Source of the DNA: Leptolyngbyaceae cyanobacterium
GTDB lineage: Bacteria > Cyanobacteriota > Cyanobacteriia > Cyanobacteriales > Aerosakkonemataceae
Reading direction: 5' to 3'
Assembly (NCBI GenBank): GCA_036703985.1
Contig: DATNQN010000010.1
Span: 1-64,000, forward strand
DNA length: 64,000 nucleotides
The translations under genes and the position numbers were made by a program. Position 1 is the stretch's first letter. Each line of letters begins with the position of its first letter. This document shows, piece by piece, positions 1-64,000 of the stretch. The notes under the pieces were generated by a model, which had not been told where the DNA came from, did not search any database, and saw only the letters and a program-made list of their open reading frames with translations.

Positions 1-90
1 GAGATGGGGGGATGGGAAGATGGGGAAAACTAGTTAATTTTTATCCTTCATACTTCATACTTCATCCTTCATCCTTCATCCTGGCTCCTG
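1..90 (-). repeat. Bipartite dispersed repeat, copy 1
   Basis: Read on the minus strand this is a run of GGATGAAG/TATGAAG heptamer-like units, then the core ATAAAAATTAA, then CCCCATC units. The same arrangement is present on the plus strand near 50.2, 57.3 and 60.5 kb. No coding potential is visible here. It precedes the UbiB-family gene by about 100 bases, so part of it may lie in that gene's promoter region. Confidence 0.6.
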
Positions 91-191
91 AATTCTCATT
101 TCACATATAACCGAACTAAGGGATGGTACAGTGTTCGCCTGAGTCATTGTTACAATGTTTAACATAGCCACCCCAACTCGGTGCAAAATCC

Positions 192-2276
192 ATGAATCTC
201 AAGAAGGTATCGCCAGTCGCATCTAATTTTTACCAAGAGACAGGGCTGACAAAGCCAGGATATCCAACAGCAACTACGAATAACACTGGTGTTGTCTCAC
301 CGATGGTAACAGTAGAATCGGCGTCGATGTCAGATCCTCCAGAAAAACTTGCCACTGTGGTTGAAGCGGAAAGACCGATCCGTTACGATCCGGTAGCGAT
401 CGCCGAACATTATAATCAGCGTCCGCTCCAAGTATGGACTAGATTACTAGGCATCGTATGGCCATTTTTCAATTTTGCCACTCGGTTGTGGTGGGATAAG
501 CGACGGGGACGCATTCCTGAGAACGAACCGAAAAGAGCCATTCAGCTACGTCAAATTTTAACTAAACTCGGCCCTGCCTATATCAAAATAGGACAAGCCC
601 TCTCCACTCGGCCAGACTTAGTTCCTCCCTTATACTTAGAAGAACTAACCCATCTCCAAGACCAGTTACCTCCCTTCCCCAACGAAATAGCATATCAATT
701 TATAGAAGAAGAACTCGGCGCAACACCCGCAGAAATTTATGCAGAATTGTCCCCCGAACCTCTAGCCGCAGCTTCCTTGGGACAAGTTTACAAAGGCAAA
801 TTAAAAACAGGTGAAGTGGTTGCTGTCAAAGTACAACGACCCGACCTGATGCAAAAAATAGCATTAGATTTATATATTGGACGCCAGTTAGCAGCCTGGG
901 CCAAAAAAACTTTTAAATGGTTGCGGAGTGACTTAGTAGCCATTCTGGATGAATTTGGCGATCGCATTTTTGAAGAAATGGATTACATCCAGGAAGGACA
1001 CAACGCCGAACGATTCGAGAAACTTTACGGTCATATCCCAGATATCTACATCCCCAAAATTTACTGGGAATATACCCACCGTCGCGTTTTAACGATGGAA
1101 TGGGTAACCGGTACTAAATTAACCAATTTAGAAGCCATTCAAAAACAAGGAATCGATGCTCGTCATTTAATAGAAGTCGGCGTCCAATGTTCCTTACGCC
1201 AATTATTAGAACACGGCTTTTTCCACGCCGATCCCCACCCCGGTAATTTATTAGCTACTCCAGAAGGCAAATTAGTTTATCTGGATTTTGGCATGATGAG
1301 TGAAGTTAAACCATATCAGAGATATGGATTAATTGAAGCCGTTGTGCATTTAGTCAACCGGGATTTTGAAGGATTAGCCAAAGATTACGTAAAGCTGGAA
1401 TTTTTAACCCCCGAAACCGACTTAACCCCGATCGTCCCTGCATTTGCCGAGGTATTTAATAATGCTTTGGGTGCTAGCGTAGCCGAACTAAACTTTAAGA
1501 GCATCACCGATCAATTATCGGCTTTGATGTACGAATATCCGTTCCAAGTACCAGCTTACTACGCCTTAATCATTCGTTCCCTAGTTACTTTAGAAGGCAT
1601 CGCCATTCAAATCGACCCCAACTTTAAAGTACTCAGCAAAGCTTACCCCTACGTTTCCAAACGCTTGCTTACAGACCAAGCACCGGAATTACAAGCTTCG
1701 TTGCGAGACCTGCTATTTAAAGAAGGAAAGTTTCGTTGGAATCGACTGGAAAATTTATTAAGAAATGCCAAAAATTCACCAGATTTCGATTTAAATATAG
1801 TGTTGGATCAAACTGTAGACTTTCTATTTTCAGAACGGGGCGATTTTATTCGGCAAAACTTAGCTAATGAAATCGTCAATAGTTTAGACAGTCTGACGCG
1901 CAATGCTTTCCATAACTTTACCAATACTTTCTGGGAACGAGTGGGATTAGGCACCAATGGAAATCATCCAGTTACTCGCGAAACTCCCCAAAACGTAGAA
2001 CATATCAAACGCATTTGGCAAATTTTGCAAGAAACACCCGGTTTTGACGCGATGCAACTAGTTCCCTTGATTCCCAACTTGTTATTTAAGCCAGAAACTC
2101 AACAAATGGGTCAGCAAATCGCTGGCGGTTTAGCGCAACGTGCAGTAGCCCGGTTAATTCGGGAGATTTTGATTTCAGAAGAATCTTCAGATGGTAAAAA
2201 AGGCAGCAAAACCTATTCTTCTTCCGAATCATCACCCCCATTAGCCTTACCAGTCTCGAAAAAAGGCTCTAGGTAG
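192..2276 (+). CDS. AarF/UbiB/ABC1K family kinase-like protein
   Basis: Member of the atypical kinase family that supports isoprenoid-quinone metabolism in bacteria and plastids; expected to be membrane associated. All family signatures are visible: KIGQ at residues 132-135, the alanine-rich loop AAASLGQVY, HADPHPGN at 345-352 and the metal-binding DFG starting at 365. The first ~75 residues and the last ~45 (Ser/Lys-rich) look poorly conserved. At 694 residues it is at the long end for the family. Cyanobacteria carry several paralogues, so no symbol is assigned. It appears monocistronic: the next gene is convergent. Substrate cannot be read from sequence. Confidence 0.93.
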   Translation: MNLKKVSPVASNFYQETGLTKPGYPTATTNNTGVVSPMVTVESASMSDPPEKLATVVEAERPIRYDPVAIAEHYNQRPLQVWTRLLGIVWPFFNFATRLWWDKRRGRIPENEPKRAIQLRQILTKLGPAYIKIGQALSTRPDLVPPLYLEELTHLQDQLPPFPNEIAYQFIEEELGATPAEIYAELSPEPLAAASLGQVYKGKLKTGEVVAVKVQRPDLMQKIALDLYIGRQLAAWAKKTFKWLRSDLVAILDEFGDRIFEEMDYIQEGHNAERFEKLYGHIPDIYIPKIYWEYTHRRVLTMEWVTGTKLTNLEAIQKQGIDARHLIEVGVQCSLRQLLEHGFFHADPHPGNLLATPEGKLVYLDFGMMSEVKPYQRYGLIEAVVHLVNRDFEGLAKDYVKLEFLTPETDLTPIVPAFAEVFNNALGASVAELNFKSITDQLSALMYEYPFQVPAYYALIIRSLVTLEGIAIQIDPNFKVLSKAYPYVSKRLLTDQAPELQASLRDLLFKEGKFRWNRLENLLRNAKNSPDFDLNIVLDQTVDFLFSERGDFIRQNLANEIVNSLDSLTRNAFHNFTNTFWERVGLGTNGNHPVTRETPQNVEHIKRIWQILQETPGFDAMQLVPLIPNLLFKPETQQMGQQIAGGLAQRAVARLIREILISEESSDGKKGSKTYSSSESSPPLALPVSKKGSR

Positions 2277-2330
2277 GGCTTGCTGAAAAAGCAGGGGAAA
2301 GGGAAAGCAGAAATTTGTTAACTCTAATTT

Positions 2331-2380
2331 CTGAATTCTGACTCCTGAATTCAGAATTCAGACTCCTGACTCCTGACTTC
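2331..2380. repeat. GAATTC/TGACTCC short-unit repeat
   Basis: Alternating CTGAATTC and TGACTCC units that are partly palindromic (GAATTCAGAATTC). It lies between two convergent genes. Similar units occur after proS near 26.75 kb and before the cyclophilin gene near 34.53 kb. It could fold into a weak bidirectional hairpin, but there is no clear U-tract. Confidence 0.5.
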
Positions 2381-2858
2381 ATCCTTTCCCCTTCAATGCT
2401 TCAATTTCCTGCTTTAATTGTTCATTTTCTGCTTCCAAAGCTTGAATTTGTTTTTGTAGCTTGACTTCCAACTCCTGAATCTCATCCCGTCGCGCTTCTA
2501 ACTCAATAGTACGGCGGGCTAAATCTTGCCTTTCCACGGTCACAGATTGCAGCCCTTGTTCGATTCTTTCCCTTTCCTTCTCCAAAAAAGCTGGGGTGAT
2601 ACCCACTGCGAGATAATTTTTGACCAAATCGATTACCCAATCGGTAGCAGCTTGGATGCTGAGAATCTCTCGACTTGGGGAAAGTTCTATCAAGACCAAG
2701 CAACTTTCTGTTCCCGAATCCAAATCTGCTTGCGCGATCGCGATCGCCTCAGTTTCATCCATTAATGCCCAAGTATATGCAGATTCTTGGCGAGCGATTA
2801 ATCGCAGCTTAGGCTCGCCTGACGATCCTTGCTTTTGCACCTGGGCTAAATGTAGCAT
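2379..2858 (-). CDS. Conserved hypothetical protein with C-terminal coiled coil
   Basis: 159 residues. The first ~90 form a mixed alpha/beta globular part that I cannot assign to a family. From about residue 92 to the end the sequence is almost pure Glu/Gln/Lys/Leu heptads (for example LEVKLQKQIQALEAENEQ), a strong coiled-coil prediction. No signal peptide or membrane segment is visible, so it is probably cytoplasmic and oligomeric. It is convergent with the UbiB-family gene and divergent from the permease gene. Function unknown; probably a cyanobacterial lineage-specific protein. Confidence 0.75.
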   Translation of the reverse strand: MLHLAQVQKQGSSGEPKLRLIARQESAYTWALMDETEAIAIAQADLDSGTESCLVLIELSPSREILSIQAATDWVIDLVKNYLAVGITPAFLEKERERIEQGLQSVTVERQDLARRTIELEARRDEIQELEVKLQKQIQALEAENEQLKQEIEALKGKG

Positions 2859-3152
2859 TGTCTTTATTTTTTACTACCTCACGTCAATTTATAATATCCT
2901 TTCTGCTCAAAGCGTCTCAGTCAACCAGGTAAAATTTAAGCCTGCTTGTTGAGTCGTTCCAAAAAAGTTTATACCAATTCACTTGAAAGCTGTCATAAAT
3001 CTTTCTGCTTAATTCATACACCCTTAGACCTACTTCCCCTGCCCAAATAGCAAATATGACAGGATTTAAGTAAATGGTTTTCCCTTTTTCTATTCCCTTT
3101 CCCCGTTTTCTGCCCGTTTTTTCCAGGAAAATCAAATCAAACTCAAGCATAT

Positions 3153-4763
3153 ATGCAAACGATCGCAACCTCTCCACGCTGGCTAGTTCGCCGAGACATC
3201 GATGGATTCTTTGGACTAGCACTGGACAATTTTATTCAAATTCTCCTGATCGTCAATCTCTGTAGCGGGGTTCTCGGCTTCTCCCCCACTCTGATTTACG
3301 GACGTATCCTACCAGGAGTCGCACTCAGTTTAATCGTAGGCAACATATATTACAGTTGGCTGGCTTACCAGCAAGCGAAAAGGGAACAACGCGATGATAT
3401 CACTGCTTTGCCTTATGGTATCAACACAGTTAGTTTGTTTGCTTACATTTTTTTGGTCATGTTGCCAGTTAAATTGGCGGCACTGGCTAACGGTGCTTCT
3501 ACCGAACAAGCCGCCGAACTAGCTTGGCAAGCAGGTTTGGTAGCTTGCTTGGGCAGTGGCATCATTGAATTTGGCGGTGCTTGGATTGGCAATATGTTGC
3601 GCCGCATGGCACCCCGCGCCGCCTTGCTCTCTACTCTAGGCGGAATTGCCATTACTTTTATTGCGATCGGCTTTTTATTTCGCACTTTTGCCAATCCAGT
3701 GGTCGGTTTAGTGCCTTTAGGGGTAATTCTTCTCACTTATTTCGGTGGCGTGCGCTTTGGGATTCCCGGCGGTTTGCTGGCAGTGTTGCTGGGAATTGCC
3801 CTAGCTTGGGCAACCGGATTGATGAGTTGGGATAATGCTCGATTTGCGGCAGCTTTACAACCGATTGGGGTTTACTTACCGGGTTTTTGGTTGGGGGACT
3901 TATGGGCTGCTAGGGGAGTCTTGCTGGAATATCTCAGCATTATCCTTCCGATGGGAGTATTTAACCTGATTGGTAGTATTCAAAATCTGGAAAGTGCAGA
4001 AGCAGCCGGAGACTCTTACCCGGCTGCCCCTTGTCTGGCAGCTAATGGCATCGGTACTCTGGTGGCGGCTATTTGCGGTTCCTGTTTCCCTACCACTATT
4101 TATATCGGTCATCCCGGTTGGAAGGCTTTGGGGGCAAGGGTGGGATACTCGGTTCTCAATGCGATCGCGATGGGTTTGTTATGCTTGAGCGGTACGGTTG
4201 CCTTACTTGCTTATTTCGTACCTATAGAAGCGGGAATGGCAATTGTTTTATGGATCGGTATTGTCATTGTCGCTCAAGGTTTTGAAGTAACCCCACGCCA
4301 TCACGCCCCAGCAGTAGTGGTTGGTTTGTTACCCGCGATCGCGGCTTGGGCAGCGCTGATCGCCAAAAACTCCTTGCGTGCGGCTGGTTTGGGGACGCCA
4401 GATCGACCTTTAACTCCCGATTTAGTGCCTCTGTTTAAATTGAGCGACACTTATATTGATGGTGCTTTTGCCTTAGAACAAGGTTTTATTTTTTCAGCTA
4501 CCATTCTTTCAGCGATCGCGGTGTTTATCATAGAGCGACAGTTTCTTCAGGCAGCATACTGGTCTTTAGGTGCGGCTGTCCTCTCCTGGGTAGGTTTGAT
4601 GCACAGCTATAATTGGACGCCTGCCGATACGGTGATTAAGCTGGGTTGGGGTGCTGGAAGTGCTTGGGCTGTCGGCTATATCTTGCTGGCAATTCTCTTT
4701 TTCTATGCGGCTTTTACTACTAAAAATACCAGGCAACCTCAGCCAGAATCACCACCCAATTAA
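3153..4763 (+). CDS. NCS2-type (xanthine/uracil permease-like) membrane transporter
   Basis: 536-residue polytopic membrane protein with about 12 hydrophobic segments. The N-terminal part (GFFGLALDNFIQ, then LPYGINTVSLFAY near residues 83-97) resembles the divergent branch of nucleobase:cation symporter-2 permeases, and Gly/Ala-rich helices follow throughout. Substrate is unknown; purines, pyrimidines or another small solute are possible. The start chosen is the ATG followed by QTIATSPRWLVRRD, which puts a basic segment before the first helix. The short leader has no obvious riboswitch. No linked metabolic gene gives a substrate clue. Confidence 0.8.
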   Translation: MQTIATSPRWLVRRDIDGFFGLALDNFIQILLIVNLCSGVLGFSPTLIYGRILPGVALSLIVGNIYYSWLAYQQAKREQRDDITALPYGINTVSLFAYIFLVMLPVKLAALANGASTEQAAELAWQAGLVACLGSGIIEFGGAWIGNMLRRMAPRAALLSTLGGIAITFIAIGFLFRTFANPVVGLVPLGVILLTYFGGVRFGIPGGLLAVLLGIALAWATGLMSWDNARFAAALQPIGVYLPGFWLGDLWAARGVLLEYLSIILPMGVFNLIGSIQNLESAEAAGDSYPAAPCLAANGIGTLVAAICGSCFPTTIYIGHPGWKALGARVGYSVLNAIAMGLLCLSGTVALLAYFVPIEAGMAIVLWIGIVIVAQGFEVTPRHHAPAVVVGLLPAIAAWAALIAKNSLRAAGLGTPDRPLTPDLVPLFKLSDTYIDGAFALEQGFIFSATILSAIAVFIIERQFLQAAYWSLGAAVLSWVGLMHSYNWTPADTVIKLGWGAGSAWAVGYILLAILFFYAAFTTKNTRQPQPESPPN

Positions 4764-5824
4764 CTGAAAGATTGTCAGGAAATTTAGCAAAAATTAAAGA
4801 AATAATTCGGGATTCAGCAGTTATGATTAAGTAGTTAAAATGATTCTGACTCATGGCTGCTGAATCATCAAGCATACTTTTTATTGTTCTAGGTTTGAGG
4901 GGTAATATTAATTTACAAAATGAATGATAAATATTATCTTGTAGGTATGGGTTTTGTTGAAAGTTAAACTATCCGTAGCCTAAGATTAGCCTTTACAAAT
5001 TATTTGTACAACCTTAACGTGAAATGGTATAGGCCAATCACTTATGTAACTTAATTTTCTACTTAGAGAACTATGATAGCTTAGTTTAAGTAGTTTTGCC
5101 GAATCTAACTTTATACTAAATTTAGATGCTAGACAATTAACACAATCTTAAATTTTTGCTAAAAAATTTTATACTAGTTGTCTAAATTAGAATTTATTTG
5201 CTAAATTCTACTAGGTAAATAGTAACGGGATGCCAACCAACGTAGACTCAGGTCTTGCTCCAGGCATAGAAACCAGGTTTCTTGCAAATAGCTAAATTGG
5301 AAAACCTATATTTTTCGTGAAGAAATCCGGTTTCTTAAGTCTTTTTGAGAATGGTGCAAGATCTGAATAAAGAAAAAATAATTCTGTAACAAAGATAATA
5401 AAGCATTAACGATTGGATATGTAAAATTTGTTTTTTTACATACAATATCCTCTTGATTAAAGAAGCAATTAATATTATTTAGACGGGAATTTACTTAACT
5501 AAACTTAAATTACTAAATGATTAATTATACTCTTTACCAAATGCGATCGTTATGCCAAGATCTAATAGCACTAAGTAAAAGCCTTTTTGTTGAAATTGGT
5601 CATATAGATGTAGTTAAGAGATAGAACCTACTAAAGTAAATTACTATTTCACAACTCCAGTTAATTATGCCATGACAAAGGCTAATGTTTGTCTATCTTA
5701 GTGTTTTGTAAAATTTTCTCCAAAATACTAGGAAATATTAACCTAAATTTGCGGAAATTTTATAAAAAGCAACAAAAGTCCAACAAAGTTTATCTTTAAT
5801 ATTTACAAGGGGACAAGTTTCATC
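4764..5824. other. 1 kb AT-rich spacer upstream of the multicopper oxidase
   Basis: Very AT-rich, with stops in all frames and no RNA gene that I can recognise. The only structured part is the MITE-like element at 5249-5365. The last 20 bases contain AAGGGGA, a plausible ribosome-binding site set 10-12 bases before the oxidase ATG. The length suggests a long promoter/leader region for a regulated exoprotein gene. Confidence 0.6.
5249..5365. mobile_element. MITE-like element with terminal inverted repeats
   Basis: Ends are CAGGTCTTGCTCC and GGTGCAAGATCTG, which are inverted repeats matching at 11 of 13 positions. Inside are two GAAA(C/T)C(A/C)GGTTTCTT boxes about 50 bases apart. It carries no protein. 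The left end resembles the sequence just after the oxidase stop codon (GGGTCTTGCCGCAGTGCTA then AAACCGAGTTT), so both belong to one dispersed family. Non-autonomous transposition is an inference from the terminal repeats. Confidence 0.5.
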
Positions 5825-8800
5825 ATGACTTCTAATCTAAGAAACGCCTATGTTATTGGTTCGACAAATTTTACCAATTGGAGTCAGGGATTCGATCCCA
5901 ATGGTTATTTAAAGGTTTTACCCCATCCGGATCGAAAAATTCCTTTTGTAGATCCTTTTAAAGATTGGCAAGACGGTCGTTCTACGGGAAATTACTTTTC
6001 TAGTTGGGGGCCAGAAAAGGAATTAAACATTACCTTAACAATGCAGGATTTGCTGCAAACTAAAGTAGATGGTTTTGGAATTTTGAAATCGGGAGATGGC
6101 AAAATTCCTTGGAAAGGGGACGCCGAAACTCCCTATGAATTTTTGAGAGCCTATAATGGCAAGATTCCAGGGCCGATGCTGATTACCGAACCTGGAGATA
6201 CGCTGAATATTACGCTGCAAAATGATTTACAAAATCCCCAGCAAGTAACCAATTTACATACCCACGGACTCCACGTATCGCCAATGGGGTATGGGGATAA
6301 CGTGGTACACGCGATCGAGCCTGGAGAAACTTGGCCAGTTAGTATCAAAATTCCCGAAAATCATTTTATCGGGCTTGACTGGTATCACCCGCACCTACAC
6401 GGATTAACTAACGAACAAGTTTCTTCGGGATTAGGCGGACATTTAACAATTTTACCTAATTATGACCTGCCCGATCTAGATAAATGGAATCCAAAAGAAA
6501 GACCGTTGCATTTTATGGCAATTAATACTTTTGGAGTCCAGCAAATAGACCGACCGGGAAGTGCAACTGACCCCTTAAATCAAGACCCTACCAAGGTAAT
6601 TCCAGCAGGTACGCCACTAAAAGTTTTAGGAACTGAAAACGGCGAACCAGTTTATGAATTATCGGACTCTGTTTTCATGGGTTACAATGCCAAACCCGTG
6701 TTTTACGATCCCACAAAGCCGACGGGAAATCCACCCCAATCATTTGAATATGGTGGTGGTGGTTTAGCAGAACCAGTAGAGAACGTAATTCACACAGTTA
6801 ACGGTCAATATAACCCTACTCTGGACATCAAAACTGGTGAGTGGCATTTGTTCAACTTCACCAATATGAACAGTAATGCTTTCCACATTCTTCAATTAGT
6901 TAAAGATAACGGGCAAAACTTAACGCCTGAAGAAGTAACGCTGGTAGCAGTTGATGGGGATGCTTCCGGGATAGTAGCAGATAACAGAAGAGAAATCACC
7001 GAATTTCCAGTTTTGGCTCCGGGGGCAAGAGTTTCCGTTCAACATTATTTTAGCGAGCCAGGAAAATATTATTTGCTCTCCAATGGAACCGAAGAAATTA
7101 TGGGGGAAAATGCCCCAGTCCTCACTAAAGACCGGGGATTTAATGACGGTCACTTGATTTGGGGTTCGCAAGTTTTAGCCACCATTGAAGTGACTGGCGA
7201 TTCCGTAACTATACCCCCTCCTTTCCCGGAACCTTACGATACTTTAACCGAGCAAGCAAAGCAAATTGATGAGTTAATTACAGATGCCCAGAACGGGGAT
7301 TTCGATCGCGGACGGACATATACTTGGTATGCTAACCCCGGTGGTGCGATCGCCAGAGGTCGCGTCCCCGATGATACGGATGTAAGTACCTTTGAGGGAA
7401 CATATACCATCAACGGATTCTTCTTCGGCACTACATTTGCCGAGAGTCAAGTACCGCTGGCAATGCCAATGTTGGGATCGACCGAGATTTGGACGATCGA
7501 AAATAAATCCGGTCAACTCGATCCCAATCTACCCGATCCGATCAATATTCCATTGGTAGAATGGCATCCTTTCCACATTCACCAAAATGATTTCACCGTT
7601 CTGGAAATCAACGGAATTCCCACTGAAGACATGAAGCAAGCGTATTTGGCGGGAGTTTTGAGCGATACTATTGCCCTACCGCCAACCTACGATCCTGCTA
7701 ATCCACCCACCCCAGACAATCCCTACGGTACTCCGACAGTCGGGGGAGAAACGGCAGAAGTAAAAATCCTCATGGAATTTGAAGATTTCCCAGGTACTTA
7801 CGTCAACCACTGCCATATCCTGTTCCACGAAGATGCGGGGATGATGGCCGCCGTGCGGGTTATCCTCAATACTAAAGACACTTGGTTAGGTTTGGGTTCC
7901 TCGAAAGCGGATGGAGAGGTGATGTTGCACAGGGCAAACGATCCCCTCCAAAATGTGAGCTTAAAACCCTATGGAGATACCTTCAAAGGAACGGTTGACC
8001 TCGCCATCGGTGACGTTAATTACAAACACAAAGAAAATGATAACTACAACGTTACCGATAACGTCACCGATGTCATCACTGTACAAACTGCATTGGGTAA
8101 TCCCAATAAAGATAAGTTTCTCCTTAAAGTCTTTGATGGCAAGACTTTAATGGAACAGCAAGAAAAAGGCTCTCTGCAACTTAACGGCGAACAAAAGGAA
8201 CTAGTACTGGCAGAAATCATGCCTTTTAACGGCATGAATATTTCACCGGATGCCAAAGCATCGGTTGCCACAGGTGACATTAACGGTGATAGTTTTGCCG
8301 ATATCATCGTGGGCGTAGGCGGTAACAATCCGTTGGTAGAAGTTTACAGTGGCAAAGATTTCAGTATCTTGACTCGTCTTGAAGTATTCCATCACGAGAC
8401 GCAGTTCAGTAACGGAATCAATGTCGCTTCTGGCGATGTGGATGGGGATAACTTTGACGATGTAATCGTCAGCCAAGGCGCTGGCGGACGAGGATTAGTC
8501 GAACTTTATAGCGGTCGGCTGATCGACCAGAAAGGTAATTTGGATGGTAGCCACACCGCCCACGAATCAGCGATGCTGTCGGAAGCCCTCCAACCTTATG
8601 GCTCATCCTATACTGGCGAGGTAGAGGTGACATCCGGTTACGTACTGCAAAGACCGGATGGGCCGAATGGTGCCTCCGTTCAAAGCTATCACGCCAACAT
8701 CACCACATTGGCAGTTGGAGATTTACCGGCTGGCGAACAAGCGATTAAGGTGCATACCTACGTGGGATCGGGAGGACATCACAGCACCGGGGACAGTTCA

Positions 8801-9826
8801 GACCATTCTTCGGGAAATGCCGCAACGGTTCTTTTGGATACAGCATTTACTCCCAGCGTCAAACTGACGGAAATATCCGGTACTTTTGCCGATATTCCCG
8901 GCTTATCGAAGGGCGAACCGATTATATTCGGCATTGGCGCTAATGGCAAAGCTGAAATAATTCGCTTACAGGAGAAGAATATCGCTCAGACGATCGATAT
9001 TTCTTCTGGTCTGAGTCTGGCTACCTCAAACAAAGATCTGATTTACGGCGATAGCGGTGCTAACAGTTTAGCCGGCAGTATGGGCGACGACGAAATATCT
9101 GGCCTCGGCGAGAATGACTCGATCAATGGTAACGAAGGCAACGATACTGTGGTCGGTGGTAACGGTGATGACCTAGTACGGGGCGGGAAAGGTAATGACC
9201 AAATTGCTGGCAATTCAGGTAACGATAACCTTTATGGCGATCTCGGTGACGATTTAATGCGGGGTGGTAAAGGTAACGATCGGATTTTTGGCAATCTAGG
9301 CAAGGATGTCCTTTACGGCGATCTCGGCAATGATAGTGTTTGGGGTGGCAAGGATGACGACTTGCTCTATGGTAACCAAGGTAACGATGTCCTTTATGGC
9401 AACCTCGGCAATGATAATGTTTGGGGCGGTAAGGGTGACGACTTGCTATATGGCAATCAAGGCAACGATATCCTTTACGGCGATCTCGGCAATGATAGTG
9501 TCTGGGGCGGGAAAGGCGACGATAGCCTAATTGGTGGAAATGGAGATGATTGGTTAAGTGGCGATTTGGGTAACGATCTTTTGACAGGTGGAGAAGGAAA
9601 AGATCGGTTCGTTTTAGCCTCTGGAACTGGCAAGGACACTATTCTCGATTTTGAAATTAACAGCGACTTGCTAATTTTAACGAAGGGTCTTACTTTTGAT
9701 GCCCTGAGTATTACGCAAGGCAATGGTGGAACTTTAATTAGTGTCACCAACGGCAATCAAGAATTAGCATTTCTAACTGGCATCCAATCTAATCAAATTG
9801 GTGCCGGTAATTTTGGATTGGGTTAA
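5825..9826 (+). CDS. Multicopper oxidase fused to FG-GAP and RTX repeats
   Basis: Predicted secreted copper oxidase. The N-terminal ~685 residues carry all four copper motifs: HTH at 145-147, HPHLH at 188-192, HPFHIH at 581-586, and HCHILFH at 662-668 followed by Met673/674 as candidate axial ligand to type 1 copper. Next come two calcium-loop FG-GAP/VCBS units (DINGDSFAD near 817, DVDGDNFDD near 870), a His/Ser-rich stretch near 980-1000, and RTX nonapeptides from about 1075 to 1260, ending in the DRFVLASGTGKDTILDF type C-terminal cap. There is no signal peptide, which fits type I secretion; no exporter is nearby. Substrate may be phenolics, bilirubin-like compounds or metals such as Mn(II); this is inference. 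Confidence 0.93.
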   Translation: MTSNLRNAYVIGSTNFTNWSQGFDPNGYLKVLPHPDRKIPFVDPFKDWQDGRSTGNYFSSWGPEKELNITLTMQDLLQTKVDGFGILKSGDGKIPWKGDAETPYEFLRAYNGKIPGPMLITEPGDTLNITLQNDLQNPQQVTNLHTHGLHVSPMGYGDNVVHAIEPGETWPVSIKIPENHFIGLDWYHPHLHGLTNEQVSSGLGGHLTILPNYDLPDLDKWNPKERPLHFMAINTFGVQQIDRPGSATDPLNQDPTKVIPAGTPLKVLGTENGEPVYELSDSVFMGYNAKPVFYDPTKPTGNPPQSFEYGGGGLAEPVENVIHTVNGQYNPTLDIKTGEWHLFNFTNMNSNAFHILQLVKDNGQNLTPEEVTLVAVDGDASGIVADNRREITEFPVLAPGARVSVQHYFSEPGKYYLLSNGTEEIMGENAPVLTKDRGFNDGHLIWGSQVLATIEVTGDSVTIPPPFPEPYDTLTEQAKQIDELITDAQNGDFDRGRTYTWYANPGGAIARGRVPDDTDVSTFEGTYTINGFFFGTTFAESQVPLAMPMLGSTEIWTIENKSGQLDPNLPDPINIPLVEWHPFHIHQNDFTVLEINGIPTEDMKQAYLAGVLSDTIALPPTYDPANPPTPDNPYGTPTVGGETAEVKILMEFEDFPGTYVNHCHILFHEDAGMMAAVRVILNTKDTWLGLGSSKADGEVMLHRANDPLQNVSLKPYGDTFKGTVDLAIGDVNYKHKENDNYNVTDNVTDVITVQTALGNPNKDKFLLKVFDGKTLMEQQEKGSLQLNGEQKELVLAEIMPFNGMNISPDAKASVATGDINGDSFADIIVGVGGNNPLVEVYSGKDFSILTRLEVFHHETQFSNGINVASGDVDGDNFDDVIVSQGAGGRGLVELYSGRLIDQKGNLDGSHTAHESAMLSEALQPYGSSYTGEVEVTSGYVLQRPDGPNGASVQSYHANITTLAVGDLPAGEQAIKVHTYVGSGGHHSTGDSSDHSSGNAATVLLDTAFTPSVKLTEISGTFADIPGLSKGEPIIFGIGANGKAEIIRLQEKNIAQTIDISSGLSLATSNKDLIYGDSGANSLAGSMGDDEISGLGENDSINGNEGNDTVVGGNGDDLVRGGKGNDQIAGNSGNDNLYGDLGDDLMRGGKGNDRIFGNLGKDVLYGDLGNDSVWGGKDDDLLYGNQGNDVLYGNLGNDNVWGGKGDDLLYGNQGNDILYGDLGNDSVWGGKGDDSLIGGNGDDWLSGDLGNDLLTGGEGKDRFVLASGTGKDTILDFEINSDLLILTKGLTFDALSITQGNGGTLISVTNGNQELAFLTGIQSNQIGAGNFGLG
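9143..9547 (+). repeat. In-frame 81-bp tandem repeats coding RTX nonapeptides
   Basis: Five consecutive 27-residue units (three nonapeptides each), of the form DVLYGDLGN-DSVWGGKGD-DLLYGNQGN. The last three units, starting at 9305, 9386 and 9467, are nearly identical at DNA level, indicating recent unit duplication. Unit number is likely to vary between strains. Confidence 0.85.
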
Positions 9827-9899
9827 TTCGGGTCTTGCCGCAGTGCTAAAAACCGAGTTTATTGTTTTCTTCAAGCTGAGAGTCTAGATTCTTATTAAT

Positions 9900-9928
9900 A
9901 AACCCGGTTTTTTCAAAAAACCGGGTTT
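9900..9928. terminator. Perfect AAACCCGG palindrome, copy B (terminator-like)
   Basis: Two perfect 14-base arms (AAACCCGGTTTTTT and its complement) around one C. It sits about 70 bases after the oxidase stop codon and could act as a bidirectional terminator between this gene and the convergent receiver gene. Same family as the palindromes at 42459 and 48689 and the boxes at 5268-5337. Confidence 0.65.
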
Positions 9929-10069
9929 CTATTTATAGCAACTGACGAGAGTCGATTAAGTCATTCTTAATTGCTGAAAGCCTTGATTCTAGACCCTTTT
10001 TACCCAAGCCCCGTTTTTTCATACTTACTTACTTAATCGGATGCTAAGTAATTCTAATTTGGATAATTC

Positions 10070-10468
10070 TCAATTTTTTACTGATTTACCAGATAACAAA
10101 ATATTGATGCTCTTTAAGATTTCTGATAAATCGGAATTTTTGCTTAAAAAAGCATCGGCTGCCGCACAAATTTTCTGACCTTCGTCCAAATCATTGATTC
10201 CCAGCCATCCAGTGATTAAAATGAATGAAGGCGGCGGATTTAATTGTTTTTTCAAAATTTCAATTAAATCACAGCCATTTTTAACATCGATTTCTGCGTC
10301 CAGAGTTAGCGAAAAATCTATAATAACTAAATCATAACTTTGATGATTCAGGCTTTCTAGAAAACTACTTATTTCTGTAAAAGTGGTAATTTCCCAATAA
10401 TTCTTTAAGAAAGCTTGGATGACAAAACAAAAATCTTCATTATCATCCAATATGGCAATTTTAGGCAT
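10070..10468 (-). CDS. Single-domain response regulator (receiver)
   Basis: 132-residue CheY-like receiver without an output domain. Acidic pocket near the N-terminus (ILDDNED), phospho-acceptor Asp51 in VIIDFS, and a Lys in FLSKNSD as the conserved switch lysine. It is the last gene of a minus-strand set after the other receiver (about 45 bases) and the GAF kinase, so it probably takes phosphate from that kinase. The ATG of MPKIAIL is preferred to an upstream TTG because the receiver fold starts there. Confidence 0.88.
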   Translation of the reverse strand: MPKIAILDDNEDFCFVIQAFLKNYWEITTFTEISSFLESLNHQSYDLVIIDFSLTLDAEIDVKNGCDLIEILKKQLNPPPSFILITGWLGINDLDEGQKICAAADAFLSKNSDLSEILKSINILLSGKSVKN

Positions 10469-10513
10469 AACTTGCAATTCTAATTAGTTAATACAGCGAA
10501 GTTGAAAATAACA

Positions 10514-10915
10514 TTATGCTTGTTTATTATGGTGGCATTGGAGCAAAAAATCCAAAAATAAGTTAAAATCTGTAATTGGTTTGGCAAATAATCCATCTGC
10601 TAAGGATATTTTCATAAATTCTTGTTGTTCGTTTAACATAGCATAAGCCGTAACTAAAACGATGGGAAGATTGGCGGTTGTAGTTTGGGTTTTCAATAAT
10701 CGAGATAAATCTGCACCGCTAACTAACTGACCTTTCCACTTTGCACCGGGCAGATTGATATCCATAATTACTAAGTCTATATTTCCGGATTCGCATTTTT
10801 GAAAAACTTCGACTGGTTCATCAGTAATAGAAACGTCGTGACCGCCAAGGCACTGGATCAGCTTGGCAGTTGCTTCGGCTAGAAGGGGATCGTCATCTAC
10901 TAGAAGAATTTTCAA
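10514..10915 (-). CDS. Single-domain response regulator (receiver)
   Basis: 133-residue CheY-like receiver. VDDDPLL gives the acidic pocket, Asp52 in VIMDINLPG is the phospho-acceptor, TAYA is the conserved Thr switch and FAKPI holds the Lys. I chose the TTG start because AGAGGTG lies 4 bases upstream of it and the fold begins at once (LKILLVDDD); the upstream ATG has no visible ribosome site and would add 14 non-conserved residues. It lies between the kinase gene and the second receiver on the same strand. Confidence 0.88.
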   Translation of the reverse strand: MKILLVDDDPLLAEATAKLIQCLGGHDVSITDEPVEVFQKCESGNIDLVIMDINLPGAKWKGQLVSGADLSRLLKTQTTTANLPIVLVTAYAMLNEQQEFMKISLADGLFAKPITDFNLFLDFLLQCHHNKQA

Positions 10916-11039
10916 ATTACACCTCTTAATATTAATTGAAAATTTTTGATAGAACAAAATATCGCCTTGGCGATCGCTATGTAAAAACTATGCTAATAAA
11001 TTGGCAGTATTTAGGATAGAATATATCGAGATTCATAGC

Positions 11040-13088
11040 CTATTTTTGAGAATTTTCTTCAACTTTGACGGCTTCTGTAGAAGGGAGAGTGAAAGTTACT
11101 GTTGTGCCTTGATTTCTGCCTGCACTATGTAAATGGATAGAACCCCCCATGAGTTCTACCAAACGTTTGCAAATAGCTAAACCAAGACCCGTGCCGCCGT
11201 AATGCCTTTTAATCGAGCCATCTTCTTGCACGAAAGGTTCAAACAAAATTTCCTTTTGCTTCATATCAATGCCAATACCAGTGTCAGTTACGGCAATTTC
11301 AACCATAGGCCGATCTAGTTGCGCGATCGCTTTGATGCAAACCGATCCGTTGGCGGTAAATTTTAAGGAATTAGACAGCAAATTAGTGAGAATTTGTCTG
11401 AACTTGCCTTTATCTGCGTAAACCGAATCAACTTCGCATTCAACAATTAACTCTACTCCTTTACGCTGGCTTTCCAGAATAAATAAGTCTCTTAGTTGTT
11501 CGAGAACGGGGGTAAGATTAACTGGCTGCAAATTCAGGGTTACTCCACCTGCTTCAATTTTAGCAATGTCTAGTACGTCGTTGACGATCGCAACTAAATT
11601 TTCAGCGGATTGATGTGCGACATTGATATATTTTTTTAATTCTTCTTCATTGCTGTAAAAACCTTCTTTGAGCAGTTTTAAATAATTTAATGTAGAGGCT
11701 AGTGGAGTTCGCAATTCATGGCTGGTGGAGGCTAGAAAGTTTGATTTCAAGCGATTGGCTTCTTCGGCAACTGCACGGGCAGCACTTAATTCCAGGTTAT
11801 TCATTTCGAGTTGGTAAAGCTGATTTTGCATTAAACCCATAGCTAAATGAATTGCCAGTGATTGAATTAATTCGGTGTCTTCGCGCGACCATTCGGGAGG
11901 TTGGTTACGTTTCAATTCTCGCCACATTTGGAAGGATTCGCGAGGTCGCTGTTGGCGTTCGTCTTTATCCCAATATCCTGCCCATTTGGTTTCAATATCG
12001 TTAGCATTTCGGAAGATAGTTAAATAACCAAGGGATTGCTGGCTGTATTGGAGAGGCATGACTAATATGCCTCGAATAGGGGTTGATTGAAAAGCCCAAA
12101 TCAAAGATTCTAGCTGTGGTTCTTGGTAAATGTCACTAACAGTGTGTACGTTGCGAAAATTAGTTGATGGGAAAGGCTGGTTTTGGTGGTGGATTAATTT
12201 TTGCCAGAAAGGATGATCTTCTAGTAAGTTTTGTTCTCGATTATTTAATAATGTTGGCTGAATACCGCAGGTGTAGAGAGCGGGTGAGTTTTTGCCTATA
12301 CAAGTAAGATATAGTCTGCCACCAGAACTATGTACTGCTCTGACGGCTCTTTCGATCGCAAGTTGCAAAATTTCTTCGATGTTGCGGGGTGAGTGCAGTA
12401 GGGTGGTGATTTGATTGATGATGGATTCTCGACGGACTTGTTCGCGAGTTTGACTGAGGAGTTCGGATTGCGCGATCGCAATTGATAGCTGATCTGCAAT
12501 AATTTGCACTAACTGCAAATCTTCTATGCTAAAAGCTTGGGGTAAGGAATGGTGAGATACCAGTAATCCCCACAAATTTCCTTGGTGAAAAATCGGTACT
12601 ACTAAAGAGGACTGCACCCCCATCCCAGTGAGATAATCCACATGACAAGGGTCTACCGCACGCTGAAGAATATCTTCTATTGGCTGTCGATACAGGTCTT
12701 CAATGGTAAGATGGGCGGTGCTGAGCGGGCGATCGCTACGACTCAGTAAAATTTTCTGTGCAGCTACATCTACGATCGATCTTTGTTGTGCTTTAATAAA
12801 CATCTCCCGTGCAGATGGGGGAATATCGTCAGCCGGAAAATTCAGTCCTTTTAAAGACGGTAGGCGATTGTTCGCCACAGATTCAGCAATTACCTGTCCG
12901 CTACCATCAGGATGAAAACGATAAACTTTCACTCGGTCTGTTTGTAAAAATAAACGCATTTCTGCCACAGTCGCTGACAAAATTTCCTCTAGTTCTAGCG
13001 ACTGCCGAATCCGATTAGTTATCCTATGCAGCAATCCTCCGTAACTAAGAATTTCTGCTACATCTTTTGGCTTTTTCGGGCTACTCAT
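11040..13088 (-). CDS. GAF-GAF sensor histidine kinase, cyanobacteriochrome-like
   Basis: 682 residues. The first GAF domain (about 29-210) has the features of bilin-binding cyanobacteriochrome GAFs: FPADDIPP, SIVDVA, and Cys148-His in PCHVDYLTGMGV, the place of the chromophore-linking Cys. A second GAF follows (about 230-425). The HisKA dimerisation domain has the phospho-acceptor His457 in SHELRTPL, and the HATPase domain has NLLSNSLKFT, TGIGI and GTGLGLA. No membrane segment, so it is a soluble sensor. Two receivers follow on the same strand. Whether it binds a bilin needs a spectrum; many relatives with CH motifs do, some do not. Confidence 0.9.
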   Translation of the reverse strand: MSSPKKPKDVAEILSYGGLLHRITNRIRQSLELEEILSATVAEMRLFLQTDRVKVYRFHPDGSGQVIAESVANNRLPSLKGLNFPADDIPPSAREMFIKAQQRSIVDVAAQKILLSRSDRPLSTAHLTIEDLYRQPIEDILQRAVDPCHVDYLTGMGVQSSLVVPIFHQGNLWGLLVSHHSLPQAFSIEDLQLVQIIADQLSIAIAQSELLSQTREQVRRESIINQITTLLHSPRNIEEILQLAIERAVRAVHSSGGRLYLTCIGKNSPALYTCGIQPTLLNNREQNLLEDHPFWQKLIHHQNQPFPSTNFRNVHTVSDIYQEPQLESLIWAFQSTPIRGILVMPLQYSQQSLGYLTIFRNANDIETKWAGYWDKDERQQRPRESFQMWRELKRNQPPEWSREDTELIQSLAIHLAMGLMQNQLYQLEMNNLELSAARAVAEEANRLKSNFLASTSHELRTPLASTLNYLKLLKEGFYSNEEELKKYINVAHQSAENLVAIVNDVLDIAKIEAGGVTLNLQPVNLTPVLEQLRDLFILESQRKGVELIVECEVDSVYADKGKFRQILTNLLSNSLKFTANGSVCIKAIAQLDRPMVEIAVTDTGIGIDMKQKEILFEPFVQEDGSIKRHYGGTGLGLAICKRLVELMGGSIHLHSAGRNQGTTVTFTLPSTEAVKVEENSQK

Positions 13089-13590
13089 TTCTCTATTTTT
13101 TCTTATGTCAAAATTTATTGAAAAATTTATTATTTTATTATAGCTCTGGTTACTTTACCAGCAAGCTTGAAGTAGCTATGAATAATGGTAATTATCATAA
13201 CACTCGCCCCAACGGGTAATTATTTGTACCCAGTAAAAAAAATTACCCCGATCGGGGATGGGAAAATCGGCAGAATTATTTGATTTTTACTTAATGTTTT
13301 CCCGAGCTAAAACTTATTAATTACTTTGCCAACACAGTAAGAATATGCTCTTTTCAGAAAAACGTTATTTCCGGTTAATTAGATAACTACAGAGTAAGAC
13401 AAATAGCCACTCTCAATGACTGGCAAACACAACATCTACAAACTCAAGTTGCTAGTTATCAAATTGAAACAGGGAAGCGCTAGAGTAAATCGGGAAAAGT
13501 TTTGTTAGCGTAGCACGATTTGAATTATTCTCTCATCCCACTACCTGCTAACATTCCAAACCCTATAACTCTAGCAACTTACGTTACAAA
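13089..13590. other. 500-base spacer with a possible gene remnant
   Basis: No intact gene. A CCCCGATCGGGG palindrome lies near 13248. From 13379 to 13483 the plus strand reads 34 protein-like codons (LDNYRVRQIATL, then NDWQTQHLQTQVASYQIETG) ending in TAG, preceded in frame by a stop, which looks like the decayed end of a gene I cannot name. The remainder looks like promoter region for the kinase gene. Confidence 0.45.
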
Positions 13591-14661
13591 TTAAAACGCT
13601 GCCATCTCAGGTTGAAAATCTTCTGCTTGCCAGCTAATATCGGCATCATCAATAGCAGCAAGACGTGCAATAGCACCATTAATGATTTCTAAACCTTGGA
13701 CGAGGTTTTCTACTACAGCTAATTGACCGCGTAATTCTGCTGCGCCGGGAAAACCTTTCGCATACCAAGTCATGTGTTTGCGTGCTTGCCGAATACCCCT
13801 TTCTCCCTTATATTCCCAGAGAGCTTGTAAATGATCTCTAGCGCATTCTAAACGTTCGATGGGAGAGGGAATTGGTTTTTCCGTCCCCGTTTTCAAGAAA
13901 TAGTCAATTTCTCCCACTAAGAAAGGATAACCGAGCGTTCCTCTAGAACACATCACCCCATCAGCACCAGTTTCTTCCAAGCAACGAACAGCAGCTTCTA
14001 CAGAAAAAATATCCCCATTAGCAATCACGGGAATCGACAAAATTTCCTTAACTTTGCGAATCCATTCCCATTTGGCATTGCCATTATAACCTTGAGCGCG
14101 AGTGCGACCGTGAACGGTGATCATTTTCGCGCCAGCATCTTCCATTCTCTTCGCAAAATCGAGAATATTGATTTCTTTATCCGACCAACCGATGCGAGTT
14201 TTTACCGTTACGGGAACCTCCACAGCTTTGGTGACTTCTCGCACGATTGCTTCTGCTACTTCCGGTTGTCGCAATAAAGAAGAACCGCCACCATTTTTAG
14301 TAATTTTATTAACGGGGCAACCCATATTAATATCAACAGTATCAGCCCCTTCTTCCACTGCTTTCACGGCAGCTTCCGCTAAAAAATCCGGACGACAATC
14401 AAATAGTTGAATGCTAATCGGTCTTTCATTGGGGTCTACCTCCATGATTTTGGGCAACTGTTTGACGTAGTGCAGTCCCGTTGCGTTTACCATTTCGGTA
14501 TACATCATCGATTCTGGCGCATAGCGACGCACCAGACGACGGAACACCAAGTCGGTGACGCCTGAAAGGGGAGATTGTAGCACCCGACTTTTCACTTCAA
14601 AGTTGCCGATGAAAAGCGGAGTGGAAAGTCTTTGTTGAAGAAAAGGAGATAGAAAGACCAT
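13591..14661 (-). CDS. dusB: tRNA-dihydrouridine synthase
   Basis: FMN enzyme that reduces uridine to dihydrouridine in the tRNA D-loop. The TIM-barrel start SPLSGVTD, substrate/FMN motif DINMGCPVNKI with catalytic Cys115, the VTVKTRIGW strand, the ITVHGRTRAQGY motif and PVIANGDI are all present; the C-terminal helical recognition domain follows from about 250. 356 residues is normal. The DusB assignment rests on similarity in motif wording; cyanobacteria usually have one or two Dus proteins and position specificity is not readable. Apparently monocistronic. Confidence 0.92.
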   Translation of the reverse strand: MVFLSPFLQQRLSTPLFIGNFEVKSRVLQSPLSGVTDLVFRRLVRRYAPESMMYTEMVNATGLHYVKQLPKIMEVDPNERPISIQLFDCRPDFLAEAAVKAVEEGADTVDINMGCPVNKITKNGGGSSLLRQPEVAEAIVREVTKAVEVPVTVKTRIGWSDKEINILDFAKRMEDAGAKMITVHGRTRAQGYNGNAKWEWIRKVKEILSIPVIANGDIFSVEAAVRCLEETGADGVMCSRGTLGYPFLVGEIDYFLKTGTEKPIPSPIERLECARDHLQALWEYKGERGIRQARKHMTWYAKGFPGAAELRGQLAVVENLVQGLEIINGAIARLAAIDDADISWQAEDFQPEMAAF

Positions 14662-14766
14662 ATGGACTGCAAGGAGATCGAGCTTTTCTATTGTAGATTA
14701 CTATTAGGTACGTTGTTGCGCTTCAGTGCTATTAAAGATAGCTTTAAAGAGCAACAACCTACTTTT

Positions 14767-15447
14767 TTATTCTGGCAATTCACCAAATCTTTCTCGATAT
14801 CGAGCTAATAATTCTTCTGCTTGCCTTGACTTTTCTTCTGCTGTCAGATAGCGATTACCTCGCTCATCAAACCAATAGAGTACCTCAAGTTGAGAATCCC
14901 CATCATTATATCGACCTCTACCAATTCCTAAACCAATTTCCGGCATCCAAAAAGGTTCACCAATTTGCTGTTCATACTCACCATTAATTAATTGATAAAC
15001 TTCAAAAGGTTGATGTTGGTCGCGCCGCCAATAGTAAGGGTTGTAAACCACATAATACAATACTCCTAATTTGGCATAAATATCCATCTTTTTATCGTAT
15101 TCGCCGCCGTAAGTTTGCGAGACTATTTCAAGGGCGAAAATCGGGGGAATATTATTTTCTTCCCAAACTACATAACTTAGGCGCAGAGTATCACCTTTAA
15201 ACCGTTCTACTCCTAAACTTAAAAAGCCATCGGGAACAACAGGTACGAGATGACTAACTCCCGTCGTGTGATAAACTGCCATATCCACGCCAAAGAACCA
15301 ATCATTGCGTTGATTCCAGTAGAATTTGAGCAAGAATAAAAGTAAATTGGGAATAAAGTTTTGATTTTCGTTATCCACAGGTGTATCGTCGGAATTAGGC
15401 AGTTCAGAACCAGTTGGTAAGCGAATTTCTGGATTAAACTGTACCAT
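14767..15447 (-). CDS. Uma2 family (DUF820) putative restriction endonuclease-like protein
   Basis: Cyanobacteria-expanded family with a PD-(D/E)XK nuclease-like fold. Visible core elements are VDMAVY and VVPDGFLSLG (acidic residue of the core), FALEIVSQTY (the E-x-V strand) and KMDIYAKLGVLYYVVYNP, the helix-strand that usually follows. The C-terminal SRQAEELLARYRERFGELP is the charged helix common in this family. I start at MVQFNPEIRLP, the usual beginning; an upstream in-frame ATG would add 26 unrelated residues. Cellular role unknown; these proteins are scattered and often in many copies per genome. Confidence 0.85.
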   Translation of the reverse strand: MVQFNPEIRLPTGSELPNSDDTPVDNENQNFIPNLLLFLLKFYWNQRNDWFFGVDMAVYHTTGVSHLVPVVPDGFLSLGVERFKGDTLRLSYVVWEENNIPPIFALEIVSQTYGGEYDKKMDIYAKLGVLYYVVYNPYYWRRDQHQPFEVYQLINGEYEQQIGEPFWMPEIGLGIGRGRYNDGDSQLEVLYWFDERGNRYLTAEEKSRQAEELLARYRERFGELPE

Positions 15448-15788
15448 ATGAAGCTGGCAGATAATTGATTTATTAATTGTATCATTGAGAAACCGGATAT
15501 TACCATACAAAGGTAATTGCCTCAAAGAGATTTATTTTTATTTATCTTAAAAAATCTTTATCACAAGTGTATGGTTGCTTAATTGGGAGCAGCTTTTATT
15601 TTATTAAAAATTCCCTTTTGGGAAGCAAAAATTAAATTATGGAGAAACCGGATTTGCTTGAGCAGGTAATTCCGGGTTGTGTGCTTCAGAATTACCTAGC
15701 AAGATAGGCGGAGATTGCCATTAAGCGAACTACTTGACATAAAACATCTGTTAGCGGTAATTTAGACAAAGATTAATGTATATTAAGG
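15448..15788. other. Spacer with one short hairpin
   Basis: AT-rich. GGTAATTC at 15665 and GAATTACC at 15689 can pair as an 8-bp stem. The rest shows no gene. The deletion that removed the front half of the adjacent transporter gene probably ended near its right edge. Confidence 0.4.
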
Positions 15789-16220
15789 TGGCAAAGAGAC
15801 GGTACGGCAGTAGTTTCTGCGATTCTTTATGCTGCCTATATTTTAGTGGTCAAACAATTACGAAAAGCCGTAAAAACAACCACTGTACTTTTTTGGATTT
15901 CTGCGCTGGGAAGCTTAGTTACCTTACCTATTGTTCTGTTGACGGAAGATCGCCTTTTTCCCATTTCTTTTAACGGTTGGCTGATTGCGATCGCGCTAGC
16001 TTTAATCTGTCAAGCTTTAGGACAAGGATTAATTGCATATAGCCTCAATAACTTATCTGGCGGATTAGTTGCACTGTCTCATTTATCAGAACCAATTTTA
16101 ACAGGATTGTTAGCATGGCTGATTTTTGCAGAGCGGTTAGATTGGTTTTCAGGAACGGCTTTTATAATGATTATGCTAGGCTTGTATTTAGCTGTTTTCA
16201 GTTCTTCTGCTGTTAATTAA
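15789..16220 (+). pseudogene. DMT/EamA transporter, N-terminal half missing
   Basis: The reading frame opens right after a stop and runs through WQRDGTAVVSAILYAAYIL into VVKQLRKAVKTTTVLFWISA and on to a normal C-terminus (GLLAWLIFAERLDWFSGTAF). This matches only the second EamA repeat with about five membrane segments; intact members have ten segments and about 290-300 residues. The homologous part begins before any start codon in frame, so the gene is 5'-truncated. A 124-residue product from an internal ATG is possible but would lack the first bundle. Confidence 0.82.
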
Positions 16221-16284
16221 GGAAGCAGAACTTGTACTTTATGCAACCTAATTAATCTTGGGATAAAAATTTGCGATCGCCCTA

Positions 16285-17181
16285 TTACCTACGCTCTAAC
16301 CAAACCTCTAAATCAGCTAAACTAGCAAAGTCGAAAATAGCATCACCTAAAGCCATTAAATCATCTGATGATAACTGTTCCAAACGATTCATTATTTCCG
16401 CTGGAATTTCGCCAAATCGTCGGCTTAATAGTCGCTGCACTATTGTTAGTTGACCGATTTGTATTCCTTCAGCACGACTAAATTCGATCGAGCCTATTTG
16501 TTCCGCCATAAATTGTTCGCGCCTTTCCAAATCGTCTAACTCTTCTACGCTTAAATTGATCCGATTTGCGATCGCAAATGCTTTATCAATTTCTGGCACA
16601 GTAGCCATCTTGTCTGGCACTACTTCCAAATCCGGTGCTTTTCGCAAAAAATATAGCCATTTATCCGTTACACTTTCTAATTCTTCTAAAGTTTTCTGAA
16701 ATTTCGGCAACTCCACAAACACCAACTCAATCGGATATTCTGGATAATCAAATAACTGCTGCCTTTCTTTAAAAATAAATTGGGAAATCACCGTCGCCGA
16801 AAATTCAAACAGATTAAAATCGAGAATAGCTACAGAAATTAAAGGTCTAACTCTGGGATATTCATCTCCAATTCTCAATTGATTGGCATAAGTTTTAGCG
16901 GCATTATAAACAATTCGTTTAGTAAAGGCAGGCACGTTGAAAGCTTGCATTTCAATCAAGACATTTTGCCCGGTACTTAATTTAGCTTTCACATCGAAGT
17001 AAGTATTTTTCAAAGCCGAAATACGACCAGGAGCGTAGGGGTCAATAATTTCTAAGCTGACAATGACAGGCTGACCTTGATAAAGAATTGCATTGAGAAA
17101 ACTGATGAGAATATCTTGACTTTCATCAGATCCAAAAATCTTTTTGAAGGCGTAATCTGTTTTGGGATTAATAAATTGCAT
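16285..17181 (-). CDS. Rpn family recombination-promoting nuclease/putative transposase (PD-(D/E)XK)
   Basis: 298 residues. The N-terminal signature NPKTDYAFKKIFG, then YFDVKAKLSTGQNVLIEMQ (Asp and Glu-x-Gln of the nuclease core) and KRIVYNAAKTYANQL, are diagnostic of the Rpn/PDDEXK_2 family. The C-terminal LLSRRFGEIPAEIMNRLEQLS with a following DLADLEVWLERR-type helix is the usual cyanobacterial tail. The family is annotated as transposase-like, but no inverted repeats are visible at its edges. It stands divergent from dnaK. Confidence 0.9.
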   Translation of the reverse strand: MQFINPKTDYAFKKIFGSDESQDILISFLNAILYQGQPVIVSLEIIDPYAPGRISALKNTYFDVKAKLSTGQNVLIEMQAFNVPAFTKRIVYNAAKTYANQLRIGDEYPRVRPLISVAILDFNLFEFSATVISQFIFKERQQLFDYPEYPIELVFVELPKFQKTLEELESVTDKWLYFLRKAPDLEVVPDKMATVPEIDKAFAIANRINLSVEELDDLERREQFMAEQIGSIEFSRAEGIQIGQLTIVQRLLSRRFGEIPAEIMNRLEQLSSDDLMALGDAIFDFASLADLEVWLERR

Positions 17182-17638
17182 ATTTAGTTTAATATTTGAT
17201 TTAAATTTGCTTAATTAAGTATTAGTTTAACATTGCAAGTCTAAAGCAGGCGGGTTTTTCAGCTTTCACCCGCTAATGTCCCTCGCTTTTTACCCATCTG
17301 GCGGCAAATACAACTTATTTATTACGGTTCACCCTAAACCGGGAATCGGTAGGTAAGCCTACTATTAATTGCAGTGGCAGCGAAAAATGTAAGTGGCGAC
17401 AGCTACACTACTCTTTTTGAAAGGTAACCGTCCTGCAACAGGTTCGGGAAACCCCCCTTCAAGAGAGCGCTAACCCCGATCAGTATAGAGAATAGTCATT
17501 CTGTGAAACAGTATTAAAGCTGGACAAAGCTGCTGACTAGACTCGGTTGTTGCCGTTTTTAGTTGGAGCCTTCCCTAAGCTTCATCTGGTCAATCAAGAA
17601 GCAAAAATTTTGTAGTTAACTGGAACCCGAAGACTCAT
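17182..17638 (+). promoter_or_regulatory. Long dnaK upstream region
   Basis: 457 bases between divergent genes. No CIRCE element (TTAGCACTC with spaced GAGTGCTAA) is visible, so HrcA control is not indicated. The half next to dnaK is less AT-rich and includes small hairpins (GTAGG-TAA-GCCTAC and CCTG-CAA-CAGG), which suggests a structured 5' leader. No known riboswitch class was recognised. Confidence 0.45.
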
Positions 17639-19552
17639 ATGGCAAAAGTAGTTGGAATAGACTTAGGTACGACTAACTCCTGTGTGGCTGTAATGGAAGG
17701 TGGTAAACCCACAGTTATTGCCAATGCAGAGGGTTTTCGGACTACACCTTCCGTTGTAGCCTATGCAAAGAATGGCGATCGCTTAGTCGGTCAAATCGCC
17801 AAGCGCCAATCGGTGATGAACCCAGAAAACACCTTCTACTCCGTGAAGCGCTTTATCGGTCGTAAATTTGAAGAAATCACTCACGAAGCTACCGAAGTAT
17901 CTTATAAAGTGCTGCGGGATGGCAACGCCAACGTGAAATTGGATTGTCCCGCACAAGGCAAGCAATTTGCTCCGGAAGAAATTTCCGCGCAAGTACTTCG
18001 CAAACTAGTCGATGACGCTAGCAAATATTTGGGTGAAACGGTTACCCAAGCTGTAATTACCGTTCCCGCTTACTTCAACGATTCCCAACGGCAAGCAACT
18101 AAAGACGCTGGTAAGATTGCTGGGGTAGAAGTTCTGCGGATTATCAACGAACCTACCGCTGCTTCGCTGGCTTACGGTTTAGATAAGAAGAGCAACGAAA
18201 CGATCCTGGTATTTGACTTGGGTGGTGGTACGTTCGACGTATCGATTTTGGAAGTTGGTGACGGCGTGTTTGAAGTGCTGGCAACTTCTGGAGACACTCA
18301 CCTGGGTGGTGACGACTTCGATAAGAAAATCGTTGATTTCTTAGCCGAACAATTCAAGAAAGATGAAGGTATCGACCTGCGGAAGGACAGACAAGCGCTG
18401 CAACGTCTGACGGAAGCGGCAGAAAAAGCCAAGATCGAGTTGTCTAGCGTTACTCAAGCGGAAATCAACTTACCCTTCATCACCGCTACTCAGGACGGGC
18501 CAAAACATTTGGATCTGACTCTGACTCGCGCTAAATTTGAAGAATTGTGCTCCGATTTGATCGATCGTTGTCGTATTCCCGTCGAAAATGCGATCCGCGA
18601 TGCCAAAATCGACAAATCTGCACTTGATGAAATCGTGTTGGTAGGTGGTTCGACCCGGATTCCTGCCGTACAAGAATTGGTGAAACGGGTACTGGGTAAA
18701 GACCCCAACCAAAGCGTTAACCCGGATGAAGTGGTGGCAGTTGGTGCGGCGATTCAAGCTGGCGTTCTCGCTGGTGAAGTGAAAGACATCCTGCTACTCG
18801 ACGTAACTCCCCTGTCTTTGGGTGTGGAAACCTTGGGTGGCGTAATGACCAAGATTATCCCTCGCAACACCACCATTCCTACCAAGAAGTCGGAAGTGTT
18901 CTCGACGGCGGTTGATGGTCAAACTAACGTGGAAATTCACGTCCTGCAAGGTGAGCGGGAAATGTCCACTGATAACAAGAGTTTGGGAACTTTCCGCTTA
19001 GATGGTATTCCTCCCGCTCCCCGTGGCGTGCCTCAAATTGAAGTAATCTTCGATATCGACGCTAACGGTATTCTCAACGTTACTGCTAAGGATAAGGGTA
19101 CTGGTAAGGCACAGTCGATCAGCATCACTGGTGCTTCTACTCTGCCGAAGGATGAAGTTGAGAAAATGGTTAAGCAAGCCGAACAAAATGCGGCTGCTGA
19201 CAAGGAACGTCGCGAAAAGATCGATCGCAAAAACCAAGCTGACTCTTTGACATACCAAGCTGAAAAACAACTCAGCGAATTGGGTGACAAAGTTCCCGCC
19301 GCTGACAAGACTAAGCTGGAAGGTTTGATCAAAGACTTGAAAGATGCGGTTGCTAAAGACGACGACGAACGGATCAAGACTTTGATGCCAGAAGTGCAAC
19401 AAACTCTGTTCAGCATCGGTAGCAATATCTATCAACAAGCTGGCGGTGGTGCTGCTCCTGGTGGCCCAGAAGCTCCTGGTGGCGGCGGTTCTACCGGATC
19501 TGGTGACGGCGGCGATGATGTAATTGATGCTGAATTCTCGGAAACTAAGTAG
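17639..19552 (+). CDS. dnaK: Hsp70 chaperone DnaK (DnaK2 type)
   Basis: ATP-dependent chaperone that works with DnaJ and GrpE in the cytoplasm and at thylakoids. 637 residues, full length. Nucleotide-binding domain motifs: [13 protein letters not shown] at 6-18, [51 protein letters not shown]. Substrate-binding domain from about 390, then a Gly-rich linker and the acidic end [11 protein letters not shown]. The close fit to the highly conserved cyanobacterial major DnaK, rather than to DnaK1 or DnaK3 with their divergent tails, suggests DnaK2. No dnaJ or grpE adjoins it. A strong terminator follows. Confidence 0.98.
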
Positions 19553-19590
19553 TCATTAGTCATTGGTCATTGGTCATCTGTCATTAGTGA
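19553..19590. repeat. GTCATTA/GTCATTG heptamer array
   Basis: Five tandem heptamers directly after the dnaK stop codon. This is the short tandemly repeated repetitive sequence type found throughout filamentous cyanobacteria; a related array lies at 59135-59218. Confidence 0.8.
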
Positions 19591-19610
19591 AAGTTAATCA
19601 GTGACGACAA

Positions 19611-19659
19611 AAGGGAAGAGGAAGAAAGTGCGATCGCTTTCTTTCTCTTCCTTTTTTTT
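19611..19659 (+). terminator. Rho-independent terminator of dnaK
   Basis: Stem of 15 bases (GGAAGAGGAAGAAAG against CTTTCTTTCTCTTCC, one G-T wobble), loop TGCGATCG containing part of a HIP1 site, followed by seven T residues. Confidence 0.85.
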
Positions 19660-19677
19660 ACTAAGCTTTATTTGTAG

Positions 19678-19981
19678 GGTGCGTTAGCGAAGTGCGTAAC
19701 GCACCATCCCGTCCCATACTCTTAATTTTTAGGACTTACGCATTGACACTAAATATGGTGCGATGGTGCGTTACACTGGCGTTAACGCACCCTACGCATG
19801 AGGCATTGCGTAATTCCTGATTTTGTTAATTAAAAAGCGCAGATAAATAAGTTATTTTGGTTCTTGTCGATTAATCGTGAAAAAATTTATTTTTTGTAAC
19901 AAATTTGGTAATGGTGGGTTACGGCACGGGAATTTAATAATTGGGTTTGATGCTGAAATTATCGCCCGTGTCTAACCCACC
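19678..19981. repeat. Cluster of three GGTGCGTTA/GGTGGGTTA inverted repeats
   Basis: Three inverted repeats in 300 bases: GGTGCGTTA with TAACGCACC at 19678-19705 and again at 19765-19791, and the variant GGTGGGTTA with TAACCCACC at 19913-19981, each flanked by TAGGGT/ACCCTA. The family is common in cyanobacterial spacers. Nothing else is in this stretch up to the next gene. Confidence 0.75.
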
Positions 19982-20093
19982 CTACAATTAATTAATTAAA
20001 TTTTTATTATTACCTTTGATAGGTCTATTGATAAACTCTTTACGATAGAAGGGTAAGTGTTTATTACTCAACATTTAGAAATCAGGATTTACC

Positions 20094-20756
20094 ATGCCAT
20101 ATCCTCAGGCACCTTGGACTCTCAAAGGTTATGCAGTGCAAACTTTGCAATTGATAGATATTGATAAAGTACGTCCCTTGATTCCCTCAGAATTAGAAAT
20201 AGTTTCTGTTTGGCCGGGAAAAACCTTAGGAGGAGTTTATATATCATCATACCAAGCTGGTTCTGTTCTGGAATACAACGAATTAATCGTAGCTGGTGGT
20301 TTAGTTCGTTATAAAGATAAATTTGGGTCTTGGATTTCTCATATATATGTAGACAATTCCGATTCGGTAGCAGGCGGACGAGAAATTTGGGGATTGCCAA
20401 AAGAAATGGCTGAATTTACTTGGATAAAAGGAGATAACCCCAGTGTGGTTGTTCGGCAAGACGATCGACCATTATGCAGTCTTAGCTACAGCAAGCCAAG
20501 CATAGCATTACCTTTGTCTTTAGGCGCACCTGTTCTCAGTTGTCTTGGTACTGATTTCCTATTATTTAAAGGTGAGTTTGAGTCTCGCCTAAGTTTGGTT
20601 AGCGGTAAGGTAGAGGTTCCGCCCGAAAGTCCTTTTGCTAGTTTAAACTTAGATCGACCTTGGTTTACTATTTATTGCGATGATTTGCGTTTCTTAGCAG
20701 GAACGCCTGAAGTAGTGGGAGAAACACAAGGTTTGCGGGTTGCTACCGCAGTTTAA
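20094..20756 (+). CDS. Acetoacetate decarboxylase family protein
   Basis: 220-residue member of the ADC fold. The active-site strand reads GREIWGLPKEM: Lys103 occupies the position of the Schiff-base lysine, but the neighbouring second lysine of true acetoacetate decarboxylases is Glu104. That change alters the pKa environment, so the reaction may differ (decarboxylase, aldolase/dehydratase or a lyase on a larger substrate). No signal peptide. Followed 22 bases later by a membrane methyltransferase-like gene on the same strand, so the two may act together, possibly on a lipid or isoprenoid. Substrate unknown. Confidence 0.85.
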   Translation: MPYPQAPWTLKGYAVQTLQLIDIDKVRPLIPSELEIVSVWPGKTLGGVYISSYQAGSVLEYNELIVAGGLVRYKDKFGSWISHIYVDNSDSVAGGREIWGLPKEMAEFTWIKGDNPSVVVRQDDRPLCSLSYSKPSIALPLSLGAPVLSCLGTDFLLFKGEFESRLSLVSGKVEVPPESPFASLNLDRPWFTIYCDDLRFLAGTPEVVGETQGLRVATAV

Positions 20757-20778
20757 AAAAGTAGGATTCGATTTAATA

Positions 20779-21444
20779 ATGACAATGGAAAATATCGCTA
20801 ATGCAGAACGTTCTGGTGTAACTCAACTAACAGCTATCAACACGGCGAAAGCGCTAACGATTCTGCTTTTAATTGTTGGTGCCGTGGTATTTGGAGTGTG
20901 GGATATGCGCCAAGTGCTTTATCTGTGTTTGCATATCAGTTATTGTACTTGGTGGCTGTTGGAACAGTGGTTTTATCCTCAACGAAGACAGGTAATGTTC
21001 AGCGAACCAGTGGGAGTTGGAGGATTTATTTCCGCTCTTTTAATTGTAGGATTTTTGTATGCGCTACCGGGTTATTTTGCTTTAACAAATCCCGAACCTA
21101 TATCGCTAATCACAGCAGCGATAGCTTTGCCATTGTACATTTTTGGTAGTCTAATAAATGCTAGTGCTGACGTGCAGAAGCTGACTGCCAAGCAATTTGG
21201 AGCGGGTTTAGTAAGGGATAATATTTGGCGCTTTTCCCGCAATATCAATTATTTTGGCGATATTCTTCGCTATCTTAGTTTTAGTATTGTGGCAGGTTCC
21301 CTTTGGGCTTATTTAGTACCGGGACTCGTGATGTTAATTTACATTCAAAGAATGCTGCAAAAGGAACAGGGAATGGCAGAAAAATATCCAGAATATGCTG
21401 AGTATCAGCAATCAACTTCTCGCTTTATTCCATTTATTTGGTAA
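20779..21444 (+). CDS. Membrane protein of the ICMT/steroid-reductase (DUF1295-like) superfamily
   Basis: 221 residues with about five hydrophobic helices. The C-terminal third has the family pattern: NIWRFSRNINYFGDILRYLSF, then YIQRMLQKEQGMAEKYPEY and a short cytosolic tail RFIPFIW. Intramembrane methyltransferases and reductases share this fold, so the reaction is not certain. I start at the ATG of MTMENIANAE because an upstream in-frame ATG overlaps the previous gene; ATG 20785 is also possible. Probably an operon with the decarboxylase-like gene. Confidence 0.78.
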   Translation: MTMENIANAERSGVTQLTAINTAKALTILLLIVGAVVFGVWDMRQVLYLCLHISYCTWWLLEQWFYPQRRQVMFSEPVGVGGFISALLIVGFLYALPGYFALTNPEPISLITAAIALPLYIFGSLINASADVQKLTAKQFGAGLVRDNIWRFSRNINYFGDILRYLSFSIVAGSLWAYLVPGLVMLIYIQRMLQKEQGMAEKYPEYAEYQQSTSRFIPFIW

Positions 21445-21461
21445 TTCTTCTCCTCGTTCTC

Positions 21462-21490
21462 CTCGTTCCCAGGTGGAACCTGGGAACGAG
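21462..21490. terminator. TTCCCAGG palindrome between convergent genes
   Basis: CTCGTTCCCAGGT and its exact complement around GGA, followed by TAAAAAAG on the plus strand. It fits a bidirectional terminator for the methyltransferase-like and radical SAM genes. A relative with the same TTCCCAGG core is at 29382-29410. Confidence 0.7.
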
Positions 21491-21499
21491 TAAAAAAGT

Positions 21500-22306
21500 T
21501 TAATCACCAATTGGCGCGTGACGGACTGGAATACCTGTGGCGCGGTTAATTTCAGTGGCAAATTCTTGTAAAATATTGGCACTGACGCATTTAAGCGATC
21601 GCACTTCGTAAGGTCGATTTTCGCTACTAGTATGATTCTCTCGTCCATCTAACTGGCGTTTGACTGGTTTTGGTCGAGTGGGAGTATTTAACTGGATTTC
21701 ATCAGGTGCTAAAGCTTGCATTATTTCAATGTACTGCGCTTTAGTATCCATATCCCATTCGGTCAAAATCATGGTTTGGATACCTAATTCCCCATCATAT
21801 TCTTGGCGAAATTTCTGGATATTTGTCCAAATTTCCGATAAATTTACGGCGGCTACCGGTCGATTAACGCGCCTGATTTGGTCTGAGGAAATCCCATCTA
21901 TTTTCACAGATACTCGATCTGCTAAATTAAGGGCCGATCGCACTTCTGGATCTGATAATAGCGTACCGTTTGTCAATACCAAAGTTAGTCGCTTGGTAAC
22001 ATATTTTATCCAGCTAAGTATTTCGGCTAAATTTAATGCTAAGGTTGGTTCGCCGCTACCACTCAAGGTAATTACATCTACGTCCCAAGGAGCAAAATTT
22101 TGCAGGTCTTGCAGGATGCGTTCGGTGGGGATGTAGATTGCGCGATCGATTATTTTCCTTTCAATTTCTCCTAACTGGCAATAAACGCAGTTGAAAGAAC
22201 AAATCGAAACTGGGCCAATGGGGTCAATACCGAGCGATCGGCCATATCGCCATGATTTAACTGGGCCGTAAACAGAAGTAAACTTTTCAATTATTTCAGC
22301 AGACAT
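21500..22306 (-). CDS. Radical SAM protein
   Basis: 268 residues. The SAM-binding [4Fe-4S] cluster motif is Cys36-x3-Cys40-x2-Cys43 (CSFNCVYC), followed by SGSGEPTL and VLTNGTLL, the glycine-rich SAM contact and strand typical of this superfamily. The N-terminal YGPVKSWRYGRSLGIDPI resembles the radical SAM group sometimes linked to small-molecule or RNA modification. The C-terminal part contains LNTPTRPKPVKRQL, which is characteristic of the group. Substrate unknown. Downstream of the DUF3754 gene on the same strand but about 190 bases away. Confidence 0.9.
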   Translation of the reverse strand: MSAEIIEKFTSVYGPVKSWRYGRSLGIDPIGPVSICSFNCVYCQLGEIERKIIDRAIYIPTERILQDLQNFAPWDVDVITLSGSGEPTLALNLAEILSWIKYVTKRLTLVLTNGTLLSDPEVRSALNLADRVSVKIDGISSDQIRRVNRPVAAVNLSEIWTNIQKFRQEYDGELGIQTMILTEWDMDTKAQYIEIMQALAPDEIQLNTPTRPKPVKRQLDGRENHTSSENRPYEVRSLKCVSANILQEFATEINRATGIPVRHAPIGD

Positions 22307-22498
22307 TGCTTAAACCCGTTCTCGGTGCAACGGAAGATATATCTATAACTATTTTGTCTCTTATTTCCCCAACTAACTAGAAAGTTTAAACATATTATGA
22401 AACTTTGACAGATCTTTTTATATTTAGGTTTGTAGGGAGGAGATTAACACGACCTTACAACTTAGCGTGTCAATCCCCATAAATTTTTAACGATCCTT

Positions 22499-23842
22499 TT
22501 ATTTGGCATAAAGGAAGGCATTATCCCAAACATAATCGATGATTGTTTTAGCATCGTCTAAAGATGGCACTCGGCAATATCCTTGGTCATCGTAAACCAA
22601 CATCGCCCTTTGAGAAACATCAGCTTCATCCATGCCATCTTTAATTACTTTACCGCAGATGGATTGTAAATTACGAAGCGGCCCATTAATATCAAAATCA
22701 ATTTTTGTTCCAAACTTTTCTTCCATCCATACTTCAATCTTATCGTCCAATTGTTGAGGAGTTAAAGGTGATTTACTAGTCATTAGATGATAATAAGCTA
22801 GGATAATTTCTTTACACTCTTCCTCTTCAGCCGCATCAACTAAAGCGCCAAAAACGCTAGCATTGTTCGCTAAATTTCTAAAAAACAAAGTATCTGTCAC
22901 ATTTTTTTGAAATTTAATCTTTTTGAGCGTATAATTCGTATATTGTCTGACACCTACACCGCCTAAAGCCACCAACAAAGACAACACTATCACCAGTAAT
23001 CCATTTATATTATTGATATACTGTTCGACATTTTCAGCAGAAATATTCAAGTGAGAAAGACTTGATTCACCGAATAATAAAAAATAAATTACTCCCACAA
23101 TCACTAACAATTGAGGTAGCAATTTTATTAATACGGAAACAGCTGCTCCAATTGTCGGCACGATTAACAACAAGCGGTCTTTCCAAGTCATGCTGACTTT
23201 GATATTAGGAAACAAAAACTCCAAATCGTATTTAGGGATATTTTTGTAGTAGTAGAGATACATTTTTCCTGGAGTGAAATTAAGCTTATCCAGCTTGACT
23301 TTTTTTGATTTAAAATAGTCAGTATCTTTGAATTTTAGTAGCAACGCTACCCGTTCAAAAACTTGTATTTTCTTTTTAATCTTCTTAAAAAACTTTTGGA
23401 CTTCTATTGTCGTTTCCGTATCGCCCCGATAGTAGCAAACTACCCGATCGAAATCATTAAAATCAATATCAGTTTTGAGTTGGATTAACGATCCTGCCTG
23501 AAAAGCCTCTTGTAACATTTCTTTCGACAGAGGATTATAATTCCCTCTTTCCAGCAGAGTCGTAAATACGGAAACAAGCTTGTCTTGCATCTCTACCAAT
23601 TGCTTCCTGGTGGGTTGAGTTCTTGTTTTGGTATCAGAATCAGGATTAAAAAAAGTAAAGTTATCCTTTAAGATTTCCAAGGTGTGATGTAACTGAAAAT
23701 GGTAATATGCTGCTAATATTTCGCAGAAATCCCGGAATTTCTGCACGTCAGCAGCAGCCAACTGCCCGTCTTCAATACAAAGCTCGATCAAATCACTTCG
23801 ACGATAAGGAATAAAGGCTTCGCGATCTTGATAAATTGCCAT
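22499..23842 (-). CDS. DUF3754 (TMEM143-like) membrane protein
   Basis: 447 residues. An N-terminal soluble part starts with REAFIPYRRSDLIELCI, the beginning typical of DUF3754, and contains YYRG and PGKMYLYYYKNIPKYDLEFLFPN-like sequence in short blocks. Two membrane segments lie near 228-258 (LLLIVPTIGAAVSVL to VIYFLLF) and 282-300 (LLVIVLSLLVALGG). The C-terminal domain has ILAYYHLMT and a charged helix. The family occurs in cyanobacteria, plants and mitochondria and its role is unresolved. Confidence 0.85.
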   Translation of the reverse strand: MAIYQDREAFIPYRRSDLIELCIEDGQLAAADVQKFRDFCEILAAYYHFQLHHTLEILKDNFTFFNPDSDTKTRTQPTRKQLVEMQDKLVSVFTTLLERGNYNPLSKEMLQEAFQAGSLIQLKTDIDFNDFDRVVCYYRGDTETTIEVQKFFKKIKKKIQVFERVALLLKFKDTDYFKSKKVKLDKLNFTPGKMYLYYYKNIPKYDLEFLFPNIKVSMTWKDRLLLIVPTIGAAVSVLIKLLPQLLVIVGVIYFLLFGESSLSHLNISAENVEQYINNINGLLVIVLSLLVALGGVGVRQYTNYTLKKIKFQKNVTDTLFFRNLANNASVFGALVDAAEEEECKEIILAYYHLMTSKSPLTPQQLDDKIEVWMEEKFGTKIDFDINGPLRNLQSICGKVIKDGMDEADVSQRAMLVYDDQGYCRVPSLDDAKTIIDYVWDNAFLYAK

Positions 23843-24180
23843 AGGATTTGGGTAACAGATGGAGAGTTGAAAAACAGGTTAGATATCATCATAAACAATT
23901 GTTGGCTATAGTAAAATAGTTAACTTGTTGTTTTTTACAAGGAAATTAACTTAAGTTGTCAGTTCCTAGTTTTCAAATTTCTGGTTTTTTTAGCTTTTAG
24001 GCTATGTCAGCCATTAATTTTTTATGAAAATTGCGATCGCGCTCGATGAGAGGTATATACTTGGGGAAGACGATCGCGCTTATTGTATCATAGTAATATC
24101 TCTGTCACTCTGAATAGTTCGAGGCTTGATTTCTATTCCATTATCTATTCTTAGAGTAATTAAACATCCATAAAACCATT
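23843..24180. other. Spacer between divergent genes
   Basis: 338 bases holding two HIP1-type sites (GCGATCGCGC near 24033 and a GATCGCGC near 24072) and otherwise AT-rich sequence. It must contain the promoters of the DUF3754 gene and the antitoxin-like gene. No RNA gene seen. Confidence 0.45.
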
Positions 24181-24471
24181 ATGCAAGCATACAAAGCAAA
24201 AGCTAAAATCGACCAATCCGGTCACTTGATCCTCACCGAACCAACCAATTTACCTCCTGGAAATGTCGAAGTTATCATCTTGCAGGAAGTTAAAAATGGC
24301 GCTGATTATGAAAATCAGGAAGGCGAACCATCGGAAATCAAAACTAAAAGCATTCCTGAGCGATACAAGACTAATATTTTTACTGATTGGCTGGCAAAGG
24401 CAAAGCCCGTTCCTTCAGACTTCGATCCAGAGCAAGTTCGATTAGAAGCTTTAGAGGATAAATACCGTTGA
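24181..24471 (+). CDS. Antitoxin-like small protein upstream of PIN toxin
   Basis: 96 residues: a short beta-rich N-terminus (KAKIDQSGHLILTEPTNLPP then VEVIIL), a Glu-rich linker, and a C-terminal tail with PVPSDFDPEQVRLEALEDKY. This architecture, with a small N-terminal DNA-binding-like or beta part and a disordered toxin-binding tail, is frequent for cyanobacterial antitoxins of PIN toxins. The stop codon overlaps the start of the PIN gene by four bases (TTGA), so the pair is translationally coupled. Family not recognised with certainty. Confidence 0.7.
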   Translation: MQAYKAKAKIDQSGHLILTEPTNLPPGNVEVIILQEVKNGADYENQEGEPSEIKTKSIPERYKTNIFTDWLAKAKPVPSDFDPEQVRLEALEDKYR

Positions 24472-24887
24472 AAGTTTTAATAGACACCAACATCATTATG
24501 GATGTTGCTATTCAGCGACAGCCTTTTTTTGCTGTAAGTAACCAACTTTTTTCGTTAGTTCAGCAGAAACGATTTGAAGGTTACGTTTCAGCATCAACTT
24601 TTGGCGATCTTTATTACTTAATTCGTAAAGAGCAAGGGCGAGAATTAGCGCTTGATTTTTTAAGTAGACTAGCCACAATATGCAAAGTTGCTAATGTAAA
24701 CGAAGCCGCAATTTCAATGGCACTCACCGCTAATTTCCGAGATTTTGAAGATGCAATTCAATACTCTACAGCCGTCATCAATCAACTAGACGCGATCGTT
24801 ACCCGCAACACCCAAGACTATACAAATGTTACCCTGCGAATTCTCACTCCTACCCAACTGATTCAAGAACTTGAGATATCGTCCTAA
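24468..24887 (+). CDS. PIN domain ribonuclease toxin (VapC-like)
   Basis: 139-residue PIN protein, expected to cleave specific RNAs when freed from its antitoxin. Acidic active-site candidates: Asp6 in LIDTNIIMD, Asp in TFGDLYYL, Asp and Glu in RDFEDAIQY, and Asp in NTQDY. Starts with TTG inside the stop region of the antitoxin-like gene, as expected for coupled toxin translation. Followed 53 bases later by proS on the same strand, which may share read-through. Confidence 0.85.
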   Translation: MKVLIDTNIIMDVAIQRQPFFAVSNQLFSLVQQKRFEGYVSASTFGDLYYLIRKEQGRELALDFLSRLATICKVANVNEAAISMALTANFRDFEDAIQYSTAVINQLDAIVTRNTQDYTNVTLRILTPTQLIQELEISS

Positions 24888-24940
24888 TCATGTTCTAGAC
24901 TGGGAAAGCAATCATCTCAGTTGGGAAAGGGAAAAAAGAG

Positions 24941-26746
24941 ATGCGACTCTCTCAAATGCTATTCGTTACGTTACGGGAAGACCCTGCCGAAGCAGAAATA
25001 CCCAGCCATAAATTACTCCTCCGCGCAGGCTATATTCGTCGCATCGGTAGCGGTATCTATGCTTATCTCCCCCTAATGTGGCGCGTACTGCAAAAAGTTT
25101 CTCAAATTGTGCGGGAAGAAATGAACGCCACAGGCGCACAAGAATGCCTGTTACCCCAATTACAACCATCGGAGTTGTGGCGCGAATCGGGACGGTGGGA
25201 TACTTACACTCAAGCTGAGGGTATTATGTTTGCCCTCAAAGACAGACAAGAGCGGGAATTAGGGTTAGGGCCAACCCATGAAGAGGTAATTACTACAGTT
25301 GCCAAAGAAATGATTCGTTCTTATCGGCAATTGCCTCTCCATTTATATCAAATTCAAACTAAATTCCGGGATGAAATTCGTCCTAGATTTGGTTTGATGC
25401 GGGGAAGAGAATTCATCATGAAAGATGGTTATTCTTTCCACGTTGATGAAGAAAGTTTGAAGAAAACTTACCAAGATATGCACAACGCTTATAGCAATAT
25501 GCTGCGGCGGAGTGGTTTAAGTTTTCGAGCAGTGCAAGCTGATTCTGGAGCAATTGGTGGTTCCGGTTCTCAAGAATTTATGGTACTGGCGGAAGCGGGA
25601 GAAGATGAAGTTTTATACACGGAAGATGGGCAGTATGCTGCGAACGTAGAAAAAGCAGTTTCTTTGCCAGCAGATGCAGAAACTGCTCCTTTTAACAGTT
25701 ATGAAAAACGGGAAACTCCGGGAACAGAAACGATCGAAAAATTGTGTCAATTCCTGAAATGCTCTCCCACTCAAGTAGTAAAGAATGTTCTTTACCAAGC
25801 TGTTTACGATAATGGTATGACAGTGCTGGTACTGGTGAGCATTCGAGGTGATCAAGAAGTTAATGAAGTAAAATTGCAAAATGAATTAACTAACTTGGGT
25901 AAAAACTATGGCGGTAAAACTTTGTTGGCGCTGACGGTTCCCGATGCAGAGGCGCAACAAAAATGGGCGGCAAAATCTTTACCTTTGGGTTATATTGCTC
26001 CCGATATTGGTGATGATTATATTTCTGCTCAAAAGCAAGTAGCTGCTAAGTTTCTCCGATTAGTTGATAAGACTGCGGTTGAGCTAAAGAATTTCGTTAC
26101 AGGTTCTAATGAATCTGGTTATCACGTTGTTGGGGCAAATTGGGGCGACCAGTTTAAATTACCAGAAATTGTGGTAGATGTAAGAAAAGCTCGTCCTGGC
26201 GATCGGGCCATTCACAACCCCGCACAAACTCTCCAAAGTGCCAGAGGAATTGAAGTCGGTCACATCTTCCAACTTGGCATCAAATATTCTAAAGCAATGG
26301 GAGCAACTTACACCAACGAACAAGGGGAAGAAGTACCTTTAGTGATGGGTTGTTACGGTGTTGGCGTTTCACGATTAGCCCAAGCAGCGGTAGAGCAATC
26401 CTATGATAAGGATGGCATAATTTGGCCTGTTGCGATCGCACCTTATCACGTTATCATTTGCGTTCCCAACATCAGCGATACCGAACAAATGGAAGCCGCA
26501 GAAAAACTATATACTCAACTCAACCAAGCCGGAATTGAAACTTTATTAGACGATCGCAACGAACGCGCAGGTGTAAAATTCAAAGATGCCGATTTAATCG
26601 GAATTCCCTATCGCATCGTGACCGGAAAATCTCTCAAATCCGGCAAAGTTGAAGTGGTAGAACGCGCCAATCATCAAGCTCGAGAAATCGCGCTTGATGA
26701 AGTTGTACCAACTATCAAACAGTGGATCGAGGCAGCTTTAAATTGA
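24941..26746 (+). CDS. proS: Prolyl-tRNA synthetase, bacterial type with editing domain
   Basis: Class II aminoacyl-tRNA synthetase charging tRNA-Pro. 601 residues. Motif 1 region [16 protein letters not shown] substrate loop, motif 2 [17 protein letters not shown], an inserted YbaK-type editing domain between about 225 and 390 ([19 protein letters not shown]), motif 3 [13 protein letters not shown], and an anticodon-binding domain at the end. The purine-rich sequence AAAGGGAAAAAAGAG just before the ATG serves as ribosome site. Essential single-copy gene. Confidence 0.97.
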
Positions 26747-26949
26747 AGAAGAATTCAGAATTCAGGAGTCAGAATTAATTAGTGGGAGATTCAGACTCGC
26801 CACTATCTTGTTGACAACTAAATCTTCGATTTAGTGGGGATCTTAAACCCGTTTATTCATTCGCCAGTCACACAGATAAAAATTCTGAATTCACAGCGAA
26901 TGACTTCTGAATTCTGTTTTGATAAAATCAACCCATCTGTACTTAAACC
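26747..26949. repeat. GAATTC repeat units and degenerate inverted repeat
   Basis: Contains GAATTCAGAATTC plus CAGGAGTCAG units like those at 2331, then CTAAATCTTCGATTTAG, a perfect short stem, and further ATTCTGAATTC units. It separates proS from the next gene. Apparent ORFs here are not protein-like. Confidence 0.45.
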
Positions 26950-28260
26950 ATGCCTCTTTATTATCAATATGCCCGCAAAGCTTTGTGGGCATTCCTTATT
27001 TACCTACCTTTCGTCGGTACGCTTGCTTACACTATTGGCGGCGGAAATCCTCTATTTCAATTCACTAAAGATGTTTTTTATTTCCCCGCCTTAATTGCTT
27101 TACTTTTTTATTGTTATCGACAAAACTTACCGATCTTCATTGCCAAACCTTTAAAATGGCCGCTATTAGGTTTATTGTTATTTTCCTTATTAACATTTAT
27201 CTTCATTAACGGCGATCGACCGAGCGATCCCGATTTGGGCGAACAACCTTTTTTGATGGGAATTATCGGCTTAAAAGCACTCATAGGGTATATCCCCCTA
27301 ATTTTTTGCGCCTATTATCTAATTCGCAGTCAAAAAGAATTACGATTTTTCATTCGCCTGCACGTAGTCCTCGCCTTGATTTGCTGCACTCTCGCCTTCA
27401 TTCAATACTTATTGCTATTAAATGGTCGATGTATTGGCACTAGCGGATTAGAAGGCGATACTTTATTCAAAGCAAGTTTAGATGCCAGATGTTTTGTTGG
27501 TGGCGCACTTTTATTTAACCCAGAACTCGGATTAATCCGCTTACCCGGAACATTTGCTACTCCTTGGCATTGGGCATGGTTTCTGATCGCTAATGCTTTT
27601 GCGATCGTAGGGGCTGCCGTCAGCGAAACTTCCCGTAAATGGCGAAATATCAGTTTTTTAGCAATGACGTTTCTCTTAGTAACGGCAATTTTTTCCGGGC
27701 AACGAACCGCTCTAGTTATGGTTCCTATCATATTAATGATTCTGCTATTTGTTGCTGCTCCTGGAGGAAAAATTAAGCAGTGGATAATGATCGACGTTTC
27801 TCTAATAGTTCTGTTCGTACTTGCTGCCAAAACTAATTTTTTAAATCTCGGTAATTATTTGGATATAGATTGGTTTTCCCTCAACCAATTTAGTTGGGTA
27901 ATTAGTGAATTACAAAGCATCTTGGGCAATGGTTTAGGCCGTGCTACCAATGCGGCGCGGATTTTTGGCGAAGTTGCAATAATTGATAACTACTACGCCA
28001 AAATTTTATATGAAATAGGGCTAGTAGGCTTGCTGGCTTTTTTGGTAGTAATTGCTACCCTAATTTATCTGACTTTTAAAGCTTATCGTTCAATTAAGAA
28101 TAGAAAGTTGCGCTGTTTGGCAGTTTGTTTGTGGGGATTCGTGTTGTTTATTGGCATTAATCCGATCTATTATCCGCTAGATTTAGACCCCGTAGCGATT
28201 TATTATTGGTTTTTTGCTGGCGTACTGCTAAAATTACCGCAACTTGACTCTCTTCGGTAA
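26950..28260 (+). CDS. O-antigen ligase/polymerase-like membrane protein
   Basis: 436 residues with 10-12 hydrophobic segments. The Wzy/WaaL-type features are a long extracytoplasmic part around 160-205 (with LIRLPGTFATPWHWAW), SGQRTALVMVPII near 258, and a second loop holding the conserved-type stretch GNGLGRATNAARIFG before DNYYAKILYEIGLVG. Proteins of this kind polymerise or ligate polysaccharide repeat units at the outer leaflet of the plasma membrane. It is not next to glycosyltransferases, so the polysaccharide is unknown; exopolysaccharide or hormogonium polysaccharide are possible. Confidence 0.85.
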   Translation: MPLYYQYARKALWAFLIYLPFVGTLAYTIGGGNPLFQFTKDVFYFPALIALLFYCYRQNLPIFIAKPLKWPLLGLLLFSLLTFIFINGDRPSDPDLGEQPFLMGIIGLKALIGYIPLIFCAYYLIRSQKELRFFIRLHVVLALICCTLAFIQYLLLLNGRCIGTSGLEGDTLFKASLDARCFVGGALLFNPELGLIRLPGTFATPWHWAWFLIANAFAIVGAAVSETSRKWRNISFLAMTFLLVTAIFSGQRTALVMVPIILMILLFVAAPGGKIKQWIMIDVSLIVLFVLAAKTNFLNLGNYLDIDWFSLNQFSWVISELQSILGNGLGRATNAARIFGEVAIIDNYYAKILYEIGLVGLLAFLVVIATLIYLTFKAYRSIKNRKLRCLAVCLWGFVLFIGINPIYYPLDLDPVAIYYWFFAGVLLKLPQLDSLR

Positions 28261-28294
28261 TCCCAATCAATCAATTAAAAATTACTAATCTCCA

Positions 28295-29143
28295 ATGGAA
28301 TTATTTGTCATTCTCTTATCTGGCTTACTTGGTGGCCTCTCTCCAGTTGGTTTCATTGTAGATCGAGTTGCCCAAAATGCGATTCGTTCTCGGTTTGAAA
28401 AGGTGGAACAGTTGCAAGTCAGAGTTGATAACGCTCCTTCCCACCAATTGATCCGAGGTAAGGTAGAACGGGTACGCATTGCCAGTCGAGGTTTGTGGGT
28501 AACGCCAACTCTTCGGATTGCGGCGCTGGAATTGGAAACCGACCCCCTAGCAGTTGATATTCAAAGTCTCAGGCAGCGAGGTCAGGCTGCATCTACTGAA
28601 GGTCAGAGATTGCCGACTAACACTTTACGCGAGCCATTACAAGCTGGTTTGCGCTTAGTGTTAACCGAGCAAGATATCAACAAGCTGTTAGAATCTCCAG
28701 CCGTAACAGCGAGGTTGCGTACTATCGGCAGCCGTTTTTTAGGTAATATGGGCGGTCAACAATCACAAGCTTATGAGTTTGTGAATCCAAAAGTGGAATT
28801 TTTGGCTAACGATCGCCTGCGTTTTCAAGTATCATTACAACAAACAGGGGAACCAGCACCTGGAGAAAGTAATGATAAACAACTAACTCTTAATTTAGAG
28901 TCAGGCGTAGGTATAGTATCCGGTCATCAAATACAATTGATTTCTCCTCAAGCATCTATTAATAACGAACCAGTACCGGAATTTTTATTAAGTCCTTTGG
29001 CTCAAACTCTCAGCGAACAATTGGATCTTCGTAAGTTACAAGATAATGGAATTACCGCCAGACTACTCAAATTAGACATCAACCAACAGCAAATGGAAAT
29101 TGCTGCTTTCGTGAAATTACAACCACCTGTTAAAAATGAGTAA
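28295..29143 (+). CDS. DUF2993 (LmeA-like) protein
   Basis: 282 residues. Hydrophobic N-terminus (LFVILLSGLLGGLSPVGF) as signal or anchor, then the DUF2993 pattern of a TULIP-like, lipid-binding elongated fold: RSRFEKVEQLQVRVDNAP, RVRIASRGLWVTP, LVLTEQDINKLLESP, and the C-terminal LKLDINQQQMEIAAFV. Cyanobacteria carry several. Probably periplasmic or membrane-facing; lipid binding is inferred from the family and not shown by a specific residue. 34 bases after the O-antigen ligase-like gene, so likely cotranscribed. Confidence 0.85.
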   Translation: MELFVILLSGLLGGLSPVGFIVDRVAQNAIRSRFEKVEQLQVRVDNAPSHQLIRGKVERVRIASRGLWVTPTLRIAALELETDPLAVDIQSLRQRGQAASTEGQRLPTNTLREPLQAGLRLVLTEQDINKLLESPAVTARLRTIGSRFLGNMGGQQSQAYEFVNPKVEFLANDRLRFQVSLQQTGEPAPGESNDKQLTLNLESGVGIVSGHQIQLISPQASINNEPVPEFLLSPLAQTLSEQLDLRKLQDNGITARLLKLDINQQQMEIAAFVKLQPPVKNE

Positions 29144-29360
29144 TTACGTAAAAGGTTAGTTTTGATGAAGAATGCAGAGTTCAAACAGCAAATAGACAAT
29201 GTTTTATACCACTACCTAATTTCAGATAGCTAAAAATTTGATTTTGCTAGCGGTATTAAAACACGGCAATTATTTATGCTGAATTTATCTTGATGAATCC
29301 TGAATTCTTTCTTACTCCCATCCCGCTAGAAGATTATGTACGAATGGCATTAAGTTAAGC

Positions 29361-29429
29361 GAGGCTCCAGCCTCTCGATCTCTAGTTCCCAGGCTCAGCC
29401 TGGGAACTAGGAAAGTAGGCGGGAGCCTC
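29361..29429. repeat. Nested inverted repeat with TTCCCAGG core
   Basis: Inner perfect palindrome 29382-29410 (CTAGTTCCCAGGCT, C, and complement) enclosed by GAGGCTCC at 29361 and GGAGCCTC at 29422. The whole could extrude as a cruciform or act as a terminator after the DUF2993 gene. It ends about 40 bases before the P450 start. Confidence 0.7.
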
Positions 29430-29466
29430 CTTTCCAGACTAAACATTGGTAAACGAAGGCGGATTT

Positions 29467-31026
29467 ATGTTTCAAGATATTACCGATCGAATGAGTGTTT
29501 CTTCTTCATTATTTTCATATTTAGCGATTGTATTAGGAGTTACTAGTTTAGCTTCCGTACTTAGTTGGCGATGGTGGAAACAAAAGAAGGCATACAAATC
29601 GCTACGAACGCTTCCTTCACCTCCCAAACACTGGCTGTTAGGAAATCTGCCACAAATATTAGCAGCGGTAAAACAGAAGAAATTATTCCAATTATTATTT
29701 GATTGGAGTCAACAGCTAGGCCCGATGTACGTGATGTGGAATGGCAATACTCCAGTTGTTATTTTAAGTAAACCAAAAGCGATCGAAGATACCATCGTCA
29801 ATGGGATGAGAGATGGTAGCTTAATTAGATCCGAGCGATTACGCAAAGCTTGGAACGATATCAGCGGCCCGATTATGATTGGAGAAACCGGAACTGAATG
29901 GCAGTGGAGACGCAAGGTTTGGAACCCGGAATTCAGTTCTAGCAGTCTCTCCAAATATTCGGAAATAATTAACCAAGCCTGCTACCAAGTAATTGAGACA
30001 CTCAAAGAAGCTGCACCACCGAAAGAAGTTGAGGTAGACCCTCTGTTTGTGGAACTAACCATGAGAGTGATTTCTTGTCTGGTACTAGGTATCCCCGTCC
30101 AGAGAAACGGTACTAGTCATGAAGGCCCACCGCTGGAAGTTGGCAAGGTGTACGAAGCGATGTCTGTTGTAGGCTATCGTTTCTTACGGCAAGCTACGGG
30201 GGAGAAAATATGGATGAAATATTTGCCAACGCAAAATTCCCGCTCTTATTGGGCAGCAAGGCGATATTTAACGGAATTTCTTACTCCCAGGGTAGACTTA
30301 GCTTTACAGATGAGAGAACAAAACCAGACTGATTTACCATCACTCAGTCCTTTGTTTAGGGAATCGATGTTAGTCAAAATTGCGGCTAAAGAAGCAAAAT
30401 ACGATCGCGAAACCTTAATCGCAGAATCTGTTGAGCTATTAATCGCCGGTACTGACACCACCGCCCATACTTTATCCTTTGCAGTCGGAGAATTGAGCTT
30501 AAATTCCAGAGTTTTTCAGCAAGCACGGGACATCGTTGACCGAGCTTGGCAGAAACAAGAAGGGATAAATATCGAAAGCCTCAAGGAATTGGCTTATATT
30601 AGCGCCATTCTCAAAGAAACTCTGCGCCTTTATTCAGTTGCTTCCGGTTCTACTTCATTGGAAGCGCAACGGGATACTGTAATTGAGGGTAAAGTGATTC
30701 CGCGCGGTACGAGAGTATCCTGGTCTATGCTGGCAGCCGGAAGAGATCCCCAAGTCTATGTTAATCCAGAGGAATTTCTGCCAGAACGTTGGTTGGACAA
30801 GAATAAAGAAACTACTTCACTACCAATGATCGACTTTGGTTCTGGGCTGCATCGCTGCTTGGGAGAGCATTTATCGATGCTGGAAGGAACGATGATGCTA
30901 GCATTATTGCTGCGCCACTTCGACTGGGAGTTAGTCAACGGTCGTTCTTCTCTAGAAGAATTACAGCAAAACCTGTTAATTTATCCGTCCGATAAAATGC
31001 CAGTGCGCTTTCAGTTGAGAAAGTGA
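29467..31026 (+). CDS. Cytochrome P450 with N-terminal membrane anchor
   Basis: 519-residue heme-thiolate monooxygenase. Residues 8-36 form a hydrophobic anchor followed by basic residues and the Pro-rich hinge LPSPPKHWLLGN, a layout usual in eukaryotic microsomal P450s and unusual in bacteria. I-helix AGTDTT at 327-332, ETLRLY ExxR motif, PERW, and heme loop FGSGLHRCLG with Cys464. The ATG start follows GAAGGCGGA; an upstream TTG would add seven residues. No ferredoxin, reductase or biosynthetic gene is adjacent, so substrate and partner are unknown. Confidence 0.93.
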   Translation: MFQDITDRMSVSSSLFSYLAIVLGVTSLASVLSWRWWKQKKAYKSLRTLPSPPKHWLLGNLPQILAAVKQKKLFQLLFDWSQQLGPMYVMWNGNTPVVILSKPKAIEDTIVNGMRDGSLIRSERLRKAWNDISGPIMIGETGTEWQWRRKVWNPEFSSSSLSKYSEIINQACYQVIETLKEAAPPKEVEVDPLFVELTMRVISCLVLGIPVQRNGTSHEGPPLEVGKVYEAMSVVGYRFLRQATGEKIWMKYLPTQNSRSYWAARRYLTEFLTPRVDLALQMREQNQTDLPSLSPLFRESMLVKIAAKEAKYDRETLIAESVELLIAGTDTTAHTLSFAVGELSLNSRVFQQARDIVDRAWQKQEGINIESLKELAYISAILKETLRLYSVASGSTSLEAQRDTVIEGKVIPRGTRVSWSMLAAGRDPQVYVNPEEFLPERWLDKNKETTSLPMIDFGSGLHRCLGEHLSMLEGTMMLALLLRHFDWELVNGRSSLEELQQNLLIYPSDKMPVRFQLRK

Positions 31027-31162
31027 TATCGAACTTACAAAAATAGAATTTTAGGGGTTTATAGGCGATATCTGCGGTTTTTTATAGTGAGGTAGGCAGA
31101 AAGAATATCATGTTTGGCAAATAATAGACATCTTTAGAAATTAAAGTCTGTCGCCTAGAACC

Positions 31163-31196
31163 ATTGTAGGGATGTTTCGTAAAACGTCTCTACAAT
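31163..31196. repeat. ATTGTAG(G/A)GA-type inverted repeat
   Basis: Arms ATTGTAGGGATGTTT and AAACGTCTCTACAAT match at 13 of 15 positions around CGTA. It belongs to the widespread cyanobacterial family of TTGTAGAGACGTT palindromes. Confidence 0.65.
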
Positions 31197-31421
31197 ATTT
31201 TTTGGAAAGGGGCAAGAAGCCGAAAAGTATCACAAAATCGGCGGATTTTTGTGACTAAATTATCCAAGCGATCGCAGGCTCCGTTGCCTCCATCCCATCA
31301 AAAAACTCTACCTATAGGTGAGGAAGCAAATCAGTCCAATGAGATAGCACGCTCATCATTACAGGGGGCATAATAAAAGCAGGATAAAAAATATTGAGCT
31401 TATATAATTAACAACACTAAG

Positions 31422-31450
31422 AAACCTATCTGTTAAAAGCAGATGGGTTT
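31422..31450 (+). terminator. Terminator-like hairpin in spacer
   Basis: AAACCTATCTG pairs with CAGATGGGTTT (one wobble) across a 7-base loop and runs into TTTTATAATTT. No coding gene ends just before it; the P450 stop is about 400 bases upstream. Confidence 0.55.
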
Positions 31451-31813
31451 TATAATTTCTGAATTTATAGCAACTGATCTCGTCTATTAAGGCAATCTAA
31501 TTTAATGATAGATTTCTTGCAGATAGCATTTTATCGTTTGAGAAATTCAACGTAACTTCTTTACTAGGCAATTGACAGGAATAGCTAATCAGCACGTTTT
31601 GTCTATCGTGAAAATTCCTTTTAAATCTTAGGTTTTTAATTTTTCAGTAAGGGTGATGGCATCAGTTTAATTTGGTCTGATGCTGTAATCTTAGATATGG
31701 AAATGTTTAATTATATTCTGTAGCATCTTACCGGAAACTATCGGGGTTTCAGGTAGGTGTGATATATCATATCCTCACAACAAAACTATCTATTTTCCAG
31801 GAGGAAATTTTTT

Positions 31814-32437
31814 ATGGATAATCGCCCGCCGCGTCGTCGTATTTCTAATGCTGCGATCGCTACTGTTGGAGGGTTGATCGTGGCAATTGGTGCTGGAACC
31901 GTTTGGTTGGCGCTTAATCCACCCACTCCTACTCCCACCCCTACTCCTACTGCGACTAACACACCTTCTTCCATCGAGCAGTCGCCAGTCGCACAACCGG
32001 AAACGGCAGAAGTTTATTGGCTTCAAGAAAAAGATAACAAGTTCGAGTTAGTTGCTCGTCCGGTTACCCTAGATAAGACTGCCAGTAAAGATGACAGCGC
32101 TATTTTAGAGCAAGCGTTTAACCGTTTATTAGCTGGGCCAGGTGACAGCCTACAAGATGTTTCCAGCAGCATACCCGATGGAACCAAACTTCGCAGCGTT
32201 AAGGTAGAAAACGATACAGTGAATGTGGATTTGTCCCAAGAGTTTACCGAAGGTGGTGGTAGTGCTTCCATGACCGGACGGTTGGGACAAGTGATTTACA
32301 CTGCGACCAGTTTAAATCCGAATGCGAAGGTGACGATCGCTGTAGATGGAAAACAGCTAGAGACTTTAGGCGGCGAAGGGTTAGAGTTGGAGCAACCATT
32401 AACTCGCGAAAGCTTTCAGAAAAACTTTCCACTGTGA
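31814..32437 (+). CDS. GerMN domain lipoprotein-like/anchored protein
   Basis: 207 residues. One membrane segment at about 13-34 (AIATVGGLIVAIGAGTVWLAL), then a Pro/Thr linker (PTPTPTPTPT), then a GerMN domain from about 64: EVYWLQEKDNKFELV, AFNRLLAGPGDS, SIPDGTKLRSVKVENDTVNVDLSQEF split in consecutive blocks, and RLGQVIYTAT. The domain therefore faces the periplasm. GerMN domains occur in spore and envelope proteins; in cyanobacteria the role is unknown. CAGGAGGAAATTTTTT before the ATG is a strong ribosome site. Confidence 0.85.
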   Translation: MDNRPPRRRISNAAIATVGGLIVAIGAGTVWLALNPPTPTPTPTPTATNTPSSIEQSPVAQPETAEVYWLQEKDNKFELVARPVTLDKTASKDDSAILEQAFNRLLAGPGDSLQDVSSSIPDGTKLRSVKVENDTVNVDLSQEFTEGGGSASMTGRLGQVIYTATSLNPNAKVTIAVDGKQLETLGGEGLELEQPLTRESFQKNFPL

Positions 32438-32527
32438 AATTGGGAGTGGCCAAGGGTATCGGGAAAGGGATGAAAATATTTTTTCCTTCTCCTGCTGTCC
32501 CACTCTGCCACTCTTTTTTGTGCCTCC

Positions 32528-32881
32528 TCATTCCTTGCTAGCAAGGCTGAAGTCACGGAAATGACGTGCTTGCTGTTCGATGCGACTGGCTAGGCGATCG
32601 CATACTAGATTACACAAATCGAAAATCAACTCGTCCTCCACCTTGTAGTAGGCGGAGGTCCCTTCGGTTCGGCGGCTGAGAATACCCGCTTGCAACATCA
32701 CTTTCAGGTGTTTAGAAACATTTGCCTGACTGGTTTCGGTTGCCTCTACTAGCTCTTGGACGCATTTTTCGCCATTGCGGAGTAAGTTTAATAACCGCAG
32801 GCGCATTGGCTCGCTCAAAATACTGAAGTACTCAGCCACTTGTTGCACAACTTCTTGCGGTACAGGTTGCGCTTGTTTCAT
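32528..32881 (-). CDS. ArsR/SmtB family transcriptional regulator
   Basis: 117-residue winged-helix repressor. EPMRLRLLNLLRNGEKCVQEL and ETSQANVSKHLKVM (recognition helix), then the wing GILSRRTEGTSAYYKVED, all read in short blocks as in ArsR proteins. The only cysteines (KCVQEL and LCNLVC) do not form the ELCVCDL metal box of SmtB/ArsR sensors, so the signal may not be a metal. An upstream start would add ten residues. Downstream of accB on the same strand. Confidence 0.88.
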   Translation of the reverse strand: MKQAQPVPQEVVQQVAEYFSILSEPMRLRLLNLLRNGEKCVQELVEATETSQANVSKHLKVMLQAGILSRRTEGTSAYYKVEDELIFDLCNLVCDRLASRIEQQARHFRDFSLASKE

Positions 32882-32947
32882 TGAATTAAATTGGAACCAA
32901 CTGATCCCCAAATTTTACCAGTTCTTTTTTTTATGACAATACAGTAA

Positions 32948-33481
32948 TTATCCATCAGGGTTAATCCGCATCAAAATTTGACCGTATTCCACAGGCTGGC
33001 CATTTTGTACCAAAACTTCCATCACCTGTCCGGAGACTTCCGCTTCGATCTCGTTCATCAGTTTCATTGCTTCAATGATACAAACTGTTTGACCGACTCG
33101 AATGCGATCGCCCACATCGACAAACGGAGGTTCATCCGGCGCAGGTGAGCGATAAAAGGTTCCGACCATCGGCGAATTAATGCTTATCCATTTTTGATCC
33201 GCCTGGGGCGAAGCCGATGGCGGAGTAGGAGTAGCCGTTCCACTCTCAGGCGCTAAACTCGTGGCCATCTGTCTAGAAGATGCCACATCTTTAGGTTCTG
33301 CCGATACAGGCAATGGAGATGGCAGCAAGCCAACACTCGCCTCAGACACTTCCCGAACGATCGTCGGAGTGCTTTTACGCAGCGTCAGTTCAAAATCGTT
33401 ACTCTTCAGGTTTAACTCCGTAATTTCGGTTTGATTAAAAACCGTCAGGAGTTCGCGGAGTTCGTTAATATCCAATTCCAC
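32948..33481 (-). CDS. accB: Acetyl-CoA carboxylase biotin carboxyl carrier protein
   Basis: Carries biotin between the carboxylase and transferase subunits in the first step of fatty acid synthesis. 177 residues: N-terminal oligomerisation helix ([13 protein letters not shown]), a Pro/Ala/Ser-rich linker, and a C-terminal biotinyl domain with EAMKLMNEI, biotin on Lys140. Follows efp on the same strand, the usual cyanobacterial order, though here the spacing of about 360 bases with hairpins suggests partly separate transcripts. Confidence 0.97.
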
Positions 33482-33665
33482 AGCTTATTAAATCCCATGT
33501 AATCAGCAATTAGACTCAAATTCAGCAATCTTTTGGAGTTAAGCATTGAATTGCCATGTGAAGTACCGATCGCCAACCCTAATAGATATGGTTGAGGCTA
33601 GGTAGTAACTGATGGGAAGTCTATAGCACTAACGCCTACCCCGCCATGCTTCACCGTCGAGATTA

Positions 33666-33710
33666 GCCTTTCATACTCACCTAACATTCGTATAAGTGGG
33701 TATGAAAGGC
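33666..33710. repeat. Hairpin with 15-bp stem
   Basis: GCCTTTCATACTCAC pairs with GTGGGTATGAAAGGC (14 exact pairs, one wobble) across a 15-base loop. No T-tract follows on either strand, so it may be a repeat element or mRNA-processing structure and not a simple terminator. Confidence 0.7.
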
Positions 33711-33763
33711 GCAGACTCGTTAAATTCTCAAGCAACTCAAACTGAAAAACTTATCCTGTATTA

Positions 33764-33815
33764 GCGGGTTTAAAGATAAGTTTGGCATCAAATGCCAAAT
33801 TTAGGGCAAACCCGC
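33764..33815. repeat. Nested inverted repeat GCGGGTT/AACCCGC
   Basis: Outer arms GCGGGTT and AACCCGC; inner perfect stem TTTGGCAT with ATGCCAAA. Flanked by GCCCTACAA, as in the TAGGGCGGGTT repeats widespread in cyanobacteria. It lies 23 bases beyond the efp stop codon and may terminate efp transcripts. Confidence 0.65.
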
Positions 33816-33837
33816 CCTACAACTTCTGGATACTCAA

Positions 33838-34395
33838 TTATTCTCGACCCAGATATTTATCATCGCGAGTGTCGATGCGGATGCGCTCTCCTATAGAAAT
33901 GAATAGGGGAACCATCACCTGAGCACCAGTTTCCACAATGGCAGGTTTAGTACCGCCAGTCGCCGTGTCTCCCTTCACTCCAGGATCGGTTTGAACCACT
34001 TCCAACACCACCGCATTGGGTAGTTCTACTTCCATTACCTGATCTCCCCAACGGATCACGTTTACTTCCATACCTTCTTTGAGGTACTTGACACGTTCGC
34101 CAATTTGGGTAGCAGATAATCGCGATTCCTCGTAAGTCTCCATATCCATGAAGACATATTCATCGCCCTCTTTGTACGTATGTTGCATCGTACTTTTTTC
34201 CAGATTAGCTTGGGGTACAGTTTCCCCGGCTCGGAAAGTTTGTTCTACCACATTCCCGGTTTGTACGTTTTTCAGCTTTGTCCGCACGAAAGCCGAACCT
34301 TTACCTGGCTTGACGTGGAGGAATTCCACCACCCGCCAAACACCGCCATTCCATTCAATTGACACACCGGGTCGAAAGTCGTTACTAGAAATCAT
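33838..34395 (-). CDS. efp: Elongation factor P
   Basis: Translation factor that relieves ribosome stalling at polyproline. 185 residues, standard three beta-barrel domains: N-terminal KOW-like [20 protein letters not shown], the tip loop PGKGSAFV with the conserved Lys, the middle domain [12 protein letters not shown] and the C-terminal OB domain ending [16 protein letters not shown]. First gene of the efp-accB set. Confidence 0.97.
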
Positions 34396-34624
34396 GAAGC
34401 TTTTTTCACAGCCAGATCAATCGGCCTTTAATTGTACCTCTGTTAGGGGACTAGGGGCTGTTTTGCTGAAGCGATGGGAGACGAAAGGGGCTGGGAGCAG
34501 GGGGCAGGGAGAAAGGGAAAATTTTGTGACTCCTCAATTCTGAATTCTGAGTTCATCCTTCATCCTTTCCCCTAGCCAACGGTATGGGAAAATTGAGGAG
34601 CGTGTGTAATTAAATAATTTATTT

Positions 34625-35764
34625 ATGCCTCGAAAGAGTCTTCCAATCTTTAATGCGTTAAAACGCTGGCTCCGAACGGGGGTCTTGATGATGCTGCTAG
34701 TTTCCCTCTCCATTAGTCTGAGCGGTGCCGGATGGAACTTTTTAGGCAGCAGTGGTCGCGAGAGTCGTCTACCAGCAGGCAATGCCATTACCGATGGGAA
34801 AGCACTATTGCGGTACGCCTTACCCATAGATAATGAGCCTGTTAGGGAACTGCAAAAGAGTTTGGAAGACATTTCCAACCAACTGCGGGCTAATCGCCGC
34901 TGGAGTGCCATTTCTGGAGATATCAGCAAAGCATCTTTAATTTTGAGCGATCGCGCTAAATTGTTAGAGAGCGTTCCCGACGATCGCAAACCAGAAGCAG
35001 AAAATGCGATCGCAAACATAGAAGCCGGAATCGGTCAACTGAGAACCGCTTTAGAAGCCCAAGATAAAAATCTGATCTCCGAAGAACGTTCTAAAACACT
35101 AAACTTCGTGAGCAAATTAGAAGAGTTGATGGTGCAAGGATTTCCCTTTGAAGTGCCATCTGAATACAGCAACCTTCCTCAACTCAAAGGTCGCGCTACC
35201 GTGGAAATGACCACCAACAAAGGTTCTCTCACCATCGTTGTAGACGGCTACAGCGCCCCGGTGACAGCTGGTAACTTTGTTGACTTAGTTCAGCGAGGAT
35301 TCTACAACGGTATGCCATTTATCCGCGCCGAAGAATCTTACGTGCTACAAACCGGCGATCCCCCGGGCCAAGAACAAGGTTTTATCGACCCAGCTACCGG
35401 AAAATATCGCGCGATTCCTCTAGAAATTTTAGTGCGGGGCGATAACGCACCTATCTATGGCATTACCCTGGAAGATGCCGGTCGTTATCGAGACCAGCCC
35501 GTCCTACCATTCTCTGCTTACGGCGCCGTGGCAATGGCTCGTCCGGAATCAGACCCTAACGGTGCTTCTTCACAGTTCTTCTTCTTCTTGTTTGAACCAG
35601 AATTAACTCCTGCTGGTCTCAACTTACTCGACGGTCGCTATACTATCTTTGGCTTCGTGACAGAAGGTAAAGATGTTTTAGAAAAACTCAAGCAAGGTGA
35701 CACGATTGAATCAGCTAAAGTAATCCAAGGAACAGAAAACTTAGTCGAACCTTCGGTTGCTTAA
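34625..35764 (+). CDS. Cyclophilin-type peptidyl-prolyl isomerase, CYP38/TLP40-like
   Basis: 379 residues. N-terminal hydrophobic signal (VLMMLLVSLSISLSGAG) for lumen or periplasm, a helical N-terminal domain (about 60-180) with leucine-rich heptads as in plant CYP38/TLP40, and a C-terminal cyclophilin domain (NFVDLVQRGFYNGMPFIR, GAVAMARPESDPNGASSQFFFF, DGRYTIFGFV in blocks). Proteins of this type assist photosystem II assembly; several catalytic residues of active cyclophilins are altered in the family, so isomerase activity may be weak. The start fits directly before a basic n-region. Confidence 0.92.
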   Translation: MPRKSLPIFNALKRWLRTGVLMMLLVSLSISLSGAGWNFLGSSGRESRLPAGNAITDGKALLRYALPIDNEPVRELQKSLEDISNQLRANRRWSAISGDISKASLILSDRAKLLESVPDDRKPEAENAIANIEAGIGQLRTALEAQDKNLISEERSKTLNFVSKLEELMVQGFPFEVPSEYSNLPQLKGRATVEMTTNKGSLTIVVDGYSAPVTAGNFVDLVQRGFYNGMPFIRAEESYVLQTGDPPGQEQGFIDPATGKYRAIPLEILVRGDNAPIYGITLEDAGRYRDQPVLPFSAYGAVAMARPESDPNGASSQFFFFLFEPELTPAGLNLLDGRYTIFGFVTEGKDVLEKLKQGDTIESAKVIQGTENLVEPSVA

Positions 35765-35778
35765 ATCAGTTATCAGTA

Positions 35779-35852
35779 AACAGTTATCAGTTATTAAGGC
35801 GTATAGTTGTTGGCTTAAAGTGTTCCGAACTGTCTGATAACTGATAACTGTT
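35779..35852. repeat. AACAGTTATCAGTTAT inverted repeat
   Basis: Perfect 16-base arms (35779-35794 and 35837-35852) around 42 bases, just after the cyclophilin gene stop. Built from CAGTTAT heptamer-type units; may terminate that transcript. Confidence 0.65.
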
Positions 35853-35943
35853 AAAATTGATTTCAGATTGCAGTTGAATCACCAAACTATTCATCTAGCA
35901 ATCTGAAAATATCCTACTCATTGCTCACCACTTTTCCGCTACT

Positions 35944-36621
35944 ATGAACGGTTGGAAAAGAGCCAAAAAAATAATTATCGCTTTGTTGGTATTCCTGAGT
36001 TTATTCGTTGGACTACCCGCCATTACATTCGGAGTGTTACAGCACTGGCAAGTCATTTTTTTATTGTTAAGTTATATAGTTTTCTTTTTGGCAACAATTT
36101 GGCGGGCGGCTCGCTATGGAAAATTGGCTAAAACTACTGAAGACGAACAGTATAAACGCCCAATAGGTCGCCTTATTTTAGCAGTAAGTTTCTTTGGTAT
36201 TTGGGCAGTTCATTGGTTAGCAATCTACGATCTTTCTCGCAATAAAACTACCAATATTGTTTATTTAGAGATGGTCGGCATATCTTTAATCATCATAGCA
36301 ATTATCATTAATCAAGCGGCAATCAGTAAATTGAAGAATTTGTTCGATCGCATTACCGTCAAGTCAGATCGTCAACTAATCACCAATGGTATTTACAGGC
36401 TCGTCCGCCATCCCATTTACCTCAGCTATTTATTACTATTTTCGGGATGTTGCACCCTCTTACACGGTAGCTTATTCACCTTTATATTGATGTGTTTGGT
36501 TTGTGGTATTTGGTTGAACAACCGAATCGCTATTGAGGAAGAAATGTTAATTGCCAGATTTGGCGAGCAATACAAAGAATATCAGCGAAAAACTCGCAAA
36601 ATCATCCCATTCATTTATTGA
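35944..36621 (+). CDS. Isoprenylcysteine carboxyl methyltransferase family protein
   Basis: 225 residues with about five to six membrane helices. The C-terminal core YRLVRHPIYLSYLLLFSGCC and then EEEMLIARFGEQYKEYQRKTRKIIPF, in two adjacent blocks, is the ICMT/PEMT signature for SAM binding at the membrane face. Bacterial members methylate lipids or unknown substrates; no prenylated protein is known here. About 180 bases after the cyclophilin gene. A distant functional relative lies at 20779. Confidence 0.85.
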   Translation: MNGWKRAKKIIIALLVFLSLFVGLPAITFGVLQHWQVIFLLLSYIVFFLATIWRAARYGKLAKTTEDEQYKRPIGRLILAVSFFGIWAVHWLAIYDLSRNKTTNIVYLEMVGISLIIIAIIINQAAISKLKNLFDRITVKSDRQLITNGIYRLVRHPIYLSYLLLFSGCCTLLHGSLFTFILMCLVCGIWLNNRIAIEEEMLIARFGEQYKEYQRKTRKIIPFIY

Positions 36622-36763
36622 ATAAAAAATAAAATTTTCAATTATTTAGCGAATATTTGATTAAGCTTTTGTGAAATTTACCTAATTCCTCACTAAACAA
36701 AATAAAATAGTTATAAATTCACAACTTCTTTCTATCTCAACTATTCATTCACTTTCTCACTGT

Positions 36764-37048
36764 ATGGTAATACTAGAATACCTATTTATACTCACCCTAG
36801 CTGGAATAGCAGGCTTACTAATCTTTAGAGCAAGTCAGACAAAACATCAGCAGCAACAATTAGAAAATGCTTTCTATAAATTACTCAAAGAGCAAAACAG
36901 CCGAATTTCTCTAATTCAACTAGCCGCAGCATCTAGAGTAGAATCTCTCTTAGCCAAACAATACTTAGAACAGCAAATCAAAGCCTTTGGAGCAGTTCCA
37001 GAAGTCGATCCCGACGGGGATATGTTTTACAAATTTCCGAAAATTTAA
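36764..37048 (+). CDS. Small membrane-anchored protein with helical C-terminal domain
   Basis: 94 residues. One N-terminal membrane helix (EYLFILTLAGIAGLLIF), then a soluble part resembling a small winged-helix-like or helical bundle (ISLIQLAAASRVESLLAKQYLEQ) and a short end with EVDPDGDMFYKFPK. The soluble part looks like the small helical domain of cyanobacterial anchored proteins that could bind nucleic acid, but no family is certain. Confidence 0.65.
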   Translation: MVILEYLFILTLAGIAGLLIFRASQTKHQQQQLENAFYKLLKEQNSRISLIQLAAASRVESLLAKQYLEQQIKAFGAVPEVDPDGDMFYKFPKI

Positions 37049-37408
37049 AGATAGTCTAAGATGCTATTAACTACAGAAGGCACGATATGAGGTTTTACTC
37101 CTCATCCCGTCAGGCACGGTTTATGGTATGTTACTTAGTTCGGAAGGTTGTTAAGGCTACCGACAGATGCCCATATTTACTCTAATCTCTTAATGCTGCT
37201 TTTTTATATGGAGTGGGAAAAATACTTTGATAATTATATGAAAGACTAATGAGGCTTTTCATACTATGCTAGGCTAAAGCGCTACCCTTTACTGGCTTAG
37301 TAAGTCTATCAAAATTAATTAAGTCATGAGTCTTTTAATTTATAGATAGCGTTTTTGTAAACGCCTTTGATACCATGCACTTGTATCAGGGAGAACGGGG
37401 AGGTTAAG
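37049..37408. other. Spacer with short hairpins
   Basis: Small stem ATGAGG/CCTCAT near 37087-37105 and some GC-richer sequence up to about 37180; otherwise AT-rich. GGGGAGG about 7 bases before 37409 is the ribosome site of the next gene. No RNA family recognised. Confidence 0.4.
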
Positions 37409-38815
37409 ATGCAGGTAACAGAAGCTCAAGATAAATGCCTCAATTGTTTGGGACGGGCCATTAAAGAGTTAAATGGGGAAGCTACACCCAGCCAATTAGA
37501 GCAAATTGCAGAACTAATCAGCCAAACAATGACAGGCCCTTGGCGATTTTTTCATACTCCAGAACACATTTTTGAGGTAGGGAGCACGGAAGAACCAGTT
37601 GATGTGTTAGCGGCTTTGTTCCACGACTTGGTATACGTGCAAGTTGATAATGGCATCAGCCTCAATATCAGCAGCTACATCACGCCATTTGTCAAGGATG
37701 TTCGCGGACATATCGTAATTCGCGAATCGGATGAACTACCTAAAGAACACGGATTCAATATTGTAGCATCTGTATTTGGCTTTTCTCCATGCCAAACTCT
37801 TTCTCCATTTGCCGGACAAAATGAATTTTTGAGTGCAGTGATTGCTGCTAAATGTCTGGAGAATATTTTGCCTGAGAGTATCATCGCTGAAATAGCAGCT
37901 TGTATAGAAGCAACAATTCCATTTCGTCCTAAATTGGAATCTGGTTTAACTGCAATGGATTTGCTGTATCAGCGAATGATAAATATCAGCAATCAATATA
38001 ACTTTGGATGGACAGAAGAAAAAGCTGCTGATGTAGTTAAGCGAGCAGTTAGATTAGCTAATCGGGATGTGAAAAATTTTGCTTATCACAATTCAGCCGA
38101 TTTTTTAGACAATACATGGAATCTATTACCAGAAACTAATCACGAATTAAGTAATGCTAATTCTTACACGGTGAACGGATATCGTAAATCTTTGCAGAAG
38201 ATGGAAGGTTTTATGAACTTCCTGAAACCGGAACTGGTGTTTCAACAGTTTATGGGAGAACCAGACGATCGAATATATCAAGAACTAATTTCTAGAACAA
38301 GTAAAAACTTGGAAGTTGCTAGACTTTATTTGGGAAGCAAACTAACTGCGGTGGCTATTCTTGAAGCACTTTCTTATCGGATGGGACAGGATATTCCAAT
38401 TTCTACTATGATGGGAGAACTGTCGAGTAGAAAACTCAATATGGTCGCTTTGGAAAACTTTATCCCAGATGTTACGGAAGGTCATCAGCCAAGAAATGCG
38501 CTAGAAAGTGAGGTGTTAGACTTATTATCTAAAGGACGTAATCGAGAATCTTCTTACGATTTAAAACATTCTCCAATCACTACTTTTATTATCAAATACA
38601 TGGGTTTCGATCGCGTAGGAGATCTCTTGCGAAAAGCCAAAGAATTTTTTAAAGAAACTCAAAATACTAAGACAGGGGAATTTTTTAAGGAAAATCAAAA
38701 TCTCAAGGCAGAGGAATTTCTCAAAGAGTGCGATCCCGAAGTTATCAAAATGTTAACTGAAGCAGTAGAAAAACTTTTCGATAGTCGAAAAATTGCATTA
38801 CGACGAGTTAATTAA
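37409..38815 (+). CDS. HD-like phosphohydrolase-related protein of unknown function
   Basis: 468 residues. The N-terminal part carries an HD-type pattern: FFHTPEHIFEV with His49 and His53, then ALFHDLVYV with His72-Asp73, as in predicted metal-dependent phosphohydrolases of the HD superfamily. A later downstream conserved Asp would be NRDVKNFA. The rest is mainly helical and unassigned; near the C-terminus a unit repeats imperfectly (EFFKETQNTKTG, EFFKENQNLKAE, EFLKECDPE). I start at the ATG after GGGGAGG, not at an upstream TTG. Possible nucleotide or second-messenger hydrolase; unproven. The STAS-like/PIN pair follows after about 200 bases. Confidence 0.7.
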   Translation: MQVTEAQDKCLNCLGRAIKELNGEATPSQLEQIAELISQTMTGPWRFFHTPEHIFEVGSTEEPVDVLAALFHDLVYVQVDNGISLNISSYITPFVKDVRGHIVIRESDELPKEHGFNIVASVFGFSPCQTLSPFAGQNEFLSAVIAAKCLENILPESIIAEIAACIEATIPFRPKLESGLTAMDLLYQRMINISNQYNFGWTEEKAADVVKRAVRLANRDVKNFAYHNSADFLDNTWNLLPETNHELSNANSYTVNGYRKSLQKMEGFMNFLKPELVFQQFMGEPDDRIYQELISRTSKNLEVARLYLGSKLTAVAILEALSYRMGQDIPISTMMGELSSRKLNMVALENFIPDVTEGHQPRNALESEVLDLLSKGRNRESSYDLKHSPITTFIIKYMGFDRVGDLLRKAKEFFKETQNTKTGEFFKENQNLKAEEFLKECDPEVIKMLTEAVEKLFDSRKIALRRVN

Positions 38816-39017
38816 ACTACCTAACTAAAAACAATCTAGCTTTCGTGATGCGGTCAAACTAACTTGAATTGATAAGCTGATGAAGCTTGAATAGAATAAA
38901 ATCAATTGCCACCATAGGCAAAGCTAATTTAATGCGAATACTCCCGAGCATTCTCAGGGACTATTCTTTGCTTTTGTCTGGTAAAATTGTATATCAGTAA
39001 AACTACTGTTTTTAATT

Positions 39018-39413
39018 ATGAGTCTTTTAAAATCTTGCGAATGGGAAAGCGGGAATAAAGTCAAGATAGTAGTTGCTGAAGTTATTGGAGATAATTTATG
39101 TATTGCATCGGAAGATGGTCGGAAAGTTTATGAGAAGATTGCAAATGCTTTTAAAGAAGGTAAAAAAGCGATCGTTTCTTTTCAGGATGCGGAGGATGTT
39201 ACTTCAGCTTTTTTAGCAGAAGCAATCGGTCATTTGTATGCAGAATTTCCGGAACAACAAATAGCCTCATGTTTAAATGTGGTGGATATCGAACCTGATG
39301 ATGCAGCAGACCTTGAGGATACGATTTTTTGGGTAAAAAAATATTTAGAAGACCCGGAAAAATGGGAGGCGGCTGCCAGAGAAGCTTTTGGGGAATATTA
39401 TTTTGACGAATAG
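39018..39413 (+). CDS. STAS-like domain protein (DUF4325 type)
   Basis: 131 residues. The strand-helix pattern VSFQDAEDVTSAFLAEAIGHLYAEF, read in short blocks, is the hallmark of STAS-like DUF4325 proteins, which resemble anti-sigma-factor antagonists; the Thr-Ser pair at VTSAF occupies the site where STAS proteins are phosphorylated. An acidic C-terminal helix follows (PDDAADLEDTI and WEAAAREAFGEYYFDE). The 3' end overlaps the start of the PIN gene, so the two are coupled; this protein is a candidate antitoxin or switch for it. Confidence 0.8.
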   Translation: MSLLKSCEWESGNKVKIVVAEVIGDNLCIASEDGRKVYEKIANAFKEGKKAIVSFQDAEDVTSAFLAEAIGHLYAEFPEQQIASCLNVVDIEPDDAADLEDTIFWVKKYLEDPEKWEAAAREAFGEYYFDE

Positions 39414-39951
39414 CTTAGTTCACCCCATCAATGATTACAAATTTAGCCATTTAGATGCAGTCTTATTTGATGCAAATATTTGGCTATATATTTATGGGCC
39501 GCAAGGTGAGCGTTCTCCTAAAATTAGAGATATTTATACTTTAGCATTAAGACGAATCCGCAGTGTCAAAGGTCGGATATTACTCGATGGTTTCGTGCTT
39601 TCTGAATTTATTAATGCTTATGCAAGATTCTTTTATAATGAGTTACCTACAGTTACCAAAGCAGCCGAGTTCAAAATTTATCGAAAAAGTCATGAATTCC
39701 GCCCGGTTGCTCAGAAAATAGCCAGACAATCGCGGAAAATTTTGGAAAAATGCGAACGAATAGAGAGTGGCTTTGAGTTAGTAGATTTAGGGGTAATATT
39801 GAGGCATTATTCCTTAGGAGAAGCCGACTTTAACGATCAGATGTTGGCTGAATTGTGTAGGACAAAGGAACTGAAACTAGTCACTCATGATGTGGATTTT
39901 AAAGGTGAAGGTTTGGTGATTTTGACTGGGAATCCTAATTTGATTGGATAA
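39403..39951 (+). CDS. PIN domain protein paired with STAS-like protein
   Basis: 182 residues from the TTG that follows GGGGAATATTAT; a TTG 15 bases upstream is also possible. PIN core acidic residues: Asp23 in LFDANIWLY, Glu in LSEFINAY, Asp in EADFNDQML, Asp in VTHDVDF. Somewhat longer than VapC because of a helical insert (ARFFYNELPTVTKAAEF). Likely a metal-dependent RNase. Overlap with the STAS-like gene points to a two-gene module of toxin-antitoxin type; this pairing is not a standard named TA family. Confidence 0.82.
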   Translation: MTNSLVHPINDYKFSHLDAVLFDANIWLYIYGPQGERSPKIRDIYTLALRRIRSVKGRILLDGFVLSEFINAYARFFYNELPTVTKAAEFKIYRKSHEFRPVAQKIARQSRKILEKCERIESGFELVDLGVILRHYSLGEADFNDQMLAELCRTKELKLVTHDVDFKGEGLVILTGNPNLIG

Positions 39952-40134
39952 ATCAATTGGATGTTTTAAATTAAATTAATGATATATTTGATTGTTGTTG
40001 ATATGAGAGAAATTTTTATTTTTATCGCAGATAGAAGAGGATTAACGCAGATAAACGCAGATGAATTTATTATTTTTTGATGGTGTATAATTGATGCTTG
40101 AATAGGAAAAAAATTTTGATTTTGGGTTGAAAAG

Positions 40135-41148
40135 GTGGAGAATATTAAAATTCAAGATGTTGGAGAACAAGGACTGCTCAAACGGTTGCAAAAGTTTTGT
40201 CCTGCTGAAATTATCGGTGATGATGCAGCAGTAATGGCAACGTCAGCGGGAAAATGTTTAGTAGTGACGACTGATGTATTGGTGGATGGCGTACATTTTA
40301 GCGATGCTACTACTTCGCCAGAAGATGCGGGATGGCGTGGGGTAGCTGCTAATTTATCGGATTTGGCGGCGATGGGTGCAACGCCTTTGGGAATTACGGT
40401 TGGTTTGGGAGTGAGGGGGGATATTTCTGTTAGTTGGGTGGAAAAACTTTATGAGGGAATGGCAGAATGTTTGCAAGAATATCAGACTGTAATTGTGGGG
40501 GGAGATGTGGTACGATCGCAGATCGTCACCATCTCGATTACTGCTTTTGGCGAAGCATCTCCCGATCGCATTATTCGCCGTTCTACTGCTAAAGTGGGAG
40601 ATGCGATCGTAGTTACGGGTTTTCACGGCGCATCGAGAGCGGGTTTGGAATTATTATTGCATCCAGAATTAGGACGAAATCTCAGCGACGCCGAAAAAAA
40701 CGCATTAATCAAATCCCATCAACGCCCGAAACCTAGATTAGATATTTTACCCGTAATTTTTGATATTTTTAATTCTCAACTACCCATTCACGATTCCTCA
40801 TTTCCCATTTCCGGAATGGATAGCAGCGATGGTTTAGCAGATGCAGTAGTACAAATTTGTACGATGAGTGGTTTAGGTGCAAGAATAGACGGGAAAAAAC
40901 TTCCCATCCCGCCTAGTTTAAATAAATTGGTATCCCTAGAAAAAGCGATCGAATGGGTGTTGTATGGTGGAGAAGATTTTGAATTAGTTTTGTGTCTTCC
41001 TTTAGAAGCTGCTGAAGAATTGGTGAAAAAGTTAGGAGAAGGTGCGGCTATTGTGGGCAGAATTACTAATGATACTGATGTGCGTTTAGTTGATGGTGAT
41101 GGTAATGATAAAATTCTTAGTTTAAGCAGAGGTTTTCAACATTTTTGA
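40135..41148 (+). CDS. thiL: Thiamine-monophosphate kinase
   Basis: Phosphorylates thiamine phosphate to thiamine diphosphate. 337 residues with a GTG start. ThiL features: IGDDAAVM (metal-binding Asp pair), TTDVLVDGVHF, NLSDLAAMGATPLG, GGDVVRS, and MDSSDGLADAVVQ in the C-terminal half, all at normal spacing. The preceding 180 bases hold ACGCAGAT repeat units (GATTAACGCAGATAAACGCA). No TPP riboswitch is visible. Confidence 0.95.
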   Translation: MENIKIQDVGEQGLLKRLQKFCPAEIIGDDAAVMATSAGKCLVVTTDVLVDGVHFSDATTSPEDAGWRGVAANLSDLAAMGATPLGITVGLGVRGDISVSWVEKLYEGMAECLQEYQTVIVGGDVVRSQIVTISITAFGEASPDRIIRRSTAKVGDAIVVTGFHGASRAGLELLLHPELGRNLSDAEKNALIKSHQRPKPRLDILPVIFDIFNSQLPIHDSSFPISGMDSSDGLADAVVQICTMSGLGARIDGKKLPIPPSLNKLVSLEKAIEWVLYGGEDFELVLCLPLEAAEELVKKLGEGAAIVGRITNDTDVRLVDGDGNDKILSLSRGFQHF

Positions 41149-41278
41149 TATTTATACGATCGACCTAGTTTGTCAACAGTACCAATTACTTTATCATCTC
41201 ACATCTTGCACCAGAGTTATCACCTTAGTCTCTTCCCATTGCTTTTACCTGAAAGCCTATATCTTTAAGTTAATGATA

Positions 41279-41788
41279 TCAAATATCAAAACTTTGGCCA
41301 TTAGCAGCGAAATTAACTTGGTCGATGTTGTAAATAGATTGGCTCAACAAACTTCTCCGAATCGATTCAAACAAAGCATATTGATTCGCACTACTCATAC
41401 TGTCAAAAACTTCCGCACCGCGCGGATCGTCGATGATAAAATTAATGGTTGCTTGATGGGTAACCGGATTAATATTTACCTCATAATCTTTAATACCAAC
41501 ACTTTGACCGTTATAAGCCTGTAAAATTTTTCCTACTGCATCAGTTACAGGCTGATTAGCTGCTACGACGATCGACTGAGGTGCTAATTGTTGTAATTTT
41601 ACATCCGGTAAATAAATGATCGCAGATATCTCATCTTCGCTAGAGCGAAAGTTTTCGGATGGGGTAACTGTTTGGGCGTTAACTACTCCCGACAAGCTGA
41701 AAGCCATTGCAATAGCTGTAATGCTAATTTTTGCCCAATCAAAATAATTACTATCGCCATTGACGATCGCCATTGATTTATTATTCAT
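41279..41788 (-). CDS. Secreted GerMN-like protein of unknown function
   Basis: 169 residues. Signal-like N-terminus (WAKISITAIAMAFSLSGVVNA) with cleavage expected after VNA. The mature part has the strand pattern INPVTHQATINFII and helix QYALFESIRRSLLSQ then IDQVNFAANGQ, similar to GerMN-type domains, though too diverged to be sure. Predicted periplasmic. Convergent with thiL. Role unknown. Confidence 0.65.
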   Translation of the reverse strand: MNNKSMAIVNGDSNYFDWAKISITAIAMAFSLSGVVNAQTVTPSENFRSSEDEISAIIYLPDVKLQQLAPQSIVVAANQPVTDAVGKILQAYNGQSVGIKDYEVNINPVTHQATINFIIDDPRGAEVFDSMSSANQYALFESIRRSLLSQSIYNIDQVNFAANGQSFDI

Positions 41789-41972
41789 AAGTCACCCCAC
41801 CGCTTTGTCAAATCTTTTTACTTAATAATTAAAAGTTAGCCTTTTCTAAAAAGCATCGCATCCTGCCATAGAAAGGCCATATTTGGTAATTACAATAAAT
41901 GTTTAGTTTTATAAAGCTTAATTTATTTCCACTGATGGGTAATTAAAATAAGGTAAATCAGCCTTTCGATAG

Positions 41973-42126
41973 TTAACGAGTATTATTTACTATTTCTTTA
42001 GCAACTTCGATCGCCATCTGCGGACGAGCGACCAGGAATATATTCTCTAGGGATAAACTACTGAAAAAAGCCTTACTTATTTTTTGAGCTACTTTTCTAT
42101 TTTGCAGGGTTTGAGCGCGATCGCAC
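41973..42126 (-). pseudogene. C-terminal fragment of a TIGR00725-like (SLOG) gene
   Basis: The minus strand reads AQTLQNRKV, then AQKISKAFFSSLSLENIFL and VARPQMAIEVAKEIVNNTR before TAA. This aligns with the last ~50 residues of the intact protein encoded at 48720-49217 (NKKVILL, SKAFFRSLLKDNVFMV, EAIGIAKEIVNHRE). A few residues after NRKV are deleted and the front two thirds of the gene are missing. DNA similarity is moderate, so this is an old fragment of a paralogue or a copy. Confidence 0.8.
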
Positions 42127-42267
42127 ACTCAATCTCCGCCTACAAGTCTTGCTATTCGGCTTTCTCTGCTGTTGCTACTTTAAATTTCAGTAATTTCACG
42201 GGTTTGATATTACAGCTTTTTTGATAATCTCTGCCTTAAGTAAGATGCAAAATTACTGAAATTAAAT

Positions 42268-42369
42268 ATGAAGAGTTTTTACGGACAAACTTTGGTTAAT
42301 ACAACAGGGTTGGATTTTGCACCAGGCAATGGCGATCGCAACTCTTTTTTCATCCGCGCTCTGCCCTAA
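42268..42369 (+). CDS. Possible 33-codon mini-ORF
   Basis: ATG reads MKSFYGQTLVNTTGLDFAP then GNGDRNSFFIRALP and stops inside the loop of the hairpin at 42351-42386. No clear ribosome site (the preceding bases are AAATTAAAT). It may be chance, a leader peptide or the end of a degraded gene; I cannot choose. Confidence 0.25.
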   Translation: MKSFYGQTLVNTTGLDFAPGNGDRNSFFIRALP

Positions 42370-42386
42370 AGGGCAGAGCGCGGATG
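42351..42386. repeat. Perfect 16-bp hairpin
   Basis: CATCCGCGCTCTGCCC and its exact complement around TAAA, followed by GATTTTTGG. GC-rich stem in an AT-rich spacer. It can act as a terminator in the plus direction, or be a repeat element. Confidence 0.8.
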
Positions 42387-42458
42387 GATTTTTGGTACTC
42401 CTGAAAGCAATTATAGTAATTTATACTTAAGTGAATATTCGGATAAGCACCAGCAAAG

Positions 42459-42487
42459 AAACCCGGTTTTTTCAAGAAACCGGGTTT
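42459..42487. repeat. AAACCCGG palindrome, copy C
   Basis: AAACCCGGTTTTTTC followed by AAGAAACCGGGTTT, near-perfect 14-base arms. It lies 235 bases before the start of the giant RTX/lipase gene, not after a gene end. Confidence 0.75.
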
Positions 42488-42722
42488 TTGCAATGATGAC
42501 AAGCCTAGCGCGTCGTGCGTCGTGGACAGGTTTTATCACCAGCTTTTTATAAATATTTATTACAATTGGCGATTTTCCGCATAAAAATTCGAGCCTGAGC
42601 CAAATAGATAGGCAGGAGAGTCTGATGCCTAGTTATCTGCAATGGTGCAAGGCGTCAGAAAGCTTTACAGCAAAAGCTCGATCGACATATTTCGACTGTT
42701 TTTTTCCTTTGTGAGGAGTGAT

Positions 42723-45700
42723 ATGCAAAAGTTATTCAACAATGACCTAAGTCTAGTTGTAGATCCCATCACTGGTATTTTAGAACACAAACCACTGACA
42801 GATAGTTTCGCAGATAACGATTTGCTCACAGGTGGTACGGCAGAATCATTACAAACTGCACAAAATTTGCTGAAAGGATTTGCAACTGCACCTGATTTTG
42901 GTGCGAAGATGCAGGTGGCATTTGGGAACAGCTTCAACGTTGCAAGTGCTAATGCTTTGGCAAAAACTTGGATAGCGGGAGACTTTAGCACTTTTCCCAA
43001 GATTGAGATTCGTAATTCGGCTGAAATTAATGGTGCGAAAGGTGCGTTTGCTGCTGCTAATAACACGATTTATTTATCGCGGGAATTTTTAACTGAAAAT
43101 GTTGCTAATACCGAAGCAGTTGTGAGTGTGCTTTTGGAAGAAATTGGTCATGCTTTAGATAATCAGTTGAATGATGCAGATACTCCAGGGGATGAAGGAG
43201 AAATTTTTTCGGCGCTAGTTCGGGGTGAAAAGCTGGAAGTTGAAGATTTACAGCGCATGAAAGCTGAGGATGATACAGCTACGATTACTTTAGAGGGGCA
43301 AGAAATTCAGATCGAGCAGGCAAATATTAATCTTAATCAAACAATTAATGAAAGCTTAAGTAGCGCCGATCCGAATAACCCTACCCGTTCGGGTAGATTC
43401 GCAGATGAATATACTTTGAGCGGTGTTTCTGATTGGCAGCAAATTCAGGTTAACCTCAACTCCTCTGATTTTGACAGTTTTCTACAACTGGTAAATGCTT
43501 CAACGGGTGAATTGATTTCCTCTGATGATGACTCAGGTGGCCGTCCAAATGCACAGATAAGTTTTACTAAGTATCCAGGTATTGATTACCTGATTCGGGC
43601 TACCAGTTTTGATTCAGGTGCAACAGGAAATTACACCCTGAATACCAGTTCTTTGGGAACAGGATCGTCTTTAATAGCTACGCTCAACGGAAGAGTAGGA
43701 ACAGTTGATTCGTTGGGAAGATTTACACAAATTGCAACAGGGTCAGAATTTTTCGACATTGCTTTATCTAATAACGGCCAATTATTTGGCATTACTGGCA
43801 GCCAGTTATACAGAATTAATCCGGGTTCAGGTTCATCTTCTCTAATTGGAAATTTTGGTATCAGTGAGAGTTTAAATGCTCTGGAATTTGCTTCTAATAA
43901 CGTACTGTATGGTGCTGGTGGCTCTAGTTTATATACGATTGATGTCAATACAGGCGCAGCCTCATTGGTGGCTAATTTGGGATCTGAATTTTCCAGTAGC
44001 GGAGATTTAGTATTTGATGCTGTCAATAATCGATTCTTCGCTACATCAATAGGTACAACAAGCGATAGCTTATACTCGGTTACTCTAGCTGGTCAAGCAA
44101 CTAAGATTGGCGACATTGGCTTCAATAATGTCTATGGCTTGTCTTTTGAAAATAGAACTCTTTTCGGTTTTACATCAAATGGGTTGCGAATTGCTATCAA
44201 TCCAGCAACCGGAGCGGGCACTATTGATGAGGAAGTTAAAGGTTTTAGCGGTGAAATTGGAGGAGCGGCATCTATTGTAGCCGTAAGCCCGGATATTCCC
44301 CAAAACCCTGACACTCTGCCTTCTCCGCTAATTACAACTGGTGGAAACGATGATGATTTTCTGATTGGTGGAGGAGAGGCAGGCAGTTTTGCCATCATCG
44401 ATGGGGTAGGTGGAAACGACACTATCTATGGAAGTGATAGTAATGACAGTCTAGTTGGCGGTGATGGGAATGACATACTCCAAGGTATTGCTATTGGAGA
44501 CGTTCCAGGACTCGAATTAGGTGGAATAGATAGTATGTTTGGCGGAGCAGGCCAAGATATATTTATCTTGGGAGTCGAAAGTTGGCCTGAAGCTTTCTAT
44601 GATGATGGCGATAATTTAGGGCAAGGAACTAGCCACTACGTTATCATTGAGGACTTAAATCCCAACGAGGATCAAATCCAGCTTAAAGGTATACCTGCTG
44701 ATTATATTTTGGGATCTTCGCCCATTCCTGGTGTGTCGGGTACAGGAGTGTATCTTGACAAGCCAGGTAACGAACCGGATGAACTGATCGGAATTATCCG
44801 GGGAGTTTTGCCTTCTAGCTTGAATCTAAACAGTAACTATTTCTTATTTCCCATCCAGGCTAACCAAACTTTTTTAGAATTTAGCGCTCTTGAATTTAGG
44901 GTTGCGGAAGATGGTACACCAATTACCGCAGTGACCGTAATTCGTAGCGGTGGAACTGATGGAAGTGTTAGTGCAACCCTAAATCTAAGTAATGGAAATG
45001 CGATCGCACCTGATGATTACGATAATACCGCCATTACAGTCAACTTTGCTCCTGGTGAAACTCAAAAAACCATAACTGTTCCCATCATTAATGATACTTC
45101 GGATGAGAACGATGAGACGATTGCTTTGACATTGGCAAATCCGACTGGCGGTGCTGCGATCGGGCAGCAGAATAGCGCTACTTTGGTGATTGTAGATAAT
45201 GATAATGATGATAGTGGAAATGTTGCCCCAGATATCGCCAGCAAGCACAAAAGATACGAGTTTTTCGTCAAAGATAGCGCTTATGGACTTGATTGGCAAA
45301 TCGGAGACGATGTTGGCAATGGTTACAAGGTCAATAGGATTTTTGAAGATTCAAAAACTACCAATACAGGTTTCTTTGCTCTTGGGTTGACATCAGATCT
45401 GGGAGAGACACCTTTACTGGCTATTCGTGGAACTGAACCTACGAAAATAACCGATATTTTGGCAGATACCAATCCTTTTGGAATAGGTTTTAATCAGTTT
45501 CAAGCTAATAAAACAGCAGTTACAGACTGGTTAAATGAGCAAAATCAGCAAAATCGTACTGTGGATATCACTGGTCACAGTTTAGGGGGTGCATTAACCC
45601 AACTTTTAGCGGCTGATTTCACAAGTCGGGGAGGAAAGTTAGGAGAGGTCGTAACATTCAATTCTCCTGGAATTGATCGAGAACAGGTAGGACAGTTCAA

Positions 45701-48662
45701 AGCAGAAAACGCCGGAAGTGTTACTCACTACATAGTGTCAGGAGATTTAGTCAGTTTGGCTGGTGAAGCATTCCTACCAGGTAAATATGAATTATTTTCG
45801 TATCCAGGGTTGTTAGATTATCTTAAAAATGCCACCTTTAACAAGCATTTAAATCCTGTTTTGGTTGATGCGGTTGGATACAACGGTAAAAACCCAGAAG
45901 CAGGCTTGACGATACAAAAGGGAATTGAACGAAAAAGCTCTGCTTCTGTTGAGCCTTCGCCGGACAATCCTCTAGCGTTGAACAGCCCTCTATTCACTTA
46001 TATAGACCCAGACTTTTTTACATTCGTCTTAGCAGCTAGTAGTGTTACGCAGAAGCTGCCATTACCTCCGCAAATTAAGGCTTTACCACCATTTATGCTT
46101 TTTCGATCTACCCTTGAGGCGAAAAGGCAAGAAATCGGCAGAGACATATTACAAAATTCCAATGTTATTAGCAACATAAATGGTGAATCTGGAATTAGCG
46201 GTAGAGTTTTCTTGCCTAACATAGAGTTCAACCTCCTGAACTTGCTGAAGGTTGAAGCAAGAGAATTGGGAATGCAATATGTTACCGTACCAGAGGAAAT
46301 ATTAAAGATTCAAGGCAAAGTTACTGTACCTGCTTTGTTTAACGCTACTGCACAATTTGTTCGAGACGATGCAGAAGATAACTTTATTCAGATTAGCGAT
46401 CGCAACTCGGATGGCGCTCTTGATTTAGATGTTGTTGGTTCGCTCTCTGTAAAAGATATACCTATTGTTCCTGGGGTTTGGGGAGTAAATGAAGCTAAAC
46501 TCACTCTTGACACAATTAGAAACGAAGTCAAGGGCGAAGGCACAATACTCATACCCACAGGAATCGCAATTGGTGGGGGACTCGGCATCAGAAACGGACA
46601 ATTTAACTTCATCTCCCTCAAAGCAGACAATCTTAATAAACCGATTGGAACTACTGGGGCGTTTCTTCAACGGATATCCGGGCAAATCGATAAAATCGCC
46701 ACACCTGCTGAAATTGAATTTGGCGGTGGTGTGGGGCTAACTGCTGGGCCTAAGCTAGATGTGCCATTCTTCAACTTAGAGGATGTATCACTCCTCGCGC
46801 TTGACCTAGATGCCAAAATTAACGCCGAGCAAGTTACAGGTATTGGCAAAATAAAAATCATTGATGAGAAAATAGCCAATGGGCAAGGAGATGCCACACT
46901 TAATTGGAATAAAAAGTTTCTGAAAAGCGAAGCCAAATTTTCATTCCTTGATGGCTTAATCCAAGCAGATAAGGCTAGCTTCTCTGCCGATGCTAATTTC
47001 AACATCACTATAGATGGCAATGCCAGTTCCACAATTCCTTCATTTTTGCCTTATAAAGGTACACCACTTGGATCGGGCAGGTTTTTACTCAATTTTAGTA
47101 ACGATGGCAATTTGTCGAACGACTTTGTAGCTGCTTATGGCAAGATAAATACTCCCTTGAATTTGAGTATTCCATTAGGGTTCAAAGGTTTCTTTGACGG
47201 CAAATTTGAACTCGGTCTTAAGGATGTACCTCAAACCAATAGTTTCACCGTCGCCCCTGGCACACAGTGGATATTGCTTAATGGTGAGTGGGAAAATGCA
47301 GCTACCAATGTACCAATTCAAGTTAAAATGCCCAACGGCACTATCTTAAATGAATCCGACTTTGCTGCTACTGGCAAAATAGCAATAGTTGATGAGCTTA
47401 CTAACTTCAACACAAAGGCTGTGATTGTACTCAACCCAGAACCAGGGGTTTGGGACATTAATGTAGCAAATCCCACTGACCTCGGCAATGTTCAATACAG
47501 TGCCTTCCGAGATTCAGCAGCACCTAGCATTCAAGTAACTAGCCCAGCTACAGATATTACCGACTCAAACGTTACTATCAACTACAACGCTTTTGATGCA
47601 GACTCAAATGCCAAAGTCAGCCTATTCTACGACACTGACAACCAAGGTTTTGATGGCATATTAATTGCCGATAACCTTGCCGAGACTGACGGCGCTGGTA
47701 GTTTCGTTTGGAATACTGAAGGTGTGGCCACTGGCGATTATTACGTCTACGCAATGGTAATGGATGAAAACAATGCGCCTGTTTTTAGCTATTCTCCAGG
47801 TCGAGTGAAAATTACTGAATCGGCAGATTTGTCAGTTACCAAAACAGTTAATGAAAACCCAGATGTATCAGGCAACTTCACTTACACGCTTACAGTAACA
47901 AACAATGGCCCTAATGATGCGAAGGGCGCTACTCTTACCGACACCTTACCAGAAGGCGTTACTCTTGTTGCCGCCAGTCTCAACCCCGCTCAGCAGTCAG
48001 GCAATGATATTACCTTTGACCTGGGTGACTTGGCAAACGGTGCTAGCAAGACAGTTAACGTTACGATTACCCCACCACCAAACGGTACAATTACAGGCAT
48101 TCCTGGTGTAACGAGTAGAACTTTCGATCCTGATGTCTCTAATGATTTCGCTCTAGCATCTAGTACAGTTAGCGATACCTCAACCAACTTCATTCCCGAA
48201 ATTGGCACTACCAACAAGCTAGTCTTTGACGACAAAACCTATCTTTCTCTCTATCCTGATGTTCGAGATGCTTATAACAATGGTGGATTTGAAAAGGTAT
48301 TCGACCACTTCACTACTCATGGCGTACTTGAAAACCGGGATTTAAGAGTTCGCCTGTTTGACGAAACTTATTATCTCGATCGAAATTCCGATGTCAAACA
48401 AGCCGTTGATGCAGGCGGATACGATAACGCATACGATCACTTCATACTCTGGGGAATAAATGAAGGTCGCCAAGGTAGTTCATCCGATAATAGTTCTTAC
48501 CGCTTGCTGTTTGATGAAAACTACTATCTCGGACAATATCCAGAAGTGAAAGCATCTGTTGATGCAGGTGATTTATATAGTGGATTGATTCACTATTTCG
48601 ATTACGGTCAATTTGAAGGACGCCAACCCAGTGCATCAGACAATTACCTGAGCGCAGCTTAG
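42723..48662 (+). CDS. Giant modular exoprotein: metallopeptidase-like, PPC, RTX, Calx-beta, lipase, DUF11
   Basis: 1,979 residues, no signal peptide; probably type I secreted. Modules: 100-190 peptidase-like region with LLEEIGHALD (Glu139-x-x-x-His143, a degenerate HExxH); 200-310 PPC-like; 317-520 DUF4394-like beta repeats; 538-586 short RTX run (VGGNDTIYG, VGGDGNDIL); 716-828 Calx-beta; 846-1030 class 3 lipase with GHSLGG, nucleophile Ser953; about 1050-1590 beta-rich unassigned; 1600-1700 Ig-like; 1701-1818 DUF11; 1825-1979 three copies of a YLxxYPDV...HFxxxGxxEGR repeat common at the ends of cyanobacterial exoproteins. Start chosen at the ATG after GAGGAG. Likely a cell-surface or extracellular hydrolase/adhesin. 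Confidence 0.88.
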   Translation: MQKLFNNDLSLVVDPITGILEHKPLTDSFADNDLLTGGTAESLQTAQNLLKGFATAPDFGAKMQVAFGNSFNVASANALAKTWIAGDFSTFPKIEIRNSAEINGAKGAFAAANNTIYLSREFLTENVANTEAVVSVLLEEIGHALDNQLNDADTPGDEGEIFSALVRGEKLEVEDLQRMKAEDDTATITLEGQEIQIEQANINLNQTINESLSSADPNNPTRSGRFADEYTLSGVSDWQQIQVNLNSSDFDSFLQLVNASTGELISSDDDSGGRPNAQISFTKYPGIDYLIRATSFDSGATGNYTLNTSSLGTGSSLIATLNGRVGTVDSLGRFTQIATGSEFFDIALSNNGQLFGITGSQLYRINPGSGSSSLIGNFGISESLNALEFASNNVLYGAGGSSLYTIDVNTGAASLVANLGSEFSSSGDLVFDAVNNRFFATSIGTTSDSLYSVTLAGQATKIGDIGFNNVYGLSFENRTLFGFTSNGLRIAINPATGAGTIDEEVKGFSGEIGGAASIVAVSPDIPQNPDTLPSPLITTGGNDDDFLIGGGEAGSFAIIDGVGGNDTIYGSDSNDSLVGGDGNDILQGIAIGDVPGLELGGIDSMFGGAGQDIFILGVESWPEAFYDDGDNLGQGTSHYVIIEDLNPNEDQIQLKGIPADYILGSSPIPGVSGTGVYLDKPGNEPDELIGIIRGVLPSSLNLNSNYFLFPIQANQTFLEFSALEFRVAEDGTPITAVTVIRSGGTDGSVSATLNLSNGNAIAPDDYDNTAITVNFAPGETQKTITVPIINDTSDENDETIALTLANPTGGAAIGQQNSATLVIVDNDNDDSGNVAPDIASKHKRYEFFVKDSAYGLDWQIGDDVGNGYKVNRIFEDSKTTNTGFFALGLTSDLGETPLLAIRGTEPTKITDILADTNPFGIGFNQFQANKTAVTDWLNEQNQQNRTVDITGHSLGGALTQLLAADFTSRGGKLGEVVTFNSPGIDREQVGQFKAENAGSVTHYIVSGDLVSLAGEAFLPGKYELFSYPGLLDYLKNATFNKHLNPVLVDAVGYNGKNPEAGLTIQKGIERKSSASVEPSPDNPLALNSPLFTYIDPDFFTFVLAASSVTQKLPLPPQIKALPPFMLFRSTLEAKRQEIGRDILQNSNVISNINGESGISGRVFLPNIEFNLLNLLKVEARELGMQYVTVPEEILKIQGKVTVPALFNATAQFVRDDAEDNFIQISDRNSDGALDLDVVGSLSVKDIPIVPGVWGVNEAKLTLDTIRNEVKGEGTILIPTGIAIGGGLGIRNGQFNFISLKADNLNKPIGTTGAFLQRISGQIDKIATPAEIEFGGGVGLTAGPKLDVPFFNLEDVSLLALDLDAKINAEQVTGIGKIKIIDEKIANGQGDATLNWNKKFLKSEAKFSFLDGLIQADKASFSADANFNITIDGNASSTIPSFLPYKGTPLGSGRFLLNFSNDGNLSNDFVAAYGKINTPLNLSIPLGFKGFFDGKFELGLKDVPQTNSFTVAPGTQWILLNGEWENAATNVPIQVKMPNGTILNESDFAATGKIAIVDELTNFNTKAVIVLNPEPGVWDINVANPTDLGNVQYSAFRDSAAPSIQVTSPATDITDSNVTINYNAFDADSNAKVSLFYDTDNQGFDGILIADNLAETDGAGSFVWNTEGVATGDYYVYAMVMDENNAPVFSYSPGRVKITESADLSVTKTVNENPDVSGNFTYTLTVTNNGPNDAKGATLTDTLPEGVTLVAASLNPAQQSGNDITFDLGDLANGASKTVNVTITPPPNGTITGIPGVTSRTFDPDVSNDFALASSTVSDTSTNFIPEIGTTNKLVFDDKTYLSLYPDVRDAYNNGGFEKVFDHFTTHGVLENRDLRVRLFDETYYLDRNSDVKQAVDAGGYDNAYDHFILWGINEGRQGSSSDNSSYRLLFDENYYLGQYPEVKASVDAGDLYSGLIHYFDYGQFEGRQPSASDNYLSAA

Positions 48663-48688
48663 AATTTAGAACAAATTAATCCCCATAG

Positions 48689-48717
48689 AAACCCGGTTTC
48701 TTCAAGAAACCGGGTTT
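48689..48717. terminator. AAACCCGG palindrome, copy D (terminator-like)
   Basis: AAACCCGGTTTCTTC and AAGAAACCGGGTTT, near-perfect arms. It sits 26 bases after the giant gene stop and 2 bases before the stop codon of the convergent SLOG gene, so it probably ends transcription of both. Confidence 0.75.
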
Positions 48718-48719
48718 CT

Positions 48720-49217
48720 TTATTCGCGATGATTTACGATTTCTTTAGCAATCCCAATCGCTTCCTGAGAATTTCCCACCATAAAAACGTTATCTTTCAA
48801 TAAACTGCGAAAAAAAGCCTTACTTTCCTCAGAGTCATTTAACAAAATAACTTTTTTATTACTCTTCAACGCCAGCGCTACTTCTGAAGCTGTTCCCGCA
48901 CCCATGCCACAAGCAATTACCACATCGCTGGAAAGCACGTTAATATTATTGCGAGCATTTCCCAGATCGGTAACGATCGCAATATCCACCGCTTCTGATA
49001 AATTGCTGGGATCGTTTCCCGGTAAAATACCGATAGTTAAACCATTTGCGGCTTTTGCACCTTTACTAGCAGCATCCATCACCCCTGCATTCCTACCACC
49101 AGTCAGCAATACCCATCCTTCTTTAGCAATTAATTTTCCCAACACATAAGCATTTTGCAAATCAGATGGGGTAGCATTATCACCAGGCCCCATCACGCCA
49201 ATTATGATTTTTTTCAT
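48720..49217 (-). CDS. TIGR00725 family/SLOG-domain protein
   Basis: 165-residue Rossmann-like protein of the LOG/SLOG superfamily. IGVMGPG near the N-terminus, the TGGRNAGVMDAASKGAK block and IACGMGAGTASEVALAL, with GMGAGT corresponding to the nucleotide-binding PGGxGT-like loop. The group includes LOG phosphoribohydrolases and Moco carriers; the sequence does not decide which. The ATG of MKKIIIGV is preferred to an upstream TTG. A truncated relative lies at 41973 on the other side of the giant gene. Confidence 0.85.
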   Translation of the reverse strand: MKKIIIGVMGPGDNATPSDLQNAYVLGKLIAKEGWVLLTGGRNAGVMDAASKGAKAANGLTIGILPGNDPSNLSEAVDIAIVTDLGNARNNINVLSSDVVIACGMGAGTASEVALALKSNKKVILLNDSEESKAFFRSLLKDNVFMVGNSQEAIGIAKEIVNHRE

Positions 49218-49333
49218 TGATTTTCTCAATATATTTAATTTCTCAGGAAGGTTGACTCTTTGAAATACTCATTTTTCTGTCTCCTTCTGATTGATTAATG
49301 GGTAATGCGGGAAAAAACATTACCCATTACCCA

Positions 49334-50218
49334 TTACAATAAATTTCCGGCAATCATCCCTGCCAGCACGATAAAACCAACCCAAACATTTTGGCGAAAT
49401 ATTTGACCGTACACTGGTTTGGGTAAATCTGAATTCCGCAATTGAGAATAATGCCAAATCCAGGCAATTGTGGCAATTCCCAATGCTAGCCAAAAGCCGA
49501 AATGCAACTGCATTACCACACCCAACCAAGCTAGCAAACTGACAGTACCTGCAAAGAAAAGTCCCACTGCTTGGGCTGCATAATTACCAAAGAAAATCGC
49601 GCTGGAATTAATGCCAATTTTCAAATCATCTTCTTTGTCACTCATGGCGTAAACCGTATCGAATCCCAAAGTCCACAAAACAGTAGCACCCCAGAGTAAC
49701 CAAGTAGGATATTCTAATTGAGCTTTTGCAGCACTCCAACTAATCAGCACCGCAAAACCCCAAGCAATCGAAAGTACTAGCTGAGGAACGGGAAATACTC
49801 GTTTAGCTGTCGGATAAAAAACGATCGCGGGAACCGCCGCCACGCACAACCAAAAACTTAAAGGATTCAGATACAGCGCCAACACGCCAGCGCAACACAT
49901 CGCAATAAAAGCAACTACAATACCCGTGCGAATCGATAAAGCACGAGAAGCGAGGGGACGGGACTTCGTTCTTTCCACTTGGGGGTCGATATCTCTATCC
50001 CACAAATCATTAATAACGCAACCCGCCGCACTAGTCGCTAAAGTTCCTAATACGATCGTACCGACCAGTGGAATAGGCGGCATACCGCGAGATGCCAAAA
50101 AAATCGCCCAAAGAGCAGGAATCATCAAAATCAAGCGTCCTGCTGGTTTATCCCATCTCAAAAGCCGGATCACGGTTAACCAAGTAGGTTCCGGTTGGTG
50201 TTCTTCCTGTATCAGCAT
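49334..50218 (-). CDS. plqA: 4-hydroxybenzoate polyprenyltransferase for plastoquinone
   Basis: UbiA-family membrane prenyltransferase; in cyanobacteria it attaches a solanesyl chain to 4-hydroxybenzoate. 294 residues with about eight to nine membrane segments. The two Asp-rich sites are NDLWDRDID and DKEDD, which bind Mg-diphosphate. Start at MLIQEEHQPEPTW; a longer frame would translate the GATGAAG repeat upstream and is not credible. The symbol follows cyanobacterial usage (plqA/ubiA). Single gene, divergent from ppx. Confidence 0.92.
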   Translation of the reverse strand: MLIQEEHQPEPTWLTVIRLLRWDKPAGRLILMIPALWAIFLASRGMPPIPLVGTIVLGTLATSAAGCVINDLWDRDIDPQVERTKSRPLASRALSIRTGIVVAFIAMCCAGVLALYLNPLSFWLCVAAVPAIVFYPTAKRVFPVPQLVLSIAWGFAVLISWSAAKAQLEYPTWLLWGATVLWTLGFDTVYAMSDKEDDLKIGINSSAIFFGNYAAQAVGLFFAGTVSLLAWLGVVMQLHFGFWLALGIATIAWIWHYSQLRNSDLPKPVYGQIFRQNVWVGFIVLAGMIAGNLL

Positions 50219-50224
50219 GGCACA

Positions 50225-50325
50225 CACGATGAAGTATGAAGTATGAAGTATAAAGGATGAAGGATAAAAATTAATTGTATTTATACCCACATCCCCCCAC
50301 CTCCCCACCTCCCCATCCCACTTAC
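50225..50325 (+). repeat. Bipartite dispersed repeat, copy 2
   Basis: TATGAAG/GGATGAAG units, then ATAAAAATTAATTGTATTTAT, then CCCCACC/CCCCATC units. The core and flanks are nearly the same as in the copy at 57262. Confidence 0.75.
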
Positions 50326-50400
50326 CTGCTCGGAAAGCTCCCCTTTACGATATCTTTAATGCTGAAGGGAGAGGCTAGGATGTAATCCTATATACGTCTT

Positions 50401-52053
50401 ATGAGCGTAAATACTGTTTCAGAAAGTCGGGTAAGTATTTCTGCTGAAGCTGGAGATCGAGATCGTATTCTGGCGGCGATCGATATCGGGACAAATTCTA
50501 TACATATGGTAGTGGTGCGAATTATGGCTGATATACCAGCTTTCACCATTATCGATCGCGAAAAAGATACGGTCAGGTTAGGCGATCGCGATCCGGAAAA
50601 TGGTAACCTCAGACCAGAGATAATGCAAAAAGCGATCGCCACCTTGAAAAGATGCCAAGAAGTGGCCAAAAGCTTAAACGCCGAACAAATCATTGCCGTA
50701 GCAACTAGCGCCGTCCGAGAAGCACCCAACGGAAGAGACTTTTTGCAGCAAATCGAAACAGAAATCGGACTGCGAGTTGACTTAATTTCCGGACAAGAAG
50801 AAGCGCGACGCATTTATTTAGGCGTGCTATCCGGAATGGAATTCAACAACCAACCCCACATTATCATTGACATTGGTGGCGGTTCTACCGAATTAATCTT
50901 AGGAGATAGTCACGCACCCCGTTCTCTCAGCAGCACCAAAATCGGTGCAGTGCGGCTCACATCAGAACTAGTCAAAACCGATCCCATCAGCACCCAAGAA
51001 TTTTATTACCTACAAGCATACATTCGGGTAATGTTAGAACGGGCAGTTGAAGAATTATCAGCCGAATTAAAACCCGGCGAAATTCCCCGCTTAGTCGGTA
51101 CTTCCGGTACGATCGAAACCTTAGTGACCATTCACGCACGCGAAACTTTAGGGATCGTACCCGCGCCATTAGCAGGTTATCAAGTCAGTTTGAAATATAT
51201 CCGCGAATTCGTCAATCGCTTGCGGAAAATGAACTACGCCGAACGAGCCGCCATTCCGGGAATGTCCGATCGACGATCGGAAATTATCCTCGCCGGTGCT
51301 TTAATCTTACAAGAAGCAATGACCCTCCTAAATCTCGACAACATTACAATTTGCGAACGCAGCTTGCGAGAAGGAGTAATCGTTGACTGGATGCTGACTC
51401 ACGGTTTAATTGAAGACCGACTGCGCTATCAAAGTTCAGTTCGCGAACGCAGCGTCATTAAAACCGCTCAAAAATATCAAGTAAAATTAGAATATAGCGA
51501 ACGAGTCGCCAAATTTGCCCTCAGCTTATTCGATCAAACTCAAAATATTCTTCATAATTGGGGAGAAACAGAACGAGAGCTTTTGTGGGCAGCAGCCATT
51601 CTACATAACAGCGGACACTTCGTAAGTCATTCCTCTCACCACAAACATTCCTATTATTTAATCCGCAACAGCGAGTTACTAGGTTACACGGAAACCGAGG
51701 TAGAACTGATCGCCAATTTAGCCCGTTACCATCGGAAAAGCGCCCCCAAGAAAAAGCACGATAACTATCGTAACTTGCCCACAAAAGAACATCGCCAAAT
51801 GGTCAATCAATTAAGTGCTTTGCTACGTCTAGCAGTAGCCCTAGATAGAAGACAAATTGGTGCGATCGCCAAATTTAAATGCGAATATCGCTCGCCAGAA
51901 CGGGAATTTATCCTGCACCTCTTTCCATCCCAGTCAAATGATGACTGTTTATTAGAATTATGGAGTTTAAACTATAAAAGAGAAAGCTTTGAAACCGAAT
52001 ACAACGTTAAATTATTAGCTCAGTTGGAAGCAGGTGGTGTCAGCGTACTTTAA
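50401..52053 (+). CDS. ppx: Exopolyphosphatase (Ppx/GppA family)
   Basis: 550 residues. Actin-like ASKHA fold: DIGTNSIHMVVVRI (phosphate loop 1), ATSAVREAPNG, and IDIGGGSTELIL (phosphate loop 2). The C-terminal part (from about 320) is an HD-like helical domain with AAILHNSGHFVSHSSHHKHS and LANLARYHRKS. It hydrolyses polyphosphate and/or pppGpp. The family's full length, cytoplasmic. Next gene on the same strand is unrelated. Confidence 0.93.
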   Translation: MSVNTVSESRVSISAEAGDRDRILAAIDIGTNSIHMVVVRIMADIPAFTIIDREKDTVRLGDRDPENGNLRPEIMQKAIATLKRCQEVAKSLNAEQIIAVATSAVREAPNGRDFLQQIETEIGLRVDLISGQEEARRIYLGVLSGMEFNNQPHIIIDIGGGSTELILGDSHAPRSLSSTKIGAVRLTSELVKTDPISTQEFYYLQAYIRVMLERAVEELSAELKPGEIPRLVGTSGTIETLVTIHARETLGIVPAPLAGYQVSLKYIREFVNRLRKMNYAERAAIPGMSDRRSEIILAGALILQEAMTLLNLDNITICERSLREGVIVDWMLTHGLIEDRLRYQSSVRERSVIKTAQKYQVKLEYSERVAKFALSLFDQTQNILHNWGETERELLWAAAILHNSGHFVSHSSHHKHSYYLIRNSELLGYTETEVELIANLARYHRKSAPKKKHDNYRNLPTKEHRQMVNQLSALLRLAVALDRRQIGAIAKFKCEYRSPEREFILHLFPSQSNDDCLLELWSLNYKRESFETEYNVKLLAQLEAGGVSVL

Positions 52054-52110
52054 AATTAAAATCAAACTGTTTACTCAACAACCGTTTGATTAAAAAGCAT
52101 AATTAAAATC

Positions 52111-52875
52111 ATGAAAACTGACAGCATTTTCTATCAACTATTTGAAACGTTGCCCAACGTTTTGTTTGAGCTAATCGGACAGCCTCCATTTGACTCAAGA
52201 GGTTATGAGTTTAAGCCAGTAGAAATTAAAGAAACCCTTAATAGCATTGATGGGGTATTCGTGCCTGCCGCCAGAACACGTCACCCCATCTACTTTGCCG
52301 AAGTCGAGCATCGATTTGACGAAAATTTCTACTACCGCTTTTTTACTGATATTTTCCTTTACTTAGGTCAAAATAAACCGAACAGAGACTGGCTGGCGGT
52401 AGCAATTTACATTCGTCGCAGTATCGAACCAGCCGTACCAAGACCCTATCATTGGTTAATCGAGAGTTCCCACGTTAAGCGAGTTTATTTGGATGAATTG
52501 GGAGAAACAGCAAATCAATCGGTGGGATTGGGAACTATCAAATTAATCGTTGAAAATGAAGCAACCGCCAAACAGCAGGCTAAACAGGTAATTGAAAATG
52601 TACGGCAATTAAAAGAGCCAGCACTTAAACAAAAAGTTTGGGAATTAATAGAGACCATCTTAGTCTGGAAATTCCCTCAATTAAAAATTCAGGAACTCGA
52701 AACAATGTTTGAATTAAATAGCTTAAAACAATCGCGGCTTTATCAAGAGGCTAAACAAGAAGGCAAATTAGAAGCAGTGCCTAGTTTATTAGGATTAGGG
52801 TTAACTGTCGAACAAATAGCCGAAGCGTTAAGATTAGATATTGAAACAGTAAAACAAGCAGCTAAACGATCCTAA
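52111..52875 (+). CDS. DUF2887/Rpn family PD-(D/E)XK protein
   Basis: 254 residues. MKTDSIFYQLFETLPNVLFEL is, in blocks, the typical DUF2887 start; YEFKPVEIKETLNSIDGVF and IYFAEVEHRFDENF give the nuclease-like Asp and Glu-x-Glu. The tail LGLGLTVEQIAEALRLDIETVKQAA is the helix-turn-helix-like end found on many cyanobacterial members. Role unknown; the family is commonly called transposase-like. Second Rpn-type protein in the window. Confidence 0.85.
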   Translation: MKTDSIFYQLFETLPNVLFELIGQPPFDSRGYEFKPVEIKETLNSIDGVFVPAARTRHPIYFAEVEHRFDENFYYRFFTDIFLYLGQNKPNRDWLAVAIYIRRSIEPAVPRPYHWLIESSHVKRVYLDELGETANQSVGLGTIKLIVENEATAKQQAKQVIENVRQLKEPALKQKVWELIETILVWKFPQLKIQELETMFELNSLKQSRLYQEAKQEGKLEAVPSLLGLGLTVEQIAEALRLDIETVKQAAKRS

Positions 52876-53043
52876 AACTAGGCTTTATTGTCCATTTATT
52901 TGCTCGATCGGCAGAGCTAATTCTACAACTACCCAAGAGCAAGTGAAAATGGTAAACATCAAATCACAATTTTGGCTAATACTATTTTGCCGATGCTAAA
53001 TCTAGCCAACCATTTCACCATAAACGAGCGAAACAATCTAAGA

Positions 53044-53337
53044 TTAATTTCCGCGTAAAGTTTGATACTTATAGAAAGCGTAGGTGTCGAAGATAGACCC
53101 TACCAAGCTACAAGTCATCCCAATCACCAACATTCCTCGGAAAGGACAACCACTGCCGAAAATAGTTAAAAATTGCCAAATCGGTTCAGCGCCAGATTGA
53201 CCGACAATTTCAAACCCAGGAATATAACCAATCAAGGACAGCCCTCCTAAGGTTCCCCCTACTAGCAAAATGGGGGCGATAAAGCTAAAAAGGCTGGCGA
53301 GGACTAGAGAACGGATAAAATTAGGCAAGATACTCAT
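53044..53337 (-). CDS. Small conserved membrane protein
   Basis: 97 residues with two to three membrane helices (SLVLASLFSFIAPILLVGG, GMLVIGMTCSLVGSIFDTY). Contains FGSGCPFRGMLVIG. No family name known to me; appears as a cyanobacterial hypothetical. It is divergent from the MlaE permease and shares its upstream region. Function unknown. Confidence 0.65.
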   Translation of the reverse strand: MSILPNFIRSLVLASLFSFIAPILLVGGTLGGLSLIGYIPGFEIVGQSGAEPIWQFLTIFGSGCPFRGMLVIGMTCSLVGSIFDTYAFYKYQTLRGN

Positions 53338-53534
53338 GGAAAACCTATGAAATCCGGTTAGAGCGATCGCGGTAGGTCAGAATCCGACCCTTACCAACTT
53401 CTAAGATAAGTGCAATATCCCCAGCCAAACCAAGAAATTCAAGAATCTTAAGTTTTCATTAAAAATAGACAGAAAAAGTACCTGGGGATCGTTGATGTAG
53501 ATAAAAATCTTCATACAGCGAGAAGTTTCTATAG

Positions 53535-54332
53535 GTGAGTCAGATAACTTCAAAATCCAGCTTGGGAATCTGGGGACAGCGCTTGCTGGCAGCCGTTTTT
53601 TTAGGCGGGCAAGTAATAGTCCACCTACTAAAAGGCAAAATCCATCGGCGCAACACCCTAGACCAAATGGCAGCCGTGGGCCCGGAATCCCTTTTGATTG
53701 CCCTAGTGACTGCCGCCTTTGTCGGGATGGTGTTTACCGTTCAAGTAGCGCGAGAGTTTATCAACTTAGGTGCCGGTACTGCCGTGGGAGGAGTATTAGC
53801 CCTTGCCTTGTCCCGCGAACTTGCCCCAGTCCTTACCGCCGTCGTGATTGCCGGACGAGTCTGTTCTGCTTTCGCCGCCGAAATCGGCACCATGCGAGTC
53901 ACCGAACAAATCGATGCCTTGCTAATGCTCCGAACTGACCCCATCGATTACCTAGTTACTCCTCGCGTGATTGCCTGCTGCTTGATGCTGCCAATTTTGA
54001 CGATTTTGTGCTTAGTAACGGGAATGGCAGGTGGATTTTTGATTGCCACTAATTTATATGACATTTCCCAAATCGTCTTTCTAGATTCCGCCCGTAGTTT
54101 CCTCGATGTATGGGATATTTGTAGCGCCGCTATCAAAGCTTTTTGTTTTGGCGGATTGATTGCCGTCATTGGTTGTAGCTGGGGTTTAACCACTACCGGG
54201 GGCGCAAAAGGTGTAGGACAATCAACTACTACCGCAGTTGTCACCTCACTACTAGCTATCTTCATTGCCAATTTCTTCTTAACTTGGCTGATGTTCCAAG
54301 GAACTGGCAGCGTAGTGTTACAAAGTATGTGA
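53535..54332 (+). CDS. MlaE family lipid ABC transporter permease
   Basis: 265-residue permease related to bacterial MlaE and plant TGD1, which move lipids between membranes. About five hydrophobic segments; conserved stretch LSRELAPVLTAVVIAGRVCSAFAAEIGTMRVTEQIDAL in short adjoining blocks marks the family. GTG start after TATAG. No MlaD or MlaF gene is adjacent, as is usual in cyanobacteria where the parts are scattered. Substrate is probably a phospholipid or glycolipid precursor (inference). Confidence 0.93.
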   Translation: MSQITSKSSLGIWGQRLLAAVFLGGQVIVHLLKGKIHRRNTLDQMAAVGPESLLIALVTAAFVGMVFTVQVAREFINLGAGTAVGGVLALALSRELAPVLTAVVIAGRVCSAFAAEIGTMRVTEQIDALLMLRTDPIDYLVTPRVIACCLMLPILTILCLVTGMAGGFLIATNLYDISQIVFLDSARSFLDVWDICSAAIKAFCFGGLIAVIGCSWGLTTTGGAKGVGQSTTTAVVTSLLAIFIANFFLTWLMFQGTGSVVLQSM

Positions 54333-54562
54333 GATCGAGTTGCCATCAAAATACGTAATTTCACGTAATTTTGGGTATGGGGCATAGGACATCGTTAAGT
54401 ATTAATATTGAAGCGGGAGTAACATTGCCGCAGAAAAAGGGGGTGGTAAGTAAATAGGGATAGACAGGAGGAAGAGGTTTATTAATTGCGCGTGGCTAAA
54501 CCTCCTTACAATGGAAAAAGTTTTTATTATTACCACATTTAAGGGAGAGCCTCTTAACTTAA

Positions 54563-55171
54563 ATGATTATTAACTTACTTCCATTTATTTTTTATTTAAT
54601 CCTTGCCATCATATTGCTAATTAACATACTTCCTTTAATTTTTATTAAAGCACCCCGAACCAATACAGAACTAAGCAATTTTGATGTAATTATCGTGTTA
54701 GGAAATCCTGCCAATTCAGATGGTACGGCAGGATCTACAGCGAAGCAAAGAGTCTTGAAAGCAGTTGAATTATTTAAAAGTGGCTATGCCAACCAGATTA
54801 TTTTTACCGGAGCAGCAGTTTACAATCAATATGTAGAAGCGGAAGTAATGGCAAATTTAGCTAATTCATTAGGAGTCGCCAATGATTTCATTTGTCAAGA
54901 AAAGCAAGCTAAAAATACTTATCAAAATGCTTTTTACTCGCTCGAAGTAATGAAAAAAGAAAATTGGCGTTCTGCGATTGTCGTTACTTCACCTTACCAT
55001 CTTAAGCGAACCAGCTACATTTTTTCTTATTACTCTATTGAGTATTTACTAATTCCGTCTGACTATCCTGACGATTTTTCAGTAATTAAAAAGGTTTTAT
55101 TTAATCAATGGGAGAACTATTTGTTAACTAAACTAATGATATGCGATCGTGCAAAAATCTTGGCTGATTAA
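54563..55171 (+). CDS. YdcF family (DUF218) protein
   Basis: 202 residues. One N-terminal membrane helix (IFYLILAIILLINILPLIF), then the DUF218 fold: DVIIVLGNPANSDGTAGS, RVLKAVELFKSGYANQIIFTG, and SAIVVTSPYHLKR in order. YdcF binds SAM in E. coli, relatives such as SanA affect envelope barrier function. The domain would face the periplasm. 230 bases after the MlaE gene on the same strand, maybe an independent unit. Confidence 0.87.
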   Translation: MIINLLPFIFYLILAIILLINILPLIFIKAPRTNTELSNFDVIIVLGNPANSDGTAGSTAKQRVLKAVELFKSGYANQIIFTGAAVYNQYVEAEVMANLANSLGVANDFICQEKQAKNTYQNAFYSLEVMKKENWRSAIVVTSPYHLKRTSYIFSYYSIEYLLIPSDYPDDFSVIKKVLFNQWENYLLTKLMICDRAKILAD

Positions 55172-55453
55172 GCTGATTAACTACAAAAGCGCTTTCCAAG
55201 CAGCAGTATTTACCGCCAAGTAAACTTAAGCTTTAACCTTATTTTTTTCTGCCTTCTGCCTCTTGCTTACCTAGTCGGCAGTATCCTCAACGATCCCAAA
55301 TTAGAAAAAATAGATGCCCCCGATTTTTCCTCTCCTTCTCATCTTAAATCGACTAGTTAAAGAGGTTTTTTGTTTCTTTGGGATCTTTATCTTTCTACCC
55401 CGAAAAATGCACCCCTGCGATCTCCAATTAAATCTAATCGGATTCGCTGCCAA
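55172..55453. other. Spacer between convergent genes
   Basis: AT-rich with no protein-like frame; CTTCTGCCTTCTGCCTCTTGC-type short units lie near 55250. No clear terminator seen. Confidence 0.4.
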
Positions 55454-56905
55454 TTACAAAGCTCTATAACCACTATCATGACTGCCAAAATCGCGACTAG
55501 CACGAGCGGGATCGGCTCCTTCATTGCGAACGCGACGACGGAGGTCGCCCAAATCTGGGGAAACTTTCACTGCTTCATCACCGCTGATTTTACCCATGAG
55601 TACCAATTCGCAAAGGGCTTGATTGAGTACTTGCATACCCTCATCAATGCCGTTTTCAATCAAGTGATAAGCTTCTTCATCATTACCCTTCGCTAAGAAA
55701 TCTTGCATGGCGGGAGTATTGATTAAGATTTCGTGGGCTGCCGTGCGACGCCCGTCGGTAGTTTGCATTAGTAATTGAGCAACTACTGCTACCAAACAAT
55801 CAGCGATTTGAATTCGCATCGATGCTTGTTCTTCTGGATTGTAGATACCTAACAATCTTTGGATGGCATTGATAGCGCTGCGGGTGTGGAGAGTACCGAA
55901 TACTAAGTGACCTGTTTGAGCGGCTTTGAGAGCAATATCAACTGTTACGCGATCGCGCATTTCCCCGATCAAAATCGCATCGGGATCTTCCCGCAAAGCC
56001 GCCCGCAGCGCATGGTGAAACTCGTGAGTGTGCAAACCGATTTCCCGTTGACTGATCAAGCATTTTTGAGAAGAGTGAACGAATTCGATCGGGTCTTCAA
56101 TCGTAATAATATGTTTCGGCAAATTTTCGTTCATGTGACGAATCATCGCCGCTAGAGTAGTTGATTTACCCGAACCAGTTGGCCCTGTCACCAAAATCAG
56201 TCCTTGCGGGCGTTCGACAATTTCCTTGAGGACTTGTGGCAAACCTAACCCATCAATAGAAGGAACGTCTAACGGAATCAACCGCAGCACCATCGCTCCA
56301 CCGAGCAGGCTTTCAAAACAATTTACCCGACAGCGGAGGAAGCCTGGATAGTAAATTGCACTATCGAGTTCCTTTGTTTCAGCAAATCTTTTTCTCTGTT
56401 CGGGAGTGGTAATTTCTACTAAATATTGCTCGAACAGTTCCGGGGTGACTTTTTCATGATTTCCTAACGGAATCATTTGACCGCGAATGCGATATCTGGG
56501 AACTTCCCCTACCCGAATGTGAACGTCGGATGCTTGTTGAGTATGGGCGTGTTTCACCATTTTTTCAATTGACGGGGACACCATCCCACTCCTCGCCTGA
56601 GCAGATTGAGGTGGTGGTGGTGGTGTGGGCGATGCTCCAGCATTGGGATGCGGAGTTTTCATTCTCGTGGCTTCCGCCCCTTGATGGTGAGGCGACATCG
56701 GCTGCTGCTGAGATGTTTGGTTTTGATGTTGAGTTTGTAACTTAGAAGGACGATCGACATGGGCATGGGGGGATGCCGTCGGCTCATCAGGTTCGTGAAA
56801 GCGAGAACGAGGCATTCTACCACCAGGCGGTATTTGACCGGGTGGTACTGATTTGGCTTGATTAGAATTGTCCAGCAAATTGCCAGAAGGGGTAGAAGTA
56901 GTCAT
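55454..56905 (-). CDS. PilT-like type IV pilus ATPase with long N-terminal extension
   Basis: 483 residues. Secretion ATPase core from about 160: GPTGSGKSTT Walker A with Lys247, IEDPIEF Asp box, LREDPDAILIGEMRD Walker B, GHLVFGTLHT His box. PilT powers retraction of pili in twitching and phototaxis. The first ~110 residues are a Pro/Gln/His-rich low-complexity extension not present in ordinary PilT (about 350-430 residues), and the usual AIRNLIRE motif is replaced by AMQDFLAKG...HLIENG. This suggests a PilT2-type paralogue. ATG 56905 chosen; the longer frame reads a repeat. Confidence 0.9.
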   Translation of the reverse strand: MTTSTPSGNLLDNSNQAKSVPPGQIPPGGRMPRSRFHEPDEPTASPHAHVDRPSKLQTQHQNQTSQQQPMSPHHQGAEATRMKTPHPNAGASPTPPPPPQSAQARSGMVSPSIEKMVKHAHTQQASDVHIRVGEVPRYRIRGQMIPLGNHEKVTPELFEQYLVEITTPEQRKRFAETKELDSAIYYPGFLRCRVNCFESLLGGAMVLRLIPLDVPSIDGLGLPQVLKEIVERPQGLILVTGPTGSGKSTTLAAMIRHMNENLPKHIITIEDPIEFVHSSQKCLISQREIGLHTHEFHHALRAALREDPDAILIGEMRDRVTVDIALKAAQTGHLVFGTLHTRSAINAIQRLLGIYNPEEQASMRIQIADCLVAVVAQLLMQTTDGRRTAAHEILINTPAMQDFLAKGNDEEAYHLIENGIDEGMQVLNQALCELVLMGKISGDEAVKVSPDLGDLRRRVRNEGADPARASRDFGSHDSGYRAL

Positions 56906-57368
56906 CTTATTTTTTTTAATTGCTAAGAGTTTATTGAGAGAAGGTGATGGGGAGATGGAGAGATGGGCGGATGGAGTGAGGGAAGTACCAGAGGGTAGAG
57001 GGTAGAGGGAAAGGAGAAGGGCGGGGTTGTACGGGACTGAGAATTTTGTATTCTCAATTAAAGAATACTGACCTGGAGGCTTCAATCTTCATCCTCGATC
57101 CTTCATACTTCATCCTTTGCCGCGTCCCTCTCTGGTTCCGTAAAGCTACTTAAATTCTATTTTAGGAAAACCTATGTTGTGTAATTTTATTTAGACTTTA
57201 CCTAAAATTTACAAATCGTTTTAAATTTAGCGAAAAAATACGGATTTTATTTACATAGCAATAAAGGATGAAGGATGAACTATAAAGGATGAAGGATGAA
57301 AGATAAAAATTAATTGTATTTATCTCTGCGTCCCCCATCTCCCCATTTCCCCATCTTCCGCTCCTGTT
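56906..57368. other. Spacer with low-complexity repeats
   Basis: GGTAGAGGG/GGATGGAG-type purine arrays near 56940-57020, CTTCATCC arrays near 57085-57115, and the bipartite repeat copy 3 near 57262. Promoters for the divergent PilT-like and DUF58 genes must lie here. Confidence 0.5.
57262..57356 (+). repeat. Bipartite dispersed repeat, copy 3
   Basis: GGATGAA units, then ATAAAAATTAATTGTATTTAT, then CCCCATC/CCCCATT units, matching the copy at 50225 over the AT-rich core. It ends right before the DUF58 gene start. Confidence 0.75.
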
Positions 57369-58520
57369 ATGTTTTCTCGCATCGCCAATTGGTTAGAAAC
57401 TCACTGGGTTGTTCCTGCTTATAGTGGTGGAGTACTGGCTGCTTTTGCGATTTGCTTTTTAGGTTCAGCCATCAATACAATGGCTGGATGGCTTTACGTG
57501 ATTAGTGGGATTAGTTTTGCTTTATTGGGAATCGCAGCTACTTTGCCGATGCGATCGCTAAAAGGAATTCGGGTAAATCGACGGCCCATTCAGCCAGTTA
57601 GTGCGGGCGACCAAATCACCCTGGAATTAGAACTAGAAAACCACGGTTCCCAGCCAAAAACCCTGCTGCAATTTCAAGATATGATTCCCTTTGTATTGGG
57701 TCAGCCAGTGCAAGGAGTCATCGAGTCGATCCCCGCTGGCGAAACTTACCGATGGGTTTATTCTCTCCCTACCGAGCGAAGGGGAGTTTATCGTTGGCAT
57801 ACGGTACAGCTGAGAACTGCTACGCCTTTGGGGTTGTTTTGGTGTCGCCGTCAGCGGGATGCGTTGGCTACGGCGATCGTTTATCCGACTGTTTTACCCC
57901 TCAATATCTGTCCTCTGGTGGATGCAATGGGACAGGAAGAAAGCCCGCAATTCTACAGTCGCGATCGACGCTCCCAAGCCGCCAACGAAAACGTTACGCG
58001 ATCGCTCAGACCTTACCGTTGGGGAGACCCCATCCGCCTCGTCCACTGGCGCACTAGCGCTCGTTACGGCGAACTCCGAGTGCGAGAATTAGAAGTTTTT
58101 ACCGGCGGTCAAGATATTATCATTTGTCTGGACACCGCTAGCCACTGGCAACCAGAAGATTTTGAACAAGCCGTCATTGCCGCCGCTTCCTTATATTTCT
58201 ATGCTTGTCGATGCCAATTGAATGCCAGACTGTGGACTGCGGGTAGCGGTTTATTGCACGGCAATCTGGTAGTATTAGAAACATTAGCATCGATTAACCC
58301 CACAGAAGAAACAGGTGCAAACGCTCCCCCTAATCAGCCCTTAATTTTGCTCACTCAAAACCCTGTAGCAATTAATTCGCTTCCTAACGGTAGTCGCTGG
58401 GTACTTTGGCCATCAAGCTCGTCAATCGATCGGAAAAATGCTCCGAGTGGAGAGTCTCCCGGTATTGTCATTCAACCGGAAAAACCCTTGCAATTTCAAC
58501 TAGAAGCATATTTGAGCTAA
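57369..58520 (+). CDS. DUF58 domain membrane protein
   Basis: 383 residues. Two N-terminal membrane segments (residues 14-34 and 40-60), a beta-rich part, and the DUF58 hallmark RSLRPYRWGDPIRLVHWRTSAR, read in short blocks, followed by a VWA-like fold (DIIICLDTASHW). DUF58 proteins often work with MoxR ATPases and transglutaminase-like proteins; none is adjacent here. Function unknown. Confidence 0.88.
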   Translation: MFSRIANWLETHWVVPAYSGGVLAAFAICFLGSAINTMAGWLYVISGISFALLGIAATLPMRSLKGIRVNRRPIQPVSAGDQITLELELENHGSQPKTLLQFQDMIPFVLGQPVQGVIESIPAGETYRWVYSLPTERRGVYRWHTVQLRTATPLGLFWCRRQRDALATAIVYPTVLPLNICPLVDAMGQEESPQFYSRDRRSQAANENVTRSLRPYRWGDPIRLVHWRTSARYGELRVRELEVFTGGQDIIICLDTASHWQPEDFEQAVIAAASLYFYACRCQLNARLWTAGSGLLHGNLVVLETLASINPTEETGANAPPNQPLILLTQNPVAINSLPNGSRWVLWPSSSSIDRKNAPSGESPGIVIQPEKPLQFQLEAYLS

Positions 58521-58768
58521 ATGACGGGATGATGTAAACTGGGAAAGCCATACTGCTGCCTTACTCGTGCAGTACTACCTTAAAGTATTTATTCTCATAG
58601 ATTTTAGCCAAAAACTTTGTTGCCAAAACTCAAGAATTTGTCTGTTGTATTATCATTAAATTTTCAATCAATATCATAGATAATCGTTATGATTAAAGCC
58701 TGTCTTCTTTGCATAGAAGCCATAGGATAAAATCAAACAATGCCGTCGAGAGAGGAAAGAACGATCGC

Positions 58769-59134
58769 ATGACTCAAACTAAAAACGGAACCACATCTAG
58801 TGACAAGAACCTGGAAGCAATGCGCCAGTTTTCCGAACAATATGCTAAGCGGACAGGTACTTATTTCTGTGTCGATCCTTCAGTAACCGCCGTCGTGATT
58901 GAAGGGCTAGCAAAACATAAAGATGACTTAGGATCTCCCCTGTGTCCTTGCCGTCACTACGAAGACAAAGAAGCAGAAGTAAACGCTGCTTACTGGAACT
59001 GTCCTTGCGTTCCCATGCGCGAACGCAAAGAATGCCATTGTATGTTGTTTTTAACCGAAGATAACGATTTCGCCGGCCAAAGCCAAGAAATTTCCATCGA
59101 GGAAATAAAAGCCGTTCGAGACAGCATGGCATAA
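58769..59134 (+). CDS. ftrC: Ferredoxin:thioredoxin reductase catalytic subunit
   Basis: Passes electrons from photosystem I-reduced ferredoxin to thioredoxins through a [4Fe-4S] cluster and an active-site disulfide. 121 residues; cysteines at 59, 61, 78, 80, 89 and 91 (CPC, CPC, CHC) plus a non-canonical Cys34. The start is the ATG after AGAGGAAAG; an upstream start would add 20 unrelated residues. Often also written ftrB. The variable subunit is not in the window. Confidence 0.97.
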   Translation: MTQTKNGTTSSDKNLEAMRQFSEQYAKRTGTYFCVDPSVTAVVIEGLAKHKDDLGSPLCPCRHYEDKEAEVNAAYWNCPCVPMRERKECHCMLFLTEDNDFAGQSQEISIEEIKAVRDSMA

Positions 59135-59218
59135 GTTGTCATTTGTCATTTGTCATTTGTCATTTGGCTAGATTACTTCTTTTACTAATGACTAATGACT
59201 GATGACTAATGACAAATA
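59135..59218. repeat. Inverted arrays of GTCATTT heptamers
   Basis: Four GTCATTT units directly after ftrC, then a short spacer and inverted units ACTAATG/AATGACA. The arrays can pair as a long imperfect hairpin and may terminate ftrC transcripts. Same heptamer type as after dnaK. Confidence 0.75.
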
Positions 59219-59239
59219 ATATTTAATATTTAAATTTGC

Positions 59240-59653
59240 ATGACGAAAGAATCAACGGAAGCATTTTGGCAAGGCGTAGCACAATTTAATAATGGAGAAT
59301 ACTACGCTTGCCACGATACCTTAGAAGCTTTGTGGATGGATTCAATAGAGCCTGAAAAAACTTTTTATCAGGGAATTTTACAAATAGCCGTCGCGCTTTA
59401 TCATTTGGGTAATCAAAACTGGCGAGGTGCAGTAACTCTATTGGGAGAAGGTATCAATCGGTTGCGCTACTATCAACCAGATTACGCGGAAATAGATGTT
59501 GACCGATTAATTACAGACAGTTGGCAATTGTTGAATGCTTTACAACAATTTAGCGCCACCGATTTAAGCGAATTTGTCGAAAATTTGAAGCTCAATCAAA
59601 ACCAAACTTTATCTTTACCAAAAATAGTAAAACTTACCGATACTTTTGATTGA
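59240..59653 (+). CDS. DUF309 domain protein
   Basis: 137 residues, all-helical. FWQGVAQFNNGEYYACHDTLEALW and FYQGILQIAVALYHL in adjoining blocks are the DUF309 signature (His and Glu of HDTLEALW and a hydrophobic helix pair). Cytoplasmic, role unknown. Follows ftrC on the same strand after the heptamer array. Confidence 0.9.
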   Translation: MTKESTEAFWQGVAQFNNGEYYACHDTLEALWMDSIEPEKTFYQGILQIAVALYHLGNQNWRGAVTLLGEGINRLRYYQPDYAEIDVDRLITDSWQLLNALQQFSATDLSEFVENLKLNQNQTLSLPKIVKLTDTFD

Positions 59654-59716
59654 TGCTATCTAATAGCTTCGATTTCAATTGCTACCTCAAGCGATAGTTT
59701 AAAAAAACCATCGAGC

Positions 59717-60094
59717 CTACACCACATCAAGAGCGTGTTGCTTCAATTCATCAAAAGAAACATATTCCAAAGCAGACGGATGAGTAGCTGATAAAACCAC
59801 TGGAGGAGCAACCCCAGCATCCAATGCTTCCTTCCATCGCGAAGCACACAAGCACCAACGATCCCCAGGCTTCAAACCAGGAAAATTAAACATCGGAATT
59901 GGCGTACTCAAATCATTACCTTTAGCCTTAGTAAATGCCAAAAATTCTTCAGTTACTTGAGCGCAGACGACATGAGCGCCAAAATCACCCGCTCCCGTGT
60001 TACATTTACCATCGCGATAAAATCCCGTGATGGGAGAAGTGCAGCAAATTTCTAATTCTCCTCCCAGGACGTTTCTAGCACCAGCCATAACCAT
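59717..60094 (-). CDS. DUF2237 family protein
   Basis: 125 residues. NVLGGELEICCTSPITGFYRDG, then HVVCAQVTEEFLAFTKAKGNDLSTP and FPGLKPGDRWCLCASRW, each read in parts, are the conserved DUF2237 blocks. Five cysteines (CC, VC, CLC) and a CNTG loop suggest a metal or redox role but none is known. The start may be the first or third codon (both ATG). About 70 bases after the Spx/ArsC-like gene on the same strand. Confidence 0.88.
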   Translation of the reverse strand: MVMAGARNVLGGELEICCTSPITGFYRDGKCNTGAGDFGAHVVCAQVTEEFLAFTKAKGNDLSTPIPMFNFPGLKPGDRWCLCASRWKEALDAGVAPPVVLSATHPSALEYVSFDELKQHALDVV

Positions 60095-60164
60095 TTGCGT
60101 AATTGACTTTCTATTTGTAGGTTACATTACTTGTTAAAATTATGACAATCATTTTCTAGATAAT

Positions 60165-60521
60165 TTATAGACCTAACCTTTCTAAGATTACCTCTTCTTT
60201 TGCTCGAAAACCTGCCAACACCGCCGTACCATCTTTAACGAAAAGTGGCCGTTTTAAGAGCATCGCATCTTTCGCAAAAGCGTCAATCCATTCTTCATCT
60301 GTCCAATCATTTTTCTCTTCCCCCAAAGCGCGATAAGATTGACCCGAGGTATTTCGCATTGGTTTATTTCCTAAAGCTTTTACCCAATTTTGCACCATTT
60401 CGCGAGTAGGTGGGTTTTCTTTAGTATTGATAAATTCATACTGAGCGCCGTTATCGTCCAACCATTTAAGAGCTTTCTTACAAGTTCCGCAATTGGGGAT
60501 TCCGTAAACTAAAATTGACAT
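60165..60521 (-). CDS. Spx/ArsC-like thioredoxin-fold protein
   Basis: 118 residues. CGTC (Cys11, Cys14) redox motif at the end of strand 1 in YGIPNCGTCKKAL, then EFINTKENPPT, LGNKPMRNTSG and RPLFVKDG. The ArsC/Spx/YffB family includes arsenate reductases and the regulator Spx; the second motif for arsenate (RTKE or similar) is not evident, so I leave the role open. Minus-strand pair with the DUF2237 gene. Confidence 0.87.
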   Translation of the reverse strand: MSILVYGIPNCGTCKKALKWLDDNGAQYEFINTKENPPTREMVQNWVKALGNKPMRNTSGQSYRALGEEKNDWTDEEWIDAFAKDAMLLKRPLFVKDGTAVLAGFRAKEEVILERLGL

Positions 60522-60839
60522 CGTGTTAAAGGATGAAGGATAAAGGGTGAAGGATAAAGTTAGAATTCGAGAGAGAGAAAATTATTATCCCATTTTTCCA
60601 TCCCCCCATCCCACCGCACTCGCTTATCTATCACCCCCAGGAGACTCCCGCCAAGCTTCGCTGTGGCAGTGAGAGCAGTCGAGTTAAGTTGATACATAAT
60701 ATTAATAACTTGTCAATAGTATATTTAGGGATGCAGTCAACCCAAGAAAGGGTAAACTACCAAGAGAACTATCTCGATCGCATTTGAGTCTTAACTGTTG
60801 TCTAAAATTCAGCTTGAAGTTGTGAAGCTTGCACGATTC
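60522..60839. other. Spacer upstream of lptA-like gene
   Basis: Contains the bipartite repeat copy 4 (about 60527-60615), then GGGAGACTCCC, a near-palindrome at about 60640-60650. The last ~100 bases hold the promoter and leader of the lptA-like gene. Confidence 0.45.
60527..60615 (+). repeat. Bipartite dispersed repeat, copy 4
   Basis: GGATGAAGGATAAA/GGGTGAAGGAT units, an AT-rich part, then TCCATCCCCCCATCCC. More diverged than the copies at 50225 and 57262. Confidence 0.6.
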
Positions 60840-61352
60840 ATGATGCCTGCCGTTCGATTACCAAATGTTTGGCTGAGTCGCTTGGGACTAACCTTGATGT
60901 TCCCAGCGGCTTTAATAGGTACTTTAGCAGTCGTACCTCAACCAGAAAGCGCCAAAGCGCAAACCCCTGCGGATGGTCGCCCCTTAACAGTCCGTTCTGA
61001 CATCCAAGAAGCAGATCAAAAAACAGGCGTGATCACTGCACGAGGGAACGTGCAGCTTTGGTATCCCGCCCGTCAAATTCAAGCCACTGCCGCCCAAGCC
61101 CAGTATTACAGCAGAGAACGGCGCATTGTTTTAACTGGCAACGTTTACATATTGCAGCAAGGCAACAGCATTCGCGGCGAACAAGTAGTTTATCTGATCG
61201 ATGAAGGTAAATTTATTGCCCAACCTCAACCAAATCGACAAGTCGAATCTATTTATATCGTTACTGACCCAAACGTCCCAGCACAACCACCACGACCACC
61301 GCAAGTGCCTGGTTTGAGAACGCCTACTCCTTCCCGCCCTAACTCGCGTTAG
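60840..61352 (+). CDS. lptA: LptA/OstA-like periplasmic protein
   Basis: 170 residues. Signal-like N-terminus with hydrophobic stretch LGLTLMFPAALIGTLAVV and a candidate cleavage site after SAKA. The mature part is an OstA/LptA beta-jellyroll: TVRSDIQEADQKTGVITARG, NVQLWY, RRIVLTGNVYILQQGNSI and VVYLIDEG in order, which bridges the periplasm for lipopolysaccharide-type lipids. The C-terminal tail is Pro/Arg-rich. The start codon is uncertain among ATG 60840, ATG 60843 and GTG 60822. Followed after 61 bases by lptB. Confidence 0.88.
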   Translation: MMPAVRLPNVWLSRLGLTLMFPAALIGTLAVVPQPESAKAQTPADGRPLTVRSDIQEADQKTGVITARGNVQLWYPARQIQATAAQAQYYSRERRIVLTGNVYILQQGNSIRGEQVVYLIDEGKFIAQPQPNRQVESIYIVTDPNVPAQPPRPPQVPGLRTPTPSRPNSR

Positions 61353-61413
61353 TTGTAAGTGCTAAAATCAAGCCACTTTTCATGACCCAGCATCGCTGTG
61401 GGGAGGATTCGGC

Positions 61414-62142
61414 GTGAAAATTGTTTTGGAAAATATTCACAAATCTTACGGCAAGCGCCTGATTGTCAATCGAGTAAACCTCTCTGTTGGCCAAGGGGAA
61501 GTAGTCGGACTACTTGGCCCAAACGGGGCTGGGAAAACTACCACTTTCTACATTGCCACGGGTTTAGAGAAACCGAATCAGGGTACGGTTTGGCTGGATG
61601 ACTTAGATATCACCGAGATACCAATTCATCAAAGGGCGAGATTAGGCATCGGATATCTAGCCCAAGAAGCCAGTATTTTTCGCAATTTAACCGTGCAGGA
61701 AAATATCTTGCTGGTGTTGGAACAAACTAATGTACCTCCTAGAGAAAGAAAGGCACGCATTCAGGAATTGTTGCAGGATTTTCGTTTGGAAAGAGTTGCC
61801 CATACGAAAGGCATTTTAGTTTCTGGGGGAGAAAGGCGACGCACTGAATTAGCGAGGGCGTTAGCGGCAGGAAAAGATGGCCCGAAATTTTTGTTTTTAG
61901 ATGAACCGTTTGCTGGTGTTGACCCGATTGCGGTGGCGGAAATCCAGGAAATTGTGGCGCAGTTGCGCGATCGTCAAATTGGTATCTTAATCACAGATCA
62001 TAACGTTCGAGAAACCCTCGCCATCACAGACCGGGCTTACATCATGCGAGACGGACAAATTTTAGCTTCAGGCAGTGCAGACGAACTCTACAGCAATCCG
62101 CTAGTAAGGCAATACTATTTGGGAGATAACTTTCAAATTTGA
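61414..62142 (+). CDS. lptB: LPS-type lipid export ATPase
   Basis: 242 residues; ABC ATPase of the Lpt bridge. Walker A GPNGAGKTT with Lys41, Q-loop LAQEASIF, signature LVSGGERRRTELARAL, Walker B FLFLDEPFAGVD, switch ITDHNVRE. GTG start 7 bases after GGGAGGA. Works with the LptF/G-type permease encoded 150 bases downstream and the LptA-like protein before it. Confidence 0.96.
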   Translation: MKIVLENIHKSYGKRLIVNRVNLSVGQGEVVGLLGPNGAGKTTTFYIATGLEKPNQGTVWLDDLDITEIPIHQRARLGIGYLAQEASIFRNLTVQENILLVLEQTNVPPRERKARIQELLQDFRLERVAHTKGILVSGGERRRTELARALAAGKDGPKFLFLDEPFAGVDPIAVAEIQEIVAQLRDRQIGILITDHNVRETLAITDRAYIMRDGQILASGSADELYSNPLVRQYYLGDNFQI

Positions 62143-62289
62143 AATAGAATTCAGGATTCAGAAGTTTTATATTTCCTAACTCTCTTTATCACTTATAGTA
62201 TTTCTATAATGAAAAGTTCATAATTTTTTATAAATAAAGTTGAAATAGCGATCCTTCAGACTTCATCCTTCATACTTCATCCTTATATT

Positions 62290-63456
62290 ATGCTCAAATC
62301 ATTGAAGTTTTCCTTTCCGGTCTTTTCGTTGTTCGGCATTTCGGTGATGGATCGCTACCTGATCGGGGAGTTGATCGGGCCATTTGTATTTGGCGTGGGA
62401 GTTTTTTCTTCATTGGGAGTTGCGATCGGTAGTTTATTCGATTTAATGCGAAAAATCACCGAAGCAGCCCTACCAATAGAAGTAGCAGCCAAAGTATCCC
62501 TGTTGCAAATGCCTTTATTCATATTTTATGCCTTGCCAATGGGGATGCTGCTAGCCGCCTTGCTTACCTACAGTCGCCTGTCTAGCGATAGCGAACTAAT
62601 TGCCCTGCGTAGCTGTGGAGTCAGTATCTATCGGTTGATCCTGCCTGCATTGATTATGAGCATAATCGTCACTGCGATCGCCTTTTTATTTAACGAGTGG
62701 GTAGTACCCGCATCCAAATACGAAGCTACGCTCACTCTCCAAAAAGCCCTCAATCAAGAACAAAAAAATTATCAAGAAAGCAATATTATTTATCCCGAAT
62801 ACGGCACGATTAAAAAAGACAATGGCGAAGAAACAGAAATTTTAAGCCGATTGTTTTATGCCGAACAATTTGACGGCGCAGTAATGAAAAACCTGACGAT
62901 TTTGGATCGATCGCAAACCGGAATGAATCAAATTGTCGTATCCGAATCGGCAGTTTGGAACCCCCAACAAAATAACTGGGATTTTTTTAACGGCACGATT
63001 TATTTAGTCTCATCTGATAGTTCGTACCGCAATATTTTACGATTTGAACATCATCAATTACAACTGCCCCGCACCCCTTTAGATTTTGCTCAAAAGCGCC
63101 GCGACTATCCAGAAATGAACATCTTACAAGCGCGAGAAGAATTAAAATTAGCTCAATTGAGCAACGATACCAAAAGAATTCGCAAACTTTTAATTCGCAT
63201 TCATCAAAAAATAGCCTTACCTTTTGCTTGTTTGGCATTTGGCTTAGTAGGGGCTATTTTAGGATGTAGACCGCAACGAACTAACAAAGCCACTGGTTTT
63301 GGCGTAAGCGTACTGGTGATTTTTGCTTACTATTTATTAATGTCAATGGGAGATGCACTTGGTTTGAGCGCGGTAATTCCTGCTTGGTTAGCCGCTTGGT
63401 TACCCAACATTTTTGGCTTGGGAGTTGGCAGTTTGCTGTTAATCAGGATGTCCTAA
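62290..63456 (+). CDS. LptF/LptG family permease
   Basis: 388 residues. Membrane segments near the N-terminus (about 30-120, three helices) and C-terminus (from about 305, three helices) with a periplasmic beta-jellyroll domain between, the LptF/G layout. DRYLIGELIGPFVFGVG begins the first transmembrane helix. Cyanobacteria often have a single LptF/G homologue that pairs with itself. Extracts lipids from the plasma membrane for the outer membrane. The 147-base gap to lptB contains TTCATCC repeat units. Confidence 0.93.
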   Translation: MLKSLKFSFPVFSLFGISVMDRYLIGELIGPFVFGVGVFSSLGVAIGSLFDLMRKITEAALPIEVAAKVSLLQMPLFIFYALPMGMLLAALLTYSRLSSDSELIALRSCGVSIYRLILPALIMSIIVTAIAFLFNEWVVPASKYEATLTLQKALNQEQKNYQESNIIYPEYGTIKKDNGEETEILSRLFYAEQFDGAVMKNLTILDRSQTGMNQIVVSESAVWNPQQNNWDFFNGTIYLVSSDSSYRNILRFEHHQLQLPRTPLDFAQKRRDYPEMNILQAREELKLAQLSNDTKRIRKLLIRIHQKIALPFACLAFGLVGAILGCRPQRTNKATGFGVSVLVIFAYYLLMSMGDALGLSAVIPAWLAAWLPNIFGLGVGSLLLIRMS

Positions 63457-63571
63457 TCAAGAACAATAGGTGAATTTTTCCTAAAAAAAATGGAAGTTAA
63501 TAGCAAAGCAAGTTATTCTAAACAGTAGAAGCATCTATCTTGCTGGTCAATAGTTCATCCGGACTCCTGCC

Positions 63572-64000
63572 ATGTCACCTTCTCCCGTACCCCCCGCCCG
63601 CTTCCGGTATTTAAAAGCACGGTTAAGACCTCTCACAAAGCCAATATTCTGGGGAAGCATCACAGTACTGTCTCTAGGTGGCGCATTGACTTGGGCATAC
63701 TTCAACCACCCAGAATGGCTGGCGTTGACGGACAACCAGCAAAATTCTCTTAATGCTGATAATCAGCCAGATATTTCCCAAGAAGATCAGTCAATAGGGG
63801 CTGATATCGATCGTCTATGGGTATTAGAAAAGGATATAGCTGAAGTAGATCCTATTCAAGTGATTCCTAATACTTCATCTAAGCAAAATACTTTTTTAGA
63901 TGAAGTGATGAAAAAAAGGCAAGATGGCGAGAGCAATAAATTACCGAGTTTATCGGTAGATAAATTATTGTCAGAGCAAAGCATTGCCAACCCCTTTGCC
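63572..64000 (+). CDS. Membrane-anchored protein, partial (cut at window end)
   Basis: Open for 143 codons to the last base, so the C-terminus is missing. Starts MSPSPVPPARFRYLKAR, one membrane helix at about 28-48 (PIFWGSITVLSLGGALTWAYF), then an acidic, helical periplasmic or cytoplasmic part with DIDRLWVLEKDIAEVDPI and SLSVDKLLSEQ. No family recognised. About 115 bases after the LptF/G gene on the same strand, so it may belong to that unit. Confidence 0.7.
   Translation, partial: MSPSPVPPARFRYLKARLRPLTKPIFWGSITVLSLGGALTWAYFNHPEWLALTDNQQNSLNADNQPDISQEDQSIGADIDRLWVLEKDIAEVDPIQVIPNTSSKQNTFLDEVMKKRQDGESNKLPSLSVDKLLSEQSIANPFA

What the first reader, a model, noticed from the sequence alone, without database searches (positions are those of the whole stretch)
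37409..39951. HD-like protein followed by an overlapping STAS-like/PIN pair: candidate new two- or three-gene system
A STAS-like protein (DUF4325 type) overlaps by 11 bases with a PIN-domain RNase-like protein. Overlap and order match toxin-antitoxin logic, but a STAS-like partner is not the usual antitoxin fold, so regulation could be by phosphorylation of its Thr-Ser site. An HD-like phosphohydrolase-related gene precedes them by about 200 bases and could supply or remove a nucleotide signal.
Basis: partly seen in the sequence, partly recalled or inferred. Interest (0 to 1): 0.55.

Follow-up and report, generated by a model that had tools for sequence, protein, structure and literature searches.

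The report
Toxin–antitoxin pair missing its kinase
Two overlapping cyanobacterial genes look like the toxin and antitoxin of a recently described bacterial defence module, but without the kinase that normally switches it on; the neighbouring HD-like gene is not part of it.

Summary
The STAS-like gene (39018-39413) and the PIN gene (39403-39951) are real and overlap by 11 bases. They are homologues of VapS and VapC, antitoxin and RNase toxin of vapKSC, an anti-phage toxin-antitoxin module published in June 2026 (PMC13373217). The STAS protein matches solved Escherichia VapS (9z7o_A, E 1.2e-7); a PIN profile matches only Escherichia VapC (9z7o_C, E 2.3e-8). In a scan seeded with PIN proteins, 78 of 78 loci carry VapS directly upstream. 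Elsewhere a STAS-GHKL kinase (VapK) completes the operon; here none was found beside the pair or in the genome. Kinase-less pairs form a cyanobacterial and a Methanosarcina clade nested among kinase-bearing ones. The VapS switch residue is Ser/Thr in 51 of 51 kinase-linked VapS but Pro, Trp or Arg in 21 of 44 kinase-less ones; the window keeps its Ser. The HD-like gene is unrelated: in four relatives it sits directly beside a thiL-like gene, and in the window the pair lies between the two. Verdict: a new kinase-less variant of a known kind. No function was tested.

The parts
39018..39413 (+). vapS-like gene: DUF4325/STAS-fold protein, 131 aa, predicted antitoxin
   Evidence: PF14213 6.3e-15; 9z7o_A Escherichia VapS E 1.2e-7; adjacent to the PIN gene in 78 of 78 loci
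39204..39206 (+). codon of VapS Ser63, equivalent to the Escherichia VapS Ser48 phospho-switch residue
   Evidence: alignment with 9z7o_A; chain residue 66, taken as Ser48 after an 18-residue tag (my inference from the numbering)
39403..39951 (+). vapC-like gene: PIN-domain protein, 182 aa from TTG 39403, predicted RNase toxin
   Evidence: PF01850 2e-7; profile A1 hits only 9z7o_C Escherichia VapC in the PDB, E 2.3e-8; D23, E68, D142, D145, D163 and D165 invariant in 29 of 29 aligned homologues
39469..39471 (+). codon of VapC Asp23, first acidic active-site residue of the PIN fold
   Evidence: invariant in 29 of 29 rows; its role as a catalytic residue is from general knowledge of PIN domains
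39403..39413 (+). 11-base overlap of vapS stop and vapC start (expected translational coupling)
   Evidence: sequence; overlapping ORFs in 74 of 82 loci
38816..40134 (.). stretch holding the pair between the HD-like gene and the thiL-like gene; 60-125 bases in four relatives, 1319 bases here

Best explanation
The pair is a kinase-less form of vapKSC ('VapSC'). VapC is a PIN-domain RNase toxin. VapS is a STAS-fold antitoxin that binds VapC, with its C-terminal helix reaching towards the active site. The genes overlap, which should couple their translation, antitoxin first. In the full system VapK (STAS-GHKL kinase) is proposed to phosphorylate one Ser/Thr of VapS and release VapC. No VapK was found in this genome, so the pair most likely behaves as a two-gene, type II-like toxin-antitoxin module whose toxin is freed when the labile or limiting antitoxin is lost, or by another kinase acting in trans. 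Shown here: homology to VapS and VapC, strict pairing, intact active-site residues, no VapK detected, nesting of kinase-less clades among kinase-bearing ones, loss of the phospho-site only on kinase-less branches, position between unrelated genes. Shown by others for the Escherichia homologue: toxicity, neutralisation, loss of neutralisation by Ser48Glu, the crystal structure, phage protection. Inferred: that the window pair does the same, and how it is released.
For: VapS: 9z7o_A E 1.2e-7; VapC profile: 9z7o_C 2.3e-8, the only hit at E<=1. 78 of 78 loci pair VapS with VapC. A VapK-seeded viral scan gave 7 loci, 6 followed by VapS then VapC, the 7th ending at the contig edge. VapK absence: G000 and G252 none at 1e-10 (G000 has only two weak matches inside ORFs of over 1000 aa). 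Of 33 other kinase-less genomes, 28 none at 1e-5, 1 only a weak match inside a 773-aa ORF, 1 a 77-aa remnant, 3 a full VapK; positive controls 5 of 5. Tree: kinase-less cyanobacteria (31 rows, 98*) and Methanosarcina (17 rows, 98*) inside kinase-bearing rows; 4 changes of kinase state. Phospho-site Ser/Thr 51 of 51 with kinase; Pro/Trp/Arg 21 of 44 without. VapC active site 29 of 29.
Against: No toxicity or binding test was run. The window VapS keeps the Ser, as do 23 of 44 kinase-less VapS in all, so kinase control in trans is not excluded; the genome holds at least five small RsbW/SpoIIAB-type HATPase ORFs of 144-173 aa. With the phylogeny taken into account the kinase/phospho-site link rests on 2-3 site losses, and the paired-contrast test cannot reach significance (3 supported pairs; 1 agrees, 2 do not differ). 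In 3 of 35 kinase-less genomes a full VapK exists at a separate locus. Identity to the Escherichia-type cyanobacterial VapC and VapS is only 23-24%.
Confidence: 0.75

Rival explanations
1. The pair is still phospho-controlled, but in trans: one of the genome's small RsbW/SpoIIAB-type kinases, or a Hanks-type kinase, phosphorylates VapS Ser63 and releases VapC.
For: Ser63 kept; at least five small HATPase_c_2 ORFs in the genome; 23 of 44 kinase-less VapS keep Ser/Thr.
Against: No conserved kinase was seen beside the pair in the loci examined; other kinase-less lineages lost the residue, so the module seems to persist without it there. [quoted passage not shown]
Confidence: 0.25
2. Domesticated pair: VapC is a housekeeping RNase whose level or activity VapS tunes, not a toxin.
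For: Similar chromosomal neighbours in several Calothrix loci (a cinA-like gene, name recalled) and in several Methanosarcina loci; no defence gene recognised beside the window pair (neighbours were not searched one by one).
Against: Patchy presence (2 of 291 in the class; 5 of 60 among relatives), position between unrelated genes, tandem copies, and broken VapC with intact VapS in L111 and L127 look like toxin-antitoxin dynamics.
Confidence: 0.12
3. The reader's three-gene system, HD-like protein plus STAS plus PIN.
For: Same strand and a 202-base gap in this one genome.
Against: No HD-like homologue in any of the other 81 loci searched for it; HD in 73 of 291 genomes, PIN in 2 of 291, G252 has PIN without HD; HD-thiL adjacency without the pair in 4 relatives.
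Confidence: 0.02

Closest known systems
vapKSC (Chambers et al. 2026, EMBO J, PMC13373217; PDB 9Z7O)
   Same: Homologous VapS (STAS antitoxin) and VapC (PIN toxin), same order, switch Ser present in the window protein, PIN acidic residues intact.
   Different: No VapK found next to the pair or elsewhere in the genome; a separate VapC subfamily (100* branch in the tree); many kinase-less relatives have lost the switch residue, which the paper calls absolutely conserved. The paper's search was seeded with VapK, so it could not list kinase-less pairs.
VapBC type II toxin-antitoxin systems
   Same: PIN RNase toxin downstream of and overlapping a small antitoxin gene; best Foldseek matches of the VapS-VapC model are VapC toxins.
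   Different: The antitoxin is a STAS fold without a recognised DNA-binding domain. In Escherichia VapSC it does not displace the catalytic metal (PMC13373217).
CapK-CapS regulators; SpoIIAB-SpoIIAA and RsbW-RsbV partner switches
   Same: GHKL kinase plus STAS substrate logic in kinase-bearing relatives; the VapK model best matches SpoIIAB of the SpoIIAB-SpoIIAA complex, Z 10.6.
   Different: Here the STAS protein faces an RNase, not a sigma factor or DNA, and no dedicated kinase was found.

Membership tests
vapKSC | VapS: STAS-fold protein with short C-terminal region | tested here: met
   9z7o_A E 1.2e-7; median of 66 residues after the switch site in kinase-bearing and kinase-less rows alike
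vapKSC | VapC: PIN-domain nuclease of the Escherichia VapC kin | tested here: met
   profile hit 9z7o_C 2.3e-8; active-site residues invariant 29 of 29
vapKSC | VapK STAS-GHKL kinase in the operon | tested here: not met
   none adjacent; none in the genome at 1e-10, two weak matches inside ORFs of over 1000 aa
vapKSC | Conserved Ser/Thr switch residue in VapS | tested here: met
   window Ser63 aligned with Ser48; lost in 21 of 44 kinase-less relatives
vapKSC | VapC toxicity relieved by VapS; phage protection | not testable with these tools
   shown for Escherichia only (PMC13373217, section 13)
VapBC | PIN RNase toxin | tested here: met
   PF01850 2e-7; Foldseek VapC matches for a related VapS-VapC model
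VapBC | DNA-binding VapB antitoxin (ribbon-helix-helix, AbrB and the like; recalled) | tested here: not met
   only DUF4325 passes a Pfam cut-off in the antitoxin; NCBIfam gives nothing over cut-off and PADLOC nothing

The most novel reading that the evidence does not exclude
Kinase loss has repeatedly turned a phosphorylation-gated anti-phage toxin-antitoxin module (VapKSC) into stand-alone STAS-antitoxin pairs (VapSC) in cyanobacteria and Methanosarcina. After that, the phospho-switch residue drifts to Pro, Trp or Arg, and the pair takes on a different, kinase-independent trigger.
Probability: 0.5. Interest if true: 0.6.

Novelty: new variant of a known kind. Interest (0 to 1): 0.47.

Why it matters
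If right, a toxin-antitoxin family exists whose antitoxin is a STAS fold that is no longer controlled by its dedicated kinase. Because kinase-bearing, kinase-less and kinase-decaying members can be compared, one can ask directly what triggers a toxin-antitoxin pair, and how a sensor is lost or swapped while the toxin is kept. It also points to likely vapKSC relatives in archaea and in temperate-phage regions next to integrases.

Tried and rejected
HD-like gene as third partner: rejected. PADLOC as a shortcut: no model for the window's proteins; VapK gives only weak DrmA, Cmr3, Pycsar cyclase or PD-Lambda-4_B matches, which I do not interpret. Viral scan with the window PIN protein: 3 stretches matched a pattern, none confirmed. 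Plasmid and phage searches with window VapC, two VapK and a VapS found only Deinococcus gobiensis plasmid P5, a fecal phage contig and Streptococcus phage Javan172. Alignment A5 put PIN rows onto the STAS half and was dropped. Structure models: VapK-VapS read-through (pTM 0.69, mean pLDDT 88.2) and VapS-VapC read-through (pTM 0.73, mean pLDDT 93.6). No coordinates were available to me, so neither interface was judged; 9z7o did not appear among the Foldseek rows shown, whose library ends in April 2026. The phylogenetic contrast test of kinase versus switch residue lacked power. The promoter scan found fewer sites than shuffles give (3 against a mean of 5.3), so no promoter is claimed. Early paper searches with DUF4325, STAS-like, HATPase or partner-switching terms found no report of the system; the VapKSC paper came. 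Passages only of PMC7159879 and PMC13092281 were read and did not describe it.

Full report
Observation. The three ORFs are present as described. The STAS-like protein is DUF4325 (PF14213, 6.3e-15) and the third protein is a PIN domain (PF01850, 2e-7). The HD-like protein matches no Pfam family up to E 1 and no NCBIfam, PADLOC or PHROG family better than E 0.03. The 11-base overlap follows from the TTG start at 39403, which also gives the N-terminus that aligns with homologues.

The pair is a module. A genome scan seeded only with an alignment of four PIN proteins found 103 relatives and kept the best 80, 78 distinct loci. In 78 of 78 a DUF4325/VapS ORF lies directly upstream of the PIN ORF (in L079 and L113 only a piece, cut by the contig edge). 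All four seed proteins also have the STAS neighbour, so the seeds lean that way, but the neighbour was not a search criterion. Kept loci are ranked by similarity to the window, so frequencies of subtypes in this set are not frequencies in nature.

A third gene appears outside the window's clade. In Deinococcus gobiensis plasmid P5, a fecal phage contig and Streptococcus phage Javan172 the order is STAS-HATPase protein, DUF4325, PIN. Of the 78 loci, 32 have the kinase gene near the pair (upstream, or downstream in L075; in several loci it is split into pieces), 41 do not, and 5 have too little upstream sequence to tell. A viral scan seeded with the kinase alignment found 7 loci; 6 continue into VapS and VapC (VapC frameshifted in L127) and the seventh ends at the contig edge.

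Identity. A paper search then showed that this triad was published in June 2026 as vapKSC (PMC13373217; I read the abstract, sections 13, 14, 17 and 33, and passages, not the whole text or supplements). VapS is an antitoxin of the PIN RNase VapC. VapK, a STAS-GHKL kinase thought to be activated by ssDNA, is proposed to phosphorylate VapS Ser48 and free VapC. The Escherichia operon gave about 2-log protection against one phage. The window VapS hits the solved VapS (9z7o_A) at 1.2e-7, with window Ser63 opposite chain Ser66, which I take as Ser48 after an 18-residue tag. The PIN profile hits VapC (9z7o_C) at 2.3e-8 and nothing else up to E 1. Six acidic residues of the PIN active site are invariant in 29 of 29 aligned VapC. 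The best structural match of the VapK part of an AlphaFold model is SpoIIAB from the SpoIIAB-SpoIIAA complex (Z 10.6, 135 residues, 2.7 A).

The window version has no kinase that I could find. No VapK is near the pair, and a VapK profile finds none in the genome at 1e-10; at 1e-3 it finds only two weak matches inside ORFs of over 1000 aa, probably ordinary histidine kinases. G252 also has none at 1e-10. Of 9 more kinase-less genomes, 8 have no match at 1e-5 and one (G339) has a VapK that sits in its own complete vapKSC (L148); 5 of 5 kinase-bearing controls were found. Of 24 further kinase-less genomes searched (25 asked, L098 not held), 20 have no match, one only a weak match inside a 773-aa ORF (G358), one a 77-aa VapK remnant beside an intact Escherichia-type VapS-VapC (G350, L163), and two a full VapK (G366, G373; by record titles these bins also hold the vapKSC loci L110 and L107). 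The class does contain full vapKSC: 18 of 291 genomes match VapK at 1e-10, and in all 10 of these that I fetched for VapK, the genes VapK, VapS and VapC lie in order. So a kinase-bearing form exists beside the kinase-less form in the class.

Evolution. In a VapC tree of 102 rows (L111, L112, L127, L150 and L159 left out), kinase-less cyanobacteria including the window form one clade of 31 rows (98*) and kinase-less Methanosarcina one of 17 rows (98*), both nested among kinase-bearing rows; kinase state changes 4 times at least, the others being L080 and L160 (quick tree, several long branches). L160 was judged on a 5.5-kb stretch only, and its genome has a kinase-like match elsewhere. The VapS switch residue is Ser or Thr in 51 of 51 kinase-bearing rows. 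In 44 kinase-less rows it is Pro, Trp or Arg in 21 and Ser or Thr in 23, the window among the latter. Nine further rows could not be assigned a kinase state (5 Pro, 1 Ser, 3 without the site). Kinase-bearing branches sum to 40.7 and kinase-less ones to 7.0 changes per column, and all site losses (2-3 events) fall on the latter. The paired-contrast test has only 3 supported pairs, of which 1 agrees and 2 do not differ, so this is a pattern, not a proven correlation.

Mobility and the HD-like gene. The HD-like gene is a cyanobacterial family of its own (73 of 291 genomes) with a conserved FHT..HIFEVG...ALFHDLVYVQVD stretch in 30 aligned rows. No homologue of it lies in any of the other 81 loci searched. 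In four family relatives it is followed by the thiL-like gene (name recalled from sequence, not searched) after 60-125 bases, and their VapSC pairs lie elsewhere. In three further relatives the two genes are on different contigs, and two lack the HD-like gene. In the window 1319 bases holding the pair separate the two genes. The simplest reading is that the pair arrived between two genes that have nothing to do with it. A 21-base direct repeat (86%) flanks it at 38881 and 40092, which may be chance.

Mechanism. VapS most likely sits on VapC and blocks it, as shown for the Escherichia proteins. Without VapK, release must come from antitoxin loss, as in type II systems, or from another kinase. 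The genome has at least five small RsbW/SpoIIAB-type ORFs that could act in trans. I favour antitoxin loss because other kinase-less lineages have discarded the switch residue, but for the window itself the retained Ser63 leaves both open.

Novelty. The system type is known. I found no description of kinase-less VapSC in the open library, which lacks most subscription papers and preprints; the supplements of the VapKSC paper could not be read. I therefore rate it a new variant of a known kind.

Noticed in passing
L124 (MK448860.1, Streptococcus phage Javan172) 2989-4781: A VapK-VapS-VapC operon next to the integrase; the VapC ORF (4251-4781) is not annotated in the record, only a 39-aa piece is. 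An HTH gene and a metallopeptidase-like gene lie upstream.
   Followed up: partly
L131 3366-8092 and L127 3860-8347: Viral contigs with HTH, metallopeptidase-like gene, vapKSC, then an integrase or recombinase; the L131 peptidase matches PADLOC capP (5e-7), so a second damage-sensing regulator may sit beside vapKSC, or it is simply the phage's own repressor pair.
   Followed up: partly
L163 (G350, the genome of L046, Argonema antarcticum) 513-1722, - strand: Escherichia-type VapS and VapC intact behind a 77-aa remnant of VapK: a possible snapshot of kinase loss.
   Followed up: partly
L080 (Poribacteria) 2-4321: Kinase-less VapSC between a type III methyltransferase (PADLOC 8.5e-102) and an AAA protein of the PDC-M47A / PD-T4-4_A kind (6.2e-197), i.e. 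a defence-gene setting.
   Followed up: partly
L049 3219-6608; L047 4017-5537; L169 (G294) 2612-4599: Tandem copies: three VapS-VapC pairs in a row in Hormoscilla GUM202, a doubled VapS in L047, two pairs in G294.
   Followed up: no
L075 4610-6549: VapK lies downstream of VapC instead of upstream, so the gene order of the operon is not fixed.
   Followed up: no
L081, L089, L092, L094, L102, L103: Methanosarcina VapSC pairs share an upstream ORF of about 150 aa that resembles the LigD 3'-phosphoesterase domain (name recalled, not searched).
   Followed up: no
window 37409-38815: HD-like family of unknown function, in 73 of 291 genomes of the class and next to a thiL-like gene in four relatives; strongly conserved across 30 rows but without a family model over cut-off.
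   Followed up: partly
window 38881-38901 and 40092-40112: 21-base direct repeat (86% identical) flanking the VapSC pair, possibly a trace of its insertion.
   Followed up: no
L111 4989-5532 and L127 6212-6771: VapC broken by a frameshift while VapS is intact.
   Followed up: no
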